Source: Kordiimonadales bacterium IMCC3096 (GTDB lineage: Bacteria; Pseudomonadota; Alphaproteobacteria; Minwuiales; Minwuiaceae). Taken from it: 64,000 nt of DNA. Numbering within the stretch: the stretch's first letter is position 1; every line of letters starts with the position of its first letter. The stretch is taken from contig CP018227.1 of assembly GCA_016865035.1 (NCBI GenBank), forward strand, positions 3,005,501-3,069,500, read 5' to 3'. Both the position numbers and the translations under genes were made by a program. This document shows positions 1 through 64,000 of this stretch, piece by piece. The notes beneath the pieces were generated by a model. The model had not been told where the DNA came from. It made no database searches and saw only the letters and a program-made list of their open reading frames with translations.

Positions 1-665
1 CAGATCGCAAAGACGATGATCAGCAGGCAGGTGAAGGCGATCCAGAAGGTCCCCCTGACGGCCCAGCGGTAGGCCAGGCGGTCTGTCGAGACAAGGAAAT
101 GAACCCAGACGCCGTCGTTCAGGGTGGTGGCAAAGATCAGCTTGCGGCGGCTGGGCAGCAGGTCGGGTTCCGGCGGCCCGTCCAGCGCACGGGCGCGGTC
201 AGGTCCATCCCGGTCGAGACCGGGCCTGCCGTCGCGATCCCCTGCGTGATCCTGATCGTGGTCCTCGTCCCGGGGCGGCACGATCACCAGCGGGCGACCG
301 CGCAGGGCAGGCAGGTTGCGATCGACGAAGCGGCGGATGCCACGTTGCATGTCGCCGTGAAACTCGTGGTCATGGTCCGCACCGGGTGGTGGCCCGGGGC
401 GTATGCGCACGCCCAGCGTCGGACCCGAAATGACCCGCGCCAGCGCCTGCCGCTCTGCCGGTGCCGTACGGTCGAGCAGGATGACGATCTGCTCCGTCCG
501 GCGCGCGGTATGATCCAGCAGACGACGCGCCGTGTCCGCCCGGTCCTTCGCGTACCAGCCGATGGTGATGGCCAGCGCGATGGCCAGCAGCAGCATCAGG
601 ACCAGCGCAAGCCGCCCCGCCACGCCGCCGACATGCAGGCGGTTCAGGAAGCGGTGACGTCGCAT
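1..665 (-). CDS. Sensor histidine kinase, N-terminal part (cut by window edge)
   Basis: Reading leftwards from an ATG at 665, the frame stays open to base 1, giving 221 residues of an incomplete protein. A first membrane helix lies at about residues 18-37 and a second begins at about 205, so residues 38-204 form a periplasmic sensor domain. That domain is rich in Asp and His (clusters near 97-104 and 133-156), which suggests metal sensing; this is inference. The kinase core lies beyond the window, so the call rests on topology and on the start overlapping the end of the response regulator gene by 22 bases, the usual regulator-kinase operon arrangement. Confidence 0.75.
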   Translation of the reverse strand, partial: MRRHRFLNRLHVGGVAGRLALVLMLLLAIALAITIGWYAKDRADTARRLLDHTARRTEQIVILLDRTAPAERQALARVISGPTLGVRIRPGPPPGADHDHEFHGDMQRGIRRFVDRNLPALRGRPLVIVPPRDEDHDQDHAGDRDGRPGLDRDGPDRARALDGPPEPDLLPSRRKLIFATTLNDGVWVHFLVSTDRLAYRWAVRGTFWIAFTCLLIIVFAI

Positions 666-1372
666 GAGAAGTAATAGCCTCCATGCCGGACCGTCTTGAA
701 CATGCGCGGGTTCTTCGGGTCCTCACCCAGCTTGCGCCGCAGGCGGCTGAGGGCAACATCGATGGACCGGTCGAACGGGCCCAGCGACCGGCCAGTGGTC
801 AGGTCAGCCAACTGGTCACGGCTTAGGATCTGCTGCGGACGCTCGGCGAAGGCCTCCAGCATGTCGAACTCCCCGGACGTCAGGGTCACCAGCGTCCCCT
901 CCGGATCACGCAGTTCCCGCGCGGCGAGATCGATCTGCCAGCCCTCGAACGTCAGCACACGCGGGCGTTCGCCGCTGCCGCCGTCCTGCTCCGCCGTATC
1001 GCCCGTGCGGCGCAGCACGGCGCGGATGCGGGCCAGCAGCTCGCGCGGGTTGAAGGGTTTGGGCAGATAGTCGTCCGCGCCCACCTCCAGTCCCACGATC
1101 CTGTCCGCTTCCTCCCCCAGCGCGGTCAGCATGATGATCGGGGTCTTGACGCCACTGCCGCGCAGGCGACGGCAGATGGCAAGTCCGTCCTCCCCCGGCA
1201 TCATCAGGTCCAGGACCAGCAGGTCGAAACGGCCCGTGGCAAGCTTCGCGTCCATCTCCCGCCCGTCGCGGGCGGTGTCGACGCGCAGTTCGTGGCGGAC
1301 CAGAAACCGCGCCAGCAGGTCGCGGATTTCCCGGTCGTCATCGATGATCAGCAGATGCGGTGTCCGTTGCAT
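644..1372 (-). CDS. OmpR/PhoB-family response regulator
   Basis: A 242-residue DNA-binding response regulator. The receiver domain (about 5-120) has the acidic pocket DDD at 11-13, the phosphoacceptor Asp55 in LVLDLMMPGEDG, Thr83 and Lys105 (LPKPF). The C-terminal half (about 140-240) is an OmpR-type winged helix with the FEDVS-like pattern replaced by FDMLEAF and a final YYF hairpin. The ATG at 1372 is preferred; an in-frame TTG at 1381 would add three residues. It is followed by the kinase gene, overlapping it, and is divergent from a Spy/CpxP-like gene, as in CpxAR-CpxP and ZraSR-ZraP loci. It probably binds the GTAAC boxes at 1417-1459. Confidence 0.93.
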   Translation of the reverse strand: MQRTPHLLIIDDDREIRDLLARFLVRHELRVDTARDGREMDAKLATGRFDLLVLDLMMPGEDGLAICRRLRGSGVKTPIIMLTALGEEADRIVGLEVGADDYLPKPFNPRELLARIRAVLRRTGDTAEQDGGSGERPRVLTFEGWQIDLAARELRDPEGTLVTLTSGEFDMLEAFAERPQQILSRDQLADLTTGRSLGPFDRSIDVALSRLRRKLGEDPKNPRMFKTVRHGGYYFSCDVTAS

Positions 1373-1416
1373 GCCTCTCAATATAAGACCCGGAGCCTGC
1401 GGTGCGGCAGCTTTTC

Positions 1417-1459
1417 GTAACTGCTTGTAACCATCCGGTCAGGTGTTACCGACCGTTAC
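1417..1459. promoter_or_regulatory. Mirrored GTAAC direct-repeat boxes, probable response-regulator operator
   Basis: GTAAC occurs at 1417-1421 and 1427-1431, and its complement GTTAC at 1445-1449 and 1455-1459. Each pair is GTAAC-N5-GTAAC, the spacing of direct-repeat sites bound by OmpR/CpxR-type regulators (the enterobacterial CpxR box is GTAAA-N5-GTAAA). The two pairs face opposite ways about a centre near 1438, in the gap between the divergent regulator (start 1372) and Spy-like gene (start 1569). This suggests autoregulation together with control of the periplasmic protein. Confidence 0.65.
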
Positions 1460-1568
1460 CGAACGTTGCACCCGGCGGGTCGAAGGGCGCGCATCAATGG
1501 CCCATGTCTGGGGGGCGCCGGGATCATCCGGCAGACAGATCAACGACCTCGGACAAGGAGATGAGGAA

Positions 1569-2081
1569 ATGAACAAGCGTCTCAAGATCATGCTGGTGAG
1601 CGCCGTTGCTGCGGTGGGTGTCACCGCCGGTGCCGCGGCCCTGCATGCCCAGTCCGGTGACGGCTACGGCCACCACGCGCGCATGGGCGGACACCACGGC
1701 GGCATGAAGTATGTGTGCAGCAATGGTCAGGAGCGTCTGGAGGATGTGATCATCTTCGCCGACATCCGCCTCGGCATCCGCGATGACCAGCAGGCGGCCT
1801 GGGACACCTTCGCGGCGTCGGTTCGCGACGGCGGCAAGGAACTGCTGACGGCCTGTGACAGCATGGAGGTCCTGCGCGGCGGCTCGGCGCCCGAACGGCT
1901 GGCCGAGATGGAAGGCGTGATGGAAAAGGCCCTGGGCGCGCTGAAGCAGATCCGCACCTCCTTCGACCCGCTCTATGCCGTGCTGGATGAAGACCAGAAG
2001 GCCACCCTGGAACGCCTGACCCGCCGGGGCCATCATGGCCACCACGATGACGACCGGGACGAGATGCCCCGCAAGGGCTGA
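1569..2081 (+). CDS. Spy/CpxP/ZraP-like periplasmic His-rich protein
   Basis: A 170-residue exported protein. Residues 1-28 form a Sec signal peptide ending in ALHAQ. His/Met/Gly-rich stretches follow at about 35-47 (GYGHHARMGGHHGGM) and at the C-terminus (HHGHHDDD). The middle is helical, with LxxxQ-type motifs resembling the LTxxQ signature (DDQQAAWDTF and DEDQKATLERL). Such proteins are small periplasmic chaperones or metal-binding stress proteins. The ATG at 1569 is chosen because AAGGAG precedes it and the signal peptide begins there; a longer open frame starts at 1443 but would place the signal peptide internally. The gene is divergent from the two-component system and is its likely target. 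Confidence 0.85.
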   Translation: MNKRLKIMLVSAVAAVGVTAGAAALHAQSGDGYGHHARMGGHHGGMKYVCSNGQERLEDVIIFADIRLGIRDDQQAAWDTFAASVRDGGKELLTACDSMEVLRGGSAPERLAEMEGVMEKALGALKQIRTSFDPLYAVLDEDQKATLERLTRRGHHGHHDDDRDEMPRKG

Positions 2082-2103
2082 TTGGTTCCCGCTGACCTTG
2101 ATT

Positions 2104-2141
2104 GAAGGGCCTCCTTTCCAGGAATGGAAACGGGGCCCTTC
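2104..2141 (+). terminator. Hairpin terminator after the Spy-like gene
   Basis: GAAGGGCC at 2104-2111 pairs with GGCCCTTC at 2134-2141, and an inner TTTCC/GGAAA stem extends it. The hairpin begins 22 bases after the stop codon. The following T-tract is weak (TGCCTGTTC), so efficiency is uncertain. Confidence 0.55.
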
Positions 2142-2194
2142 TGCCTGTTCAAGCTGCAACGGGCATGTGTGGTTCCGTGATCGGAAGGTACGAT

Positions 2195-2518
2195 CTACCC
2201 AGTACGCTTCGCGGAGACATGAAGGCTGATGCCCTCCACGGATTCCAGATATGACAGGATCGCGAACAGGTTCTCGGCACGGGGGTTTCCGTCGGGACCA
2301 AGCATCCGCATCAGGCTCTTCGGATTGCGCTGAACCCCTTGCCCCAGCGCCTCGAAGCCGACAGTTGCATTGACATAGTCCCGCAGGATGATCTTTCCGG
2401 CATCAACGTCACCAGCAAGGAATGTATCCACAGCCTCGCGCAGCAAGCCAACACGAAACTCGGGGTCGCGCGATGCGCGTGCCATGACGGTAGTGCGGAA
2501 ATCTCTCGTGAGAGGCAT
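2195..2518 (-). CDS. Addiction-module antidote protein (HigA-like, HTH)
   Basis: A 107-residue protein of the type of putative addiction-module antidotes (XRE-like helix-turn-helix, cytoplasmic). The central part, with VGFEALGQGVQRNPKSLMRML, has the typical antidote signature of a helix-turn-helix followed by a conserved leucine-rich helix (ENLFAILSYLE). The gene begins 6 bases after the stop of the RelE/HigB-like toxin, so the toxin comes first, as in higBA modules. It should neutralise the toxin and repress the pair's promoter. Confidence 0.85.
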   Translation of the reverse strand: MPLTRDFRTTVMARASRDPEFRVGLLREAVDTFLAGDVDAGKIILRDYVNATVGFEALGQGVQRNPKSLMRMLGPDGNPRAENLFAILSYLESVEGISLHVSAKRTG

Positions 2519-2524
2519 GGCTGC

Positions 2525-2854
2525 TTATCCTCTGTCCCGTCTCGCCAGATAGTCCGACCAGAATGCCCGCGCGCGCGAAATATCGGCTTGCTGGCGCCGT
2601 TTCGTTCCGCCGGTCAGCAAAATCACGATCCTTGCGCCATCCTGACCGAAATAAATCCTGTATCCTGGCCCGAACGTCAGGCGACGCTCCAGTACTCCAC
2701 CGCCCACGGGTTTGATGTCGCCCATGTTGCCCGCTTCCATCCGTGCGATGGCTGTGCGGATCTTCAGCGCAGCTTGACTGTCGAGTTCATCGAACCATTG
2801 CGCGAAGGGGCTGCTACCATCGACAAGTTCGTAGAGGGCAATTTCGAACTTCAT
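2525..2854 (-). CDS. RelE/HigB-type toxin (phage Gp49-like family)
   Basis: A 109-residue toxin of the addiction-module killer family. Recognisable parts are an N-terminal FAQWFDEL helix, the DIKPVGGGVLERRLTFGPGYRIYF strand region, and the C-terminal GGTKRRQQADISRARAFW with conserved basic residues. RelE-superfamily members are mostly ribosome-dependent mRNA endonucleases; that activity is inferred here. The module sits alone between the Spy-like gene and ftsK, with no other mobile gene nearby. Confidence 0.87.
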   Translation of the reverse strand: MKFEIALYELVDGSSPFAQWFDELDSQAALKIRTAIARMEAGNMGDIKPVGGGVLERRLTFGPGYRIYFGQDGARIVILLTGGTKRRQQADISRARAFWSDYLARRDRG

Positions 2855-2857
2855 TAT

Positions 2858-2874
2858 GGTAACATATTTGTTCC
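2858..2874. promoter_or_regulatory. Candidate autoregulatory operator of the toxin-antitoxin pair
   Basis: An imperfect palindrome (GGTAACA-TATT-TGTTCC) lies 4-20 bases upstream of the toxin start, in an unusually AT-rich patch. Antidotes of this class usually bind such a site. The call rests on position and symmetry only. Confidence 0.35.
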
Positions 2875-2897
2875 CAATTGCAAGCGCTCAGCCGACT

Positions 2898-5288
2898 CTA
2901 CTCCTCGTCCGGGTTCCGCAGCAGGACCTCGCGTTTGCCCTTGTGATCGGGTTCGGAGACCATGCCCTGGGCTTCCATCTCGTCGATGATGCCGGCGGCG
3001 CGGTTGTAGCCGATCTTGAGCTGGCGCTGGATGAAGCTGGTGGAGGCCTTGCCGGCGCGGGCGACGATCTCGACCGCCTCGTCGAACATGGGTTCGTCGA
3101 TGGAGCCGCCGCTGGCCGTGAAGCCTTCCTCCTCCTCATCGTCGCGGGTCACTTCCTCCAGATATTCCGGACGGCCCGTCTTGGAAATCCACTTGGCGAT
3201 GCGCTCCACGTCGCTGTCGGAGACGAAGGGGCCATGCACGCGCAGCAGCCTGGTGCCATTCGGCTGATAGAGCATGTCACCCTGACCCAGAAGCTGCTCC
3301 GCCCCCTGTTCGCCCAGGATCGTGCGGCTGTCGATCTTGGAGGTGACGGAGAAGCTGATGCGGGTCGGGAAGTTGGCCTTGATCGTGCCGGTGATGACAT
3401 CGACGGAGGGCCGCTGCGTCGCCATGATCAGATGGATGCCGGCGGCGCGGGCCATCTGGGCGAGACGCTGGATCGCGCCCTCGATGTCCTTGCCGGCCAC
3501 CAGCATCAGGTCGGCCATCTCGTCCACGACGATGACGATCTGCGGCATGGGGGAGGAGTCCAGCTCCACATCCTCGAACACCGCCTCGCTGCTCTCCGGA
3601 TCGAAGCCGGTCTGCACCCGCTTGGTCAGGTTCTCGCCTGCCGACGTGGCTGCCGCCAGCCGCTCGTTGAAGGCTGCGATGTTGCGCACGTTCAGCTCCG
3701 ACATGCGGCGATAGCGCTGCTCCATCTCCTTCACCGCCCATTTCAGGGCGACGACCGCCTTCTTCGGATCGGTGACCACGGGCGTCAGCAGATGCGGAAT
3801 GCCCTCATAGACCGAGAGTTCCAGCATCTTCGGATCGATCATGATCATGCGGCACTGTTCCGGGCGCAGGCGGTAGAGCAGGGACAGGATCATGGTGTTC
3901 ACGGCCACCGACTTGCCCGATCCGGTGGTGCCCGCGATCAGCAGATGCGGCATCCGCGCCAGATCGGCGTAGACCGGCGACCCGCCGATGTCCTTGCCCA
4001 GGGCCATGGTCAGGGTGCCGGGGCCGGTATGGAACTTCTCGCCGGTCAGCATCTCGCGGAAATAGACCACTTCCCGGGTGCTGTTGGGCAGTTCGATGCC
4101 GAGCGCATCGCGGCCCGGCACCACCGCGACACGGGCGGAGATGGCACTCATGGAGCGCGCGATGTCGTCGGCCAGGCCGATCACCCGCGATGACTTGGTG
4201 CCCGGTGCGGGCTTCAGTTCGTAGAGGGTGACAACGGGACCGGCGCGGACATCGGTGATCTCGCCCTTGACGCCGAAGTCGTCGAGCACGCTTTCCAGCA
4301 TCCGTGCATTGGCCTGCAGTTCCTCGTCGCTGGCCCGCTCCGGGTAGTCGGCGGCGGTGGGTTCGTAGAGCAGCGAGAGCGGCGGCAGCAGATCGCCTGC
4401 ATCCTCCAGATCCGGCTCGGGCTCCAGATCGAGCTCGGGCTCCACCTTGCGGTCCTTCGGCGCGGGCTTCGCCTTGGCCTTCCGGGCCGGTTTCCCCGCC
4501 GGGGCCGATGTCCGTTTCGGGCTGTCGGCTGACGGCCTGATCGTCGGTTCGGCCCGCTCCTCGGCGTCCTCCCGCGGTGCCCGCTTCAGTGTTGGCAGGC
4601 TGATCCGGGGCAGCCGGAGGCGAGGCAGGCTGGGAAGGGACCATGACCGCGCCTTGCGCTGCGCGACAGTCTTGCTGCTGTTTCGGTTGAAGGCCCTGGC
4701 AATCATCCAGGCAAACGGCGCGCCGAACCAGTGCAGCGGAATGGCCGATGCGGCGACCAGCAGGCCCAGTCCCAGGAAGGTGAAGCCCGCCGCAAGCGCG
4801 GTGTAGCCCAGGGGCGGCAGTTCGGGAACCATGAGCACCAGCCCTGAAATCCAGGTGCCCACGAGGCCGCCCGTGACCAGCGGCTCCAGTGCCATGTCCG
4901 GTGCCCCGAGGGCGAAGCCGGTCGCCGCCAGAATCCCGCCCGTGATCCAGGCAAGCCCGCGCAAGCGCAACCGGCTGGCGCGCTGGTGCACGACCTCCCG
5001 CACACCATGACAGAGCGGTATGGCGAACAGCAGCAGGGAGACCGGACCCATGATCTGCAGGGCCAGATCGGCGATCACCGCGCCCGGCAGGCCCAGCAGA
5101 TTGGTGGCCGGGGTGCCGGTGGCAACGTTCCAGCTCGGGTCCGCGGGGTTGTGGGTCGCGACCGCAGCCAGGGCGAGGGCGGACAGGGCAATCACCAGCA
5201 GACCGGCGATCTCCTGCAGGCGGCGACGCAGGAAACGCTTCAGTTCCGGCGGTGCGAAACCCATTCGTGCACGGGCGGTTCCTGCCAT
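2898..5288 (-). CDS. ftsK: DNA translocase FtsK
   Basis: A 796-residue FtsK/SpoIIIE translocase that couples chromosome segregation to cell division at the septum. The N-terminal 200 residues hold four or five membrane helices. A Lys/Pro/Glu-rich linker spans about 205-300. The alpha/beta motor follows, with Walker A at 453-460 (GTTGSGKS) and Walker B at 584-590 (IVIVVDE). The C-terminal gamma winged helix is at about 727-796 (SFIQRQLKIGYNRAAGIIDEME) and should read KOPS and contact XerD. The gene begins 10 bases after the aminotransferase stop and is probably co-transcribed with it. Confidence 0.97.
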   Translation of the reverse strand: MAGTARARMGFAPPELKRFLRRRLQEIAGLLVIALSALALAAVATHNPADPSWNVATGTPATNLLGLPGAVIADLALQIMGPVSLLLFAIPLCHGVREVVHQRASRLRLRGLAWITGGILAATGFALGAPDMALEPLVTGGLVGTWISGLVLMVPELPPLGYTALAAGFTFLGLGLLVAASAIPLHWFGAPFAWMIARAFNRNSSKTVAQRKARSWSLPSLPRLRLPRISLPTLKRAPREDAEERAEPTIRPSADSPKRTSAPAGKPARKAKAKPAPKDRKVEPELDLEPEPDLEDAGDLLPPLSLLYEPTAADYPERASDEELQANARMLESVLDDFGVKGEITDVRAGPVVTLYELKPAPGTKSSRVIGLADDIARSMSAISARVAVVPGRDALGIELPNSTREVVYFREMLTGEKFHTGPGTLTMALGKDIGGSPVYADLARMPHLLIAGTTGSGKSVAVNTMILSLLYRLRPEQCRMIMIDPKMLELSVYEGIPHLLTPVVTDPKKAVVALKWAVKEMEQRYRRMSELNVRNIAAFNERLAAATSAGENLTKRVQTGFDPESSEAVFEDVELDSSPMPQIVIVVDEMADLMLVAGKDIEGAIQRLAQMARAAGIHLIMATQRPSVDVITGTIKANFPTRISFSVTSKIDSRTILGEQGAEQLLGQGDMLYQPNGTRLLRVHGPFVSDSDVERIAKWISKTGRPEYLEEVTRDDEEEEGFTASGGSIDEPMFDEAVEIVARAGKASTSFIQRQLKIGYNRAAGIIDEMEAQGMVSEPDHKGKREVLLRNPDEE

Positions 5289-5298
5289 GATGCTGTCC

Positions 5299-6507
5299 TC
5301 AACTGTCCATCAGTGCGGCAAGGCGCTTCAGCGCCTCACCGGTCGTTGCGTGATCCTGTACCAGGGCCAGCCGCACGTAGCGCTCCCCCGGGTTGCTGCC
5401 GTCGGGTTCCTCGCGCGCCAGATAGCCGCCGGGCAGGACGCGCACGCCGGCCTCCGTCCAGGCCCGGTGGGCGAAGGCCGCACCGTCGCCGACATCCAGC
5501 CAGACGAAGAAGCCGCCTGCCGGCCGGTAGTAGCCGGGGCGGTTGCCCAGAAGGCTGTCGGCCAGATCGAACAGGGCGCGATAGTGCTGGCGCGTCTGTT
5601 CGACATGGGCCTCGTCGCGCCACAGTGCCTCGGAGGCGGCGGCGATGGGGCCGGGCAGCGGTGCGCCGCCGAAACTGCGCAGCTTGGCGAAGCGCTTCAC
5701 CATCTCCGGGTCGCCTGCCATGAAACCGGACCTGAGGCCGGGTGCGCTGGACCGCTTCGACAGGGAGTGGAAGACCACGACATTGCGGAACCGGTCCGGG
5801 GTGGCGGCGGCGACTTCCAGCCCGCCCACCGGCGGGGCCTCGTCATAGATCTCCGCGTAGCACTCATCCAGAGCCAGAACGAAATCATGCGCCCTGGCCA
5901 GATCGACCACGCGCCTCAGATAGGCCCTGTCGGCAATCGCCCCCTGCGGATTGCCGGGGGAACAGAGGTACATCAGCGCCGTGCGCGACAGGGTTTCCGC
6001 GTCGAGTGTGTCCAGATCCGGCAGAAAACCGTTCTCCCGGATCGCGGGCATCAGCCGGATCTCCGCCCCCGCCATGGTCGCCGCACCCAGATAGCACTGG
6101 TAGAACGGGTTCGGTGTCAGGACCAGCGGACGGGTGGCCGCGCGCACGGCGGGCACCGCGATCTGCGCCAGCGCAAAAAGGCCCTCCCGCGTGCCATTCA
6201 GCGGAATGACCTCCGTTTCCGGGTCGATGCCCTGTCCGGCGCCAAGCCCGTAGCGGCGGTCCAGCCATTCGGCAATGGCCCGGCGCAGGCCGGGGGTGCC
6301 GTTGACCGCCGGATACTTGCCGAAATCCCCGGCGGCGGCGGTCAGCGCCTGCATGAGCAGCGGCGGCGCGCCAAGCTGCGGTTCCCCCAGCGCCATGCTG
6401 ATCGGTTCCGCCCCCTCCGGCCCGCCTGCCGGTGCATCACCCAGCAGATCACGCAGCCGCTGAAACGGATAATCGGTCAGGAGATCGAGTCGCTGGTTGA
6501 CCATCAT
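5299..6507 (-). CDS. dapC: PLP aminotransferase, DapC-like (N-succinyldiaminopimelate aminotransferase)
   Basis: A 402-residue fold-type I class I/II aminotransferase. It carries SPGNPQG, the PLP-pairing Asp in LALDECYAEIYD, and the Schiff-base Lys in HSLSKRSSAPGLRSG. The opening LDLLTDYPFQRLRDLL is typical of proteins annotated as succinyldiaminopimelate transaminase, which act in lysine and peptidoglycan precursor synthesis. The ATG at 6507 (or 6504) is preferred over an upstream TTG at 6561 because family members begin just before this motif. It is upstream of ftsK in the same operon. Substrate specificity cannot be proven from sequence. Confidence 0.82.
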   Translation of the reverse strand: MMVNQRLDLLTDYPFQRLRDLLGDAPAGGPEGAEPISMALGEPQLGAPPLLMQALTAAAGDFGKYPAVNGTPGLRRAIAEWLDRRYGLGAGQGIDPETEVIPLNGTREGLFALAQIAVPAVRAATRPLVLTPNPFYQCYLGAATMAGAEIRLMPAIRENGFLPDLDTLDAETLSRTALMYLCSPGNPQGAIADRAYLRRVVDLARAHDFVLALDECYAEIYDEAPPVGGLEVAAATPDRFRNVVVFHSLSKRSSAPGLRSGFMAGDPEMVKRFAKLRSFGGAPLPGPIAAASEALWRDEAHVEQTRQHYRALFDLADSLLGNRPGYYRPAGGFFVWLDVGDGAAFAHRAWTEAGVRVLPGGYLAREEPDGSNPGERYVRLALVQDHATTGEALKRLAALMDS

Positions 6508-6676
6508 GGGTGCCTGAAGAAAAGAGTCATTGAAATTATGATCTTGATTGTGATTCTGCAACCGATGTGTAAGCGGGGCAAGGGGGTGCGGTGCGAAACC
6601 CGCTTTCCCGCTTGACTTGGCAGGCCACAGGCACCTAAGAAAGCGCGGCTCCGGGCCAAGTGTCCGGTGCTGTTGT

Positions 6677-6752
<76 letters not shown>

Positions 6753-6779
6753 ATTTCCCACTTCCCAGCCTGATCCCGG

Positions 6780-6796
6780 GCCGCCATGCAGGCGGC
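6780..6796 (-). terminator. Weak hairpin after tonB
   Basis: A 6-bp stem (GCCGCC/GGCGGC) with a 5-base loop starts 1 base beyond the tonB stop. No T-tract follows on the minus strand, so it may be only an mRNA-end stabiliser. Confidence 0.3.
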
Positions 6797-6797
6797 G

Positions 6798-7796
6798 TCA
6801 GCGCAGTGCGAACTTCACGGGCACCACCAGTTCGAGCTGGCTCTGCGGCATGAAGTCCGGCATGGCGGGCAGGGGCTGGGCGCGCTGGATCATGGCCTCG
6901 ACTTCGGCGTCGAGCAGGGCGTGGCCGGAGCCCTTTTCGATGCGGAACTCCGTCACCCGCCCGTCGCGATCCATGCGGAAGAACAGCATCGCCGTGCCTT
7001 CCTGCCGTCGCCTTTGCGCCCGGCGGGGGTATTCCTTGTGGCGTTCCAGCCAGTTCAGCAGACGGGTGAGATAGTCCTGCCGCTCACCCGGACTGCCGCC
7101 GCCGGAGCGGGTGCCGCCCTGGCTGGACTTGCCGGCTCCGGACCGGTCACCGGAGCGGCCGCCACCACCGGTCACCAGCGCAGCCTGTTGCACTGCTTCA
7201 CCAGGGCCGCCCGTCCTGACCGCCTCGACGGCAGGCCCGGTCCGGGACGCCGGTGTCGTCACGTTCACGGCAGTCGCTTCCCTCGGTTCGGCGGTCTGAA
7301 CCACCTCCGGCCTCGGGCGCGGCACCGGGAGTGGTGGCGGCGAGACGGCGGCAACGGCCTCGGTCACCGGCTCCGGCGTTGCGTCGGCGGTTTCGATCCC
7401 TTCAGTGACAACCCTTGCCGCCGTCCCGGTCGGGCCTGTGGCTACAACCGGCTGCGGGGCAGGTGAAGTGGCTTCGGCCGGGGCGGGAACGGCGGCGGCC
7501 TCCGGTGCCGCGACGGCTGGCTCAGGTGCAGGCATGGCCTCGGCGACCGGTTCCGCGGTCACTGTTTCTGCCGTCTCCGGTGAGAGGGGGCCGGCTTCCG
7601 CTGGCACGCCTTCGACCTCCGCCACCTCGCCCAAGGCACCTCCCGAAGCGGCAAGGCCGACCTGCATGCCGGACACGCCGGGCAGGGGCGTGCCGCTGGT
7701 CGGTGCCTGCAACAGCATGGCGACGGCGATGGTCGCGTGAAGCAGCAGCGCCACGATCAGGGCCGGGAACCAGCCGGGGGGAGGGATGTGGTTCAT
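6798..7796 (-). CDS. tonB: TonB-family energy transducer
   Basis: A 332-residue TonB-like protein. A single N-terminal membrane anchor lies at about 10-30. A long periplasmic Ala/Pro/Glu/Val-rich spacer follows (about 60-210), then a low-complexity Gly/Ser region. The C-terminal TonB domain is at about 250-332 (YPRRAQRRRQEGTAMLFFRMDRDGRVTEFRIEKGSG, shown here only as its opening YPRRAQRRRQEG and the GRVTEF strand). It should carry proton-motive energy from ExbBD to outer-membrane receptors. The start overlaps the second exbD stop by 4 bases. No TonB-dependent receptor gene is in the window. Confidence 0.92.
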   Translation of the reverse strand: MNHIPPPGWFPALIVALLLHATIAVAMLLQAPTSGTPLPGVSGMQVGLAASGGALGEVAEVEGVPAEAGPLSPETAETVTAEPVAEAMPAPEPAVAAPEAAAVPAPAEATSPAPQPVVATGPTGTAARVVTEGIETADATPEPVTEAVAAVSPPPLPVPRPRPEVVQTAEPREATAVNVTTPASRTGPAVEAVRTGGPGEAVQQAALVTGGGGRSGDRSGAGKSSQGGTRSGGGSPGERQDYLTRLLNWLERHKEYPRRAQRRRQEGTAMLFFRMDRDGRVTEFRIEKGSGHALLDAEVEAMIQRAQPLPAMPDFMPQSQLELVVPVKFALR

Positions 7797-8194
7797 TCGC
7801 CTGCCGGGACGGTCAGCAATTGCATATCCGTCAGGTCGGCGCCACGCAGGCGCTCCATCAGGGCGATAACCCTGATCGCATCCACGGCACCGTCGGCCTT
7901 GACCCGGACTGTGGTCATCGGACTGCGCCCGAAAGCCTCGATCAATGCAGCCTCCGACAGCGGCAGCCCATCAAGCGCCAGTTGGCCCTGCCGGTCGATC
8001 AGGATCAGGTGCGTGTTCCTGTCGGGCGCCGCTTCGGTGACGGAATGCGGCGGGGTGACGGTGAAGGGATCGGTCGCGGAGAGGTGCCCCGCCACCATGA
8101 AGAAGATCAGCAGCAGGAAGACGACGTTGATCAGGGGCAGGACACGATCGTCGTCGTTGCGTGGACGCGTCCTGTGGATGCGGGCGAGGCTCAA
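7793..8194 (-). CDS. exbD: ExbD/TolR-family protein, second copy, lacking the essential Asp
   Basis: A 133-residue single-span ExbD-type protein. The membrane helix is at about 18-38. Its motif reads LPLINVVFLLLIFFM, with Asn23 where ExbD and TolR have the protonatable Asp (as in PLIDVVF of the neighbouring copy). The periplasmic part carries the usual VRVKADGAV strand. The start is a TTG overlapping the stop of the first exbD (TTGA), with GGAG 8 bases before it. It probably forms a heteromeric ExbD pair with the upstream copy. Confidence 0.9.
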   Translation of the reverse strand: MSLARIHRTRPRNDDDRVLPLINVVFLLLIFFMVAGHLSATDPFTVTPPHSVTEAAPDRNTHLILIDRQGQLALDGLPLSEAALIEAFGRSPMTTVRVKADGAVDAIRVIALMERLRGADLTDMQLLTVPAGE

Positions 8195-8622
8195 CGGTTC
8201 TGCTCCGGGCGGGCCAGGGAGATGTTCCGCATCCCGCTCCCGGCCAGGCGATCCAGCACAGTGATCGTGCGCTGCAGGGAAACGCCGTCCGCAGGACGCA
8301 CGATGAGGGGGCGGTCGGGGTGATCTTCAGCGACCTGTCTCAACCGTTCAACAATCAGGTTCAGGGACAGGATTTCGCCAGACAACCACAGCCCGTCGGC
8401 GCGGACATCCACCAGCATGGCACCGGTCAGCGCCTTTGCTGCGCCTGCCCTGGCGGGCGGATCGAGGTCGATGGCACGCCAGTCGAGAAAGGAGGAGGCG
8501 AGCATGAAGAAGACCAGCAGGATGAAGACGACATCGATCAGCGGTGTCAGGCTGATCAGTGCCCGACGGCGTCCGTCAGTCGCCGCCCTGAGCGACGGCG
8601 GCGGGGTGAAGATCGCCGACAT
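8191..8622 (-). CDS. exbD: ExbD/TolR-family biopolymer transport protein
   Basis: A 143-residue protein with one membrane helix at about 25-45 containing the conserved proton-carrying Asp30 (TPLIDVVFILLVFFM), then a periplasmic domain with the VRADG and RPLIVRPADG strands. The ATG at 8622 is preferred over 8637 because CGGAGG lies 6 bases before it. The gene overlaps the end of exbB by about 47 bases and the second exbD by 4, indicating tight translational coupling. Confidence 0.93.
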   Translation of the reverse strand: MSAIFTPPPSLRAATDGRRRALISLTPLIDVVFILLVFFMLASSFLDWRAIDLDPPARAGAAKALTGAMLVDVRADGLWLSGEILSLNLIVERLRQVAEDHPDRPLIVRPADGVSLQRTITVLDRLAGSGMRNISLARPEQNR

Positions 8623-9313
8623 GGGAAGCCTCCGCATGCTGTGCCGGTGGAAGGTTCTGGGTGAACAGGCGGGTGATGGCGCTGTCCGCCGTGTGGGCCA
8701 GCCGCTCGATCCGGCGCTCCAGCCAGTTCAGGGCCACGACCGCCGGGATGGCGACGGCGAGGCCCACCGCCGTGGTCAGCAGCGCCTCCCAGATGCCGCC
8801 CGACAGGATGGCCGGGTTGACCTGGTTGCCCGCGGCTTCCAGTTGGCGAAACGCCTCGATCATGCCCAGCACGGTGCCGAAAAGGCCGAGCAGGGGAGCG
8901 AGGGAGGCGATGACCTCCAGGGCGCGCAGGCCGGTGCGGCAGGCTTCGAGCGCGTCGGCGGCGCAGCGCATGGTTTCTGCCCGCACAACCTCCGGGTCCA
9001 TACCCTGCCGGATGCCGCGCATGGCGGCGGCGATTGTCGCGGCGAGCGGCCCGGTCGAACCCTGCAACCTTGTCACGGCCTCTCCCGTCCGGCCCGCCTG
9101 CCAGAGCGACAGGGCATCGCCGGTCATGGCTGCATCGGCGGAACGGATGCCGCGCAGTTGCCAGGCCTTGGCGAGCACGATGGCTGTTGCCGCGACCGAA
9201 ATGGCGATCAGCAGTGCCACCACGGGGCCGCCGGACTGGAGCATGGCCAGCAGATCGGCCAATGGTCCGTCCGGTGCAGCAGCGGAGGGCGGGAGGGTCA
9301 CTTCGGTCTGCAT
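8576..9313 (-). CDS. exbB: ExbB/TolQ-family proton channel
   Basis: A 245-residue MotA/TolQ/ExbB protein. The first membrane helix is at about 30-52 (VVALLIAISVAATAIVLAKAW). A cytoplasmic loop follows, then two helices at about 130-160 and 175-200 in the conserved core (LEVIASLAPLLGLFGTVLGMI; ALLTTAVGLAVAIPAVVALNWL). With ExbD it forms the inner-membrane motor for TonB. The absence of tolA, tolB or pal argues for a TonB rather than a Tol role. Confidence 0.94.
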   Translation of the reverse strand: MQTEVTLPPSAAAPDGPLADLLAMLQSGGPVVALLIAISVAATAIVLAKAWQLRGIRSADAAMTGDALSLWQAGRTGEAVTRLQGSTGPLAATIAAAMRGIRQGMDPEVVRAETMRCAADALEACRTGLRALEVIASLAPLLGLFGTVLGMIEAFRQLEAAGNQVNPAILSGGIWEALLTTAVGLAVAIPAVVALNWLERRIERLAHTADSAITRLFTQNLPPAQHAEASHVGDLHPAAVAQGGD

Positions 9314-9324
9314 CGGTTCGGCCC

Positions 9325-9750
9325 TTACTTGATCAGGGAAACGTCACTGCGGGAGGTCGTTCGTACCAGGGACAGGCAATCGTCACGCTCGCCGTTCTGG
9401 TCCGTGCATTCGAGGATGCCGTTCACCAGAATCCGCCCGATGCCGTCACAGGCGATCTCCGCCAGATCGAAGACCTTCAGACTCGTCTTGCCCGCGACCA
9501 GCGGCGCGGTCTCCAGCGCCAGTCGCCGGGTGACGATGCCGTCGGCATCGAAGATGACCAGGTCATAGCGCAGGGCGGAGAAGGCCGCGTCGGTATCGTT
9601 CTGCAGCACGACATAGGCGCGGCAGGCGCCCTCCACGGCTTCCAGCCTGTTCAGTTCCAGACCGATGCCCGGTTCACGCGTCTCCGCCCCGGAGGCGGCG
9701 GAAGCCGCGAAAAGGAACAGGCCGACCAGCGCGGTGCGGATGGAGATCAT
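9325..9750 (-). CDS. Conserved periplasmic protein of the exb-tonB operon, function unknown
   Basis: A 141-residue exported protein with a signal peptide at 1-21 (cleavage near AASGA-E). The mature part looks like a beta-sandwich (GIGLELNRLEAVEGACRAY, YDLVIFDADGIV) with four Cys residues that could form disulfides. I do not recognise a named domain. It is the first gene of the operon, 11 bases before exbB, so it is expressed with the motor and may be an accessory factor. Confidence 0.75.
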   Translation of the reverse strand: MISIRTALVGLFLFAASAASGAETREPGIGLELNRLEAVEGACRAYVVLQNDTDAAFSALRYDLVIFDADGIVTRRLALETAPLVAGKTSLKVFDLAEIACDGIGRILVNGILECTDQNGERDDCLSLVRTTSRSDVSLIK

Positions 9751-9822
9751 GGGCCAGATATTCCTGACGTTTCGGAAAATGCTGCGGACAGGCGTCCGGC
9801 AGATGACAGGAGTTCTTAATAA

Positions 9823-9843
9823 TGCAATTGACTCTCAATAGCA
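9823..9843. promoter_or_regulatory. Candidate Fur-type operator of the exb-tonB operon
   Basis: A near-perfect palindrome: ATTGA (9827-9831), CTC, TCAAT (9835-9839), with outer TGC and GCA. The minus strand reads TATTGAGAGTCAATTGCA, which resembles the ATTGAGA half of proteobacterial Fur boxes. It lies about 73 bases upstream of the first gene of the operon, where an iron-responsive repressor would act. Confidence 0.5.
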
Positions 9844-9880
9844 ACAACGGCGCTGCCAGGCAACGCCGGATATCGCCGGT

Positions 9881-11065
9881 TCAGGCGGGGGAGACGGCGA
9901 CCGGTTTCTCCGCGATCGGCCAGTGGATCGCGGCGGAGGCGACGCCGAGGGCGATGCTGAGCCACCACATGGCGTCGTAGGACCCGAAGGTGTCGTAGGC
10001 ATAACCCCCGATCCAGGCCCCCAGGAAGCCACCGAACTGGTGGCCCATGAAGACAATGCCGAACAGCATCGACATGTAGCGGGTTCCGAAGATGTGTCCC
10101 ACCAGCCCGCTGGTCAGCGGTACGGTGCCAAGCCAGAGCAGTCCGATGGCGGCAGAGAAGATCATGACGGTCAGCTCCGTCACCGGCGTCAGGATGAACA
10201 GCAGGAAGATCGCGGCGCGGGCGAGGTAGAGCAGGCTGAGCAGGTTCTTCTTGGAATACTTGCCGCCCAGCACACCACAGGCGTAGCTGCCCGCGATGTT
10301 GGTCAGCCCGACGATGGTCAGGGAGACCGTGGCCAGCCACGGATCGAAGCCGCGATCACTCAGGAATCCCGGCAGGTGGACGCCGACGAAGGCCAGATGA
10401 AAGCCGCAGACGAAGAACCCGGCGTTCAGCAGCCAGAAACTCGGGATCGCGAAGGCGGCGCGCAGGGCTTCACCGATCTTCTGCTCCGGGCCGGTGTCGG
10501 TGACGACAGGCTTGCTGGCCAGGCCATAGGCCAGCGGCACGATCAGGCAGGCGGAGGCTCCCAGGATCAGCAGCGCGTTCGACCAGCCAAATCCGTCGAT
10601 GATGAAATGGGTATAGGGCAGGGACATGAACTGGCCGATGGACCCGCCGACCGAGGCGAGTCCCAGGGCGGTGCTGCGATGTTTCTCCGGCGTGATGCGG
10701 CCGATGGTGCCGAGGATGACGGTGAAGCCGGAACCGCTCAGGCCCAGCCCGATGAGCACGCCACCGACCAGCAGCTGATCGCCCGTTCCAGGCAGGGTCA
10801 TGACAGCCAGGCCGGCGCCATAGGCCAGCCCGCCCAGCGCGATGACCCATGCGGCCCCGAAACGGTCGGCGAGCGCCCCGGCAAAGGGCGCGCCCAGACC
10901 CCAGAACAGGTTCATCAGTCCCATGCCGAGCGCGAAGGCCTCCCGCCCCGAGCCCAGATATTCGGAGACCGGTGTCAGGAACAGGCCAAGCGCCTGACGG
11001 AAGCCGACGGACAGGCCAAGGACGCAGCCGGCGCAGATCAGGGCAATCCAGAGTTTTCTGTTCAT
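9881..11065 (-). CDS. MFS transporter
   Basis: A 394-residue major facilitator with twelve predicted helices. The loop 2-3 motif (GALADRFGAAW) and the N-terminal GFRQALGLFLTPVSEYLGS resemble the oxalate/formate antiporter and monocarboxylate group. It is divergent from a LysR regulator (start 11168), the common arrangement for a regulated transporter. The substrate is unknown; a small carboxylate is a guess from family resemblance. Confidence 0.88.
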   Translation of the reverse strand: MNRKLWIALICAGCVLGLSVGFRQALGLFLTPVSEYLGSGREAFALGMGLMNLFWGLGAPFAGALADRFGAAWVIALGGLAYGAGLAVMTLPGTGDQLLVGGVLIGLGLSGSGFTVILGTIGRITPEKHRSTALGLASVGGSIGQFMSLPYTHFIIDGFGWSNALLILGASACLIVPLAYGLASKPVVTDTGPEQKIGEALRAAFAIPSFWLLNAGFFVCGFHLAFVGVHLPGFLSDRGFDPWLATVSLTIVGLTNIAGSYACGVLGGKYSKKNLLSLLYLARAAIFLLFILTPVTELTVMIFSAAIGLLWLGTVPLTSGLVGHIFGTRYMSMLFGIVFMGHQFGGFLGAWIGGYAYDTFGSYDAMWWLSIALGVASAAIHWPIAEKPVAVSPA

Positions 11066-11167
11066 GGTCAGGTGCTCGCGACGTCAGGGACAGGTTGTCG
11101 GCGCAAGGTAGGTGCGGTAGTGGAATTCGTGAAACGAATAGAATTGATCTGATCATCAGGAAAATTG

Positions 11168-12046
11168 ATGCTGGAGCCTTCCCAACCGATTGATGCGGGT
11201 CTGCTGCGGGCCTTCGTGACCGTCGCCGAGACCCGGAACTTCACCCGCGCCGCCGAACGCCTCAACTGCGTGCAATCCGCAGTCAGCATGCAGATCAAGC
11301 GGCTGGAGGAGGCGTTGCAGGTCCGCGTCCTCAACCGCACGAGCCGGGAAGTCCGTCTGACGCGGGAGGGCGAGATCGTGCTGCGGTACGCGCACCGTGT
11401 CATGCGCCTGACGGCGGACGCGATGATGGAACTGGGGCAGCAGGTCGAGCGGGGACGTGTCCGGCTTGCCGCCACCGACATGTCCATGTGCTTTCTGCCC
11501 CCGGTGCTGACCGAGTTCGACAGGCGCTTTCCGCTGGTTCAGGTCGAACTCAGTTGCAACCGCAGTTGGGAGGCGCTGGAGCGTCTGGAAGCCGGCGATG
11601 CGGATCTGGCTTTCGTGACCCAGCGCTGTGGCCGGTCGGGCGGGCAGCAGATCATGCACAGGCCCCTCGTCTGGGCTGCGGCACGGCATTCCGACGCGCC
11701 GGAGGTGGATCCGCTGCCGCTCGCCATCTTCGCACCGGACTGCATTTACCGGAAGGCGGCGGTCCAGGCGCTGGACGACCATGGCATGCCCTTTCGCTTC
11801 GCCTATGAGAGCACCAGCCGGGCCGGACTGGATTGCGTTGTGGAGGCCGGACTGGCCGTGACCGTCCTGCCCGTCGATGCCGTCTCGGGAAAGCTGCGTG
11901 TGCTCGACAGAGGCTTTCCGGTGCTGCCTGACCTGAAGACCTACCTGTTCCACGCCAACGGCAGCAGGCTCTCCCCGTCGGTCGAGGCACTGGCCGACCT
12001 GCTGCTGGAGATGCTGGCCGTACCGGCGCCGCAACGGGCCGAATGA
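11168..12046 (+). CDS. LysR-family transcriptional regulator
   Basis: A 292-residue LysR regulator. The N-terminal winged helix-turn-helix (about 7-65) contains FTRAAERLNCVQSAVSMQIKRLE. The effector domain follows (about 90-285). The ATG at 11168 is used; a TTG sits just before it. The gene is divergent from the MFS transporter at 9881-11065, which it probably controls from the 102-base gap between them. Confidence 0.93.
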   Translation: MLEPSQPIDAGLLRAFVTVAETRNFTRAAERLNCVQSAVSMQIKRLEEALQVRVLNRTSREVRLTREGEIVLRYAHRVMRLTADAMMELGQQVERGRVRLAATDMSMCFLPPVLTEFDRRFPLVQVELSCNRSWEALERLEAGDADLAFVTQRCGRSGGQQIMHRPLVWAAARHSDAPEVDPLPLAIFAPDCIYRKAAVQALDDHGMPFRFAYESTSRAGLDCVVEAGLAVTVLPVDAVSGKLRVLDRGFPVLPDLKTYLFHANGSRLSPSVEALADLLLEMLAVPAPQRAE

Positions 12047-12183
12047 CTGCATTGCCGATCTTGCCGGTAGACGGCGGGGGCAACTTTGCTAGAAGTGTTC
12101 TGCTTTCCGGGGAGGAAGGCCGCCCGGTGTCCGGCATATGTCGGGTTCGCCAGCGGAGATGATCGAGAGCTGGGGGGACCCGA

Positions 12184-13359
12184 ATGACTGACGAACCGCG
12201 CGCCTTTGATGGAATCAACGTGCTGGACTTTTCACAGGGTGTGGCCGGGCCGCATTCGACCATGCTGCTGGCCCAGCATGGTGCCAACGTGATGAAGGTC
12301 GAGCCTCTGGCAGGCGACTGGGGACGTGCCCTGGGCGCGATCTATGGCGACCAGTGCGCCCATTCCATCGCTTTCAACCGGGGCAAGCGGTCGCTCGCCA
12401 TGGACATGAAGAACCCTGACGCGCTGGCGGTTGCCCGGCGCATCGCGGAAAAGGCCGACGTGATCGTGGAAGCCTTCCGTCCCGGCGTCATGGCGAAGTT
12501 CGGTCTGTCCTACGACCAGGTGAAGGCGGTCAATCCGAACGTCATCTATCTTTCGGTCACGGGCTTCGGCCAGTCCGGCCCGAACTCCAACCGTCCGGTG
12601 ACCGATGCGGTCATCCAGGCCTACTCGGGCCTGATGACGGTCAACCGCGACAAGGATGGCATTCCGCAGCGGCTGAACATGATCCCCATCGATGTCACCA
12701 CCGGCCTCTATGCATTTCATGCGCTTTCGACCGCACTGATGCGGAAGTTCCGCTATGGCACCGGCTGCTACATCGACAACAATCTGATGCAGAGCGCTGC
12801 AGCGTTCCAGGCGGCAAAGGTGATGGAGTTCTATCTGGAAAAGGGCCAGAGCCAGCCGCTCTACGTCCCCGTGGGCACCATGCCGACCACCGACGGCTTC
12901 ATCAACATCACCGCGATGCGGGAGGCGCATTACCAGACGCTCTGCGATGTCATGGGCAAGCCGGAATGGAAGGATGATCCGCGTTTCTGCTCCGGTGAGC
13001 TGCGGCTGCGGAACGAGGCCGAGCTGATGCCGATGATCCGCGATGTCTTCAGCACCCGCTCGACGCAGGACTGGGCCGAGGCGCTGACGGCGGCGGGGGT
13101 CATGAATGCCCCGGTGCAGACCTATCGCGAACTGATGGACCATCCGCACACCAGGGCGGTGGAGGCGATTGCCTATGTCGAGCACACCTCGACCGGCACC
13201 GTGCCGATGCCGCACATCCCCGGCCTGCCGCGCATCGAGGGCGCGGACGCGATGACCCATGCGCCGTCGATCGGCGAACATTCCGACCAGATCCTGGGCG
13301 AATGGGGCTATTCGGAAGATGACATCGCGGCGATGCGGACCGGTGGCGCCATAGCCTGA
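12184..13359 (+). CDS. Class III CoA-transferase (CaiB/BaiF family)
   Basis: A 391-residue CaiB/BaiF-family enzyme moving CoA between carboxylic acids in the cytosol. It shows the family opening LDFSQGVAGPHSTMLLAQHGANVMKVEP, cited here by its core VAGPHSTMLLAQHGA. The catalytic Asp is most likely Asp170 in NMIPIDVTTGLYAF. The C-terminal part has the family motif SIGEHSDQILGEWGY. It starts at the ATG at 12184 after GGGGGGACCC, stands downstream of the LysR gene and converges on the biotin carboxylase operon with 18 bases between stops. Substrate is unknown. Confidence 0.92.
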   Translation: MTDEPRAFDGINVLDFSQGVAGPHSTMLLAQHGANVMKVEPLAGDWGRALGAIYGDQCAHSIAFNRGKRSLAMDMKNPDALAVARRIAEKADVIVEAFRPGVMAKFGLSYDQVKAVNPNVIYLSVTGFGQSGPNSNRPVTDAVIQAYSGLMTVNRDKDGIPQRLNMIPIDVTTGLYAFHALSTALMRKFRYGTGCYIDNNLMQSAAAFQAAKVMEFYLEKGQSQPLYVPVGTMPTTDGFINITAMREAHYQTLCDVMGKPEWKDDPRFCSGELRLRNEAELMPMIRDVFSTRSTQDWAEALTAAGVMNAPVQTYRELMDHPHTRAVEAIAYVEHTSTGTVPMPHIPGLPRIEGADAMTHAPSIGEHSDQILGEWGYSEDDIAAMRTGGAIA

Positions 13360-13377
13360 GCCGCCGGTATCGCCGGA

Positions 13378-14856
13378 TCAGTTCCGCCAGTGCCCCATGC
13401 TGGCATAGGGCTCGGGGTAATTGTCGTTCTGGCGGCGGAAGCTGTCGTGGCCGTTCAGCGCCGCGACCAGCACGGTGTCGACGGTCTTTCCATCCGGTTC
13501 CGACCGGGTCAGGCTTTCCGCATGCTCCTCGACGAAACCCGTGTGCAGGTCGCCTGAGCGGAACGCCGGATGGGCCACGATGTCGGCCAGATAGTCGATG
13601 TTGGTGCCGACACCCAGCAGGGTGGTGTCCCGCAGGGCCTTGCGCATCAGGTCCGCCGCGCCGGGACGGTCTGGTCCATGCACCACCAGCTTGGCCAGCA
13701 TCGGGTCGAAGTCACTGGTGACGGACTGGCCCTGGGTCAGCCCGTTCTCGAACCGCATGTGATCGTCCGTCGGCGGATCGAGCAGCAACACCCGCCCGGT
13801 CTCCGGCAGGAAACCGTTCGTCGGGTCCTCGGCACAGATGCGGCATTCGATGGCATGGCCGTTCAGCGCCACCTCGTCCTGTTCGAGGCTGAGGCCCTGA
13901 CCTGCCGCGATCTCCACCTGTTTCCGGACCAGGTCGATGCCGGTCACCATCTCGGTCACCGGATGCTCGACCTGCAGACGGGTGTTCATCTCAAGGAAAT
14001 AGAATGCGCCGTCGGGGGCCAGGATGAACTCCACGGTGCCCGCATTGAGATAGTTCGCGGCGCTGGCCAGCCGTACCGCCGCCGCGCAGATCTCCGCGCG
14101 CAGGGCGTCGGGCAGTCCGGCGGAGGGTGCTTCCTCGACGATCTTCTGGAACCGGCGCTGGATGGAGCATTCGCGCTCATGCAAATGCACGACCTTGCCT
14201 GTGCCATCGCCCAGCACCTGAACCTCGATGTGGCGCGGGCGGTCGACATAGCGCTCGGCATAGACCCGGCCATCCGCGAAATAGCGTTCTGCCTCGCTCG
14301 CCGCCCGTCGGGCCTGATCGGCCAGATCCGCGGGGTCACGGACAATGCTCATGCCCTTGCCACCGCCACCCGCGGATGCCTTGACCAGCAGGGGGAAGCC
14401 GATACGCGCGGCCTCCGCGATGAAACTGTCGATGTCGCCGGTCGGCAGGACGGAGGGGGCGACGGGCACACCATGTGTCTCCGCGAACTTCCGCGATTCG
14501 ATCTTGTCGCCCATCAGCCGGATGCAGTCCGGGTCCGGGCCGATGAAGGTCAGTCCGGCACCTCTTACCGCTTCGGCGAAGCCCGCGTTCTCTGACAGGA
14601 AGCCATAGCCGGGATGGATGGCATCGGCACCGGACTCGCGCGCAACCTTCAGGATCTGCGCCACGTCCAGATGGGCCGCGACAGGGGTCTCGCCCTGGAT
14701 CAGCACAGCCTCGTCCACCGCGCCCACATGGGCGGAAAGACTGTCGGCTGCGTGATGGATGCCGACGGAAACGATCCCCATCTCCCGCAGTGTCGTCGCG
14801 ACCCGACAGGCGATCTCTCCGCGATTGGCGATCAGTACCTTGTTGAACAAGCTCAT
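13378..14856 (-). CDS. Biotin carboxylase subunit of an acyl-CoA carboxylase (no carrier domain)
   Basis: A 492-residue ATP-grasp biotin carboxylase. Residues 1-110 form the preATP-grasp domain (VLIANRGEIACRV). The Gly-rich ATP loop is at 162-169, ERECSIQRR at 228-236 and EMNTRLQVEHP at 289-299. The C-terminal biotin-carboxylase domain ends the protein. There is no biotin-carrier domain (no AMKM motif) and no carboxyltransferase or carrier gene beside it, unlike propionyl- or methylcrotonyl-CoA carboxylase alpha chains of about 660 residues. The start at 14856 fits the family N-terminus. It is the last gene of an SDR-MBL-crotonase-biotin carboxylase operon. Confidence 0.92.
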   Translation of the reverse strand: MSLFNKVLIANRGEIACRVATTLREMGIVSVGIHHAADSLSAHVGAVDEAVLIQGETPVAAHLDVAQILKVARESGADAIHPGYGFLSENAGFAEAVRGAGLTFIGPDPDCIRLMGDKIESRKFAETHGVPVAPSVLPTGDIDSFIAEAARIGFPLLVKASAGGGGKGMSIVRDPADLADQARRAASEAERYFADGRVYAERYVDRPRHIEVQVLGDGTGKVVHLHERECSIQRRFQKIVEEAPSAGLPDALRAEICAAAVRLASAANYLNAGTVEFILAPDGAFYFLEMNTRLQVEHPVTEMVTGIDLVRKQVEIAAGQGLSLEQDEVALNGHAIECRICAEDPTNGFLPETGRVLLLDPPTDDHMRFENGLTQGQSVTSDFDPMLAKLVVHGPDRPGAADLMRKALRDTTLLGVGTNIDYLADIVAHPAFRSGDLHTGFVEEHAESLTRSEPDGKTVDTVLVAALNGHDSFRRQNDNYPEPYASMGHWRN

Positions 14857-14878
14857 GTTTCGGCCTCCCCGCCGATAT

Positions 14879-15706
14879 TCAGATGTCGGCGAAATCGCCG
14901 CCGCGTCCCTTGCCGTCCCGGAACCGGGCGGCCCCGGCAATCCCTTCGCGCGCCAGTTGGGCGCGGCTGTTCTGCCATTCCTGCGCAAGGCCTTCCCGCA
15001 CCGAAAGACCGTGCTGGCGGATGGTGGAGCGCCGGTCGGCGCGCATGCAGTTCTGCGGGAACCGGGCAATCTGGTGCGCCAGTTCCTCCGCCTTCTGCCG
15101 GCTGGTTCCGTCCGCCACCACATGTTCGCACAGGCCGATACGCATGCATTCCTCCGCAGGCACCTTCCGCCCGGTCAGGATGATCTCCATGGCCCGTCCC
15201 TGACCGACCAGCCGGGGCAGGCGCACCGTGCCGCCGTCGATCAGCGGCACACCCCAGCGACGGCAGTAGACACCCATATAGGCACTTTCCTCCATGACCC
15301 GGAAGTCGCACCACATGGCCAGTTCCATGCCACCGGCCACGGCCGGCCCGGCGATGGCACCGATCACCGGCTTGTCCAGTTCCAGGCGGCTTGGCCCCAT
15401 GGGGCCGCGCGGAATGTCGTCGCCGGGTCCCGGCGCGGGACCGTCGGCGGTGAAGTGCAGCTCGTCCAGCGCCTGCTGGCCGGGCTCGCGCGCCTCCAGC
15501 GCCGCCGCGTGCTTCAGGTCCCAGCCGGAGCAGAAGGCACCCCCTTCGCCGAAGAACACGGCCACCCGCGCCTCATCATCACGCTCGAATGCCAGAAAGG
15601 CATCGTTCAGCGCAATGGAGCTCTCCGGGTCCATGGCGTTCCGGGCTTCCGGGCGGTGATGAATGACGGTCCAGACGTGGCCGTCCTTCTCGATCCTGAC
15701 TGTCAT
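14879..15706 (-). CDS. Enoyl-CoA hydratase/isomerase (crotonase) family protein
   Basis: A 275-residue crotonase. The oxyanion-hole region is AFCSGWDLK and the second is GPAVAGGMELAMWCDFRV, which retains a Glu at the first catalytic position. At the second, where hydratases have Glu, it reads YCRRWGVPLIDGG, so it may be an isomerase, hydrolase or other crotonase rather than a classical hydratase. It lies 22 bases before the biotin carboxylase gene. Confidence 0.9.
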   Translation of the reverse strand: MTVRIEKDGHVWTVIHHRPEARNAMDPESSIALNDAFLAFERDDEARVAVFFGEGGAFCSGWDLKHAAALEAREPGQQALDELHFTADGPAPGPGDDIPRGPMGPSRLELDKPVIGAIAGPAVAGGMELAMWCDFRVMEESAYMGVYCRRWGVPLIDGGTVRLPRLVGQGRAMEIILTGRKVPAEECMRIGLCEHVVADGTSRQKAEELAHQIARFPQNCMRADRRSTIRQHGLSVREGLAQEWQNSRAQLAREGIAGAARFRDGKGRGGDFADI

Positions 15707-15734
15707 GCGTTTCCCCTCCCCAGGGCTCGGCCAT

Positions 15735-17057
15735 TCAGCTGTCCGGCTGAGCCTTCGTATTCAACTGGCCCTTGGCCTCCGAATCGCGCGCGGCGGCGCC
15801 ATAGATGCCCTTCGCCATCAGCGACAGTTCGGTCTCCCTTCGCTTCTGGTAGACGAAGGCCCGCGCGGCATGAACGGAAGCGGTTTCAGGCGCGGCCTGT
15901 GCCGCGAATTCTGCCAGGTGACAGGCAAGCCGATGCTCCCCTGCCTCCGCCAGTTCGCGTGCCCGGTAGGCCAGTGCCGGTGCGCCACCCGCCAGTCGCG
16001 CCAGCTCCGACGCCAGCGCCGCGTCGGGGGCCGGTTTCAGGTTGGCCGGGTTGCCATCGTGCCAGCCGCCATACAGCCGCCAGATATTGCGCACGACGAA
16101 CTCCGGCTCGTCATAGAACGGGCGCAGGTAGGGTTTCGCCAGCAGGTCGTCGGGCACCCGGACACTGTGGATGATGTCGTTCAGGCGCGCGCCGTCATTC
16201 ATCATCGACAGCGTGTCCTCCACCAGCCCCTCCAGGGCGCAGGCCATGTCGTCGAGGACGGTGGCAATGCGCTTCTGCCCGGCGAAGGGCAGCCCGTGGG
16301 CGGGCAGGATCAGTTCCGGCTTCATCGCCCGCATCTGGCGCAGCGCCCTTGCCCATTCCAGCGGGTAGCGCTGGACCTTCTGAGGATTTCCGGCGTTGGG
16401 GAACATCCAGATGATGAAGTCCCCGGCACAGATCGCCTTTCGTTCCGGCCACCATGCCCAGAGGTGATCGTCGGTCTCCCCCTTGTCGTGGAACAGTTCC
16501 ACATGCTCGTCGCCGACACGGATGTTCATGCGATCGACGAAGGTGGTGTCGGGCTTGACCCAGGATTTCGGACCGAACGGCGGTGGACCGTCACGCTCCA
16601 CCCTTGGCTGGCCACCGGGCCGGTTGGGACCGAACTGGCGGGCATTGATGTGGCCGTTGTAGCCGTTGGTCCTGATGTAGCGGTCGATGCGGGGGGCCAC
16701 ATTCTCATGCCCGATGATGCGCGGGCGGGGATTTCCGGCGTCCGTGGCTTCATCCAGAAAGGCCTGTGTGCCGCCGATGTGATCGATGTGTCCATGCGTG
16801 AAGGCGATGGAATGGACCGGGGCCTTCGACCAGCCGCGCAGGGCCTTGATGATCGCAGGTGCATGGGCCTGCAGGCTGGTATCGAACAGCACCAGCCCGT
16901 CGTCGGTGCGGAAGCTGACCACATGGCTGAAGGCTTCGACCACCGCGACACCGTCGGCCACTTCCGACAGTTCACGGGTGACGCGGTTCAGCAGGCCGGG
17001 CGCCTGTTCGTCGCCCTGGTCGATGATGCGTGAACTCAGTTCGATCAGGTCGGCCAT
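15735..17057 (-). CDS. MBL-fold metallo-hydrolase, alkylsulfatase-like
   Basis: A 440-residue metallo-beta-lactamase-fold hydrolase. The dinuclear zinc motif is at 88-93 (HGHIDH). Further ligands are probable in CAGDFII and LPAHGLPF. After the hydrolase domain (about 1-290), an alpha-helical region (about 295-440) resembles the dimerisation region of SDS/alkyl-sulfatase-like proteins (RNIWRLYGGWHDGNPANLKP), but no SCP2-like domain follows. The start at 17057 begins MADLIELSS. It is 17 bases after the SDR gene. Substrate is unknown; a sulfate or thioester is possible. Confidence 0.88.
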   Translation of the reverse strand: MADLIELSSRIIDQGDEQAPGLLNRVTRELSEVADGVAVVEAFSHVVSFRTDDGLVLFDTSLQAHAPAIIKALRGWSKAPVHSIAFTHGHIDHIGGTQAFLDEATDAGNPRPRIIGHENVAPRIDRYIRTNGYNGHINARQFGPNRPGGQPRVERDGPPPFGPKSWVKPDTTFVDRMNIRVGDEHVELFHDKGETDDHLWAWWPERKAICAGDFIIWMFPNAGNPQKVQRYPLEWARALRQMRAMKPELILPAHGLPFAGQKRIATVLDDMACALEGLVEDTLSMMNDGARLNDIIHSVRVPDDLLAKPYLRPFYDEPEFVVRNIWRLYGGWHDGNPANLKPAPDAALASELARLAGGAPALAYRARELAEAGEHRLACHLAEFAAQAAPETASVHAARAFVYQKRRETELSLMAKGIYGAAARDSEAKGQLNTKAQPDS

Positions 17058-17074
17058 GGCCTTGCCTCTCCCCC

Positions 17075-17935
17075 TCAGCCGTGGGCTGTCTGATTGGCCT
17101 TCAATGTCGCATTGGCCGCGCTGCGCGCGAACTCTTCCTTGATCGCGGCATGGCGCATGTCGATCAGCGGGGCCATGTCGGGATGGGTGAAGATATAGCG
17201 CGCGTCGCGCTGCATGCATTCCACGACCCAGTCACCCAGGATCTCCGGCGGCATCCCGTTGGCCACCAGTGACCCGGCATCCGGGATCGGCGGTGTGTCA
17301 CTGTCGGCTGTCGGGGCAGGGCGTGTGGGGATGATGCCGGACGGGCGCGCGGTGCCGCTGGTGGCGATGCTGGTCTGCACGAAGCCGGGGCACAGCACCG
17401 AGACACCGATTCCCTCCGGGGCCAGCGCCTCGTTCAGGCATTCCGAATAGCCGACGACGGCAAACTTGGTGGCGCAATAGGGACCCATGTTGGCATTGGT
17501 CCAGTGACCGGCCATGGAGGCCGTGTTGATGAAGTGTCCGCCTTCACCATGCGACCTGATCAGCGGTGTGAAGATCTCGACCCCGTGCACGACGCCCATC
17601 AGGTTGATGTCGACGATCCAGCGCCAGTCCTCCAGCGGGATCGAACCGGGGGCACCGCCCAGCCCGACACCGGCATTGTTCACCACCGCATGCACCTTGC
17701 CGAAAGTCTCGATGGTCGAGTCCGCCGCCGCCTGCACGGATTTCGCATCGCGCACGTCGCAGATCACGGTCGCGGTGCCGGTCCCAAGCTCCGCCGCCGC
17801 GCGGGCCAGGCCGTCGGCATCTATGTCCGCCAGCATCACCTTCATGCCCGACTGATGCATCGACCGCGCAATCGCCAGACCAATACCGCTCGCCGCGCCG
17901 GTGACGAATGCCACTTTCCCTGCCAGATCCTGCAT
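17075..17935 (-). CDS. Short-chain dehydrogenase/reductase
   Basis: A 286-residue classical SDR oxidoreductase. The nucleotide loop is TGAASGIG (residues 12-19), with NNAG at about 86-89 and the catalytic Ser140, Tyr153 and Lys157 (YCATK). ADID at the end of beta-2 favours NAD(H). The ATG at 17935 follows GGGAGCG; an in-frame TTG at 17953 would add six residues. It is the first gene of the operon that continues through 13378. Confidence 0.93.
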   Translation of the reverse strand: MQDLAGKVAFVTGAASGIGLAIARSMHQSGMKVMLADIDADGLARAAAELGTGTATVICDVRDAKSVQAAADSTIETFGKVHAVVNNAGVGLGGAPGSIPLEDWRWIVDINLMGVVHGVEIFTPLIRSHGEGGHFINTASMAGHWTNANMGPYCATKFAVVGYSECLNEALAPEGIGVSVLCPGFVQTSIATSGTARPSGIIPTRPAPTADSDTPPIPDAGSLVANGMPPEILGDWVVECMQRDARYIFTHPDMAPLIDMRHAAIKEEFARSAANATLKANQTAHG

Positions 17936-18093
17936 GTCGATTTTCGCTCCCAATCTTGTTGTTATGTATCAAGCTGACCACAAACCGTGGGGCGGGAGAA
18001 GCTTGAAACGCGGTGTCTTCCGATGCAGCACTTTCGGACACCTGCCAATCGCTCTATGAGAACGCGAAACGAATGAAGCAGGGAGGGGGCGTG

Positions 18094-19275
18094 ATGCAAC
18101 TCAGTGGCCGGATGGCGCAGCTCGGGACGGAGACGGCGTTCGAGGTGCTGGCGCGGGCGAATGCGCTGGCGGCGCAGGGCAAGTCGGTGATCAATCTGGG
18201 CATCGGGCAGCCGGACTTTCCGACGCCGGGCCACATCGTGGAGGCCGGGCGCAAGGCGCTGGCCGATGGTCATCACGGCTACACGCCTGCCAATGGCATC
18301 CCCGAACTGCGGGCTGCCGTGGCTGCCGACATTCACCGCCGTCACGGCGCGGAGGTCGATCCCGACCACATCGTCTGCGTGCCGGGCGGCAAGGTCACCA
18401 TGGCCTTCGCCATGCTGATGTTCGGTGAGGCCGGCGCGGAGATCATGTATCCGGATCCGGGTTTCCCGATCTATCGCTCCATGATCGAGTTCTCCGGTGC
18501 CAGGGCGGTGCCTATCCGCCTGCATGAAGCCAATGGATTCAGTTTCTCGGCGGAGGAAGTCCTGGCGCAGATCACTGATCGCACCCGGCTGATCATCCTG
18601 AACTCCCCGGCCAATCCGACGGGAGGCGTGGTGCCGCGTGCCGAGATCGACCGGCTGGTGGAGGGACTGGCGCGGTTCCCGGATGTCGCAATCATGTCCG
18701 ACGAGATCTATTCCTGCATGACCTACGACGGACTGGATCACGTCACCCTGCTCGACTACCCGTCTATCCGAGACCGGCTGATCGTGCTGGATGGCTGGTC
18801 GAAGACCTACGCCATGACCGGCTGGCGGCTTGGCTGGGGATTGTGGCCGGCCAGTCTGGCACCGCTGGCGGGCAAGCTGGCGGTCAATACCCACTCCTGC
18901 GTCAATGCCGCGACCCAGTTTGCCGGTATCGCCGCGCTGGAGGGACCGCAGGATGCGGTGCAGGAAATGGTCGCGGCCTTCGATGTCCGCCGCACCCGCA
19001 TGGTCGCGCTGCTGAACGACATGCCCGGCGTGTCCTGCGTGATGCCCAGGGGCGCGTTCTATGCCTTCCCGAACATCACCGGTACAGGCCTCGACAGCGC
19101 CACGATGCAGGACCGCCTGTTGCAGGAAACCGGCGTCGCCGCCATTGCAGGCACCAGCTTCGGCCGGTTCGGGGAGGGCTATCTGCGGTTCAGTTGCGCC
19201 AGCTCCATCGACAATATCGAAGAGGCAATGGCGCGGATGAAGCGTTGGCTGGCGGAGAACGTCGCCACGCAGTGA
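18094..19275 (+). CDS. PLP-dependent aminotransferase, aspartate-aminotransferase-like
   Basis: A 393-residue class I/II aminotransferase. It has the family motifs NLGIGQPDFPTP, NSPANPTGG, the PLP-binding Asp in MSDEIYSCM, and the Schiff-base Lys in DGWSKTYAMTGWRLGW. The C-terminal Arg in YLRFSCASS should bind the substrate carboxylate. The ATG at 18094 follows the strong site GGGAGGGGG; ATGs upstream at 18013 and 18073 are in frame but lack one. It is divergent from the SDR operon. Confidence 0.9.
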   Translation: MQLSGRMAQLGTETAFEVLARANALAAQGKSVINLGIGQPDFPTPGHIVEAGRKALADGHHGYTPANGIPELRAAVAADIHRRHGAEVDPDHIVCVPGGKVTMAFAMLMFGEAGAEIMYPDPGFPIYRSMIEFSGARAVPIRLHEANGFSFSAEEVLAQITDRTRLIILNSPANPTGGVVPRAEIDRLVEGLARFPDVAIMSDEIYSCMTYDGLDHVTLLDYPSIRDRLIVLDGWSKTYAMTGWRLGWGLWPASLAPLAGKLAVNTHSCVNAATQFAGIAALEGPQDAVQEMVAAFDVRRTRMVALLNDMPGVSCVMPRGAFYAFPNITGTGLDSATMQDRLLQETGVAAIAGTSFGRFGEGYLRFSCASSIDNIEEAMARMKRWLAENVATQ

Positions 19276-19314
19276 ACCACCGGGATGCGGCGGCAGGTTG
19301 CCTGTCCGCAGGTT

Positions 19315-19830
19315 TCAGGGGCTGGCCGGGCGTTCCTCGATCAGCGTGTCGATGATGCTGCTCAACAGTTCGCCGCGATTGGCTGTCCCCGATTTGCGGT
19401 AGATCGCGTTCAGGTGCGACTTGACCGTGCCTTCGGCACTGCCGCGCATCTTCGCGATTTCCGCAATGCCGAGCCCCTTGACCAGGAACATGGCAATGTC
19501 GCGTTCCGAGGGGGTGAGCTGCCAGGCATCGAAATGGCTCTCGATGATGTCGAACACGGCCATCGTGGCGACGGATGCGCTCTTCTCCAGATGCGCCTTC
19601 CGGCGCAGCAGATAGAGGAAGTAGCGCGTTTCCAGCAGGATCGCGGCGCAGAGCGAGACCGTCGCACCGGACTCGATGATCAGGTGGTACCGGCCTGACA
19701 ATGCCATGCCGCTTTCCGCGAAGTCCGAGATCACGTCAGTCGCAAAGAAGATGGCGCAGATCACCTGGATAAGGATCAGCGCCATCAGGCCAAGGGGTGT
19801 TTTGTTGGACAGGCTTGCAGGATGTGTCAC
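19315..19830 (-). CDS. Membrane-anchored LuxR-type HTH regulator
   Basis: A 171-residue protein with two predicted membrane helices (about 12-32 and 50-74) followed by a cytosolic LuxR/NarL-type helix-turn-helix at about 103-165 (LTPSERDIAMFLVKGLGIAEIAKM and GTVKSHLNAIYRKSG). It has no receiver domain. The start is GTG with GAGGA 8 bases before it, 12 bases after the cytochrome b stop. The arrangement suggests a one-component regulator that senses the membrane or its cytochrome partner. Confidence 0.88.
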   Translation of the reverse strand: MTHPASLSNKTPLGLMALILIQVICAIFFATDVISDFAESGMALSGRYHLIIESGATVSLCAAILLETRYFLYLLRRKAHLEKSASVATMAVFDIIESHFDAWQLTPSERDIAMFLVKGLGIAEIAKMRGSAEGTVKSHLNAIYRKSGTANRGELLSSIIDTLIEERPASP

Positions 19831-19841
19831 GGATCATGTCC

Positions 19842-20366
19842 TCATTCGGGCATGTTCTCCTTGTATCCGGTCACCATGGCGCGTGGAAGGTTCACATGCA
19901 GGCGACGGCTTTCGAAGATCACCGCTGCAATGTGGGCAACGACAGACAGTTCTGCCCATGAGACCAGGATTTCGTGCAGTTCCTCGGTCCATTCCATGCC
20001 CCAGAACATGTCGGTGGTCATCAGGTAGCCCGACAGGCCGATCAGCAGCATCGTGACCAGCAGGTTGTAGATCATCCAGGCGCCCAGCGGCGTATGTCCG
20101 ACATGCGCGCGGGTGCGCCCCGCTGCGATATCGGTCATCTGCTCCATCGCGGCTGAGCGGCTGGGCGGGAAGCTGCTGAACCGTGCGTAGCGGGTGCCGA
20201 CGAGCCCCCAGATGATGCGCGCGACGATCAGGGCGACGACGGCATAGCCGATCCACTCGTGAACGGCACTGTCCTCATCGATGATCAGCGCATTCGCGCC
20301 GAAGAGGATGACAAGTGACCAGTGAAAGACCCGGACAAACAGGTCCCACACACGAATGCGTTTCAT
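19842..20366 (-). CDS. Cytochrome b561-type membrane protein
   Basis: A 174-residue integral membrane cytochrome b with four helices. Likely haem ligands are His15 (RVFHWSLV), His36 (VHEWIGY) and His residues in TEELHEIL and SVVAHIAAV. It resembles the b-type subunit family of Ni-Fe hydrogenases and small cytochrome b561 proteins. The start at 20366 (MKRIRVWDLFVRVFHW) fits the family; the open frame extends far upstream without coding sense. The PepSY gene lies 62 bases upstream. Confidence 0.92.
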   Translation of the reverse strand: MKRIRVWDLFVRVFHWSLVILFGANALIIDEDSAVHEWIGYAVVALIVARIIWGLVGTRYARFSSFPPSRSAAMEQMTDIAAGRTRAHVGHTPLGAWMIYNLLVTMLLIGLSGYLMTTDMFWGMEWTEELHEILVSWAELSVVAHIAAVIFESRRLHVNLPRAMVTGYKENMPE

Positions 20367-20428
20367 GACTTCAAACTCCGGTCTCGGGATAGGGGCGACG
20401 GATCGTGCCATCGCCCCTTGCCGCTGGT

Positions 20429-20695
20429 TCAGTCGTCGCGCTTGGTGCGGACGATGTTCATCGCGGAATCGAGATAGATCTCCAGACGCTTGCCATCCTT
20501 GATCGCATAGGCCTCGAACAGTCCGTCCTCGCGCTTGATCTTGCGGACCTCGTAGCCCTGGGCGGTGAGGGTGTCGCGGATGGCCTGCTCCTGCGCAGCC
20601 GTGGTTGCGTCGCGGCGTTCGCTGGCGAAGGCGCCGGTAGCGGGAAGTGCCAGCATGGCGACGAGTACCAATCGGGCGGGAATGCGCATGTTCAT
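20429..20695 (-). CDS. Small exported PepSY-domain protein
   Basis: An 88-residue protein with a signal peptide at about 1-25 (LVLVAMLALPATGAFA) and one PepSY-like unit (AIRDTLTAQGYEVRKIKREDG, EAYAIKDGKRLEIYLD). Such proteins often accompany cytochrome b561-type genes as periplasmic electron-transfer or inhibitory partners. AGGAG lies 9 bases before the ATG at 20695. It is the first gene of the PepSY-cytochrome b-LuxR operon. Confidence 0.88.
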   Translation of the reverse strand: MNMRIPARLVLVAMLALPATGAFASERRDATTAAQEQAIRDTLTAQGYEVRKIKREDGLFEAYAIKDGKRLEIYLDSAMNIVRTKRDD

Positions 20696-20911
20696 CTTCG
20701 TGATCTCCTGTTGCATCTGACGTGCGGTCCGTTCGCTCGATGGCCGCCCCGCAAACAAGGTCCCGGACACGTCGATGCACAATCATCCGGAAGGTGCAGG
20801 TCGCAGCTTCCGAACCGGAGTTTGGGCATCTGCAACTCTGGTTCAGATCATGAAAAACGTTATAGATCAGGTAGTTGGATGTGATCGACCGGTCAGCCCG
20901 CTGCGATCCGG

Positions 20912-22174
20912 CTATCGGTCCCGCGGGGTCCAGTCGGGCGGTCCGGCGTTCCGCCGGTGCAGCCGAAGCGCCAGCCCGAGGGCCACGCCAACGCCGATGG
21001 CAACCGTCAGGTCGGCCAGAACCGTCAGCACCAGCGTCAGCAGGATCAGGACCCGGTCCGCGACCGGTTCCCTGAGATAGCTGCCCCACTTGTCAGGCTC
21101 GCTCATGTTCCAGGCGGTGATGATCAGCAGCGCGGCCAGGGCCGGCAGCGCCAGGTGCCCGGCCAGCGGTGCGGCGACCATCATCATCGCCAGCACCGCG
21201 AGGGCATGGACCATGCCCGACACGGGAGTCCTGCCACCGGCGCGGACGTTGGTTGCCGTGCGGGCGATGGCGCCGGTCGCGGGCAGGCCGCCGAACAGGG
21301 CGGAGCCGATGTTTGCCGTACCCTGGGCGATCAGTTCGGCGTTGGGACGGTAGTGCCCGTCGATCAGCCGGTCGGCAACGATGGCGGAGAGCAGGGATTC
21401 GATACCGGCAAGGAAGGCAATGACGAAGGCGGAGGGCAGCAGTTCCGTCACCTTCGCCAGCGTGATCACCGGCAGCTCGGGCATCGGGAGACCATCGGGC
21501 AGGGGGCCGAAGCGTGACGTGATGGTTTCCACCGGCAGGTCCAGCAGCGCCACCGCTGCGGACGTGGCCGCGACGGCGACGATCAGGCCGGGAAACCGGG
21601 GCGCGATCTTGCGCAGGACGATGATCAGGGCTGCCGTGGCGAGGCCGATGCCCAGCGCCGCCGGACTGAAGCTGTCGCGGACGGACAGCAGCGCCGCCAC
21701 CTTCGGCACGAAGTCAGCGGGGACGCTGGCCAGTTGCAGGCCGAGCAGGTCCTTCATCTGGCTGGTGGCGATGATGATCGCGATCCCGATGGTGAAACCG
21801 TTGATCACCGCCTCCGGCACATGCGCGATCAGGGTTCCGGCCCGCAGCAGACTTGCGATGAGCAGGATCAGCCCGGCCATCAGCGTCGCCAGGACGAGGC
21901 CGTCATAACCGTGGTTGGCAATGACCCCGTAGACGACGACGATGAACGCACCCGTCGGACCGCCGATCTGCACCCGGCTGCCGCCGAGCAGAGAGATGAG
22001 AAAACCCGCCACCACTGCCGTCACCAGACCGGCGGCAGGATCGGCGCCCGAGGCGATGGCAATGGCGATCGACAGGGGCAGCGCAACCATCGCCACGGTC
22101 AGCCCGGCGGCCACATCCGCCATGAACAGGTGGCGTGTGTAGGACGGCAACGTCGTGAGCAGCTTGGGCTTCAT
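20912..22174 (-). CDS. SulP-family anion transporter lacking a STAS domain
   Basis: A 420-residue SulP (SLC26-like) permease, likely for sulfate or bicarbonate. It shows the family signature ALPLSIAIAIASGADPAAGL and LLGGSRVQIGGPTGAF and about 12 membrane segments. Family members normally carry a C-terminal cytoplasmic STAS domain and reach about 550 residues; this one ends 15 residues after the last helix (RLHRRNAGPPDWTP). The ATG at 22174 is preferred; 22189 is possible. Confidence 0.92.
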   Translation of the reverse strand: MKPKLLTTLPSYTRHLFMADVAAGLTVAMVALPLSIAIAIASGADPAAGLVTAVVAGFLISLLGGSRVQIGGPTGAFIVVVYGVIANHGYDGLVLATLMAGLILLIASLLRAGTLIAHVPEAVINGFTIGIAIIIATSQMKDLLGLQLASVPADFVPKVAALLSVRDSFSPAALGIGLATAALIIVLRKIAPRFPGLIVAVAATSAAVALLDLPVETITSRFGPLPDGLPMPELPVITLAKVTELLPSAFVIAFLAGIESLLSAIVADRLIDGHYRPNAELIAQGTANIGSALFGGLPATGAIARTATNVRAGGRTPVSGMVHALAVLAMMMVAAPLAGHLALPALAALLIITAWNMSEPDKWGSYLREPVADRVLILLTLVLTVLADLTVAIGVGVALGLALRLHRRNAGPPDWTPRDR

Positions 22175-22273
22175 CGCGCAGATCGGCATGCTGGAAGAGG
22201 ATGCCGCCGATCTTCGGCGCTACGCGGGCCGGGCGGAAATGACCATTCGTCGCAAGGGCAGGCCCGGGCAGGT

Positions 22274-23080
22274 TCAGCCCAGGTCGATGTCCATCCAGAT
22301 CGGCACATGATCGGACGGCTTCTCGCCCCAGCCGCGGGCTTCGCGTACCACTTCCATGCCTTTCGGCGCACCGACCAGTGCGGGTGTGACCCAGATATGG
22401 TCCAGGCGACGGCCCTTGTCGGCGGCATCCCAGTCCTTGGCGCGGTAGCTCCACCAGCTGTAGAGCTGTTCGGTATCCGGCACGAACGCGCGCACCACGT
22501 CATGGAACCCGTGGGATGCGATCCAGTCCGCCATGCGGGCCACCTCGATGGGGGTATGGCTGACGACCTTCAGCAGTTTCTTGTGCGACCAGACGTCATT
22601 CTCGTGCGGGGCGATGTTCAGATCGCCCACCACGATGGCCCTGGCACTGTCCGTCCGGCGTTCCGCGAACCAGGCCGTCACCTCGTCCAGGAACCGCAGC
22701 TTGTGGTCGAACTTCTCGTTCACCGCCGGGTCCGGTTCGTCACCGCCTGCGGGCACATAGAAGTTGTGCACCTCCACGTCGCCGGGCAGGCGGGTCAGCA
22801 GATGGCGGGTGTCATCCTTGCCGGCCCATTTCAGCCGCTCGGTACCCGTCAGCGGCACGCGGGAGACGGTGGCGACGCCGTGATAGCTCTTCTGGCCGAA
22901 GACCTCCATGTGCGGATAGCCCATCTCCCGGAAGTCCTGGTAGGGGAACTTGCCATCCTCGCACTTGATCTCCTGCAGGCAGATCACGTCCGGCCGGTAG
23001 GTCTGCACGAAGCGCCGCACGATCGGCAGGCGCAGGCGCACGGAGTTGATGTTCCAGGTGGCGATACGGGTGGTCGACAT
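22274..23080 (-). CDS. xthA: Exodeoxyribonuclease III
   Basis: A 268-residue exonuclease III/AP endonuclease of the exonuclease-endonuclease-phosphatase family, acting in base-excision repair. Active-site residues are visible: Asn10 (ATWNINSV), Glu37 (CLQEIK), the GDLNIAP motif and the C-terminal KPSDHVPI with catalytic Asp-His. Length is usual for the family. Confidence 0.96.
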   Translation of the reverse strand: MSTTRIATWNINSVRLRLPIVRRFVQTYRPDVICLQEIKCEDGKFPYQDFREMGYPHMEVFGQKSYHGVATVSRVPLTGTERLKWAGKDDTRHLLTRLPGDVEVHNFYVPAGGDEPDPAVNEKFDHKLRFLDEVTAWFAERRTDSARAIVVGDLNIAPHENDVWSHKKLLKVVSHTPIEVARMADWIASHGFHDVVRAFVPDTEQLYSWWSYRAKDWDAADKGRRLDHIWVTPALVGAPKGMEVVREARGWGEKPSDHVPIWMDIDLG

Positions 23081-23143
23081 GGGGCAGCCTGTGTTCGTTG
23101 GCGGGCGGGCAGGGGCAGAGCGCCGGAATCGGCAAGAATCGGA

Positions 23144-23737
23144 TCAGAAGATGTTCAGGGTGGCACCTGTCACGCCAAGGGGCCAGCGCCCGGATTCGAA
23201 GAGCCGGAACTTGTGCGCGAAGGCATGTTCCTCGTCCTCTCCCGCCGCCAGCACCAGTGCCGCGAGGTAGGCACCCTGGGTCGCCGAACCGGCGGCGGCA
23301 CGAATCAGCCCCTCGTCATCTATGCCGAAACGGGAAGCTGCCTGCGCGGCTGCCGCATGGACAGCTTCCGACGCCGTGCTGGTCACATGCGTCAGGGCGA
23401 CCAGTACCGCCTGCTCGTCACCGATGATGTCGACCGCCTGCACCGAAAGGGCGGCGCGCAATTGCTCCTCCGCCTCCCAGCCCGTGCTGTTCCAGTCGCT
23501 GTTGCCGGCGGCTTCCTCGGCTTCCATCCAGTCGCCGATTTCCGCAGGGCCCGCATCGGGGAACCCCAGCGCGGAGAGATAGGCATGGGCCGCGTCCGCT
23601 TCCTCCGCGCTCAACAGTTCGCCCACACGGTGAAACCAGCGCACCTGGGTCAGGGTCTGGGCGAACATGCCTACCGCGCGCAGCGTTGGCGGCAGGTCTT
23701 CGCCCGCGAAATCGAGATCAGGATCAAAATCAATCAT
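23144..23737 (-). CDS. Conserved hypothetical acidic protein
   Basis: A 197-residue, Ala/Glu/Asp-rich soluble protein that appears mostly helical, with no signal peptide or membrane span. It has no motif I recognise. It lies 63 bases before xthA and may share its transcript. The start at 23737 (MIDFDPDLDFAGEDLPP) is the only good ATG. Confidence 0.8.
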   Translation of the reverse strand: MIDFDPDLDFAGEDLPPTLRAVGMFAQTLTQVRWFHRVGELLSAEEADAAHAYLSALGFPDAGPAEIGDWMEAEEAAGNSDWNSTGWEAEEQLRAALSVQAVDIIGDEQAVLVALTHVTSTASEAVHAAAAQAASRFGIDDEGLIRAAAGSATQGAYLAALVLAAGEDEEHAFAHKFRLFESGRWPLGVTGATLNIF

Positions 23738-23792
23738 GCGGGCGGTTATAGCCTGACCGGTGCCTCCGATGCAGCCCTGAACTCGGGGCCGT

Positions 23793-26072
23793 CTACTGCC
23801 GGGTCATGGCCGCACGCGCTTCCGCCTCCACCTCCGCTTCCCGGTCCTTTGCCGTCGCGACCTCCGGCAACTGGATGACCACGCGGCTGATCCGGCCCGG
23901 ATAGATGAAGGGTGCCAGATAGTCGTCGGTCACGGGTGCGTTGGAGCGTCCGAAATCCATGCCGGTGGAGGAGATGATGCGCAGCAGCATCGGAATGTGG
24001 GCAGTCCCGGCCACCGTGCCGTCCACGGACAGGGTGGCGGTGGCCGACTGGTCGGCATTGCGGTCCACCTGCACCACGACCTCGTGTGCGCCGGGGCTGA
24101 GCGGCGTTTCCGTCGCGATCCGGCTGTGTTCGCGGAAGCAGTTGTAGTCGAAGACCACCCTGCCGCCGCTGACATAGAGCGCCAGACCGCTGTTGATGGT
24201 GCCGCGGGCGAGGATGGCGCCGTCACCATCGCCTGCCGGATGTTCGATGGTCGCGGTGATGGTGAAACTGCGGGCCGGGCTGGGGCAGGCGTCCGCCACG
24301 ATGTGGCTGACGGGCGGGTAATAGACATAACGCCGCCGCGCCGTTGGCGTGCCTGGCAGGCGGGAGGCGCGGAACAGCATCCCCGCGCCGCGGTCGTCCA
24401 GCGGCAGCACGCCATGACGCTCCGCCTCCACCCACCAGCGGTCGGTCAGTTCCTTCAGCTTGGCAGGTTCGCGCTCCGCCAGGTCGTCGCACTCGGAGAA
24501 GTCCTCATCCAGATTGTAGAGTTCCCACCGGTCATCATCGAAGCTCTTGCCCCGGCGGTGCCAGGTGACGGCCTTCCAGCCATCCATCCAGATGCCGCGA
24601 TGGCCCAGCATCTCCATGTACTGCACGTCCCTGTCCGGCTTCGCGTCGGGGTCGGTCAGCGTGTCCTTCAGGCTGACGCCGGTCATGGGAATCTGCGGCA
24701 CGCCCGCAACCTCGTCCGGCATGCCGACACCGGCCACGTCCAGGATGGTGGCGGCAATGTCGGTGGCATAGGCAAACGGGCGGCGGATTTGGCCCTCCTG
24801 ACCCTTCAGCGCGTTGGGCCAGTGGATGATCAGCGGATCACGGGTGCCGCCGCCATGGGTGTTCTGCTTGTACCATTTCAGCGGCGCATTGCCCGCCTGG
24901 GCCCAGCCCCAGGGGATGTTGGAGTGGCTGCGCGGGCCGCCGATCAGGTCCAGGTGCTTCACCGCCTCGTCAACGTCCTCGTGCAGCTGGTTGAAGTGGC
25001 GCATCTCGTCGAAGACGCCCGTCGACTGGCCCTCCTGACTGGCACCATTGTCGGACATCACGACGATCATGGTGTCATCCAGTCGTCCGATCTCGGCCAG
25101 GAAATCCACCATGCGGCCGATCTGGTGGTCGGTATGGTCCAGCATCCCGGCGAAGGCTTCCTGCAACCGGTTGGCGAAGGCCTGCTGGTTGGGGGACAGG
25201 TCATCCCAGGCCTCCACGCCCCGGTTGCGCGGCGCGAGCTTGGTGTTGGCGGGAATGATGCCGGATGCCTTCTGGCGGGCGTACCATTCCTCCCGCGCCG
25301 CATCCCAGCCGGCGTCGAAACGGCCCCGGTACTTGTCCAGATACGGTTGCGGCGCCTGATGCGGGGAGTGGGTGGCGCCAAAGGCCATGTACATGAAGAA
25401 CGGTCGCTCCGGCACCAGCGAGGTGGTGTCGCGGATCATGCCCATGGCCTGATCCACCATGTCCTCGGAGAAATGATAGCCGTCCTGCGGTGTGCCCGGT
25501 GGCGACATCAGGTGATTGTCGCAGGTGATCTCCGGGCTGAACTGGTCCGTCTCCCCCTGCATGAAGCCGTAATAGCGGTTGAAGCCACGCTGTAGCGGCC
25601 AGTTGTGGAACGGCCCGGCGGCGGAACATTCCACCATCGGGGCCAGATGCCACTTGCCGGTGGCGAATGTGGCATAGCCGTCGTCGCGCAGCACTTCGGC
25701 CACCGTTGCCGCGGACCGGGGCATGGCGCCGCGCATGTTGGGAAAGCCGCTGTCCATGTTCGAGATCGCGCGCATCCGGACAGTGTGATGGTTGCGTCCG
25801 GTCATGACGCAGGCCCGCGTCGGCGAACAGAGCGACGTGGTATGGAAACTGGAATAGCGCAGCCCGTTTGCCGCCAGCCGGTCCACGTTCGGCGTCTCGA
25901 TGGTGGAGCCATAGCTGCCGAAGTGCGAGAAGCCGGTATCATCCAGCACGATCAGCAGCACATTGGGCTTGCCGCGCGGCAGTTTCGGTTCCGGCCACCA
26001 GGCTTCCGACTCGTTGAAGGTGCGCCCAATCGTGCCGCCGAATTCAGGTTCTGCCGGGTGCTTGTAGCTCAT
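23793..26072 (-). CDS. Arylsulfatase (type I, formylglycine)
   Basis: A 759-residue type I sulfatase. Metal ligands lie in LIVLDDTGFSHFGSYG (Asp44, Asp45). The maturation motif is CSPTR at 82-86, whose Cys is converted to formylglycine, followed by TGRNHH. The calcium site and active-site Lys/His are in SDNGASQEG and KQNTHGGG. The C-terminal 200 residues form a beta-rich extension. There is no signal peptide, so it is probably cytoplasmic. GGGGAGG precedes the ATG at 26072. It is divergent from a sulfotransferase. Confidence 0.94.
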   Translation of the reverse strand: MSYKHPAEPEFGGTIGRTFNESEAWWPEPKLPRGKPNVLLIVLDDTGFSHFGSYGSTIETPNVDRLAANGLRYSSFHTTSLCSPTRACVMTGRNHHTVRMRAISNMDSGFPNMRGAMPRSAATVAEVLRDDGYATFATGKWHLAPMVECSAAGPFHNWPLQRGFNRYYGFMQGETDQFSPEITCDNHLMSPPGTPQDGYHFSEDMVDQAMGMIRDTTSLVPERPFFMYMAFGATHSPHQAPQPYLDKYRGRFDAGWDAAREEWYARQKASGIIPANTKLAPRNRGVEAWDDLSPNQQAFANRLQEAFAGMLDHTDHQIGRMVDFLAEIGRLDDTMIVVMSDNGASQEGQSTGVFDEMRHFNQLHEDVDEAVKHLDLIGGPRSHSNIPWGWAQAGNAPLKWYKQNTHGGGTRDPLIIHWPNALKGQEGQIRRPFAYATDIAATILDVAGVGMPDEVAGVPQIPMTGVSLKDTLTDPDAKPDRDVQYMEMLGHRGIWMDGWKAVTWHRRGKSFDDDRWELYNLDEDFSECDDLAEREPAKLKELTDRWWVEAERHGVLPLDDRGAGMLFRASRLPGTPTARRRYVYYPPVSHIVADACPSPARSFTITATIEHPAGDGDGAILARGTINSGLALYVSGGRVVFDYNCFREHSRIATETPLSPGAHEVVVQVDRNADQSATATLSVDGTVAGTAHIPMLLRIISSTGMDFGRSNAPVTDDYLAPFIYPGRISRVVIQLPEVATAKDREAEVEAEARAAMTRQ

Positions 26073-26209
26073 GATGCGGTCCTCCCCTACCGTTTGACCG
26101 GCGCAGTCTGAACCTCTTGCCGCCATCTGCAAACCGTCTTGGGTTTGCGGCGGGCGGCGGACTGGTGCATCTTCCGGCGGAGCATTTCAACGGGACGGAC
26201 AGCAGGCGC

Positions 26210-27067
26210 ATGTGGCAGCGAACCAAGGACCTGATACGCAACGCCGGACACCGGGCCAAGGTCGCGGTCTCGGCGCATGATCGGGTGCTGCCGGATTTCA
26301 TCATCGTCGGCGCGCAGAAGGCCGGGACAACCTCCCTGCACCATTATCTGCAGCAGCATCCGCTGGTCCTGCCGCCGTCGTCGAAGGAAGTGCATTACTT
26401 CGATTATGGCTATCCGCGCGGGGAGAACTGGTATCGCGGCCATTTCGCCCGTACGGCGGAGAAGCTGGAACTGGAGAAGCAACTCGGCGCGGCGGTGCTG
26501 ACGTTCGAGGCCAGCCCCTATTACATGTATCACCCGCTGGCGATCGAGCGGATGGCGGCGGACCTGCCCGGCGTGCGCGTCATCGCCATGCTGCGCGACC
26601 CCATCGACCGCACCTTCTCCCACTACTGGCACGAGAAGAAGAAGGATCAGGACGATCTCTCGCTGGCCGATGCCATCGCGCGGGAGCCGGAACGGCTGGC
26701 AGGGGAGGCCGAGAAGATCCGCCAGGATCCGAACTACCAGTCATGGGCGCATCAGCATTTCTCCTACGTCGACCGCAGCCGTTACGCGCCGCAGGTCGAG
26801 CGTCTGCAGTCGGTGCTGGGGGCGGAGAATGTCTGCCTGATCAAGTCGGAAGCCTTCTTCGCGGACCCCGAGACGGAAACCGAGCGTGTCTTCGGCTTCC
26901 TGGAACTGGAACCGGCCCACGGCATCGACTATGCGCCGCAGAATGTCGGCGGCTACGACGACCGCATTCCGGCGGACGTGCGCGCGATGCTTCGGGACAT
27001 GTTCGCCGATGACTATGCCCGCCTGCGCGAGATCGCCGGGCCGCAGTTCGACTGGTTCGAGGGCTGA
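26210..27067 (+). CDS. PAPS-dependent sulfotransferase domain protein
   Basis: A 285-residue sulfotransferase. The 5'-phosphosulfate loop is at about 33-43 (VGAQKAGTTSL) and the 3'-phosphate site at about 128-138 (LRDPIDRTFSHYW, with Arg129 and Ser137). It resembles heparan-type N/O-sulfotransferases, which transfer sulfate from PAPS to sugars or lipids. The ATG at 26210 is preferred; the frame is open from 26117. It is divergent from the arylsulfatase gene with 137 bases between. Confidence 0.92.
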   Translation: MWQRTKDLIRNAGHRAKVAVSAHDRVLPDFIIVGAQKAGTTSLHHYLQQHPLVLPPSSKEVHYFDYGYPRGENWYRGHFARTAEKLELEKQLGAAVLTFEASPYYMYHPLAIERMAADLPGVRVIAMLRDPIDRTFSHYWHEKKKDQDDLSLADAIAREPERLAGEAEKIRQDPNYQSWAHQHFSYVDRSRYAPQVERLQSVLGAENVCLIKSEAFFADPETETERVFGFLELEPAHGIDYAPQNVGGYDDRIPADVRAMLRDMFADDYARLREIAGPQFDWFEG

Positions 27068-27140
27068 GCGGGCTTGCGGTTGGGCCGACCGGGCGTCATA
27101 TGCAAGGGTACGCGAAGATGATCAACCAGAGGTTTCCGTC

Positions 27141-27758
27141 ATGAGCGCTGCCCTGCCACGCCTGTTTCATGCCCCGGCGCGCCTGCTGGCGATGCTGCTG
27201 CTGGCGCTCAGCCTGACCGGTTGCGGTGTGAACGAGATCCCGCGACTGGACGAGGGCGTCAATGCCGCCTGGGCGCAGGTGCAGAACCAGTACCAGCGCC
27301 GTGCCGACCTGATCCCGAATCTGGTGGAAACCGTAAAGGGCTTCGCCGCGCAGGAAAAGGACGTGCTGACCGCTGTTATCGAGGCCCGGGCCAGGGCAAC
27401 GCAGGTTCAGGTCCAGGTGACGCCGGACATGTTGAGCGATCCGAACGCGCTGAAGATATTCGAACAGGCGCAGGGCCAGCTTTCCAGCGCCCTGTCGCGG
27501 CTGCTGGTGACAGTCGAGCGCTACCCCGATCTGAAGAGCTCGCAGAACTTCATCGCCCTGCAGTCGCAACTGGAGGGGACGGAGAACCGGATTGCCGTGG
27601 CGCGGCGGGACTACATCGACGCGGTGCGGGTCTTCAACACCGAACTGCGGACCTTCCCCGGCATCATCTGGGCGACCATCCTTTACGGTGATCTGGAACC
27701 GAAACAGAATTTCCAGGCCGCCCCGGGGGCGGATCAGGCGCCTGCCGTGAAGTTCTGA
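27141..27758 (+). CDS. lemA: LemA-family lipoprotein
   Basis: A 205-residue LemA protein. Residues 1-28 are a lipoprotein signal with lipobox LTGC. The LemA helical core follows (NQYQRRADLIPNLVETVKG; NRIAVARRDYIDAVRVFN; FPGIIW). LemA proteins are envelope proteins of unknown role often encoded with TPM-domain genes, as here. The stop shares one base with the next start. Confidence 0.94.
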   Translation: MSAALPRLFHAPARLLAMLLLALSLTGCGVNEIPRLDEGVNAAWAQVQNQYQRRADLIPNLVETVKGFAAQEKDVLTAVIEARARATQVQVQVTPDMLSDPNALKIFEQAQGQLSSALSRLLVTVERYPDLKSSQNFIALQSQLEGTENRIAVARRDYIDAVRVFNTELRTFPGIIWATILYGDLEPKQNFQAAPGADQAPAVKF

Positions 27759-28519
27759 TGCAGTCCTGCCTGCAACGGAGGGCGACGCGGACCCTGCCGG
27801 TCCTGCTGGCGCTGGTGCTCTGGGCCGGAATGGCCGCTGCCCAGACCTTTCCGCCCCTGACCGGGCGCGTCTTGGATCAGGCCGGGGTGCTGGATGCGGC
27901 AACCAAGCAGCAGCTGACCACCGCTCTGGCAGCCCATGAGAAGGCCACCAGCAATCAGGTCGTCGTCGTTACGCTGCAATCGCTGGAGGGGTACGAGATC
28001 GCCGACTATGGCTATCGTCTGGGCCGGGCCTGGGGGATCGGCCAGGAAGGCCGGAACAATGGCGCCCTGCTGATCGTGGCGCCGACCGAACGCAAGGTGC
28101 GGATCGAGGTCGGCTACGGGCTGGAGGGCAGCCTCACCGACGCGACGTCGCGACTGATCATCGAGAACGAGATCCTTCCCGCCTTTCGCAACGGCGATCT
28201 GGCGGGCGGTATTGTACGTGGCACCAATGCCATCCTGCAGACAATCGCGGGGACCTATGCCCCCCTGCCGAATGAAGCGGATGACGGCAATCCGGAGAGG
28301 ATGGTGGCCCTGTTTCCCATCTTGCTGTTCCTGGTGTTCTTCCTGATGGCGGTACAGGGGGAGGGTGGTGGTCCCCGGTCAGGCCGAAGGCGTGGGCGGA
28401 GGATGCTCTATGGCGGCGGCCTTGCCGGTGGATCAGGCGGCTTCGGTGGCGGCAGCGGTGGTGGATTTGGCGGCGGTGGCGGCGGCTTCGGCGGCGGCGG
28501 ATCGTCGGGGAGCTGGTGA
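27758..28519 (+). CDS. TPM-domain protein (YgcG type)
   Basis: A 253-residue TPM-domain protein. A signal peptide occupies about 1-29 (ending AAAQ). The TPM fold is at about 33-160 (LTGRVLDQAGVLDAATKQQL, GRAWGIGQEGRNNGALLIVAP, RIEVGYGLEG). A membrane helix lies at about 185-203, followed by a Gly-rich tail (GGGSGGGFGGGGGG). The membrane-anchored domain faces the periplasm. It is translationally coupled to lemA (TGATG) and to the next gene. Confidence 0.94.
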   Translation: MQSCLQRRATRTLPVLLALVLWAGMAAAQTFPPLTGRVLDQAGVLDAATKQQLTTALAAHEKATSNQVVVVTLQSLEGYEIADYGYRLGRAWGIGQEGRNNGALLIVAPTERKVRIEVGYGLEGSLTDATSRLIIENEILPAFRNGDLAGGIVRGTNAILQTIAGTYAPLPNEADDGNPERMVALFPILLFLVFFLMAVQGEGGGPRSGRRRGRRMLYGGGLAGGSGGFGGGSGGGFGGGGGGFGGGGSSGSW

Positions 28520-29139
28520 TGGCTGGACATTTTTCGGAACCGGATCGCCAGCGCATCGCGGACGCGATCCGCGCTGTCGAGGCACGGACCAGTGGCGAGA
28601 TCGTTTGTGTCGTCGCCCGCGCCTGCGAACCCTACCTGATCATTGCTGCCCTGTGGTCGTCACTGGCGGGCCTGCTCGGCGGCGGGTTGCTGGTGCTGGG
28701 CGGGGTCGGTCTGTCAGCCGCGCAGCTGATCGGCGTGCAGTCGGGCATCGCCCTGCTGGCCTTTCTGGTGCTGCATCACATGCCGCTGCGCATGGCGCTG
28801 GTACCGCGCAGGGTGAAGCAGCGTCGCGCGGCGCGGCTGGCCCGGACCCAGTTCCTGGGACAGGGGCTGCACCAAACGGCCGACCGCACCGGCATCCTGA
28901 TCTTTGCCGCAATGGCCGAACATCACGTGGAGATCATTGCCGACGCGGGCATCAACGCGGTTGTTGATCCCGGTACCTGGGACAGCATCGTCGATGGTTT
29001 CACCAGCCACATGAAACAGGGCCGGACCGTGGATGCCTTTGTCGATGCCATCTCCGCTGCCGGTGCGGAACTGGACGGGCATTTCCCGCGCCAGCCTGAT
29101 GACCGCGACGAACTGCCGAACCATCTGGTCGAGATCTGA
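28519..29139 (+). CDS. Second TPM-domain protein with two membrane helices
   Basis: A 206-residue TPM-domain variant. The N-terminal half of the domain (IADAIRAVEARTSGEIVCVVARACEPY) is followed by two membrane helices (about 40-80), and the second half (LIFAAMAEHHVEIIADAGI) returns afterwards. This split topology is usual for the second TPM gene in lemA operons. The ATG at 28519 overlaps the previous stop (TGATG). Function is unknown. Confidence 0.88.
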   Translation: MAGHFSEPDRQRIADAIRAVEARTSGEIVCVVARACEPYLIIAALWSSLAGLLGGGLLVLGGVGLSAAQLIGVQSGIALLAFLVLHHMPLRMALVPRRVKQRRAARLARTQFLGQGLHQTADRTGILIFAAMAEHHVEIIADAGINAVVDPGTWDSIVDGFTSHMKQGRTVDAFVDAISAAGAELDGHFPRQPDDRDELPNHLVEI

Positions 29140-29144
29140 AGCCC

Positions 29145-30428
29145 TCAACCGAACCCGGCAGCCGTCGGCAGCCATGTGGCGAGGTCGGGGAACGCGAGGA
29201 CGGCGGCGAGGCCGAACAGCAGCAGGAAGACATAGGGGAAGATGCCACGGATGACCTCCGCCAGCGGCGCGTCGGCAATACCCTTGATGACGAACAGGTT
29301 CATGCCCACCGGCGGTGTGATCAGCGCCAGTTCCAGATTGATCATCAGCAGCACGCCGTACCAGACCGGGTCGATGCCCAGTTGCAGCAGCACGGGGTAG
29401 ATGATCGGTGTGGTGATCAGGATGATCGAGATCGTCTCCAGGAACATGCCCAGGATGAAGATCACGGCCATGACCGCCAGCACGAACATCAGCGGTGTCA
29501 GTTGGTAGGTGACGACGGTCTCGACCAGTTCGGCCGGCAGGCGGATGATGGTCACGGCGTGTCCGAAGATCGCCGCGGCGGCCAGGATCATGAACAGCAT
29601 GGCGGTCGTGCGGACGGTTTCCTGCGAGGTTTCCCACAGGTCGCGCCAGCCGAAGTTGCGATAGACCACGACACCGACGAACAGGGCATAGAAGCAGCCG
29701 ATGGCTGCCGCCTCAGATGCCGTGAAGATTCCGAGATAGATGCCGCCCAGCACCACGGGGGGCATCATCAGGGCCCAGAAGGCGCGACCGACCGCACGGG
29801 CGCATTCACGGAACCCGATCCAGCCGGGATTCTCGATATCCCGTCGCCGGATGGCCGCCCACATGCAGTAGAGCGCAAAGACGAGTGCCATCAGCAGGCC
29901 CGGAATCAGCCCCGCCAGGAACAGCGCGCCGATGGAGACCTCTGTCACGATGGCATAGAGGATCATCGGGCCGGAGGGCGGGATCAGGATTCCCAGCGTG
30001 CCACCCGCGGCGATGACGCCATAGGCGGTATGGGCGGGATAGCCGAACCGGCGCATCTGCGGGATGGCGGCGGTGCCGATGGTCAGTGCGGTGGCGACGG
30101 AAGAACCGGAAATGGCGGCGAAGACCGTGCAGGACAGTACCGTCGCGATGCCCAGGCCACCTGGCAGGTGCCGGACCATGGCATTGGCGGCCTCATAGAG
30201 GTGATCGACCACCCTGGACCGGATCATGATGAAGGCCATGAAGGCGAACATCGGGATCGCGGTCAGCAGATTGTTGTTCAGCTTGGCGAAGACCGTGTCG
30301 GCAATCGAGTGCACATGGCCTTCGGTCAGCAGGGTGATGATCAGGGATGCCAGCCCGAGCGCGGCAAAGATCGGTGCGCCGGTCAGCAGCAGTACCAGCA
30401 GCAGGCCGAGGATCAGGACAAGTGTCAT
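29145..30428 (-). CDS. dctM: TRAP transporter large permease DctM
   Basis: A 427-residue DctM-type permease, the transport subunit of a tripartite ATP-independent periplasmic transporter. About 12 helices are predicted. Family motifs include SGSSVATALTIGTAAIPQM, GGTLGILIPPSGPMILYAI and ALITPPVGMNLFVI. The ATG at 30428 overlaps the dctQ stop by 4 bases. It forms a complete TRAP system with the two genes upstream. Confidence 0.95.
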   Translation of the reverse strand: MTLVLILGLLLVLLLTGAPIFAALGLASLIITLLTEGHVHSIADTVFAKLNNNLLTAIPMFAFMAFIMIRSRVVDHLYEAANAMVRHLPGGLGIATVLSCTVFAAISGSSVATALTIGTAAIPQMRRFGYPAHTAYGVIAAGGTLGILIPPSGPMILYAIVTEVSIGALFLAGLIPGLLMALVFALYCMWAAIRRRDIENPGWIGFRECARAVGRAFWALMMPPVVLGGIYLGIFTASEAAAIGCFYALFVGVVVYRNFGWRDLWETSQETVRTTAMLFMILAAAAIFGHAVTIIRLPAELVETVVTYQLTPLMFVLAVMAVIFILGMFLETISIILITTPIIYPVLLQLGIDPVWYGVLLMINLELALITPPVGMNLFVIKGIADAPLAEVIRGIFPYVFLLLFGLAAVLAFPDLATWLPTAAGFG

Positions 30429-30970
30429 CGGTCGCCCCGCCCGCCGCTCAGAATGGAGAGCAGGCGCGCCACCGCCACGGCAATGACCAGAACCGATCCG
30501 ACGATCAGGGCAAGCTGCGGAATCCACATCGGCACGGCCAGATAGCCGTCGGAATAGACACCGAAGTCATAGGAAAACCGGACAGCGGTGATGCCACTGA
30601 CCAGGATCGCCAGCATGACCAGTATGGCCGCAATCATGCCCCAGACCGAGGCCAAGCGACGGCCATTGCCCTTGAGGCGGCCTGACAGCAGGTCGACGCT
30701 GATGTGGTCGCCGCGCCGCAGCGTCTCCGCCGCGCCCAGCATGACTATGGCGACCACGAGATAGCCGGAGAGTTCGTCGGTCCAGGTCACCGGCGTGCCG
30801 AGCACATAGCGCTTGAAGACGCTGTAGCCGGTGATGGCCAGAACGACGAGCACCCCCAGCGCGGCCAGACCGAGGCCCAGCCGCGCCACGGGTGTCACCA
30901 GACGCTCCGGCAGGCCGGGTGCGGGCGTCGTGCCGTCACCCCCTGCACCATGTCGTTCAACAGGGTTCAT
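30425..30970 (-). CDS. dctQ: TRAP transporter small permease DctQ
   Basis: A 181-residue DctQ protein with four membrane helices. The signature VTWTDELSGYLVVAIVMLGAAETLRRGDHI is present, cited by its core TWTDELSGYLVV. It bridges the binding protein and DctM. It begins 39 bases after dctP and overlaps dctM by 4 bases. Confidence 0.93.
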   Translation of the reverse strand: MNPVERHGAGGDGTTPAPGLPERLVTPVARLGLGLAALGVLVVLAITGYSVFKRYVLGTPVTWTDELSGYLVVAIVMLGAAETLRRGDHISVDLLSGRLKGNGRRLASVWGMIAAILVMLAILVSGITAVRFSYDFGVYSDGYLAVPMWIPQLALIVGSVLVIAVAVARLLSILSGGRGDR

Positions 30971-31009
30971 GGTGCTGCCTGCCGTGCGATCCGAAGCGGT
31001 GGTTGCCGC

Positions 31010-32011
31010 TTACTTGCCGATCTGGTTGACCAGTTCCAGCAGCTTCTTGCCTTCGTCACCGGTTTCCTCGGCGAAGGCGGCATCGAATGCCGGACCCATC
31101 GCCGCCTTCATCACCGCGGCCTGCTCTGCCGTGTGGATGTGGACGGTCACATTCTTGGTGGCGAGGTTGTACGGCGCGGAACCGGCAGCCTTCTCGGTCT
31201 CCTCGACCGCCCAGACGGCAGCCTTTGCACCGGCGGCGTCCAGCGCAGCCTTGTTGGCATCGCTCAGGCCGTCATACCAGGCCGGGTTGACGTAGCCATG
31301 GAAGAAGACGCTGAACAGCGGCGAGGCCACGACCTGATCCTGGACTTCGTAGTACTTGCGTGACCAGGTGGCGGCGATGTCGGTCAGACCCGCATCGATG
31401 ACACCGGTGGACAGCGCCTGATAGACCTTGGAGCCGGACATGGCCGACGGCGCGGCACCCATGGCGCGCAGGCCGGCATCGACAATCGGGTTCAGGCCGC
31501 GAATCTTGACGCCCTGAAAATCAGCCGGGGTCAGCAGCGCCTTGCCCTTCGAGGTATAGGCGCTCATCCGGGTGGTGAACAGCCAGGCAACGTTGCGCAC
31601 GCCCTTCTCCAGCAGGGCCGCCTCGAGATACTTCGCGGCCTCCGATCCCGGCCAGTTGGCCAGGACGTCCTTGCTGGTCACGGCATAGGGCTTCAGCGTG
31701 ACATTCATCAGCGGCAGGGTCTTGCCCCACTGGAAGTTCACGGAGAAGGCGCATTCGATGCTGCCCTTGGCGACGGAGGGGATGTTTTCCTTCGCGCCCG
31801 AAAGGCTGTTGGCACCGAAGACCTGCACGTCGATGTCGCCATTCGACTGGGCCTCGACCTCGGCGGCCCAGCGGTCGATGACCTGGGCGATGTGGTGCTG
31901 CGGCGGCAGCTGGTGGCTGCAGCGCATGGCCTCGGCGGCCTGCGCCGTGCCGGACTGGCCAATGCCGGCCAGCGCGGCGGCGGCAACGGCGGTCATCAGA
32001 ATCTTCTTCAT
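31010..32011 (-). CDS. dctP: TRAP transporter substrate-binding protein DctP
   Basis: A 333-residue periplasmic binding protein with a signal peptide at 1-27 (ending AQAAE). DctP features are FQGVKIRGLNPIVDAGLRAMGA, with the Arg that normally binds the substrate carboxylate, and VYQALSTGVIDAGLTD. The C-terminal helices contain NPAWYDGLSDANKAAL. It lies between a CoA-transferase gene and dctQM. A carboxylate ligand is likely; it may be the acid activated by the neighbouring CoA-transferase. Confidence 0.94.
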   Translation of the reverse strand: MKKILMTAVAAAALAGIGQSGTAQAAEAMRCSHQLPPQHHIAQVIDRWAAEVEAQSNGDIDVQVFGANSLSGAKENIPSVAKGSIECAFSVNFQWGKTLPLMNVTLKPYAVTSKDVLANWPGSEAAKYLEAALLEKGVRNVAWLFTTRMSAYTSKGKALLTPADFQGVKIRGLNPIVDAGLRAMGAAPSAMSGSKVYQALSTGVIDAGLTDIAATWSRKYYEVQDQVVASPLFSVFFHGYVNPAWYDGLSDANKAALDAAGAKAAVWAVEETEKAAGSAPYNLATKNVTVHIHTAEQAAVMKAAMGPAFDAAFAEETGDEGKKLLELVNQIGK

Positions 32012-32045
32012 GGGGGGTTCCCTCCTGTCGTTTGTTGATTTCGCC

Positions 32046-33206
32046 CTATTTGCCAGAGGCGGCGGCGATTGTCGAACTGTCCAGGCCAAGTGCACGCAAT
32101 ATGTCGTCGGTATGTTCGCCGATCTCCGGCACGTCCGCCGCGAAGTCCGTGGGCTGACCGTCGAAATCCAGCGGCAGTCCGGGCGCGCGGAAGGCCTTGT
32201 CGTTGTAGGTGGAGGTCAGCAGCCCGCCGGGCCGGTTCACATGCCGGTCGTCATACATCTGCGCCGGACGGGCAATCGGGGCGTAGGGGATGCCCAGCGG
32301 CAGGAAGGCCGCTTCCAGGTCGGCCAGGGTGCGTGTCCTGACCGCCTCCGCGATGATCGGGATGGTCCATGTCCGGGCGTCGATCTGCTGCATCTTCGAT
32401 TTCAGGTCGTCGCGTCCCACCAGATCGTCGAGCCCCAGCAGACCACAGAGCGAATCCCAGTGGCCGAGGGTGACCGCGCCGATGAAGAGCTGCTTGCCAT
32501 CGGCGGTTTCGAAGATGTCATAGACCGGCCAGGAGAAATCCCGCTCCGGCATCGGCGGTGCCTCCGTCCCCACCAGGTCGTACTGCACCATGTGCTGCGC
32601 CACCATCAGCAGGCAGTTCTCGAACAGGCCGACGCGCACTTCGCGGCCCTCGCCGGAGGTGTCCCGGTCCATCAGTGCCGCCATGATGCCCATGGCCCCG
32701 AACATGCCCGCCATGATGTCGTTGGCCGAGGACCCGACCCGCAGTGGCCGCCCCGTCGGGCCGGTCATGTAGGCCAGGCCGGTCATCATCTGCACGACTT
32801 CATCCAGCGCGGTGCGGTCACGGTAGGGGCCGTTCAGGAAGCCCTTGTGCGGCGCCGTGATCAGTCGCGGATAGCGCTGGCGCAGGGTCGCCGAATCCAG
32901 TCCCCGCTTCTCCAGCGAGCCGTCGCGGAAATTCTCGATGAAGACGTCCGCTTCGGCCAGCAGGGCATGCAGTGCGGCCATCCCCGCCTCGCCGTCCAGA
33001 TCCAGCGCGACGGAGCGCTTGCCACGGTTGAAGACGGGGAAGAAGCCGGTGCCCATGCCGGTCAGGGCCCGTGTCCGGTCCCCCTCCGGCGGCTCGATCT
33101 TGATCACGTCGGCACCGAACATGGCCAGGAACATGCCGCAGGACGGCCCCATGATCATGTGGCTCATCTCGACGACGCGAACGCCTGACAGGGTTGTTGG
33201 TTTCAT
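32046..33206 (-). CDS. Class III CoA-transferase (CaiB/BaiF family)
   Basis: A 386-residue CaiB/BaiF protein. It opens with VEMSHMIMGPSCGMFLAMFGADVIKIEPPEGD (core MGPSCGMFLAMFGAD). The catalytic Asp is most likely Asp163 (GSSANDIMAGMFG). It is first in the operon with dctPQM (34 bases before dctP), which suggests that an imported acid is activated to its CoA ester. It is divergent from the second arylsulfatase. Confidence 0.92.
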   Translation of the reverse strand: MKPTTLSGVRVVEMSHMIMGPSCGMFLAMFGADVIKIEPPEGDRTRALTGMGTGFFPVFNRGKRSVALDLDGEAGMAALHALLAEADVFIENFRDGSLEKRGLDSATLRQRYPRLITAPHKGFLNGPYRDRTALDEVVQMMTGLAYMTGPTGRPLRVGSSANDIMAGMFGAMGIMAALMDRDTSGEGREVRVGLFENCLLMVAQHMVQYDLVGTEAPPMPERDFSWPVYDIFETADGKQLFIGAVTLGHWDSLCGLLGLDDLVGRDDLKSKMQQIDARTWTIPIIAEAVRTRTLADLEAAFLPLGIPYAPIARPAQMYDDRHVNRPGGLLTSTYNDKAFRAPGLPLDFDGQPTDFAADVPEIGEHTDDILRALGLDSSTIAAASGK

Positions 33207-33333
33207 GTCTTGCTTCCCCGAGTGTGTTCAGAGTCCGCCTTATAGCCCAGTTCCGGTCGGACGCATCGGGGCTGTCTCTTTCGGTCGGCAATGCGCTAGG
33301 TTCTGCTGCACGCATGACGGGGAGGAATGCAGG

Positions 33334-35595
33334 ATGACGGGAAACAGCGAAGAGTTCGCGGGAAAGATCGGTCGGACAATAGCGGATTCGAAACCCTGGT
33401 GGCCGGAGAAGGTGAAACCGCCGAAGGGCGCCCCGAACATCCTGATGGTGCTGTTCGACGACGTCGGCTTCTCGGACTTCGGCTGCTACGGCTCCACCAT
33501 CCGGACCCCGACCATCGACGCGCTGGCGGGGGAGGGACTGCGCTATTCCGGGTTCCACACGACGGCCATGTGCTCGACCACCCGTGCCGCACTGCTGACC
33601 GGGCGCAACCATCACTCGGTCGGGGTCGGCAGTCTGGCGAACTTCGACAGCGGCTATCCGGGATATACCGGCAAGATATCGAAGCAGGCCGGCACCATCG
33701 CGGAGATGCTGCGGGGCCAGGGCTATCGCAACTACATGCTGGGCAAGTGGCATGTCACGCCGCTGACGGAGACCGGGGCGACCGGCCCGTTCGACGGCTG
33801 GCCGCTGGGGCGCGGCTTTGACCGGTTCTACGGTTTCATGGACGCGGAGACCGATCAGTTTTCGCCGGAACTGGTGCAGGACAATTCCCACATCGACCCG
33901 CCGGGCACCTTCGCCGACGGCTATCACCTGACGTCCGATCTGGTGGATCAGGCGATCCGTTTCCTGTCCGGCCACATCGCCGAGCAGCCTACCGTGCCCT
34001 GGATGACCCTGCTGTCGTTCGGTGCCTGCCACGCGCCGCATCAGGCCCCGTTCGACCTGATCCGGTCCTATGACGAGATGTTCAGCGGCGGCTGGGACGT
34101 GGAGCGGGAGCGCAGGCTGGCGCGGCAGAAGGAACTGGGGCTGGTGCCGCAGGATACCGTGCTGCCGCCGATCAACGACAATGTCCGCCCCTGGGACAAG
34201 CACAGTGCGGACGAGCAGAAGGTCTTCACCCGGCTGCAGTCCGCCTATGCCGCCATGCTGGACCATGCCGACCAGCACCTTGCCCGCCTGGTCGGGTTCC
34301 TGGAGGACGCCGGGGTCCGCGACGACACCATCATCATCGTCATGTCCGACAATGGGGCGAGTCAGGAGGGCGGGCCGTTCGGTTTCGTCAATGCCATGGG
34401 CCCCTACAACGGGCGCAAGGAGTCGGTGGCGGAGAAGCTGGCGCGCATCGATGACATCGGCGGGCCGGACACCCATTCCAATTTCCCCTTCGGCTGGGCG
34501 ATGGCGGCGAACACGCCGCTGAAACGCTACAAGCAGAACACCCATGGCGGCGGCATCCGCGATCCGCTGGTGATTTCCTGGCCCAACGGTCTGGGGCGCG
34601 AAGGCGGGCTGCGCCATCAGTTCGCCCATGTCAGCGACCTGGTCCCGACCCTGCTGGAGATTGTCGGTGTCGAACCGCCCGCCGAGGTGAATGGCGTGCC
34701 GCAGATGCCGCTGGAAGGTGTCAGCTTCGCGGCAAGCCTGAAGGACGCCGACGCGCCGTCACGCGACCGGCCGCAGTATTTCGAGATGTTCGGCCATCGC
34801 GGTCTCTGGCTCGATGGCTGGAAGGCGGTGGCGTTCCATCCGCCCGGAACGCCGTTCGATGACGACGTCTGGGAACTCTATCACCTGGACGCGGACTTCT
34901 CGGAGAGTGCCGATCTGGCTGCCGAACATCCCGAGCGGCTGCAGGCGATGATCGACCACTGGTGGCAGGAGGCGGCGGCCAGGAACGTGCTGCCGCTGGA
35001 TGACCGGTTCGCCGCCCGTTTCGCGGAGAATGCGGAGCGGCATCAGGGGGCGCGGACCCGTTTCGATTTCCACTGGGGCATGGGGCATATCCCGACCGAG
35101 GTGGCACCGGATATCCGCAGCCGCGACTATGACATCACCGCGCACGTTCGGATCGGCGACAGGAAGCCGGAAGGAATCCTGCTGGCCCATGGCGATGCCA
35201 CTTCCGGATACGCGCTGTACATCGACGGGGCGGGGCATCTGGTTCATGTCACCAACATCGGCGGGGAACTGACCGTGTTGCGGTCGCCCGCGGCGATCCC
35301 CGCTGGCACGACGGAACTCGGTCTGACGGCCCGCAACGACACGGACGGCGACGGCATCACCTACCGGCTGCTGATCGACGGGCAGGCGGCCGGGTCACTG
35401 CATTCGCCGCACACCTTCGGCCCGTTCATCTCCTGGTCCGGTCTCGATATCGGCCGGGACCGTGGCAGTCCCGTGGGTCGCTATGGCGCGCCCTACTGCT
35501 TCACCGGCGAACTGCACCGCGTCAGCGTCAGGCTGTACAAGCAGGGCGATCTGGACGGTGAAATGATCGCCAACGCGGAGATGGCGCGACAGTAG
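33334..35595 (+). CDS. Arylsulfatase-family protein with an atypical maturation motif
   Basis: A 753-residue type I sulfatase homologue, similar throughout to the one at 23793-26072. Metal ligands Asp42 and Asp43 (LFDDVGFSDFGCYG), SDNGASQEGG and KQNTHGGG are intact. The maturation motif at 80-84 reads CSTTR, with Thr in place of the Pro of the canonical C-x-P-x-R recognised by formylglycine-generating enzyme. The following TGRNHH is normal. There is no signal peptide. GGAGG precedes the ATG at 33334. It is divergent from the CoA-transferase/TRAP operon. Confidence 0.92.
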   Translation: MTGNSEEFAGKIGRTIADSKPWWPEKVKPPKGAPNILMVLFDDVGFSDFGCYGSTIRTPTIDALAGEGLRYSGFHTTAMCSTTRAALLTGRNHHSVGVGSLANFDSGYPGYTGKISKQAGTIAEMLRGQGYRNYMLGKWHVTPLTETGATGPFDGWPLGRGFDRFYGFMDAETDQFSPELVQDNSHIDPPGTFADGYHLTSDLVDQAIRFLSGHIAEQPTVPWMTLLSFGACHAPHQAPFDLIRSYDEMFSGGWDVERERRLARQKELGLVPQDTVLPPINDNVRPWDKHSADEQKVFTRLQSAYAAMLDHADQHLARLVGFLEDAGVRDDTIIIVMSDNGASQEGGPFGFVNAMGPYNGRKESVAEKLARIDDIGGPDTHSNFPFGWAMAANTPLKRYKQNTHGGGIRDPLVISWPNGLGREGGLRHQFAHVSDLVPTLLEIVGVEPPAEVNGVPQMPLEGVSFAASLKDADAPSRDRPQYFEMFGHRGLWLDGWKAVAFHPPGTPFDDDVWELYHLDADFSESADLAAEHPERLQAMIDHWWQEAAARNVLPLDDRFAARFAENAERHQGARTRFDFHWGMGHIPTEVAPDIRSRDYDITAHVRIGDRKPEGILLAHGDATSGYALYIDGAGHLVHVTNIGGELTVLRSPAAIPAGTTELGLTARNDTDGDGITYRLLIDGQAAGSLHSPHTFGPFISWSGLDIGRDRGSPVGRYGAPYCFTGELHRVSVRLYKQGDLDGEMIANAEMARQ

Positions 35596-35622
35596 CGGTG
35601 GTCCATTGCGCTGACCGGGCCT

Positions 35623-35688
35623 CCCCTCTCCCCCTCCCGGCCACCCATTTCAGGATACTTGCGTGGGTGGCCGGGAGGGGGAGAGGGG
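35623..35688. repeat. Perfect 25-bp inverted repeat between convergent genes
   Basis: Arms 35623-35647 and 35664-35688 are exact reverse complements over 25 bases with a 16-base loop. The arms are pyrimidine-rich on the left (CCCCTCTCCCCCTCCCGG core) and purine-rich on the right. It sits between the convergent stops of the sulfatase (35595) and the TM2 gene (35708). A bidirectional terminator or a REP-like dispersed element are both possible. No second copy is evident in the window. Confidence 0.85.
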
Positions 35689-35707
35689 CGGAACGGTCAG
35701 CAGACAG

Positions 35708-36034
35708 TCACCTCCCGCGTTCGATCCGGTCGACGACGGCGTTGTTCTCCGCGCGGACCATGCCGGGGATCAGCAAGGCGTCGAGGCACCACCAGATGGC
35801 CCAGGGTATCAGCAGCAGGTAGCCGATGAAGACCACGGCAAGGCCGGTTCCCGCGCCCCAGAGCAGCAGCATGATGATTCCGGAGAACACACGGCCGAGA
35901 TAGAAGCGATGCACGCCGAGCCAGCCGAGGAAGAACCAGAGCAGGTAGGCAAGCAGCGTTGAGCGGGCATTGGCCTGGTATCTGGCGGATGCGGTATCGC
36001 TGCCACCGGGGAATTCGGCATCAGTTTGTGGCAT
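35708..36034 (-). CDS. TM2-domain membrane protein
   Basis: A 108-residue protein with two membrane helices flanking the TM2 signature (LGVHRFYLGRVFSGIIML). Role unknown across the family. GGGAGAAG precedes the ATG at 36034. It is divergent from leuD. Confidence 0.92.
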   Translation of the reverse strand: MPQTDAEFPGGSDTASARYQANARSTLLAYLLWFFLGWLGVHRFYLGRVFSGIIMLLLWGAGTGLAVVFIGYLLLIPWAIWWCLDALLIPGMVRAENNAVVDRIERGR

Positions 36035-36120
36035 GGCAGGCTTCTCCCGTGTTGCTTGGGACTTTAACTATGCACTGGCTGGCGCTATGACAACGCGCGA
36101 ACGGAGAGGGAGCCCGAACC

Positions 36121-36735
36121 ATGCAGAAATTCGACCGCCTGAAGGCAACTGCGGCGCCGATGAGGATTGCCAACATCGACACCGACATGATCATTCCGAA
36201 GCAGTTCCTGAAGACGATCAAGCGTTCGGGGCTTGGCAAGCACCTGTTCGACGAGATGCGCTACACCGACGGTGTGACGGAGATTCCGGAATTCGTTCTG
36301 AATCGGGAGCCTTACCGGAAGGCAGAGATCCTGGTCGCCGGTGACAATTTCGGCTGCGGCTCCAGCCGGGAACATGCGCCCTGGGCTTTGCTGGATTTCG
36401 GCATCCGCTGCGTCATTGCGGAAAGCTTTGCCGACATCTTCTACAACAACTGTTCGAAGAACGGCATTCTGGCCGTGCCGCTGCCGAAGGATGCGATCGA
36501 GTATCTGATGACCGACGCGGCAGAGGGCCTGGAGATCGAGGTTGATCTGGAAAGCCAGACCGTCTTCGCGTCCAACGGCAAGACCTTCCGCTTCGAGATC
36601 GACCCGTTCCGCAAGCACTGCTTGCTCAATGGCCTGGACGACATCGGCCTGACGATGCAGCGCGGCGACGCCATCGACGGCTTCGAGGCTCAACAGAAGA
36701 GCAGCGCGCCCTGGCTTTACCGCGCCGCGTCCTGA
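36121..36735 (+). CDS. leuD: 3-isopropylmalate dehydratase small subunit
   Basis: A 204-residue LeuD, the swivelling small subunit of isopropylmalate isomerase in leucine synthesis. Motifs are [16 protein letters not shown] and [28 protein letters not shown] precedes the ATG. It is followed by leuB after 30 bases; leuC is not in the window. Confidence 0.97.
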
Positions 36736-36765
36736 CGCACGGCCCATTCTGGAGGAATTGAGACC

Positions 36766-37878
36766 ATGGCATCCAATCGCAAACTGCTGATGCTGCCCGG
36801 CGACGGAATCGGGCCGGAAGTGATGAGTGTCGTGCGCAAGGTGATCGACTGGATGGATCATCGCCGCGCCGTCAGCTTCGACGTGACCGAGGATCTGGTC
36901 GGCGGGGCATCCATCGACAAGCACGGTATTCCGGTGACCGACAAGGTGGTGGATACCGCCATGAATTCCGACGCCGTGCTGCTCGGCGCCGTCGGCGGTC
37001 CGAAGTGGGATGACCTGCCGTTCGCACAGAAGCCGGAACGCGGCCTGCTGCGCCTGCGCAAGGATCTGGGCCTCTATGCCAACCTGCGCCCAGCACTCTG
37101 TTTCGCGCCGCTGGTCGATGCCTCCACCCTGAAGCGTGACATCATCGAAGGGCTGGACATCATGATCATCCGTGAACTGACGGGTGGTGTGTACTTCGGC
37201 GAACCGCGCGGGATCGAGGATCTGCCGAACGGTGAACGGCGCGGGATCAACACGCAGGTCTACACGACCTCCGAGATCCGCCGGGTTGCCGCCGTCGCCT
37301 TCGACCTGGCGCGCAAGCGGGGCAACAAGGTCTGCTCCGTCGAGAAGGCCAACGTCATGGAGTCCGGCGTGCTCTGGCGCGAGGAAGTGACCAAGCTGCA
37401 TGCGGAATCCTTCTCCGATGTCGAGCTCAGTCACATGTACGCCGACAATTGCTCCATGCAGCTTGTCCGTGCGCCGAAGCAGTTCGATGTCATCGTGACC
37501 GACAATCTGTTCGGTGACATGCTGTCCGACACGGCGGCGATGCTGACAGGCTCGCTCGGCATGCTGCCTTCCGCATCGCTGGGCGATGTGGACGAGACCG
37601 GTCGCCGCAAGTCGCTGTACGAGCCGGTGCACGGTTCCGCGCCGGACATTGCCGGACAGGGCAAGGCCAACCCGCTGGCTACCCTGCTGTCCTACGCCAT
37701 GTCGCTGCGCTACACCTTCGATCTGCCGGAGGATGCGGACCTGATCGAGACGGCTGTGAACAATGTGCTGTCGCGCGGTCTGCGCACCCCCGACATCATG
37801 GCTGAGGGCATGGCTCAGGTCTCGACGGCAACCATGTCCGACGCCCTGCTGAAGGAACTCGACAAGCTCGCTGCCTGA
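36766..37878 (+). CDS. leuB: 3-isopropylmalate dehydrogenase
   Basis: A 370-residue LeuB converting 3-isopropylmalate to 2-oxoisocaproate with NAD+. It has [24 protein letters not shown], the substrate Arg cluster in [17 protein letters not shown], the metal-binding NLFGDMLSD and the NAD motif [17 protein letters not shown]. Length is typical. GGAGG precedes the ATG. Confidence 0.98.
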
Positions 37879-38141
37879 AGTTGAGGCAGACCGATAGATA
37901 TTTGTGCAGTGACAAGTATCTTGACGTTGCGTCACGCATTCAATGCGGGTAACGTTCCTTCAGCTTTGCCCGAGTCTTGGGAGGGGCGCAGGGAGACGGA
38001 GCCGATCAAGAGCACCGCTCCCGTACGCAGAACAAGCTAGAGAAAGAGCCGTCTCCGAAAGGGCGCGGCTCTTTTTTATGTGTTTCGGGAAGCGGGCTGC
38101 CGCAGGGCGGCGCCCGCTGTTTCAGCCTTCGCCAACATCCC
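37879..38141 (+). other. Gene-free stretch after leuB; possible small RNA or long 3' UTR
   Basis: The 263 bases between leuB and the convergent NUDIX gene hold no convincing gene. They contain a short palindrome (CGCATT-C-AATGCG, 37935-37947) following a TTGACG, a region capable of pairing (about 37980-38030), and a strong factor-independent terminator at 38043-38077, 165 bases after leuB. Either the leuB transcript ends there or a separate small RNA does. Confidence 0.4.
38043..38077 (+). terminator. Factor-independent terminator
   Basis: AAAGAGCCG (38043-38051) pairs perfectly with CGGCTCTTT (38066-38074), and the T-run continues to 38077. It is the clearest intrinsic terminator in the window. 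Confidence 0.9.
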
Positions 38142-38978
38142 TCAGCCGTCGCCCACATCCCAGGTTGCCTTGCCGAAACCGGCGTCGGCGGGAATGTCGA
38201 TCATGCGACGACCGTCCTTCACATAGACATGTGGCGTGACAATGACAGGCGTGCGTTTCGCGGCGGCGGACATGGCCTCGGCGACGTTCGATGATTCTCC
38301 AAGCAGCTGCAGGTTCAGCCGGGTGGCGAAGACCATCGTCACCTCCCCACGGTCGGCCTGTTCCATAACGGCTGCCGGTGTTGTCCAGACGCTCTCCACC
38401 GCCTCCGTGCCATCATGCAGGGCGCCGTCGATCTGTGCCTCCGGGGCCACGGCGATGAAGAAGGGGGTGTCGAACCGCTTCGGCATCACCGGTGGTGTGA
38501 TCCAGTGGGCGAAGGCTTCCAGCCGGTCCACCCGGATCGACAGACCCTCCGCCGCCGCCATGGCACCCATGGTGACCTCGTTCTTCTCCAGGCGCGCTGC
38601 ATAGCGTTCCTTGAGGTCGTTGGTCTGCTCGGCCGTGAGTTCGCTGCCATCCTTGTTGGTGGCGATCAGGACGCCGGTTTCCTCGAACGCCTCCCGGATC
38701 GCCGAGACCCGGAAGCCGAGCTGTGTGTCGTCGAAGGGTTCGGCGCCGATGGTCGCGGCACGGGCTTCCGCATCACTGTCTTCGGGATCGACCTTGCCGC
38801 CGGGAAAGACCATCGCGCCGGAGGCGAAGTCGATCTTGTGATGGCGCTTGACCATGAAGACTTCCAGCCCGGCGTCGGAATCGCGGATGAGCAGGATGCT
38901 GCTGGCCGGGCGCGGGACCACATCCGCGTACTTCCCGCTCAGGTCCGCGCCGTTTGCCAGTACAGTGCCTTTCGACAT
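38142..38978 (-). CDS. NUDIX hydrolase
   Basis: A 278-residue NUDIX-family pyrophosphohydrolase. The Nudix box is interrupted: VFPGGKVDPED is followed by an insertion of about 25 residues before REAFEETGVLI. This layout matches the two NUDIX genes at 51539-52926 and RNase-unrelated NUDT19-like acyl-CoA diphosphatases. GGGGAGGA precedes the ATG at 38978; the frame runs on upstream through the tandem repeats but is not coding. Substrate unknown, possibly CoA derivatives. Confidence 0.9.
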   Translation of the reverse strand: MSKGTVLANGADLSGKYADVVPRPASSILLIRDSDAGLEVFMVKRHHKIDFASGAMVFPGGKVDPEDSDAEARAATIGAEPFDDTQLGFRVSAIREAFEETGVLIATNKDGSELTAEQTNDLKERYAARLEKNEVTMGAMAAAEGLSIRVDRLEAFAHWITPPVMPKRFDTPFFIAVAPEAQIDGALHDGTEAVESVWTTPAAVMEQADRGEVTMVFATRLNLQLLGESSNVAEAMSAAAKRTPVIVTPHVYVKDGRRMIDIPADAGFGKATWDVGDG

Positions 38979-39055
38979 TTCGTCCTCCCCAGGGTTGTCT
39001 CGGCCTGCGCCGAACATAGGCCAGCGGCCTATCGACGGGAAGCGCAGAAGCGGCA

Positions 39056-39162
39056 GGGGAGAGGCGCGTCGGCACAGACCCGGCGATTGTCGGCACACAT
39101 TCTGCTCGGCTGGGGAGAGGCGCGTCGGCACAGACCCGGCGATTGTCGGCACACATTCTGCT
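39056..39162. repeat. Two identical 51-bp direct repeats
   Basis: Copies at 39056-39106 and 39112-39162 are identical over 51 bases, with a 5-base spacer. Each contains two GTCGGCACA elements, and a degenerate third end copy (ATTGTCGTCACAGAATT) follows at about 39163-39179. They lie in the 314-base gap between the divergent NUDIX and asmA-like genes, which otherwise holds no gene. Confidence 0.95.
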
Positions 39163-39206
39163 ATTGTCGTCACAGAATTACGGAAATGCGCGCCAGCGCC
39201 CTGTGT

Positions 39207-39239
39207 GAAGCCTGTGACAGGCTTCGCGAAGGTTTGACA
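39207..39239 (+). promoter_or_regulatory. Palindrome and candidate promoter upstream of the AsmA-family gene
   Basis: GAAGCCTG-TGA-CAGGCTTC (39207-39225) is a perfect 8-bp dyad. A consensus -35 element TTGACA follows at 39234-39239, about 54 bases before the gene start. No good -10 is visible at the usual spacing, so the promoter may need an activator bound at the dyad, or may not be real. Confidence 0.35.
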
Positions 39240-39292
39240 GGTGCGAAATGGCAGTCGAAAAAGTGAAACGAGTTCCAAACTAGGGGAAACCG

Positions 39293-41359
39293 ATGAAACG
39301 CGTCCTGATTGCAATCGGAGTCATTCTGGTGCTGCTGGTGGCCATTGTCATCATCGTGCCGTTTGTCGTTCCGACCTCCACGCTTGTCGATTACGTCAAG
39401 GAAGAGGTCGAGGGAGCCACGGGGCGCAAGCTCACGGTCAATGGTGATCCCAGTTTCTCGATCTTTCCCGATGTGGCCCTGACCCTGCCCGAAGTCGCCC
39501 TGAGCAACGCGGCGGGCGGAGAGGCCGCGGATCTGGTCCGTATCAAGTCCGCGGACATCCAGGTCGATCTGATGGCGGCAATCTCCGGCGACGTGGTGAT
39601 CAAGCGCTTCGTGCTGGTTGAGCCGGTGATCGCGATCGAGAAGGATGCCAACGGCCGGTTCAACTTCGAGTTCGATCCGCCTGCGGGTGCCGCGGCGCCT
39701 GCCGCTTCCGGCGGTTCCGGCGAAGGGTCCGGTGGCGGTGGCGGTGATCTGGCCCTGCGGCTGGATGACGTTCGCCTGGAGAACGCGACCTTCATCTACA
39801 TGGATGCCCAGACAGGTCAGCGTCAGGAACTGAAGGGCGTGAATGCCAAGCTGTCGCTGCCTGACTTCGCGGGCCCCTTCGACATGGACGCCAGCGCCGA
39901 ATGGCAGGGACGCCAGGTTTCGGTGGTCGCGCATGTCGACCGGCCGCAGGCGATTGCCGCAGGTCAGGAAACGGCCCTGCGTCTGACGGCGGAAGGTGGT
40001 GACCTGTTCAAGGTTGATTTCAACGGCACAGCCACCGCCGGTACGGCACCGAAGGGCGCGGGTCGCCTGACGGTCACGGCTGACAAGCTGGGCGAGTTGC
40101 TTGCCTGGGTTGGTGCCGCCATGGGGCCGGAGGTCAAGCTGCCTTCGTCCATCTCGCTGGACGCGAACGTGACCGGCAGCCCGACCGCTGTGGCATTGAG
40201 CGATGCCGCCATCGGGTTTGACGGGAATCGCCTGACCGGTGCCATCCGTGCCGGGCTGGCCGGTGCCCGCCCGTCCCTGTTCGCTGATCTGAGCGGCGGC
40301 GACCTGGATCTGCGGCCCTACATGCCCGCCGATGCGAAGGAGGGTGTCGGCACGTCCGACGGTGCCGCTGCACCTGCCGGTGCTTCCAAGGACTGGTCCG
40401 ATGATCCCATCGACCTTTCGGGGCTGGATGCGGCGGATGTGGACATGCACATCGCGGCTGACTCCATCAAGACCGGCATCGTCGATACGGCTGCAACCGA
40501 CATCAAGCTCGTGTCCGAGGGCAAGCGGACCAACCTGACGATCACGAAACTGGGTCTCTATGACGGCGAGGCGACCGGTGCGGTCAGCATCGACCGCCGT
40601 GGTGCCGCGCCGAAGTTCGCCATCAAGCTGGATGGCAACGGCATCCAGGCCCAGCCGATGCTGCAGCAGTTCGCCGACTTCGGTGATTTTCTGGGTACGG
40701 TCGAGCTTGCGGTCGACATGACCACGGCGGGGGCATCGGAGCGGCAGATCGTTTCCGCCCTGAACGGGACCGGTGCGCTGACGGTCCGCGATGGTGCCAT
40801 CATCGGCTACAATCTGGCGGCTGCGGTGCGTGGCATCTCAACAGCCAATCTCGACCTCGACTATGACGAGGCGGAAAAGACCGACTTCGCCGAGATCTCG
40901 GCGACCTGGACCGCGAACAACGGTGTCATCAACAATCCCGACCTGATGATGAATGCACCGCTGCTGCGCGTGACCGGCAAGGGCACCGTATCCCTGCCGC
41001 CGCGCCAGATCGACTATCGCGTACTGCCGAAGCTGGTGGCCAGCCTTGCAGGGCAGGGCGCCAAGAGCGCCGGCGGTCTCGGTGTGCCGATCCTGATCAA
41101 GGGCAGCCTGGACGATCCGTCGATCCAGCCTGATCTGGAAGGCGTTGTCCGTGGCGTGATCGAAGCCCCCGGGGATGCCGTCAAGGGCGTCATCGAAGGC
41201 GGTGGCGGTGCCGTCAAGGGACTGCTCGACAGTGTGACAGGCGGTGGTGACAAGGCTGCGAGCGACGGAGGCACTTCCACGGATGGGGCTTCGACGGAGT
41301 CCAGCAACCCGGTCGAAGGTGCCGCGAAGAAACTCAAGGGACTGTTCGGAACCGACTGA
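39293..41359 (+). CDS. AsmA-family protein
   Basis: A 688-residue envelope protein with an N-terminal membrane anchor (about 4-26) and a large periplasmic region. The AsmA N-domain (TSTLVDYVKEEVEGATGRKLTVNGD, core VEGATGRKLTV) and C-terminal AsmA repeat (about 480-610, LPPRQIDYRVLPKLVASL) are recognisable. A Gly/Ser/Ala linker lies at about 127-147. AsmA proteins are related to bridge-like lipid transfer proteins between membranes. It precedes mscS by 33 bases. Confidence 0.93.
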   Translation: MKRVLIAIGVILVLLVAIVIIVPFVVPTSTLVDYVKEEVEGATGRKLTVNGDPSFSIFPDVALTLPEVALSNAAGGEAADLVRIKSADIQVDLMAAISGDVVIKRFVLVEPVIAIEKDANGRFNFEFDPPAGAAAPAASGGSGEGSGGGGGDLALRLDDVRLENATFIYMDAQTGQRQELKGVNAKLSLPDFAGPFDMDASAEWQGRQVSVVAHVDRPQAIAAGQETALRLTAEGGDLFKVDFNGTATAGTAPKGAGRLTVTADKLGELLAWVGAAMGPEVKLPSSISLDANVTGSPTAVALSDAAIGFDGNRLTGAIRAGLAGARPSLFADLSGGDLDLRPYMPADAKEGVGTSDGAAAPAGASKDWSDDPIDLSGLDAADVDMHIAADSIKTGIVDTAATDIKLVSEGKRTNLTITKLGLYDGEATGAVSIDRRGAAPKFAIKLDGNGIQAQPMLQQFADFGDFLGTVELAVDMTTAGASERQIVSALNGTGALTVRDGAIIGYNLAAAVRGISTANLDLDYDEAEKTDFAEISATWTANNGVINNPDLMMNAPLLRVTGKGTVSLPPRQIDYRVLPKLVASLAGQGAKSAGGLGVPILIKGSLDDPSIQPDLEGVVRGVIEAPGDAVKGVIEGGGGAVKGLLDSVTGGGDKAASDGGTSTDGASTESSNPVEGAAKKLKGLFGTD

Positions 41360-41392
41360 CCCAGTCTGACAATAAGAAGAGGGATACAGGAA

Positions 41393-42226
41393 ATGGACTC
41401 TGAGAAGGCCTCGGAAACGGTGGACTTTCTGGTCACCTACGCGGCGGAATATGCGATTGCCATCGTAGGCGTCATCGTCATCCTGATCGTCGGCTTCACC
41501 GCCGCCGGTTGGGTCGCCCGCGCGGTACGCAGCTTGCTGGGCCGGTCGAAGAAGACCGATCCGCTGATCACCAACTTCGTGGCTGCTGTCGCCCGCTACG
41601 GCGTCATTGCATTCACGGTCATCGCCGCACTGGACCAGTTCGGGGTCGAGACCACGAGTTTCGTCGCCGTCATGGGTGCAGCGGGCCTGGCCATCGGTCT
41701 GGCGTTCCAGGGGACACTGGGCAATCTTGCCGCCGGTGTGATGATCCTGGCCTTCCGCCCCTTCCGTCAGGGGCACTTCATCGAAGGCGGTGGCGTTGCC
41801 GGTACGGTCGATTCCGTGTCGCTTTTCGTGACCGAGATGCACACGGCGGACAACGTCCACATCATCGTGCCGAACGGGTCGCTCTGGAATACCGCGATCA
41901 AGAACTACAGCCATCATGCCACGCGCCGCTGCGACTTCGTGCTCGGCATCGGCTATGGCTCCAGCCACGTGGAGGCCATGAAGGCGCTGCATGCCATGGC
42001 GGAGGCGGATGCCCGCGTGCTGCCGGATCCGGCGCCCCAGATCGTCGTCTCCAACCTGGGTGACAGCTCGGTCGATATCACCATCCGTCTCTGGTGCAAT
42101 GCCGGTGACTACTGGGGGCTGAAGTTCGACTTCACCCAGGCCATGAAGGAAAAGATGGACGAGCTGGGTATCGAGATCCCGTTCCCGCAGCGCTCCATCC
42201 ACATGGTCAAGGACGCAGCCGACTGA
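41393..42226 (+). CDS. Small-conductance mechanosensitive channel (MscS family)
   Basis: A 277-residue MscS channel. Membrane helices are at about 17-40, 62-85 and 93-125. The pore helix TM3 holds GAAGLAIGLAFQGTLGNLAAGVMIL, followed by FRPFRQGHFIEGGGVAGTV and the cytoplasmic vestibule (VPNGSLWNTAIKNYS). It opens under membrane tension to release solutes. It is probably co-transcribed with the AsmA gene and ends at the terminator at 42278-42317. Confidence 0.96.
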   Translation: MDSEKASETVDFLVTYAAEYAIAIVGVIVILIVGFTAAGWVARAVRSLLGRSKKTDPLITNFVAAVARYGVIAFTVIAALDQFGVETTSFVAVMGAAGLAIGLAFQGTLGNLAAGVMILAFRPFRQGHFIEGGGVAGTVDSVSLFVTEMHTADNVHIIVPNGSLWNTAIKNYSHHATRRCDFVLGIGYGSSHVEAMKALHAMAEADARVLPDPAPQIVVSNLGDSSVDITIRLWCNAGDYWGLKFDFTQAMKEKMDELGIEIPFPQRSIHMVKDAAD

Positions 42227-42277
42227 TACCGGTTCGGGCCCCTGTTCGGGGGGCGACACTTCAGGACGCGAGGATTG

Positions 42278-42317
42278 TGGCACCGCGGGGCAGACCTGCG
42301 GTGCCATTTTCTTTCTG
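42278..42317 (+). terminator. Factor-independent terminator after mscS
   Basis: TGGCACCGC (42278-42286) pairs perfectly with GCGGTGCCA (42298-42306), followed by the T-rich TTTTCTTTCT. It separates mscS from the convergent Sel1/ankyrin gene. Confidence 0.85.
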
Positions 42318-42330
42318 CGGGCAGGGCGAC

Positions 42331-44463
42331 TCAGTTCGGCGAGACTGTTTCACGTTCCAGGATGCGCGCCACGCGATCCCAGCGTTCCTCCAGCGCGCGG
42401 TCGCGCGCGGTCTTGCCTTCGGCGTCGCGGATGTCGGGGCTTGCCCCCTGCTTCAGCAGGGCCAGTACCACATCCTCATGGCCGTTCCAGGCCGCACGCA
42501 TCAGGGGCGTCACACCCTCTTCGTCGGATGCATTCGGATCGGCGCTCTGGCTCAGCAGATCCTCGGTAATCGACGCGTAACCGTTGATCGCGGCCCAGGC
42601 CAGCGGCGTCCGCCCCTCGAAGTCCCTGGTATCGATATCGACACCCCGCTCGATCAGGAACTCCACCACCATTTCGCGCCCGCGCCATGATGCGGCGATG
42701 ATCGCGTCGCGCCCCGCGGCGTCGATGGCGTTGGGATCAGCCCCGGAGCGCAGCAGCACCTCGATCTGCTGCACGTTCCCGGCGGTCACGGCCTGCCTCA
42801 GGTCGCCATCAAGCTGGCGCTGCTGCGCCGGCGCGATGGACCGCTCGGTCTTCTCCTTCTCGATGAAGCGCCGCCAGCGGCCAGCCTCGATCTCGGCCTG
42901 CTGGCGTTCCTCCGCCGACATTTCCCTGTTCAGTTCCTTCACCGCACGCTTCGCCGTGCGGTTGCCTTCATCCGCGGCCATCTTCAGCAGCACGAATGCA
43001 CGCTTGCGGTCCTTTTCCACGCCGTCGCCGGTCAGATGCTTCTCCGCCAGGCGAACCTGCGCAGGCGGATAGCCGCGCTTCGCCAGCCGCTCCAGAATGT
43101 CGGCGGACTTCTTCGGATCCTTCTCCGTTCCCTTGCCCTCATCGATGGCCTTCGCGAGGTTGTACTCGGCGTGGGCATAGCCTTCTTCCGCAGCCCTGCG
43201 ATAGCGTTCGACCGCTGACTTCAGGCGCGCCTGCTCCGCATCGGACAGTGGCGCTTCCGGCTGCGGCGGTTTCTTCCGCTCCGGGACCTCTTGCGCAGCT
43301 TCCGGCGGTTCCGTTGTCGGCTCGGCGCTGGCAACGGAAGTCCGTGCGGCCTCGATCACGCGGTCGAGCGCGGCCACAGCGACCTTGCGGGATTTCTCCG
43401 CATCCGACAGGGCCGTCTCGGCGTCGGACCGGCTCTCCCGCGCCTTGTCGGTGGCACCTGCAGCTGCGGCGCGCTGCGCCCTGTCAGCCGCTGCCTGAGC
43501 CCGCTCCGCCGCTGCAGCCACGGCCTGTGCCGCATCCGATGCGTCGGCCAGTGCCTTGCGCACGGGCTGGGATGTCACGCGTGTCTCGGCGCGGGCGCGC
43601 AGGACCGCGGCGGTGGTTTCCTGCGCGATCTTCAATGCCTTGTCGGCGGCGGCTGCCGCACCTTCCGCCTCCAGCGTGGCGGCGGCAATGGCGGCATCCG
43701 GTGTCAGACGTGCCAGCTCCAGTTCCTGCAGGCGCTGCTTCAGTTCCGCCGCACGCGCGGCGGCGGCCTGGGCCTCCGCGTCCGTCGGGGCGGTCTTGGC
43801 GGCAAGCTCGGCCTGCGCCTGCAGGGCTTCCGTCCGGCGGATCTCGCGCTCTATCTCCGCCGGGTCAGACGGAATGTCCCTGACCGGCCGGGTGCCGCTC
43901 CGCCGCAGGTTGTCGGGCACCTTGACGATGCCGGCTTCCTCCTTCGGTGTCAGCGCAGGCCCCTTCTCGTAGACCAGGGACACGTCACCGGCGTTCGGGG
44001 CAACAGGGGCGGGTCCGGCGGAGGCCGGCCGTTCGTTGCGCCGTGCGGCCTCGATCGCGGCCTGGCGCACATCGGGCAGGGCGATCTCCGGGGTATCCTT
44101 CGGGGCCTCGACCGTTTTCGGCTCCGGCACCAGCACTTCCGTCGGCTTGGGCTCGGGTTCAGGCTCCGGCTCCGCCACGACGGGCTCCGGTTCCGGTTCG
44201 GCTTCCGTGACAGGGGCCGGATCCGGCAGCAGGTCCTTCTCGTCCACCAGCTCGACGGTCACCGGTTCCTGGTAGACGTCCGGAAAGACCTGAATGGAAA
44301 TCGGAAAGCCACCGATGTCGTCCGGCTGGCTGTCGAAGAGCTGTGGCGACGCGATCGCCAGACCGGCCAGCAGGGCGACATGACTGACCATGGCCACGGC
44401 GGTGCCGCGGCTGATGTTCTCGCCGAAGCTCAGGAAGACCGGTATGGCGCGCCGTGCAATCAT
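42331..44463 (-). CDS. TolA/TonB-like anchored protein with Sel1 and ankyrin repeats
   Basis: A 710-residue protein. Residues 1-20 are cytosolic and a single membrane helix lies at about 22-40, as in TonB and TolA. Then come a Pro/Glu-rich stretch (about 78-125, many EPEP units), an Ala-rich coiled coil (about 200-375) like the TolA stalk, a second Pro-rich linker (380-405), Sel1-like repeats (about 415-515) and four to five ankyrin repeats (about 550-705). There is no TonB C-domain. The domain order suggests a periplasm-spanning scaffold. It stands alone between a terminator and moaA. I know no named gene with this layout. Confidence 0.88.
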   Translation of the reverse strand: MIARRAIPVFLSFGENISRGTAVAMVSHVALLAGLAIASPQLFDSQPDDIGGFPISIQVFPDVYQEPVTVELVDEKDLLPDPAPVTEAEPEPEPVVAEPEPEPEPKPTEVLVPEPKTVEAPKDTPEIALPDVRQAAIEAARRNERPASAGPAPVAPNAGDVSLVYEKGPALTPKEEAGIVKVPDNLRRSGTRPVRDIPSDPAEIEREIRRTEALQAQAELAAKTAPTDAEAQAAAARAAELKQRLQELELARLTPDAAIAAATLEAEGAAAAADKALKIAQETTAAVLRARAETRVTSQPVRKALADASDAAQAVAAAAERAQAAADRAQRAAAAGATDKARESRSDAETALSDAEKSRKVAVAALDRVIEAARTSVASAEPTTEPPEAAQEVPERKKPPQPEAPLSDAEQARLKSAVERYRRAAEEGYAHAEYNLAKAIDEGKGTEKDPKKSADILERLAKRGYPPAQVRLAEKHLTGDGVEKDRKRAFVLLKMAADEGNRTAKRAVKELNREMSAEERQQAEIEAGRWRRFIEKEKTERSIAPAQQRQLDGDLRQAVTAGNVQQIEVLLRSGADPNAIDAAGRDAIIAASWRGREMVVEFLIERGVDIDTRDFEGRTPLAWAAINGYASITEDLLSQSADPNASDEEGVTPLMRAAWNGHEDVVLALLKQGASPDIRDAEGKTARDRALEERWDRVARILERETVSPN

Positions 44464-44613
44464 GGGACGGTTCGGGGCACTTTCGTTCCGAATTGCATCA
44501 AATCAGGTGGTTACGCGATCCATGTCGCTAACCAGAACCCTGAACAAGCAATTTGTATGCCCCCGGTCCGTGGCGTGTTCAAGGACGGAAACCGCCACGC
44601 TGGCCTGGTGATC

Positions 44614-45603
44614 TCAGCCGCCCGTGACGCTCATGTGCCGTGACACGGCAGGCTGCTTCTCGCGGCGGTCGATGATGAAGTCATGCCCCTTCGGCTTCCG
44701 CCCGATGGCCTCATCGATCGTCGCGTCCAGCAGCGCCCCGCTGGGGTCCGTCCTGAGCGCGGTGCGCAGGTCGGCGGCATCATCCTGCCCCAGGCACATG
44801 TAGAGCGTGCCGGTGCAGGTCAGTCGGACCCGGTTGCAGCTCTCGCAGAAATTATGGGTCATCGGCGTGATGAAACCGAGACGCTGTCCGGTTTCCTCGA
44901 CGATGGTATAGCGGGCCGGACCGCCGGTCGAATAGTCGGTGTCGCGCAGGGTCCAGTCGTTCTGCAGCCGCGCCCTGACCAGAGACAGCGGCAGATACTG
45001 GTCGGTCCGGTCGCCGTCGATGTCCCCCAGCGGCATCGTCTCGATCAGGCACAGATCAAAGCCCTGGGAGCCGCACCAGCCAACCATGTCGCTGATCTCG
45101 TCCTCGTTGACGCCCTTCAGCGCCACGGCGTTCACCTTGACGTGCAGGCCGGCTTCCTTGGCGGCTCGCAGTCCGTCCTGCACCTTCTCCAGGCTGCCCC
45201 AGCGGGTGATGCGCTGGAAGTTCTCCGGATCAAGTGTATCGATGGAGACGTTGATGCGACGGACCCCGGCATTGCGCAGATCGTCGGCGAAGCGGGGCAG
45301 CTGACTGCCGTTCGTGGTCAGTGTCAGCTCTTCCAGATCACCGGTCTTCAGGTGGCGACCCAGACCGCGAAACAGTTCCATCACGTTCTTCCGGACCAGC
45401 GGTTCCCCGCCGGTCACGCGCAGCTTCCGCACGCCCTTGGCGACAAAGGCGGAGCAGACACGGTCCAGTTCCTCCAGCGAAAGCAGGTCCGATTTCGGCA
45501 GGAATGTCATGTGCTCCGACATGCAGTAGACACAGCGGAAGTCACAGCGGTCCGTCACGGAGACTCGCAGATAGGTCACGGCGCGCCCGAATGGATCAAT
45601 CAC
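44614..45603 (-). CDS. moaA: GTP 3',8-cyclase MoaA (molybdenum cofactor synthesis)
   Basis: A 329-residue radical-SAM enzyme making 3',8-cyclo-GTP, the first step of molybdopterin synthesis. The SAM cluster is C20-x3-C24-x2-C27 (RCDFRCVYC). TGGEPL follows. The second cluster ligands are in [14 protein letters not shown]. The C-terminus ends in the expected Gly-Gly. The start is GTG at 45603. No other moa genes are nearby. Confidence 0.97.
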
Positions 45604-45681
45604 GGCAATCTTGTCCCGGTTCCAGGTTGGACCTGAGATATTGCGCGCGTGAACGGTCGAGTAAAGGAAGAACTGCCGTGA

Positions 45682-46821
45682 TCAGCCCTTGGCACCAAGC
45701 TGATTGAGGGCCGCGAGATACTCGGGATCCTGCCGCCAGCGCCGCACGACGGCAATGGCGTCATTGGGTGTCATGCCTTCATAGAACTGTTGCAGCCGCA
45801 GCCGGTCGTTCGCGATCTGGCGCGCCAGCATGCCGCGCGCAACCCGGGTCAGTTCATAGATCGTGAGAAAGATCTGACGGTCGAAATCAAGCGCACGACA
45901 GACGATGGCAAGGGCCTCGCCGCCGGGTTCATAGATCATGCGCCGCATCAGTTCGGGGCGCATTCCCGCGATCCGGGCGAGGGAATATTCGAACAGGCTG
46001 ACTTCCCCCTGGCGCAGCGCCTTCACCGAGAAGGCGGCGTTGAGCTGGCCGGCGGCATGAAGTTTCTCCACCAGCCTCTGCGAAGGGTCGGTCACCTCCA
46101 CCTCTCCGGTTGTCTCCTGGACGGCGTCCCGCATCGCGTTCAGCATCGTGTCATCCAGCTCCGACACATCGAAGGTATAGTTATCGACGATGTACTGGCG
46201 CAGCGCGGCCGAGACCCAGGCGAACATGCGCTTGGCAAGCGCCTTGGGCAGGTCCGGACGACGCAGCAGCGGCTTCTGGTAGCGATCCACGCGCTGTGAT
46301 TCCGCCACCAGATGCTCCAGCAGGGCATCGGAGATCTGCGCGGTATCGTTTTCCAGCAGGGCCTCGACCACATCCTCGTTGCCGGTCTCGACCAGCGCGC
46401 CGGCCACGGCCTCCGAGATATTGCTGCGCATGGCTGTCGCAAGCTGATGCTGCAGGGTGCGATGGCGCACCACCTCGATCAGGTCCGCATCGCGCAGCGC
46501 CCTGTTGTCCATCAGGATCGGATAGGCGACCTCGATCTGGTCGTTGGCCAGCATGGCCGCCAGTTCCATCGGCGCATCCGCCATCTCGTTCAGCCGGATA
46601 GCCAGCCGCTTGCGGACGCTCATCTCCACGTCATGGCTCAGACGGCGCAGGATGTCGGTCATCAGCTTGCGCTCGCTGCCCGTCAGCGTCTCGCCTTCGG
46701 TCTCGAAGAGATTCCAGATGTCCTCATACAACTGCGCCCGGCCCTCACGGCTCTTGCGCTGTGCGAGGTCAAACAGATTGGCTATGCCTGACTTTGGCTC
46801 TGCTGCTGCGGTATCAGCCAT
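45682..46821 (-). CDS. DUF2336-family protein
   Basis: A 379-residue helical, HEAT-like protein of the DUF2336 family, found mainly in alphaproteobacteria. Repeating helix pairs (SVRKRLAIRLNEM, VAYPILMDNRALRDADLIEVV, VAGALVETGNEDVVEALLEN) are visible. Function is unknown, but these genes often lie beside receiver proteins, as here. GAGGAG precedes the ATG at 46821. Confidence 0.9.
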   Translation of the reverse strand: MADTAAAEPKSGIANLFDLAQRKSREGRAQLYEDIWNLFETEGETLTGSERKLMTDILRRLSHDVEMSVRKRLAIRLNEMADAPMELAAMLANDQIEVAYPILMDNRALRDADLIEVVRHRTLQHQLATAMRSNISEAVAGALVETGNEDVVEALLENDTAQISDALLEHLVAESQRVDRYQKPLLRRPDLPKALAKRMFAWVSAALRQYIVDNYTFDVSELDDTMLNAMRDAVQETTGEVEVTDPSQRLVEKLHAAGQLNAAFSVKALRQGEVSLFEYSLARIAGMRPELMRRMIYEPGGEALAIVCRALDFDRQIFLTIYELTRVARGMLARQIANDRLRLQQFYEGMTPNDAIAVVRRWRQDPEYLAALNQLGAKG

Positions 46822-46936
46822 CTTGACGCTCCTCGAAGGACATACGCCCTCATTTATCAACATCGAAGTTAACAATGTGTTCCCGTTGGGAAATCCATGT
46901 CGGCAGCGCGTTGCCACATGCAACGGATGCCATGTT

Positions 46937-47326
46937 TCAGCCCAGCGCCCGGCGCACGAAATCCAGGATCGCAGGCAGGGGCAGAGGCTTTTCGAGCACG
47001 GCAAAGGCGACCGTGGCGTCGCGATTGGCTTCGACAAGGGACGCCGCATGACCAGAAATCAGGATGATCCGCGTTGCGGGCACCGCGCGCTTGATCAGTC
47101 GGGCCGTCTCCATGCCATCCAGTCCCGGCATCTGGACATCCAGCAGCACGACATGCGGGCGCAGGCGCTTCGCGGTGTTGACCCCGGCGAAACCATTGGA
47201 CTCGGCGCGCGCGGTCAATCCACCGTGGCGCAGGTAGCTGACGACCGTCTGCGCACCGTCGATGTCATCATCGATCACCAGCACCGACAGCTGGCCCTCA
47301 CCACTGCCCTGTCTTCCCTTGGCCAT
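46937..47326 (-). CDS. Single-domain response regulator (CheY-like receiver)
   Basis: A 129-residue stand-alone receiver. Acidic pocket DDD at 19-21, phosphoacceptor Asp63 (LLDVQMPGLDG), Ser91 and Lys113 (EKPLPL). It has no output domain, so it probably relays a signal to a partner. It lies upstream of the DUF2336 gene on the same strand, 115 bases away, and is divergent from a MarR-type regulator. Confidence 0.93.
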   Translation of the reverse strand: MAKGRQGSGEGQLSVLVIDDDIDGAQTVVSYLRHGGLTARAESNGFAGVNTAKRLRPHVVLLDVQMPGLDGMETARLIKRAVPATRIILISGHAASLVEANRDATVAFAVLEKPLPLPAILDFVRRALG

Positions 47327-47453
47327 GTCGCTCCCGTTTCCCGTCCGCAGCCAGCGCGCTGGATATCGTCATGCCATGGCAACATGAAAAGGAACGTTAA
47401 CGAAGTTTGGCGACACTCACCGAGGAACAGCAGGAAATACTAGGTAGGACGCC

Positions 47454-47942
47454 ATGGCAGATTCCGCGCGCAGCACATCGTCGTTGTCACAACAGACCGA
47501 GAACTACCGGTCCGCAACGCGGCTGATCGAGAGATTGCACCGACTTTATCTTGACGTGATCCGGGCCGAACTGGAACGGATGGGTATCGACGACCTGTCG
47601 GCTGTTCAGGCGTTGCTGCTGTCCAACATCGGCACGGCCGAAGTCAACGTGAAGACGCTGATGGAGCGTGGCTATTACCAGGGCTCCAACGCCAGCTACA
47701 ATCTCAAGAAGCTGGTGGAGGCGGGCTATATCGAGCAGTACCGCTCCAGCCACGACCGGCGCGCAACCATCGTGCGGCTGACCAGTTCGGGCCTCGATCT
47801 GTGCGAGCGTCTTGATGCGTCGGAGGAGCGTTTCGCGACGGACTTCGACAGCAGCGGCAATGCCTTCACCGAGATGGTGAACCGCATGACGGCGCTGGAA
47901 CGGGGCTGGACGGATCACATCCGCTTTGGTCCCCCGACCTGA
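47454..47942 (+). CDS. MarR-family regulator, LdtR-like
   Basis: A 162-residue winged-helix regulator. The core SVQALLLSNIGTAEVNVKTL and RGYYQGSNASYNLKKLVEAGYI, then RSSHDRRATIVRLTSSG, match the alphaproteobacterial LdtR type, which controls cell-wall L,D-transpeptidase and stress genes. It is divergent from the receiver gene with 127 bases between. Confidence 0.9.
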   Translation: MADSARSTSSLSQQTENYRSATRLIERLHRLYLDVIRAELERMGIDDLSAVQALLLSNIGTAEVNVKTLMERGYYQGSNASYNLKKLVEAGYIEQYRSSHDRRATIVRLTSSGLDLCERLDASEERFATDFDSSGNAFTEMVNRMTALERGWTDHIRFGPPT

Positions 47943-47963
47943 CAGACCTTCGTCCGTCAGGTG

Positions 47964-48428
47964 TCAGTCATCGACCTTGACCATGAAACGGGTGCCCCGG
48001 ACACCCAGGATGGTGGAAGGGGTCTCGACCAGCATGCGATCCCTGCCGCGCTTGGCGATCCTTCCCGAACGGGCGGACAGCGTGCCACGGCTCAGGCGTC
48101 CCTTGAAGGCACCTTCGTCCCGGGCGCTGTCGTAGCGGTATTCCTGAATACGGAATGTGGTCTCCGGTCCCAGCGCGATCTCCGCCCCATCTGTAAAGCG
48201 AAGCCCGACCGCACCTTCGGATGCGGTGATGACAGTGTCCTGCGCCTCGATCGCCTGGCCCTCCGTCGCCGTGCTGCGTTCCCCATTGCGATCGATGCTG
48301 ACCTGGCCGGCCACACGCTCCACCACCGCAACAGTCTCCGCCGCGCGCGCACCGGAGCCGGGCACGAAAACTGCAATCACGAAAATGGCTGCAACAAGCA
48401 GTACTGCGATTGAGGTCACTTTGCGCAT
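47964..48428 (-). CDS. FecR-domain exported protein
   Basis: A 154-residue protein with a signal peptide or anchor (about 7-31) and one FecR domain (VAGQVSIDRNG, VGLRFTDGAEIALGPETTFRI, VETPSTILGVRGTRF). No FecI-type sigma factor or TonB receptor accompanies it, so it is not a classical anti-sigma partner; such short FecR-domain proteins are common in Rhodospirillales. Converges on the MarR gene and is divergent from an RsbW-like kinase. Start ATG at 48428. Confidence 0.9.
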   Translation of the reverse strand: MRKVTSIAVLLVAAIFVIAVFVPGSGARAAETVAVVERVAGQVSIDRNGERSTATEGQAIEAQDTVITASEGAVGLRFTDGAEIALGPETTFRIQEYRYDSARDEGAFKGRLSRGTLSARSGRIAKRGRDRMLVETPSTILGVRGTRFMVKVDD

Positions 48429-48498
48429 GACAGTTCCATCCGTAAGCTTCGATGACGTAGACGCCGTTCTGATCAGACGTCCGTGGAGAGTAAGCCAA

Positions 48499-48921
48499 GT
48501 GAGTGCCAGTCCCAAGTCCCGCTTCGGGACATTTCCCTGCGACCTGGGTGAAGTGTCGACGGCAGCACGCTGGGTGCAGCGTCAGGGGGCCGAACTCGGA
48601 CTGAGTGCGGCGGCTGCAACCCGCATGGCCGTTGCGTTTGAGGAGCTTTACGCCAACAGCATCCACCATGGCAATGCCGGCAGCAATGCGAGCGTGCGCA
48701 TCGGTCTGGAGCGGCAGAGGGATGGCAGTATCCGGATGGATTTCCGGGACAATGGCATCTACTTTGATCCGGTTCGGGATGCGGAGCGGGTGACCGGAGA
48801 CCCGATTGCCGGAGCCGTCGGTGGGGTTGGTGTGCGCCTGGCGATCAACCTGGCGCGGGAGATGCGCTACACCCGCGAACGTGACGGCAATCACGTAATG
48901 ATGGTTTTCGACGACCGTTGA
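48499..48921 (+). CDS. RsbW-like ATP-binding (HATPase) regulatory protein
   Basis: A 140-residue GHKL ATPase of the anti-sigma/serine-kinase type. The N box is AVAFEELYANSIHHGN, G1 is DNGIYFDP and G2 GGVGVRLAI. It has no sensor or dimerisation domain. The GTG at 48499 is preferred because GGAG precedes it and the length suits the family; an ATG at 48427 would overlap the divergent FecR-domain start by one base. Its target (sigma or anti-anti-sigma factor) is not in the window. Confidence 0.87.
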   Translation: MSASPKSRFGTFPCDLGEVSTAARWVQRQGAELGLSAAAATRMAVAFEELYANSIHHGNAGSNASVRIGLERQRDGSIRMDFRDNGIYFDPVRDAERVTGDPIAGAVGGVGVRLAINLAREMRYTRERDGNHVMMVFDDR

Positions 48922-48974
48922 GTCCGCGCGACCGAGGGGGCAGTCTCGTTTCGGACCACGAAATCGGTGTCACA

Positions 48975-49769
48975 TCACGGCATGTCGAAGACGAAGGAGG
49001 CCCAGAAGCTTTCCCAGTCGAGGTCCGGATCGGTGTCCGCCGGGATCAGATGAACTGCGGCGATCATCCAGCGACCCGGGACGGGCAGTTCCAGCGTGGC
49101 CATGCCATTGCCATCCGTGCGCATTGTGGCCACCCGACGTTCCGTCTGCTTGTGGAACGCCTGCACCAGCACGCCCCGCAGCGGCAATCCCCGGTACAGC
49201 GCCTGCACCTGCAGGCTCTCGCCGGCAGAAAGCGCAAAGGGATTGCGCTGTGGCACCAGTTCGAACGTCATGCCGACGGGGGCGGTCGCGGCTTCTCCCG
49301 CCGAGACATCGCCTGACAGGACCCAGGTCTTCGGGAACCGGGTATAGCGCTCCCGCGCCTGCGTTTCCTCACGCCCGGCCGCGGCGCGCGCGGCAAGCGC
49401 ATGTTCAAGGCCGTCACGCCGCGCATAGGTCTCGAAGGTCTGCGGATCGAGTTCGATCAGGTTGCCCCTGTTCTGAAACACCACCGTGTAGAGCCCCGGT
49501 GCCCCGACCACGACCTTGCCGGCCGGATCAGCGGCGAAACCGGCGTCGGCGGAAACCGTTCCCTCCGGCCCGATGACATCGAAGCGCACCGTATTGTCGG
49601 GGATGTAGATCTGCGTGCTGCCGACAAAGTCCTGGCCGACGGCCATGGTCACGGGAACCGTATCGCCTGCCTCCGCGCGACTGTTCTGCGGCTCGACCCA
49701 GTATTCGTGGGCCGACGCTGACGTGATCGCCATCAGCATGGCGATCAGGCCTGAAATCCGATATGCCAT
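48975..49769 (-). CDS. DUF4198-family periplasmic protein, probably metal-related
   Basis: A 264-residue exported protein with a signal peptide (about 1-20, ending SASA-HEYWVEP). The N-terminal HEYWVEP after cleavage is typical of DUF4198 proteins, some of which are nickel/cobalt-binding transport partners (NikK/CbtK type); the mature N-terminal His could bind metal. A C-terminal Ig-like strand region follows (GMATLELPVPGRWMIAAVH). It is divergent from a HupE/UreJ gene with only 31 bases between starts. Confidence 0.85.
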   Translation of the reverse strand: MAYRISGLIAMLMAITSASAHEYWVEPQNSRAEAGDTVPVTMAVGQDFVGSTQIYIPDNTVRFDVIGPEGTVSADAGFAADPAGKVVVGAPGLYTVVFQNRGNLIELDPQTFETYARRDGLEHALAARAAAGREETQARERYTRFPKTWVLSGDVSAGEAATAPVGMTFELVPQRNPFALSAGESLQVQALYRGLPLRGVLVQAFHKQTERRVATMRTDGNGMATLELPVPGRWMIAAVHLIPADTDPDLDWESFWASFVFDMP

Positions 49770-49800
49770 CTTCACTTCTGAACCTGTCTGCTGGAGCATG

Positions 49801-50952
49801 ATGATGCGAGCCCTTATAGCGTTCGGCCTGTCGGTCGTCATGTTGTTCGCGCTGACACTTGTCGGTGATGGCGGGGCCAGGGCGCATGAGATTCGGCCGA
49901 TGGTGGCGGAGGTGGAGTTCGCCGCTGATGGTCGCTTCACGGTTTCGCTCGACATCAATCTCGAAGCGTCGATGGCGAAGGTCGAGGCCGGGCTGGCCGA
50001 TACCGACGACAGCGCCAATGCCGAACTCTATGACCGGCTTCGGGCACTGACCCCTGCCGAACTGGAAGCGCGCTTCGCCTCGGAGCAGGATGCCTTCACG
50101 GACGGCTTCGATCTGACGTTCGACGGTCAGACCGCCCCGCTGTCCGTCACCGGGATTGCGGTTGCGCCGCTCGGCGACGTACGGGTCTCCAGAAATTCGA
50201 AGGTCGTGCTTTCCGGTACCATTCCTCCGGGTGCGGACGTGTTCATCTGGGACTACCCGGCCAGCTATGGCGCTGTCGCGGTCAAGCTCCGCCGCGCGGG
50301 CGATGCGGCCTTCACTTCCGCCTGGCTGCAGGCCGGTGAAAGGTCGGACCCGTTCCCGATGCAGGGTCTGGTGCCGGAGCGTGGCACGTTCGAGACCCTG
50401 GTCGACTATGTCGAACTCGGCTACATCCACATCGTGCCGCGCGGGGTGGACCACATCCTCTTCGTGCTTGGCCTGTTCCTGCTCAGCACCAACATGCGAC
50501 CGCTGCTGATCCAGGTGACCTGTTTCACGGTGGCGCATTCGATCACGCTGGCCCTGTCCCTGTACGGCGTGGTGGAACTGCCCCCCTCCATCGTCGAGCC
50601 GCTGATCGCGCTCTCCATTGCCTATGTTGCGATCGAGAATCTCTTCATGCGGGGTCTCAGTCCCTGGCGCCCCGTCGTGGTCTTTGCGTTCGGCCTGCTG
50701 CACGGGCTTGGCTTCGCGGGGGTACTGACCGAACTGGGCCTGCCGTACGACCAGTTCCTGACGGCGCTGATCGGTTTCAATGTCGGTGTCGAGTTTGGTC
50801 AGTTGAGTGTCATTCTGGCGGCCTGGCTGTTGCTGGCCCTGTGGCAGATGTCGGAGACGACCTATCGCCGGAGGGTGATCATCCCCGGCTCGCTCTGCAT
50901 TGCCGTCGTGGGCCTCTACTGGACGTTCGAACGGGTGGTCATCGGGGTCTGA
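49801..50952 (+). CDS. HupE/UreJ-family membrane protein
   Basis: A 383-residue protein. A signal peptide (about 1-29, ending ARA-HEIRP) leads to a periplasmic domain (about 30-205). About six membrane helices follow, with the HupE/UreJ signature GYIHIVPRGVDHILFVLGLFLL, HSITLALSLYG and LLHGLGFAGVL; the His residues suit Ni/Co or Cu handling. Three successive ATGs (49798, 49801, 49804) follow GGAG; 49801 is taken. The mature N-terminus, like that of the divergent DUF4198 protein, starts with His-Glu. Confidence 0.88.
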   Translation: MMRALIAFGLSVVMLFALTLVGDGGARAHEIRPMVAEVEFAADGRFTVSLDINLEASMAKVEAGLADTDDSANAELYDRLRALTPAELEARFASEQDAFTDGFDLTFDGQTAPLSVTGIAVAPLGDVRVSRNSKVVLSGTIPPGADVFIWDYPASYGAVAVKLRRAGDAAFTSAWLQAGERSDPFPMQGLVPERGTFETLVDYVELGYIHIVPRGVDHILFVLGLFLLSTNMRPLLIQVTCFTVAHSITLALSLYGVVELPPSIVEPLIALSIAYVAIENLFMRGLSPWRPVVVFAFGLLHGLGFAGVLTELGLPYDQFLTALIGFNVGVEFGQLSVILAAWLLLALWQMSETTYRRRVIIPGSLCIAVVGLYWTFERVVIGV

Positions 50953-51022
50953 TCGTCGCAGTCGGGCATCTGCGACCGCCGGACACATGGTCCGGCAAAC
51001 AACAGGTGCTATCTGTGCAATC

Positions 51023-51436
51023 ATGAAACACGCAGAGTACCAGGATCTGGAACCGCGCTCCGTCTGGACCGCGATGCGCAAGGGCTGGCAGCGGCGCTGC
51101 CCGTCCTGCGGGGAAGGCCGTGTGTTCAACGGCTATACGAAGGTCAATGATGAATGCCCGTCCTGCGGGATCGAGCTGCATCATCACCGCTCCGACGACC
51201 TGCCGCCCTATCTCTCCATCATGATCGTCGGCCATATCATCGTGCCGCTGGTGCTGATCGTGGAGCAGACCTGGCATCCCGTGCTCTGGCTGCACATGGC
51301 GATCTGGCTGCCGCTGGTGGTGCTGCTGTCGCTCTACTTCCTGCCCCGGCTGAAGGGCGCGGTCATCGGCCTGCAGTGGGCCAACCGCATGCACGGCTTC
51401 GGGCTGGAGCAAGAGGACGAACCCGTAACCTCCTGA
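51023..51436 (+). CDS. DUF983-family zinc-ribbon membrane protein
   Basis: A 137-residue protein. The N-terminal zinc ribbon is C26-x2-C29 (RCPSCGEG) and C45-x2-C48 (CPSCG). Two membrane helices follow (about 63-83 and 88-108). DUF983 proteins are widespread in alphaproteobacteria and often neighbour NUDIX or cytochrome oxidase genes. Start ATG at 51023. Function unknown. Confidence 0.92.
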   Translation: MKHAEYQDLEPRSVWTAMRKGWQRRCPSCGEGRVFNGYTKVNDECPSCGIELHHHRSDDLPPYLSIMIVGHIIVPLVLIVEQTWHPVLWLHMAIWLPLVVLLSLYFLPRLKGAVIGLQWANRMHGFGLEQEDEPVTS

Positions 51437-51538
51437 CCAATCCGTCGATGGGGACTGCCATGCGCGGTCCCGGACTGGACAGGTGTGTCTGTCACGGGCC
51501 ATCTTGCGCGCAACCTGCACAGATGACCGGACGGCACC

Positions 51539-52261
51539 ATGGCTGACAAACCACACGACCCGAATGACACCCACCTGCGGCCGGAGGGCCAGAAGGCGCT
51601 GAAGCCGCGCGACGCGGCAACGCTGGTGCTCTGGCGCAAGTCGGCGCACGGGGTCGAGGTCGTGATGGGCGAACGGCATGGCAAGCATGCCTTCATGCCG
51701 AACCGCTGGGTCTTTCCCGGCGGCCGGGTGGACCCGACCGACTGGCGAGTCCGCGGCGCAAGCGAACTGAAACAGCATGTCGGCGGGCACCTGACGAAGG
51801 CCGCCTCACCCGCGCGTGCCCGTGCACTGGCCGCCGCCGCCATTCGGGAAACGTTCGAGGAGACGGGGCTGATCCTCGGCAAGCCGGACCCGGAGCCGGG
51901 GCGCAGCGTGCCGCGCAACTGGGCGGGGTTCTTCGACACCGGCTTTGCACCGGATTTTGAGGCGCTGGACTTCGTTGCCCGTGCCGTGACACCGCCCTAT
52001 CGCCCGCGCCGCTTCAACGCGCGATTCTTCATGGCCGATGCGGACCGGCTGGCGAACGAGGTGATCGAGAGCGACGGCGAACTGCTGGACATCCACTGGG
52101 TGACCATCGACAAGGCCCTGACGCTGGAAATTCCGCGTATCACCGGCGTGATGCTGAAGTTTGTCGAGGAATTCGTCGAATCGCCGCCGCCCGCCACCTC
52201 TGACCACAAGCTGCCCCTCTACAAGTATGTTCGCGGCAAGCACATGGATACCTTCGAATGA
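51539..52261 (+). CDS. NUDIX hydrolase (tandem copy 1)
   Basis: A 240-residue NUDIX protein. VFPGGRVDPTD is separated by about 40 residues from AAIRETFEETGLILG, an interrupted Nudix box as in the gene at 38142-38978. NARFFMADADRLANE and ELLDIHWVTIDKAL follow. The stop overlaps the next start by 4 bases. Substrate unknown. Confidence 0.92.
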   Translation: MADKPHDPNDTHLRPEGQKALKPRDAATLVLWRKSAHGVEVVMGERHGKHAFMPNRWVFPGGRVDPTDWRVRGASELKQHVGGHLTKAASPARARALAAAAIRETFEETGLILGKPDPEPGRSVPRNWAGFFDTGFAPDFEALDFVARAVTPPYRPRRFNARFFMADADRLANEVIESDGELLDIHWVTIDKALTLEIPRITGVMLKFVEEFVESPPPATSDHKLPLYKYVRGKHMDTFE

Positions 52262-52926
52262 GCACGTCCGATCCGGTCAAGGGAACGCCGCGCCCGGTGC
52301 GTCCGCGCGATGCCGCCAGCCTCGTCATCCTGCGCGGGGAGGGTGATGACACGGAGGTGCTGCTGGGCCGCCGCGCCGGCCGTCACCGTTTCATGCCGCA
52401 CATGTACGTGTTTCCCGGCGGGCGTCTGGACCGTGTCGACATGACCGCGCCGACGCTGGACCGGCTCGACGAGCGCCCCTTGCGCCGCCTTGCCGCGCAG
52501 TTCGGTGGCGAGACCGCCCATGGCCTGGCCGTCGCCGCAGTGCGTGAGACCTGGGAAGAGACCGGGCTGCGCTTTGGCGAGATGCAGGGGGACAGGTTCG
52601 TGCCGCGCCTGTCGGGCATCGACTATCTCGCCCGTGCCATCACACCGCCGCCGAGCCCGATCCGGTTCCACGCGCGTTTCTTCATCACTCACGCCGATCG
52701 TGCCGATGGTGGCGGTGACGCCCCTCTGACCGGGTCCGGCGAACTGCTGGATCTGGACTGGCGACCGCTGGGTGAAGCGGTGAAGATGCCGATTGCCGAT
52801 GTCACCGAGTTCGTTCTGGAAGAAGTGATCCGGCGTGTCCGTGGCACGGCGATTGAGGCGATCCCGTTGTTCAGCTATCAGAACAATGCGCCGATCATCC
52901 GCTACCACCGCTTCGAAGCTGACTGA
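52258..52926 (+). CDS. NUDIX hydrolase (tandem copy 2)
   Basis: A 222-residue paralogue of the preceding gene. YVFPGGRLDRVD and AAVRETWEETGLRFG form the interrupted Nudix box; HARFFITHADRADG and GELLDLDWRPL align with copy 1. It overlaps copy 1 by 4 bases (ATGA), so the two are translationally coupled and may form a heteromer. Confidence 0.92.
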   Translation: MSTSDPVKGTPRPVRPRDAASLVILRGEGDDTEVLLGRRAGRHRFMPHMYVFPGGRLDRVDMTAPTLDRLDERPLRRLAAQFGGETAHGLAVAAVRETWEETGLRFGEMQGDRFVPRLSGIDYLARAITPPPSPIRFHARFFITHADRADGGGDAPLTGSGELLDLDWRPLGEAVKMPIADVTEFVLEEVIRRVRGTAIEAIPLFSYQNNAPIIRYHRFEAD

Positions 52927-52950
52927 GACCCATGCCATGACCCGTTCCCG

Positions 52951-54126
52951 ATGACTGCGGGGCCTGAACTGACGGACGGTCAGCGGCGGGCCGGACTGGG
53001 TATCTCTATCCTGTGCATTGCGGTTGCGGCTCTGGCCATCGGCCTGACCTTCCCGCTGCTGGCGCTGCTGCTGGAGGGCAAGGGTTTCAGCGGTACCGCC
53101 ATCGGCATCAACAGCGCGATGGGTCCGCTGGCCATCCTGCTCTCTTCCGCCTTCGTGCCACGATGGATCGCCCGCTTCGGCGCCAGGCGTTTCATCGTGA
53201 TCTGCGTGCTGGCCAATGGCATCACCATGATCCTGTTCAAGGTTCTGGACTGGTACGCGGTCTGGCTGGTGCTGCGGCTGCTCAGCGGTGTTGCGGTGGC
53301 CGGGCTGTTCGTCGCGTCGGAGAGCTGGATCAACCAGGTCGCACGCAGTGAGCAGCGCGCGCAGGTCATGGCGATCTACAACATCTCCCTGTCCGCCGGC
53401 TTTGCGCTCGGTCCGGTGCTGCTGGGTTTCGTCGGCGTGCAGGGCTGGGCGCCCTTTGTCATCGGTGCGGCCATCATGTTCGTGGCGGCGATCCCCATGA
53501 TCTTCGTGCCCGTGGTCGCACCGCGCTTCGACGGTACCCCCAGCTTCAACGTGCTGACCTACGTGAAGGTGGCTCCGACGCTGGTCGGCGCGATCCTGCT
53601 CTATGCGATGATCGAGAACTCGACCAGTTCCATGATCTCCGTCTTCGGTCGCCGGTCCGGTCTCGCCGACCAGGATGCGCTGATCATGCTGAGCGCGGTC
53701 GTGGTCGGGGGGATGTTCTTTGCCTGGCCGGTGGGCTGGCTGGCCGACCGATACGACAAGATCCGGCTGATGACGATCCTGGGGGCGGTCGGCGTGGTGG
53801 GTGCACTGGCCGTCCCCTTCACGGTGCAGAACCTCTGGCTCTGCTACAGCATCCTGTTCATCTGGGGCGGGGCCGGAGCCTCGCTCTACACCATCGCCAT
53901 GGCCCTGCAGGGGGAGCGGTTCTCCGGCGCGGACCTGGTGACAGCGAACGCGGCATTCGGCGTGCTCTACGGCGTCGGTTCCCTGCTCGGCCCCTCCATG
54001 ACGGGCGTCGCCATGGATCTGGACGATCCCAACGGCTACTCGTGGGTGATGACCGGCTGCTGCCTGACCTTTGTCATCTTCACCATCTTCCGCCAGCGCG
54101 CGAAGCGGCGGGGGAGTGCGGGGTAG
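52951..54126 (+). CDS. MFS transporter (YcaD-like)
   Basis: A 391-residue major facilitator with twelve helices. SESWINQVARSEQRAQVMAIYNISLSAGFALGP (core SESWINQ) is typical of the YcaD-like group of MFS proteins of unknown substrate. GWLADRYDKIRLM is the second-half loop motif. It follows the NUDIX pair by 24 bases and converges on the acyl-CoA dehydrogenase-like gene. Confidence 0.92.
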   Translation: MTAGPELTDGQRRAGLGISILCIAVAALAIGLTFPLLALLLEGKGFSGTAIGINSAMGPLAILLSSAFVPRWIARFGARRFIVICVLANGITMILFKVLDWYAVWLVLRLLSGVAVAGLFVASESWINQVARSEQRAQVMAIYNISLSAGFALGPVLLGFVGVQGWAPFVIGAAIMFVAAIPMIFVPVVAPRFDGTPSFNVLTYVKVAPTLVGAILLYAMIENSTSSMISVFGRRSGLADQDALIMLSAVVVGGMFFAWPVGWLADRYDKIRLMTILGAVGVVGALAVPFTVQNLWLCYSILFIWGGAGASLYTIAMALQGERFSGADLVTANAAFGVLYGVGSLLGPSMTGVAMDLDDPNGYSWVMTGCCLTFVIFTIFRQRAKRRGSAG

Positions 54127-54144
54127 CGGCTTCCCCGGCGGGCC

Positions 54145-55374
54145 TCATTCCGCCGCGTTGGCAGGCGGCGGGCTGTTGCGGCCGACATAGCCGTCCCTTG
54201 TCTGCGGGAACTTCATGCCCAGCAGGCGGGACGCGATGACGGTGCGCAGGATCTGCGCGGTGCCGCCGCCGATGGTGAACATGCGGGCGTCGCGCAGGAT
54301 GCGCTCCACCGGGGTGTTGCGCGAATAGCCCCTGGCGCCGAAGACCTGCAGCGCGTCGTTGGTCACCCTGATCGCCATCTCGGAGGCGAAGACCTTGGCC
54401 TGCGCCGCTGAATAGGGATCGGGGAAGGGGCTGTTGTCCGGCCCGCGTGACCGCGCGGCGGTGTGGATCATCAGCCGGGCGGCGTCCACCTGCGTCGCCA
54501 TGTCGGCCAGCATCCATTGCAGACCCTGGAACTCCGCGATGGGACGCCCGAACTGGTGGCGGTCGATGGCATAGTCGCGGGCCAGGTCCATGGCCCCGGC
54601 GGCCAGCCCCAGCGCCACGGTGCCCGCCCCCACACGCTGGCTGTTGTAGGCATTCATCAGGTCGGCAAAGCCACGCCCGAAACCGGAGGGCGGCAGCAGT
54701 ACCCGGTCCTCCGCCAGTTCCAGATCCTCGAAGAAGACTTCCGCCTCCGGGATGCCGCGCAGGCCCATGGTCGGCTCCCGCTCCCCGATCCTCAGGCCCG
54801 CGTCCTGATCGCGGATGGCGATGAAGCCGCCGATGCCCAGCCGGTAGCCCTGCGTGTCCAGCACCCGCGCGAAGACAAGATGCAGGCGGGAGACGCCGCC
54901 GCCGGTGATCCAGTGCTTCTTGCCGTTCAGCACATAGCGGTCGCCATGTTTCACGGCGGTGGTCGTCATCTCCGTCGCCGCGCTGCCGGCCTCAGGTTCG
55001 GTGATGCAGATGGCGGGCTTGTCCCCGTTCAGCACGAAGTCGGCGGCCATCTTCCGCTGACCCTCGGTGCCATACTGCAGGATGGCGGAGATCGCGCCCA
55101 TGTTGGCTTCCACCGCGATGCGCCCGGTGACGCCGCAGACGCGCGCCATCTCCTCGATCACCAGCGCGGCGTCGAGGTAGCTCAGACCCGGCCCGCCGAG
55201 TTCCTTCGGCACGGTCATGCCCATGAAACCGGCGTCCTTGAGCGCCGCCACATTGTCCCAGGGGTACTGCTCGCTGCGGTCCACCTCGGCGGCGCGCGGC
55301 GCGATGGTGCTCTGCGCCAGGTCGCGTGCGCGGGCGCGCAGGTCCTGTTCGGCATGGCTCAGGGGTGATTGCAT
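54145..55374 (-). CDS. Acyl-CoA dehydrogenase homologue, probable 3-sulfinopropionyl-CoA desulfinase type
   Basis: A 409-residue flavoprotein with the complete acyl-CoA dehydrogenase fold (FAD/substrate motifs ICITEPEAGSAATEM, GGKKHWITGGG-like, FGRPIAEFQGLQWMLADM). Both usual positions of the catalytic Glu are changed: the C-terminal site reads IGGGTAQI instead of YEGTSEI, and the alternative site has Gln246 (YNSQRVGAGT). Arg85 (TGRIAVEANMGAI) and Gln246 match the residues reported, from memory, for 3-sulfinopropionyl-CoA desulfinase of Advenella mimigardefordensis (Arg84, Gln246), which releases sulfite rather than oxidising. GGGAGGAG precedes the ATG. Ordinary dehydrogenase activity is unlikely. 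Confidence 0.8.
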   Translation of the reverse strand: MQSPLSHAEQDLRARARDLAQSTIAPRAAEVDRSEQYPWDNVAALKDAGFMGMTVPKELGGPGLSYLDAALVIEEMARVCGVTGRIAVEANMGAISAILQYGTEGQRKMAADFVLNGDKPAICITEPEAGSAATEMTTTAVKHGDRYVLNGKKHWITGGGVSRLHLVFARVLDTQGYRLGIGGFIAIRDQDAGLRIGEREPTMGLRGIPEAEVFFEDLELAEDRVLLPPSGFGRGFADLMNAYNSQRVGAGTVALGLAAGAMDLARDYAIDRHQFGRPIAEFQGLQWMLADMATQVDAARLMIHTAARSRGPDNSPFPDPYSAAQAKVFASEMAIRVTNDALQVFGARGYSRNTPVERILRDARMFTIGGGTAQILRTVIASRLLGMKFPQTRDGYVGRNSPPPANAAE

Positions 55375-55486
55375 GATCCGGCTCCTCCCGCTCGTTCGCG
55401 GCCAATCTACACCAGCCAACCGGTCCGCACAGGCCTGTTGGACGGCATGAGGTGCAGCGGTCGCGCGAATCGTGCAAGACAGGGCC

Positions 55487-57322
<1,836 letters not shown>

Positions 57323-57338
57323 GCGGCAGCGGCAAGGT

Positions 57339-57878
57339 CTAGTCGAGTTGGGACACGTCCTGCGCGTCAGCAGACGGAGAGTCGTCCGGGTCGAGCCACC
57401 GCGCGACCAGATGGATGAGGATGACGATCATGGCGATCGGGACGATCACCGCGATCCAGACCATCGGGATCCCCAGCGTATCGGCGGTCAGACCGGCCTG
57501 GCGGGCCAGGTATCCCTTGGCAAAGCCGCCGCGCAGGCCGATGAAGCAGAACCAGACGACGGGTGCGATGAAGGCGATCACGGCCGCGCTCTGCACGGCC
57601 TCGGCCAGCAAGCCGAGAAGATGTGGTCTGGGCGGAAACACGCTCTGCATCAGAACCGCGTCGGCCCGGGTCTTGAAGGACAGGGTCGCGCCCAGCAGTC
57701 CGGTCCAGACCATCATGTAGCGGGCCACATCCTCGGTCCAGGTCGGCGGCGAGGAGAAGCCGTAGCGCGCGATCACCTGGATCATCACCGTGACGAACAT
57801 GCCGCAGACCATGAACACGGCGACACGTCGTGCCACGGCATGCAGGCCGGAACTGAGCGACAGGATCAGGCTTCGCAT
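57339..57878 (-). CDS. dctQ: TRAP transporter small permease DctQ (without partner DctM)
   Basis: A 179-residue DctQ with four helices and the signature PPTWTEDVARYMMVWTGLLGA. The downstream neighbour is recQ on the other strand, 16 bases away, so no DctM follows as it does in the TRAP operon at 29145-32011. Upstream is the amidase-DctP chimera. The locus appears to be a remnant. Confidence 0.92.
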   Translation of the reverse strand: MRSLILSLSSGLHAVARRVAVFMVCGMFVTVMIQVIARYGFSSPPTWTEDVARYMMVWTGLLGATLSFKTRADAVLMQSVFPPRPHLLGLLAEAVQSAAVIAFIAPVVWFCFIGLRGGFAKGYLARQAGLTADTLGIPMVWIAVIVPIAMIVILIHLVARWLDPDDSPSADAQDVSQLD

Positions 57879-57952
57879 GGGTCGGCTTTCCAGTCTGTGG
57901 AGTGAGTGGTCGGACCCGCGGCAGTCATGCCGCGGGTCCGACCGGCTCCGTC

Positions 57953-59116
57953 TCAGCGGGTCTTGTTGGCCACGGCCAACCAGGTTTCGACATCAGCCTC
58001 GGGCAGCAGGCCGGACCGGTAGACCGGCTGCGAGAGCTCGCGGAAGGCTTCCTTCTCTTCTTCGGAAAGCCGCTGGACCGTCACACCGGCATCCTCCAGC
58101 GTGGTCAGGGCGACAACCGAGGCCTTGTCCAGCCAGGCCTGCGTCGCGGCGTTGGCCTTCGCGACGGCGTCGTTCACAGTGGCCCGCTCCGCATCGGACA
58201 GACCGTCGTACCACTGCTTGGAGGCAATGATCGCGCGGATCGGAATGATCACGCCGGCGTCGGAGAAGTTCTTCACGAAATCCGTCTGCCCGAACATGAC
58301 CGGCACGAACGGGGAGTTCAGGTAGCCGTCGATCACGCCGGTCTGCAGCCCGAGGCTGATGTCGAAGCGTGCCGGATCGGCAGGTGATGACAACGGGTCG
58401 TCGGCATCATGGCCGTGGCAGGCACGCAGCATGAGAACCAGATCGTCCACATCACGGGCCATCGGACCCAGGACCGATATGCCGGACCAGCCGAGGGGGC
58501 GGGCCGGATGGGCGATCACGTCCGCCGAGGGGCGATACCCGACGATGCCACACAGTGCCGCCGGAAGCCGCAGCGATCCGCCCGTGTCGGAGCCGGTGCA
58601 GAGCGGCAGCATGTCCGCCGCCAGGGCCGCCGCGGAACCGCCGGAGGAGCCACCGGCAATGAGGTTCGGGTTGAACGGATTCCCTGTCGCCCCCCAGACC
58701 GGATTGCGGGAATTGCCACCGGCACCCATCTCCGGAACGTTGGTCTTGGCGAGAACGATGGCGCCCGCCTTTCGCAGTCTCGCGACCATCAGCAGGTCCG
58801 CCGTGGGCACGTGATCGCGCATCCGAAGGCTGCCATAGGTGGTCAGCAGCCCCTCCGTGTCCTGCAGGTCCTTCACCCCGATCGGCAGCCCGTCGAGGAT
58901 CCCGCGAGGGGTACCCGCCTGCCAGCGGCGGGTGGATGCATCGGCCTCGGCCACGGCGCGTTCCGTGTCGAAGGCGGTCAGGGCATTGATCCTGGGATTG
59001 GCTTCGGAGATCCGGCTGAGACAGGCCTCAAGCACCGCATTGGGCGTCAGGCTGCCTGCCGCGAAACCGGCAAGCATCTGAACCGCTGTGTATTCCGTCA
59101 GCCTGGTGTTCGCCAT
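57953..59116 (-). CDS. Amidase-DctP chimera (in-frame fusion of two truncated genes)
   Basis: A 387-residue open frame made of two unrelated parts. Residues 1 to about 248 are the N-terminal half of an amidase-signature enzyme: Lys82 (PIGVKDLQ), Ser157 (AGGSSGGSAA) and Ser181 (GSDTGGSLRLPAA) are present, but the C-terminal 200 or more residues are missing. From about residue 251 (LGLQTGVIDGYL) to the end it is the C-terminal third of a TRAP binding protein DctP: QTGVIDG and KQWYDGLSDAERAT align with STGVIDA and PAWYDGLSDANKAA of the DctP at 31010. The junction is near 58355-58375. The frame is intact, so it could be translated, but neither activity is expected. DctQ follows 74 bases on. An ATG at 59125 is an alternative start. 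Confidence 0.85.
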   Translation of the reverse strand: MANTRLTEYTAVQMLAGFAAGSLTPNAVLEACLSRISEANPRINALTAFDTERAVAEADASTRRWQAGTPRGILDGLPIGVKDLQDTEGLLTTYGSLRMRDHVPTADLLMVARLRKAGAIVLAKTNVPEMGAGGNSRNPVWGATGNPFNPNLIAGGSSGGSAAALAADMLPLCTGSDTGGSLRLPAALCGIVGYRPSADVIAHPARPLGWSGISVLGPMARDVDDLVLMLRACHGHDADDPLSSPADPARFDISLGLQTGVIDGYLNSPFVPVMFGQTDFVKNFSDAGVIIPIRAIIASKQWYDGLSDAERATVNDAVAKANAATQAWLDKASVVALTTLEDAGVTVQRLSEEEKEAFRELSQPVYRSGLLPEADVETWLAVANKTR

Positions 59117-59219
59117 CGTGACCATGATCGCACCGCGGCAGCACCGCGTTGCCATTCCCCTTGCAACAATTAGTCAAGGGTATAAATATCGCCGCAAATC
59201 CAGACAGAATACTGAATTC

Positions 59220-59246
59220 TTCCCATGCAAACATAACCAATGGGAA
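59220..59246. promoter_or_regulatory. Interrupted dyad in an AT-rich patch upstream of the chimera
   Basis: TTCCCAT (59220-59226) and ATGGGAA (59240-59246) form a perfect 7-bp inverted repeat with a 13-base centre, in an AT-rich gap between the LysR gene and the amidase start. It could be the LysR operator for the former amidase/TRAP operon or a weak terminator of the LysR gene. Confidence 0.4.
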
Positions 59247-59251
59247 TAAAA

Positions 59252-60190
59252 TCAGGCGGCAGGCAGGGTCTGTTCGAGGCATTTGAGGAGCAACGCGAGC
59301 GTGCTGTTGGTGGACGTCTGATCCCGCCGCCAGAAACAGCGCGCTTCGGACAGGAGGCCGTGGGTGTCGAGCGGCAGCACCACGATATCGCGGCGCGCAC
59401 TGTGCACCCGCGCGATACTCTCCGGAAACAGGCCAATCGCGGGCATCTTGCGCATGATCTCCAGATTCAGGGCCAGCGACACGGAAGCGATCGTGTTCGT
59501 TGGTGTGACGAGCCCGTTTTCGGCAAACAGGGCATCGAAGGCCCTTCGCGCGACCGAGTTGGCCTGGGGCAGGATCCACGGCCAGCCGATGGCCTGCTTC
59601 CAGTCGAGTGCGTCCTGCTCGGCGAGCGGATGATCACTTCCCGCAACTACGACAACCGGTTCGCTGAACAGCACGCTCTGTTCGATTCCGGGCAGTTCCT
59701 GCGGTTGCCAGACCCGGGCGATGAGCAGGTCCATGACGCCGGATTCAAGCTGCGGGTACAGGGAAACGAAATGCCCCTCGATGAGCGAAACCGATGTTTC
59801 GGGGGCGCTGCGCTTCAGCAGTGCAAGGGCGTCAGGCAGGATGATCGGGCCCACGGATGCGACCACGCCGACAGAGACCGCGCCACTGACACCGCTCGAC
59901 ATGGCCTCGACATCGAACGCCGCCCGGTCGATCTGGCTGAGCACCATGCGGGCATGTTCCGCCAGTCTCAGCCCGATTGCCGTGAGGTGAAGCCGCTTGC
60001 GGTCGCGGGTCACGATAGGGGCACCGACGATGCGTTCCAGCTCTGCGATCTGCTTCGAAATCGCCGGCTGGGTGACCATCAGTTCGTCGGCAACCCGGGA
60101 GACGATCTTCAGCTCCGCCAGGGCCGCGATGACGCGCATGTGGCGGATCGTCAGCGACTTCCGCAGGTTGCGGTTGGCGATATCTCTCAT
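59252..60190 (-). CDS. LysR-family transcriptional regulator
   Basis: A 312-residue LysR regulator. The helix-turn-helix is at about 17-75 (LTIRHMRVIAALAELKIVSRVADEL, TQPAISKQIAELE). The effector domain follows. The ATG at 60190 is preferred; in-frame ATGs at 60241 and 60307 would lengthen it beyond the family norm. It lies on the same strand just upstream of the amidase-DctP chimera and probably once regulated that operon. Confidence 0.91.
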   Translation of the reverse strand: MRDIANRNLRKSLTIRHMRVIAALAELKIVSRVADELMVTQPAISKQIAELERIVGAPIVTRDRKRLHLTAIGLRLAEHARMVLSQIDRAAFDVEAMSSGVSGAVSVGVVASVGPIILPDALALLKRSAPETSVSLIEGHFVSLYPQLESGVMDLLIARVWQPQELPGIEQSVLFSEPVVVVAGSDHPLAEQDALDWKQAIGWPWILPQANSVARRAFDALFAENGLVTPTNTIASVSLALNLEIMRKMPAIGLFPESIARVHSARRDIVVLPLDTHGLLSEARCFWRRDQTSTNSTLALLLKCLEQTLPAA

Positions 60191-60257
60191 CCTGCCGGGA
60201 TCCTTGCTCGTCTCCGATGGCGCGGGCCGGTGCGATTCCATCGTCTGATGGAACGAT

Positions 60258-61067
60258 CTACGCCAGCATCCGGATGGCAGTGAGCAGCAGGAACAGGGCG
60301 AAGGCAAGCTTCAGTGTGCGGGGTTTCAGGCTGTGGGCGATGCGGGCGCCCAGCGGCGCGGTCAGGCTGGCGAAGGGGGCGATCAGCAGCAGGCCCAGCA
60401 GGTTGACGTGCCCGGCGCTGGCTTGCGGCAAGGCAGGGACGCCCCAGCCGGAGATGATGAAGCCAATGGCGCCGGGCAACGCGATGATCAGGCCGATCGC
60501 CGCCGCCGTGCCCACCGCGCGGTGCGCCGGATAGCCGAACAGGTTGAAATAGGGCACGCAGAGGGTGCCGCCGCCGATCCCCATCATCGCCGAGGTACCG
60601 CCGATGGCGAAGCCGGTTGCGGCCCCTGCCGGTCCTCCCGGCAGCCTCTCCCGCAGGCGGAAATCCGCCGGGGTGAAGGCCATGTAGGCGGCTACGACCA
60701 GCGCCACCACGGCGAAGACCAGGGTCAGGGTCGCGCCGCTGATGAAGCTGGCGATCAGCACCCCCGCGACCGACCCGGCAAGGATGAACGGCCCCCAGCG
60801 TTTCAGCAGGTCCACATCAACCGCCCCGCGCCGGTGATGCGCCCGCGCCGAACCGATGTAGGTCAGTACGATGCTGGCCAGCGACGTCCCCACCGCCACA
60901 TGCATCTTGACGGAGGGATCGATCTCCAACTGCCCCAGCATGGTGTAGAGCACCGGCACCACCACGATGCCGCCGCCGACATCCAGCAGCCCCGCCAGCA
61001 CCCCGGCGACACATCCGGTGCCGACCAGGATGGCGGCCAGCGGCAGAAGGGCGGTGGTGATTTCCAT
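60258..61067 (-). CDS. TauE/SafE-family membrane transporter (sulfite/anion exporter)
   Basis: A 269-residue TauE/SafE protein with about eight membrane helices. Repeated motifs are GVLAGLLDVGGGIVVVPVLY and GGTSAMMGIGGGTLCVPYF. Members export sulfite, sulfoacetate or related anions; substrate here is inferred. CGGAG precedes the ATG at 61067. It may share a transcript with the LysR gene (67 bases). Sulfite export would fit the desulfinase-like enzyme at 54145. Confidence 0.9.
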   Translation of the reverse strand: MEITTALLPLAAILVGTGCVAGVLAGLLDVGGGIVVVPVLYTMLGQLEIDPSVKMHVAVGTSLASIVLTYIGSARAHHRRGAVDVDLLKRWGPFILAGSVAGVLIASFISGATLTLVFAVVALVVAAYMAFTPADFRLRERLPGGPAGAATGFAIGGTSAMMGIGGGTLCVPYFNLFGYPAHRAVGTAAAIGLIIALPGAIGFIISGWGVPALPQASAGHVNLLGLLLIAPFASLTAPLGARIAHSLKPRTLKLAFALFLLLTAIRMLA

Positions 61068-61226
61068 GGAGACTCCGGAAGGCGGGGGCAGGCATTGCAG
61101 ATGCCGACAGCTTATCAGCCAGGCGCGGCCCTTGCGCAATCACCTGTCGCCGTCAGAGCGCTGCAATCCAACCTCGGAACGGTCTATCATCAGAGGCAGA
61201 TGCAAAGGAAATCAGGGGAGAGTCAG

Positions 61227-61862
61227 TTGATCACCATCCATCATCTCGGCGTTTCGCAGTCCGACCGCGTGGTCTGGCTGATGGAGGAACTCGGGCTGCC
61301 CTATGACCTGAAATGGTACCACCGGAAGGCCAACCGGCTGATGCCTGACGACTACTTCGCGCTGCATCCGGCGGCGACCGCGCCGGTGATCGAGGATGAC
61401 GGTCGCGTGCTGACGGAATCGGCGGTGGTGCTGGAATATGTCTGCCGTACGCATGCCGGGGGCCGGTTCACCGTGAACCCCGACCAGCCGAACTATTTCG
61501 ACTATCTCTACTGGATGCAGTTCAACAACAATGCGCTGGGCCTGTTCTTTGCCCAGCTTGCCATGGGTGCGAACCCGACGGGCGAGGCGACGCCGGTGGT
61601 GAAGGAACTGCTGCGGCGGCGCTGGTCGGGCTATTACGACTATCTGGAGCAGACACTGGCGAAGCACGAGCATCTGGCAGGCGACGACTTCACCTGCGCG
61701 GACATGATGGTCGTCTACAATTTCGGCAACATCCTTGCCTCGGGGGGGCGGACCCTCGACGACCTGCCGAACACGAACGCCTATTTCCAGCGCATCAGCG
61801 CCCGACCCGCCTATCGCCGGGCCATGCAGATCGCCGGGCCGGAGGCGACACCGCCCGCTTGA
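61227..61862 (+). CDS. Glutathione S-transferase
   Basis: A 211-residue GST. The thioredoxin-like N-domain (HHLGVSQSDRVVWLMEELGLPYDLKWY and the cis-Pro in TAPVIEDD, then LTESAVVLEYV) and the helical C-domain are complete. A TTG at 61227 with AGGGGAG 6 bases before it matches the usual N-terminus; an ATG at 61200 would add nine residues. It is divergent from the TauE gene. Confidence 0.9.
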   Translation: MITIHHLGVSQSDRVVWLMEELGLPYDLKWYHRKANRLMPDDYFALHPAATAPVIEDDGRVLTESAVVLEYVCRTHAGGRFTVNPDQPNYFDYLYWMQFNNNALGLFFAQLAMGANPTGEATPVVKELLRRRWSGYYDYLEQTLAKHEHLAGDDFTCADMMVVYNFGNILASGGRTLDDLPNTNAYFQRISARPAYRRAMQIAGPEATPPA

Positions 61863-61876
61863 GGAGCGGGCAGCGA

Positions 61877-61892
61877 CCCGATCCGGATCGGG
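61877..61892. repeat. Perfect 16-bp palindrome between convergent genes
   Basis: CCCGATCCGGATCGGG reads identically on both strands. It lies in the 41-base gap between the GST and crotonase stops. A bidirectional end-of-transcript structure is possible; there is no T-tract. Confidence 0.4.
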
Positions 61893-61903
61893 GCATCCGG
61901 TCG

Positions 61904-62683
61904 TTACCTGAACTTCGGCTTGCGCTTGTTCAGGAAGGCATCGACGGCTTCCTTGTGCTCGGCGCTTTCATAGGCTTCCTTCAGTCGCGCCTGCTCCCGC
62001 GCCTGCACCAGTTCCAGGTCGGTCTCGGAGCCGTTCTGCGTCAGCAGTTCCTTTGTCCAGGCCAGGTGCCGGTCGGGGTTGGCGGCGATGGCGTTGGCCA
62101 GTTCCATGGCCTCTGCCATCAGGTCCGCATCCTCCACGACCCTGTTGGCGAGACCGCTGGCGGCGGCCTCCTCGCCGTTCATGAAGCGGCCGGTCAGCGC
62201 GAACTCACTGGCCGCGCCGAAGCCCATGCGCTGTACCAGGAAGTGCGAACTGGCCAGCTCCGGCACGACGCCGACCTTCACGAAGGGCACGGCGACCCTG
62301 GCGGAACGGGCGATCAGGATGACATCGAAGGACAGGATCTGGCTCAGGCCGACGCCTACGGCGACGCCGTTGACCGCGGCGATCAGGGGCTTGGAATCGC
62401 GCACGAACTTCACCCACTGGATCGGTGCCGACGGCTTGGTGCCGGATTCCGCCTGCTCCATCCGGGCCCGGAACGTGTCCTTCATGTCGGCACCGGAGCA
62501 GAACCCCCGGCCCGCGCCGGTCACGATGACCGCGCCGATTGCGGGATCATTGTTCGCGGAGGTGATGGCGTCATGCATCTCCTCCCGCATCCGGTAGGTC
62601 CAGGCGTTCAGTTTCTCCGGCCGGTTCAGTGTCAGGATCCCGACATTGCCTTCGGTCCGGTATTCGATCTGTTCGTAGGTCAT
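61904..62683 (-). CDS. Enoyl-CoA hydratase/isomerase family protein
   Basis: A 259-residue crotonase. LTLNRPEKLNAW and GAGRGFCSGADMKD form the first oxyanion region. At the first hydratase Glu position it reads VGVGLSQILSFD, so that Glu is absent, while the later FVKVGVVPELASS carries a Glu where enoyl-CoA isomerases have their base. It is therefore more likely an isomerase than a hydratase. Start ATG at 62683. Confidence 0.9.
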   Translation of the reverse strand: MTYEQIEYRTEGNVGILTLNRPEKLNAWTYRMREEMHDAITSANNDPAIGAVIVTGAGRGFCSGADMKDTFRARMEQAESGTKPSAPIQWVKFVRDSKPLIAAVNGVAVGVGLSQILSFDVILIARSARVAVPFVKVGVVPELASSHFLVQRMGFGAASEFALTGRFMNGEEAAASGLANRVVEDADLMAEAMELANAIAANPDRHLAWTKELLTQNGSETDLELVQAREQARLKEAYESAEHKEAVDAFLNKRKPKFR

Positions 62684-62827
62684 GTGTCTCTGTCCTCCCC
62701 GTCGCCATTTCAGCACGCCGGAGCAGGAGCGCCAATCGGCGATCATGGATCATCTGTTATCTGGCATCTCTTGCTTCGCGCCTGGAGCGACGCGGACGAG
62801 GCTCGGGCATCGCAAACCGGCAGTCAT

Positions 62828-64000
62828 TCACTCCGGTTGACGGGAGGCAACTTCTGCTGCCCGAGACCGCGCGCCGACCGCGAGCAGGAAGGCGGCGCCG
62901 AGGAGCAGGCTCAGGACGGCGAAGACAATCGCCGGACCATAGCCCCCCGTCATGTCGAAGATCAGCCCCGCCAGTGTCGGTCCGCCGAGCACGCCAAGCC
63001 CGGAGGCGGAATAGTTGACGCCCAGAATGCCGCCCAGATGCCGAACCCCGAAGATGTCCGCCAGAATGGCAGGCATGAGCGGTGCGAAGCCGCCGTAGAG
63101 TGTGCCGAAGATCACGGCGAAGAAGCCGAGCGCCCAGACCTCCACGGCGAAATGCCAGAAGGCCATCATCACGGCGAGCCCCAGATAGACGCCCGTCAGG
63201 GTGCGCAGCCGTCCGAACCGGTCAGCGAGAATGCCGACGAGGAAACGTCCCCCGATGCTGGAGACACCGATCAGGCTGAGCAGCCAGGCACCCGTGGCCT
63301 CGGTCATGCTCTGGTCGAGGACGTAGGGCACCAAGTGGACCAGGGGCATGAAGAGCGAGAACGAGATGGTGAGGCCCGCACCGCTGAGCAGCCAGAACTC
63401 GGGGGTCCCGATGGCTTCGCGCAGGGTCGAGGCCGGACCTGGCGGGGCCTCCGATGAGGGTGGTGCGCCTCCGTCCGGGTTCAGCCCGTACCTCTCCGGT
63501 GAGTGGCGCAACAGCAGCATGGCGAGGAGGCCGATGACACCCACGCCTATTCCCAGCCAGGTCATGGCATCCCGCCAGCCATGCTCCTGGACCAGCCAGT
63601 TGGCGACCGGCGGGGTCACAAGCGTGCCCGCCCCCACGCCCATGACGGCCAGGCCGGAGGCAAGGCCGCGACGGCGCACGAACCAGCGCTGCAATGCGCT
63701 GATCACCGGAACGTAGATGCAGCCCGCGCCGACGCCGACGCCGAGCCCGTAGGCGATGTAGATCTGCCAGAGGGTGGCCGCCTGCGCCGCGGCGATCAGT
63801 CCTGCCGCAACAAGGGCCATGCCGGTTGCCGCGACCACTGCGGGGCCGAGGCGGTCGGCCAGAGGGCCGCTCACCGCGCCCAGGCTGAACAGCAACCCCC
63901 CGGCGATGGCGGAAACCAGGGCGACGTCGGAGCGGCTGGCATCGAAAGCCGCCTCGATGGCAGGGAAGAACGGACCGAAGGAATAGGCAATGCCGAAGGC
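62828..64000 (-). CDS. MFS transporter, N-terminus beyond the window
   Basis: The frame is open from 62828 to the right edge; at least 390 residues are present. The first-half loop motif GPLADRLGPAVVAA and second-half GILADRFGRLRTL are clear, with eleven or more helices. ERYGLNPDGG in the central loop and the sequence style resemble the oxalate/formate antiporter group. The upstream part reads GIAYSFGPFFPAIEAAFDASR, so the true start lies outside. Confidence 0.9.
   Translation of the reverse strand, partial: AFGIAYSFGPFFPAIEAAFDASRSDVALVSAIAGGLLFSLGAVSGPLADRLGPAVVAATGMALVAAGLIAAAQAATLWQIYIAYGLGVGVGAGCIYVPVISALQRWFVRRRGLASGLAVMGVGAGTLVTPPVANWLVQEHGWRDAMTWLGIGVGVIGLLAMLLLRHSPERYGLNPDGGAPPSSEAPPGPASTLREAIGTPEFWLLSGAGLTISFSLFMPLVHLVPYVLDQSMTEATGAWLLSLIGVSSIGGRFLVGILADRFGRLRTLTGVYLGLAVMMAFWHFAVEVWALGFFAVIFGTLYGGFAPLMPAILADIFGVRHLGGILGVNYSASGLGVLGGPTLAGLIFDMTGGYGPAIVFAVLSLLLGAAFLLAVGARSRAAEVASRQPE

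Follow-up and report, generated by a model that had tools for sequence, protein, structure and literature searches.

The 64,000-nucleotide stretch of contig CP018227.1 of Kordiimonadales bacterium IMCC3096 that was analysed here (the window) encodes a protein that begins like TolA or TonB and ends in Sel1 and ankyrin repeats, which raises the question of what this arm would hold in the envelope and whether a motor drives it. Tol and Ton motors are usually regarded as one motor serving one arm. The reading that we favor, with slightly more confidence than doubt, is that the protein acts as a TolA-like transducer coupled to the proton motive force (PMF) with a Sel1-ankyrin tip, apparently as a second client of TolQR. 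An inner-membrane anchor with the SHLS register would dock on a proton motor of 5:2 stoichiometry, for which TolQR is the likeliest candidate. Immediately beyond the membrane, a short strand would meet the TolR or ExbD dimer, and a stalk of variable length would cross the periplasm. The Sel1-ankyrin solenoid would grip a conserved envelope partner via a groove lined by Trp, Arg and Asn, and this partner would be pulled or freed by the flow of protons. The broader proposal, that these proteins are proton-driven periplasmic arms of a third kind, found in many alphaproteobacteria, competing with TolA for the TolQ groove and pulling an envelope partner by an ankyrin solenoid with no beta-strand addition, is held more tentatively, with doubt slightly outweighing confidence.

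The architecture of the protein was computed directly and runs from an N-terminal helix through a Pro/Glu-rich linker and an Ala-rich helical stalk to two Sel1 and four ankyrin repeats (Table 1). Pfam gathering scores for both the Sel1 and the ankyrin superfamily were passed, with matches to Ank_2 (E = 2e-25, 89.5 bits, cut-off 27.3), Sel1 (E = 2e-12, 47.4 bits, cut-off 30.7), Ank and Ank_4, and the Pfam search found neither a TonB_C or TolA domain (E up to 0.01) nor a vWA domain. The preliminary description of the locus, which placed Sel1 and ankyrin repeats at the end of the protein instead of a TonB domain, was thus borne out, as was its EPEP-rich segment, with EPEP runs at about residues 81-118. 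All seven sampled genomes of the genus match the gene over almost its whole length, two of them as two pieces of one frame; this conservation, with relatives found across the class, rules out a chance frame. The full-length AlphaFold2 model had a mean pLDDT of 72.6, with most of residues 1-194 below 50, and the Sel1-ankyrin part a mean of 93.4.

Table 1. Position and basis of the features discussed; coordinates refer to the window unless a locus is named.
Feature	Position	Strand	Residues	Details and basis
TolA-like Sel1-ankyrin protein	42331..44463	-	710 aa	ATG start; ORF, Pfam, orthologs
Membrane anchor	44338..44406	-	20-42	A24-x3-H28-x6-L35-x3-S39-P40; SHLS register, first Ser replaced by Ala
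Motor-box/R-box-like strand	44284..44307	-	53-60	FPISIQVF; beta 7-mer scan
Pro/Glu-rich linker	44110..44223	-	81-118	Sequence
Ala-rich helical stalk	43327..43863	-	201-379	Composition, AlphaFold2
Two Sel1 repeats	42961..43176	-	430-501	Second by Pfam, first from model and relatives
Four ankyrin repeats	42343..42810	-	552-707	Pfam, AlphaFold2
Conserved Trp/Arg/Asn	42481..42687	-	593-661	W593 R594 G595, W623, R656 AAWNG 661; successive repeats
moaA	44614..45603	-		Co-directional upstream neighbor; Pfam
DUF2336 gene	45682..47049	-		Upstream of moaA; Pfam
exbB-exbD-exbD-tonB	6798-9313	-		Two different ExbD genes
Unanchored paralogs, C-terminal hydrophobic helix	L035 3851-5377; L037 3740-5224; L041 3545-5167; L042 1614-3143; L046 3698-5200
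Unanchored paralogs, no C-terminal hydrophobic helix	L039 1410-2720; L043 3528-4799

According to the available text of three reports, the docking motif is defined as Ser-x3-His-x6-Leu-x3-Ser, and its Ser and His contact a Ser and a Trp in TM1 of ExbB or TolQ (PMC12215075, PMC8928145, PMC12905483). The most hydrophobic 19-mer of the window protein spans residues 20-38 (1.88, the best after residue 90 being 0.93), and this helix keeps the His, Leu, Ser and Pro of the register with Ala for the first Ser, while two orthologs (L004 and L005) have all four SHLS residues. When the stretch was selected by hydrophobicity alone, it contained a His in 29 of a first set of 30 relatives; the thirtieth (L058) has a second helix of greater hydrophobicity, and its anchor was selected by eye. 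SxxxH occurs in 24 of these 30, against a mean of 2.8 and a maximum of 9 in 2000 shuffles. Eleven later finds extended the set to 41 anchors, aligned on the His, which is therefore given by construction. Ten of these (L124-L133) were found by the HMM of the C-terminal domain, outside the first relatives search, and all ten have SxxxH; in L125, which has a more hydrophobic helix further on, it was read by eye. Ser stands at -4 in 35 of the aligned anchors and Ala in the other six, with Pro at +12 in 28; the proteins encoded after the stator genes in these genomes give 24/24 for Ser and 22/24 for Pro. This comparison set comprises 24 proteins from 23 family genomes, identified as TolA by position, among which L144 may be TonB.

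Control segments set these counts in context. SxxxH-x11-P was found in 23 of the 41 anchors and in none of 287 control membrane segments (290 before three family frames were removed), six of which have SxxxH alone. SxxxH also occurs in 4 of 38 N-terminal hydrophobic stretches of other ORFs, and in 2 of 20 other Sel1 proteins from four family genomes (20 frames read, some five more left out), both times near the start of an apparent cleavable signal peptide. An HMM of 23 TolA-position anchors separated the family from the controls with an AUC of 0.93, 24 of the 41 anchors scoring above every control (family median 10.2 bits, control median -1.2, best control 7.2). The window anchor scored -1.2 bits, the control median, and L004 and L005 only 4.0 and 3.3 bits despite a complete SHLS. 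The motif and its register are thus observed across the family, and the sequence argument for docking carries less weight for the window copy than for the family, where it is strong. Left out of the anchor counts were L030 and L048, truncated at the 5' end by the contig, L057 with its interrupted frame, four unanchored proteins (L037, L042, L046 and L134), the first copy in each of L035, L039, L041 and L043, and L026-L029 and L051, which are repeat contigs; for the interrupted frames of L033 and L050, the anchor was taken from the upstream piece alone. In L058 (3011-4852) and L125 (3948-5600, minus strand frame), additional hydrophobic helices lie between the SxxxH helix and the Sel1-ankyrin part.

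The family shows an N-in charge bias, net charge being higher before the helix than after it in 36 of the 41 anchored relatives and equal in four. Together with the motif common to TolA, this bias agrees with the N-terminal membrane anchor of the preliminary description, and the resulting N-in/C-out orientation with its placement of the repeats in the periplasm on a spacer. Among the 49 family proteins whose N-terminus could be read, eight have no TolA-type anchor; by eye they resemble signal-peptide proteins, which would also place the repeats in the periplasm. In a marine lineage, the paralog directly behind moaA has an apparent signal peptide instead of a TolA-type anchor, and the signal-peptide-type paralogs of this lineage are tandem or moaA-adjacent copies. 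A tree was calculated from which the script dropped the short rows L134, L135 and the first piece of L036, and from which L048, L057 and re-fetched copies had been excluded beforehand. A branch within the anchored family (support 78/81; 74% of 200 bootstrap trees) separates seven unanchored rows from the others, corresponding to a single change. The eighth, L134, comes from another family and, being short, is absent from the tree; two or more losses of the anchor are therefore probable. The simplest reading of these sequences puts the repeats in the periplasm and takes the anchored state as the older one.

These observations bear on whether the arm is driven at all. As a passive scaffold, a helix derived from TolA or TonB, or merely similar to theirs, would tether a Sel1-ankyrin adaptor with no motor drive. 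This would fit the six anchors that lack the first Ser, the window's among them, and the loci read, where neither tolQR nor exbBD was seen beside the family gene; the unanchored relatives, five of which end in a C-terminal helix, also indicate that the repeats can work unanchored. We nevertheless regard a purely passive role as rather unlikely, since Ser-x3-His holds its position while the surrounding helix varies widely, a buried His would be needless in a passive anchor, and seven of the eight unanchored copies go back to one change inside the anchored tree.

Alternatively, the helix of the window lineage could be a cleaved signal peptide that releases a soluble periplasmic protein, either a free adaptor or an ExoR-like regulator. 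The preliminary description depended on this helix being an anchor, and no evidence to the contrary was found, yet the window copy has AIA-S after the hydrophobic core, so that cleavage is possible; a weak NCBIfam ExoR match (E = 0.0013) and the soluble-looking paralogs L039, L043 and L134 point the same way. We judge release to be improbable, given the long n-region and the retained His register. Moreover, the AxA pattern after the core, present in 7 of the 41 family anchors and absent from 34, occurs in 4 of the 24 TolA-position proteins as well.

If the arm is driven as we favor, the distribution of stator genes points to TolQR. A strong TolQ-like gene was found in all 23 family genomes scanned (E at most 2.3e-35), with the Ser-x3-Trp pattern in 21 of 24 TolQ-like frames, and an ExbD/TolR gene in all 27. 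Exactly one ExbD/TolR gene is present in 18 of the 27, where it adjoins a strong TolQ match and a protein with an SxxxH anchor follows downstream of the stator pair. TolQR is therefore the likeliest motor, being the only stator of this type found in most scanned genomes, where incompleteness of the MAGs could hide a second; this departs from the preliminary description, which had named ExbBD. Motor binding, energisation and the identity of the motor are all what we infer from such patterns.

The window genome has, besides TolQR (L091), the exbB-exbD-exbD-tonB cluster of Table 1, whose TonB anchor reads VALLLH (AxxxH), likewise with Ala in place of the Ser, and whose ExbB TM1 lacks the Ser-x3-Trp pattern. 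ExbBD rather than TolQR as the driver in this species is nonetheless very improbable. A tracking of Ser or Ala in the docking motif with a second, ExbB-type stator is broken within the genus by G005, which has Ser and three ExbD genes, and G004 has Ser with one ExbD gene; moreover, 18 of the 27 family genomes lack a second ExbD. Just upstream of exbB, a 141-residue ORF with a signal-peptide-like start (window 9325-9750, minus strand) is a possible accessory protein.

Beyond the anchor, a predicted strand past the helix is reported for 93% of 113 TolA sequences in the available text of PMC12204202. In the window protein, the best beta 7-mer starts 27 residues past the His and does not stand out significantly from shuffles of the same sequence (p = 0.58); residues 67-73 (PVTVELV) are another strand-like stretch. 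The FPISIQVF stretch presumably resembles the D-box of E. coli TonB. The best 7-mer lies 21-32 residues past the His in 29 of the 41 relatives, six of them (L044 and its kin) not strand-like in appearance, and elsewhere in 12, compared with 24-27 residues in all 24 TolA-position proteins. Shuffles were beaten at p < 0.05 by 4 of the 41 relatives and by only 9 of the 24 TolA-position proteins, which indicates that the test has little power. These positions are suggestive of a motor-box-like strand after the anchor in many relatives.

The segment between linker and tip was previously described as an Ala-rich coiled coil. The Ala content holds (34% in residues 201-395), and AlphaFold2 places helices at 201-224, 228-252, 255-293, 299-334 and 338-379, split by short turns, but a coiled coil is not supported, given the absence of a heptad signal in the stalk of the window protein and the orthologs in G003 and G006, from which most of the segment is missing. 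Stalk length and composition also differ among relatives; in anchored relatives with the start present, the part before Sel1 ranges from 92 residues (L008, an anchored protein with about 90 residues in front of Sel1) to 564 (L047), which makes the stalk look like a spacer; the short arm of L008 counts against the favored reading.

In the tips of 48 family rows, AxWRG occurs in 46, WxxxNG in 48 and R[AS][AS]WNG in 45, compared with a Trp at the matching repeat position in 4 of 59 repeats from other ankyrin proteins, counted with a simple pattern. The RAAWNG count is partly circular, as L[MI]RAAWNG was one seed of the relatives search; among 11 members found by the HMM, RAAWNG occurs in 7 and both WRG and WxxxNG in all 11, by eye. 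The conservation of these repeat positions is thus observed computationally, and the same positions being fixed on successive repeats suggests a fixed partner. In the ankyrin fold in general, such positions face one groove, and those conserved in the tip would accordingly line one. The first 50 matches listed by Foldseek against the PDB were mostly designed ankyrin proteins and fusions, aligned with the ankyrin half. The reading of the protein as an ankyrin effector or a host-interaction factor, whether cytoplasmic or secreted, deserves almost no credence, as the repeats match ankyrin effector models of type IV secretion systems (T4SS, NCBIfam) at 11.5-66.6 bits against cut-offs of 500-1400, the Dot/Icm equivalog at most at 66.6 against 600, the N-in/C-out anchor is conserved, and the moaA linkage extends across the class.

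Compared with TolA, the family shares the N-in helix, the SHLS register with the following Pro, a low-complexity or helical domain II and a periplasmic tip, and perhaps the position of an R-box-like strand; it differs in that this tip is Sel1-ankyrin rather than the TolA C-domain and that the gene lies outside the tol-pal operon, while a TolA-position protein behind tolQR is also kept in each of the 23 family genomes scanned. The likeness to TonB comprises the anchor type, the strand-like stretch and the Pro/Glu-rich linker, with a weak NCBIfam TonB match at residues 22-156 (E = 7e-4, 19.5 bits against a cut-off of 315), whereas the window protein lacks TonB_C and its gene is not beside exbBD. 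With the SHLS helix present in the family (first Ser in 35/41) and no C-terminal TonB_C or TolA domain in the window protein, this protein falls outside TolA/TonB at the C-domain and may plausibly work like TolA.

The closest published principle is that of the vWA-tipped transducers reported in 2025, which, in the available text, have an SHLS helix, a motor-box strand, a linker and a non-TonB globular tip, and are linked to tolQR-like genes (PMC12204202). The helix, the linker and a non-TonB tip are shared with the family, as the strand may be, and the family differs in its Sel1-ankyrin tip and moaA linkage from the vWA tip and tolQR-like linkage of that report; the window protein, with no vWA domain and with moaA and DUF2336 as neighbors, is not one of them. 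The terms ankyrin and Sel1 are absent from the main text of PMC12204202, and no description of a TolA- or TonB-like arm with a Sel1-ankyrin tip was found in the literature searched. The earlier statement that no such system is described thus holds, within that literature, for the Sel1-ankyrin tip and not for the principle, since a non-TonB tip on an SHLS helix had already been published for the vWA proteins.

Sel1-like repeats as protein-binding modules are shared with ExoR and RgsF of Sinorhizobium, of which, in the available text, RgsF is predicted to be periplasmic and ExoR binds ExoS, and the family differs from them by its TolA-type anchor and by ankyrin repeats, which go unmentioned there (PMC7327166). 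Periplasmic ankyrin repeats have a further precedent, to which the family may be compared. AnkB of Pseudomonas is a periplasmic ankyrin protein, to our knowledge with no stalk, Sel1 repeats or SHLS anchor.

If the favored reading of a TolQR-driven arm is correct, the family may represent a second, previously undescribed use of the TolA/TonB-type proton motor in the cell. With one TolQR stator and two arms of the SHLS type in a genome, motor sharing and the stator's choice of arm would become directly testable. TolA and TonB grip by beta-strand addition; an ankyrin tip would bear force in a different way, and the conserved Trp, Arg and Asn positions of the tip could serve as bait for finding the envelope partner.

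The domain search and the distribution of the architecture, which the preliminary description had proposed as checks, gave Sel1 and ankyrin matches in Pfam and a family present in 25 of 385 sampled alphaproteobacterial genomes, or 15 of 276 genera (HMM of the C-terminal domain built from 18 sequences, E up to 1e-40). In a phylum-wide sample, the window's own genome was the only one of 398 with a family gene. After the seven genus genomes, the next best match (G024) belongs to another family, and the closest named loci are in Minwuia MAGs. The relatives search gave 65 loci, of which 33 (L026-L058) were read for anchors; the other 32 (L059-L090) are partial, mostly weaker matches and were left out of the anchor reading. 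L077 is apparently the same place as L135, and L065 and L067 may be broken family members, L067 with moaA upstream.

The gene neighborhood is likewise conserved, with moaA as the co-directional upstream gene in 30 of the 43 loci, window included, that have at least 450 bases upstream (five of 48, L030, L036, L047, L048 and L126, are shorter). This linkage suggests no obvious envelope role, which counts against the favored reading. The family frame opens a few bases past the moaA stop in several loci, and the order DUF2336-moaA-family gene (window 42331-47049) is the same in L138 and L140, spanning Minwuia and distant MAGs. In L032 (1793-2923) and L040 (1904-2983), a gene that by eye resembles LigB-type dioxygenases lies between moaA and the family gene.

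Follow-up and report, generated by a model that had tools for sequence, protein, structure and literature searches.

Results

The open reading frame (ORF) at 57953–59116, in which the N-terminal half of an amidase runs in frame into the C-terminal third of DctP, is in our assessment a natural deletion scar in a lysR-amidase-dctM-dctP-dctQ operon, made by a replication or repair event with a double template switch. We give this explanation as a whole a probability of roughly 0.87, including the loss of about 2.65 kb (the 3′ half of the amidase gene, the whole of dctM, and dctP up to its last third) and, with it, of the operon's cognate TRAP transporter from this genome. The features on which it rests are listed below by their positions in the window, the whole 64,000-nt stretch of DNA that was analyzed; identities refer to a congener (G002) with an intact operon.

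57339..57878 (−): dctQ, intact, small permease subunit (PF04290); 82% identity to congener DctQ
57953..59116 (−): fused ORF, 387 aa; amidase N-half, three filler codons, DctP C-terminal third
57953..58351 (−): dctP-derived part, beginning GGGCTGCAGACCGG; 68% aa identity to residues 193–328 of congener DctP
57986..58014 (+): donor arm of an inverted repeat, native dctP 3′ end on the opposite strand; 57992–58000 is the proposed template of the filler
58352..58360 (−): filler ATCAGCCTC, 9 nt, Ile-Ser-Leu; found at neither breakpoint in the congener, with an exact inverted copy at 57992–58000
58361..59116 (−): amidase-derived part; 79% aa identity to the congener amidase, the DNA alignment ending at the TTCGAC codons
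59252..60307 (−): LysR-type regulator, intact, upstream (PF00126/PF03466); 73% identity to congener LysR, the true start probably lying slightly inside this ORF

The sequence-only reading had proposed such an in-frame fusion, and both the frame, which contains no internal stop over its 387 codons, and a Pfam search of the ORF bear it out. Amidase (PF01425) matches residues 28–246 over profile positions 2–219 of 445 (E = 3e-70), and DctP (PF03480) matches residues 255–368 over positions 168–281 of 286 (E = 8e-14); because each profile is only partly covered, both partners are truncated. Residues 1–251 belong to an amidase-signature N-half and residues 255–387 to DctP. The Lys-Ser-Ser residues ascribed to the amidase half could be located as K82 in VKDLQ, S157 in GGSSGGS, and S181 in GSDTGGS, and we take their catalytic roles to be those of the amidase-signature family. 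Neither protein is whole: profile positions 220–445 of the amidase domain are gone, NCBIfam amidase cut-offs are far from reached (e.g., 243 versus 465 bits), and the N terminus of the ORF is that of the amidase, so that a complete two-lobed DctP with its export signal, such as the signal-like N terminus MKLKALAIALAAMVASASTVSA of the congener protein, is missing.

The ancestral arrangement can be read from relatives. A check for full-length amidase and dctP genes separated by a third gene, suggested from the sequence alone, finds this order in the congener (locus L103; the same contig, titled Minwuia sp. MAG, is L050) and in 43 further loci, the intervening gene being dctM. In the congener, lysR, a 506-aa amidase gene, dctM, dctP, and dctQ follow one another in that order. 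When genomes were scanned with only the DctP part as query, 45 loci were gathered (L046–L090, among them L050), all of which keep dctM-dctP-dctQ; lysR and the amidase gene precede these in 44, and the contig of the remaining locus starts at dctM. The cluster occurs mainly in Rhodobacterales (e.g., L046, Tropicibacter alexandrii) and shares genes, order, and orientation with the window, whose remaining parts are 68 to 82% identical in protein sequence to those of the congener; what the cluster has and the window does not are the 3′ half of the amidase gene, dctM, and the 5′ two thirds of dctP. In one of these loci (L071, 2600–4074, Pararhodobacter marinus) the amidase match falls into two pieces at residue 206/207, as from a frameshift. 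In a third genome of the genus, G005, a short contig ends in a dctQ with 75% identity (L114, 6139–6678), and the operon may also be present there; we did not accept it as a third intact copy, since the contig stops at dctQ, leaving dctP past its end, and is uninformative on dctP. A literature search returned no specific paper on an amidase-TRAP operon.

The window thus keeps lysR, half of the amidase gene, a third of dctP, and dctQ. The gap between the two edges measures 2,660 bp in the congener and about 2,655 to 2,669 bp in most other loci, once a few misplaced motif anchors in the table of edge distances are disregarded; the predeletion sequence is reconstructed from relatives at 71 to 75% DNA identity. 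Relocation of the missing pieces was rejected, as no orthologue of dctM or of the missing N-terminal part of dctP turned up in the organism's own one-contig genome of 4.29 Mb, in which the best DctM reaches 41% and the best other DctP 30%; the cognate DctMs of the related loci are 77 to 89% identical to congener DctM. DctQ therefore has no cognate DctM beside it or elsewhere in the genome. The DctP nature of the C-terminal third had been recognized by alignment with the intact DctP at 31010–32011; the assignment stands, but that gene is only a distant paralogue, with 25% identity to congener DctP, and the part in the fusion stems from the local, otherwise deleted dctP.

Two further elements were noted in this region. 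A hairpin at 57908–57943, between the fused ORF and dctQ, has a perfect 16-nt stem and a 4-nt loop and, because it lacks a T run, does not qualify as an intrinsic terminator of the ordinary kind. The lysR ORF carries at its 5′ end a dispersed repeat, about 42 nt long (60219–60263), with the palindromic core TTCCATCGTCTGATGGAA, which has 4 matches in the organism's own genome, 28 in the congener, 8 in G004, and 5 in G001.

Read on the coding strand, the sequence across the join is CGCTTCGAC-ATCAGCCTC-GGGCTGCAGACCGG. Congener DNA aligns with the amidase side as far as the GAC codon, where the amidase-derived part takes in the microhomology TTCGAC (58361–58366), and with the dctP side from GGACTGCAG onward; the nine intervening bases fit neither side. 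The partners had been described as truncated exactly at the join with the frame kept; truncation and frame hold, but the two parts do not abut directly, being separated by the filler at 58352–58360. The filler is not seen at the breakpoint in relatives, the closest of which has only 71 to 75% DNA identity. It lies within an inverted match between 57986–58014 and 58338–58366 that agrees at 27 of 29 positions and includes the exact 19-nt stretch TTCGACATCAGCCTCGGGC (19/19), by exhaustive check the sole exact 19-nt inverted pair at a spacing of 48 to 1,000 nt in the window. Apart from it, just one region of the window, 35607–35704, has an inverted match within 1 kb that reaches 24/29 or better. 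The donor side encodes SGLLPEADVETW, which aligns with SGLMPSEDVKAW, SGLLPEEDVAAW, and similar C termini of intact DctPs; since this is the native DctP C terminus, dctP would have been the source of the copy and the junction its destination. The insert thus comes from nearby, with TTCGAC as homology at one switch point and GGGCtGCAGaCCGG at the other.

Discussion

The order of steps that we infer, together with the replicative mechanism and enzyme it implies, is as follows. A nascent strand would have ended at TTCGAC in the amidase gene and base-paired in inverted orientation with its complement, GTCGAA, within the dctP 3′ end; from there ATCAGCCTC would have been copied backwards. A second switch at the imperfect homology GGGCtGCAGaCCGG (12/14) in dctP would then have allowed synthesis to resume in the original direction, skipping about 2.65 kb, and the reading frame would have survived across the join by chance (1 in 3). 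Escherichia coli provides documented precedents both for double inverted template switches whose junctions show short homology (PMC3161906) and for switching of templates at imperfect inverted repeats (PMC7202029). The event proposed here resembles long-distance template switch and MMBIR models (PMC3161906) in its nonhomologous join, short homology at each switch, and inverted nearby segment, but is an evolutionary product in a nonmodel alphaproteobacterium with an insert of only 9 nt. With quasipalindrome mutation in E. coli (PMC7202029) it shares copying off an imperfect inverted repeat, which makes the arms more alike; those events, unlike this one, are local, occur within one hairpin, and involve no kilobase deletion. 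Deletion between direct repeats was rejected, as the congener alignment shows no such repeat at the two endpoints, and Ku-dependent end joining is disfavored, since a search of the organism's own genome for a Ku homologue came up empty. The deletion joining two neighboring operon genes that had been suggested from the sequence alone is therefore upheld in an extended form, the loss of dctM and the filler having gone unnoticed.

A real deletion could also have produced the join with no templated step, if Ile-Ser-Leu represents native amidase codons, xSL in homologues standing some residues past RFD, that a small additional deletion moved up to the join, with the inverted match arising by chance. 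Many homologues do have RF-x-x-L-P-x-x-S/D-L right after the breakpoint, but this account requires an extra loss of four codons and leaves to coincidence an inverted match spanning the join that is exact over 19 nt and unique in the window at its range of spacings, and we consider it unlikely. That the genome really holds an intact operon and the join is an assembly or amplification chimera seems to us very unlikely. Inverted template switching can also be a source of chimeras in whole-genome amplification; against such an origin, the genome is a single contig, 100% complete with 0.03 contamination, no repeat liable to mislead an assembler lies at the join, and a templated filler is not something an assembler invents; its inverted form bears the mark of a double template switch, which speaks against misassembly. 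Three origins were entertained at first: a natural scar, a translated neofunction, and an assembly error. Of these, the scar is favored by the templated, inverted nature of the filler and by the single contig of the genome.

Least likely of the explanations weighed, and very improbable in our view, is a selected new protein, in which the chimera is expressed and useful, for instance as a binding domain, supplied by the amidase half, that carries the DctP C-terminal segment. If it were translated and selected, an accident would have given the lineage a new and useful cytoplasmic protein, which would explain why its halves are undecayed. The frame is open without a stop, the promoter side and the LysR regulator are intact, and neither half has decayed. 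However, profile positions 220–445 of the amidase and the signal peptide and N-terminal part of DctP are gone, the transport partner was lost with dctM, and the fusion occurs in no other genome searched. No homologue with the same two-part layout, which would have pointed to a real domain fusion, was found among 60 relatives (matches above 140 bits listed) or 385 genomes of the class, two partly overlapping sets in which the best matches to the ORF cover the amidase part only; we therefore rejected a true domain-fusion family.

The lack of decay is equally expected after a recent event. The retained parts are about as similar to outgroups as the congener's intact genes are, with 1 of 108 and 1 of 50 near-invariant sites altered. 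In a branch model, omega on the organism's own branch is not raised, a weak result in that synonymous branches are long and near saturation and a short postdeletion period is beyond its resolution. Decay or relaxed selection left no sign in either test. Conservation of the two halves equals that of intact copies, so the deletion was probably recent; the absence of decay fits this and would also fit continued selection. The fused product, if made, is likely a nonfunctional cytoplasmic fragment, since it amounts to half an enzyme with no signal peptide and no permease, only dctQ being left of the cognate one.

The deletion scar offers a clean natural case, 45 loci giving the ancestral order, in which one inverted template-switch event deletes a permease gene and fuses its neighbors in frame. 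ORFs of such origin score well as both amidase and TRAP protein and should not be read as real domain fusions. For the organism, this is ordinary gene loss, in which a transporter kept by many relatives has been lost from its genome by a mechanism that is unusually readable.
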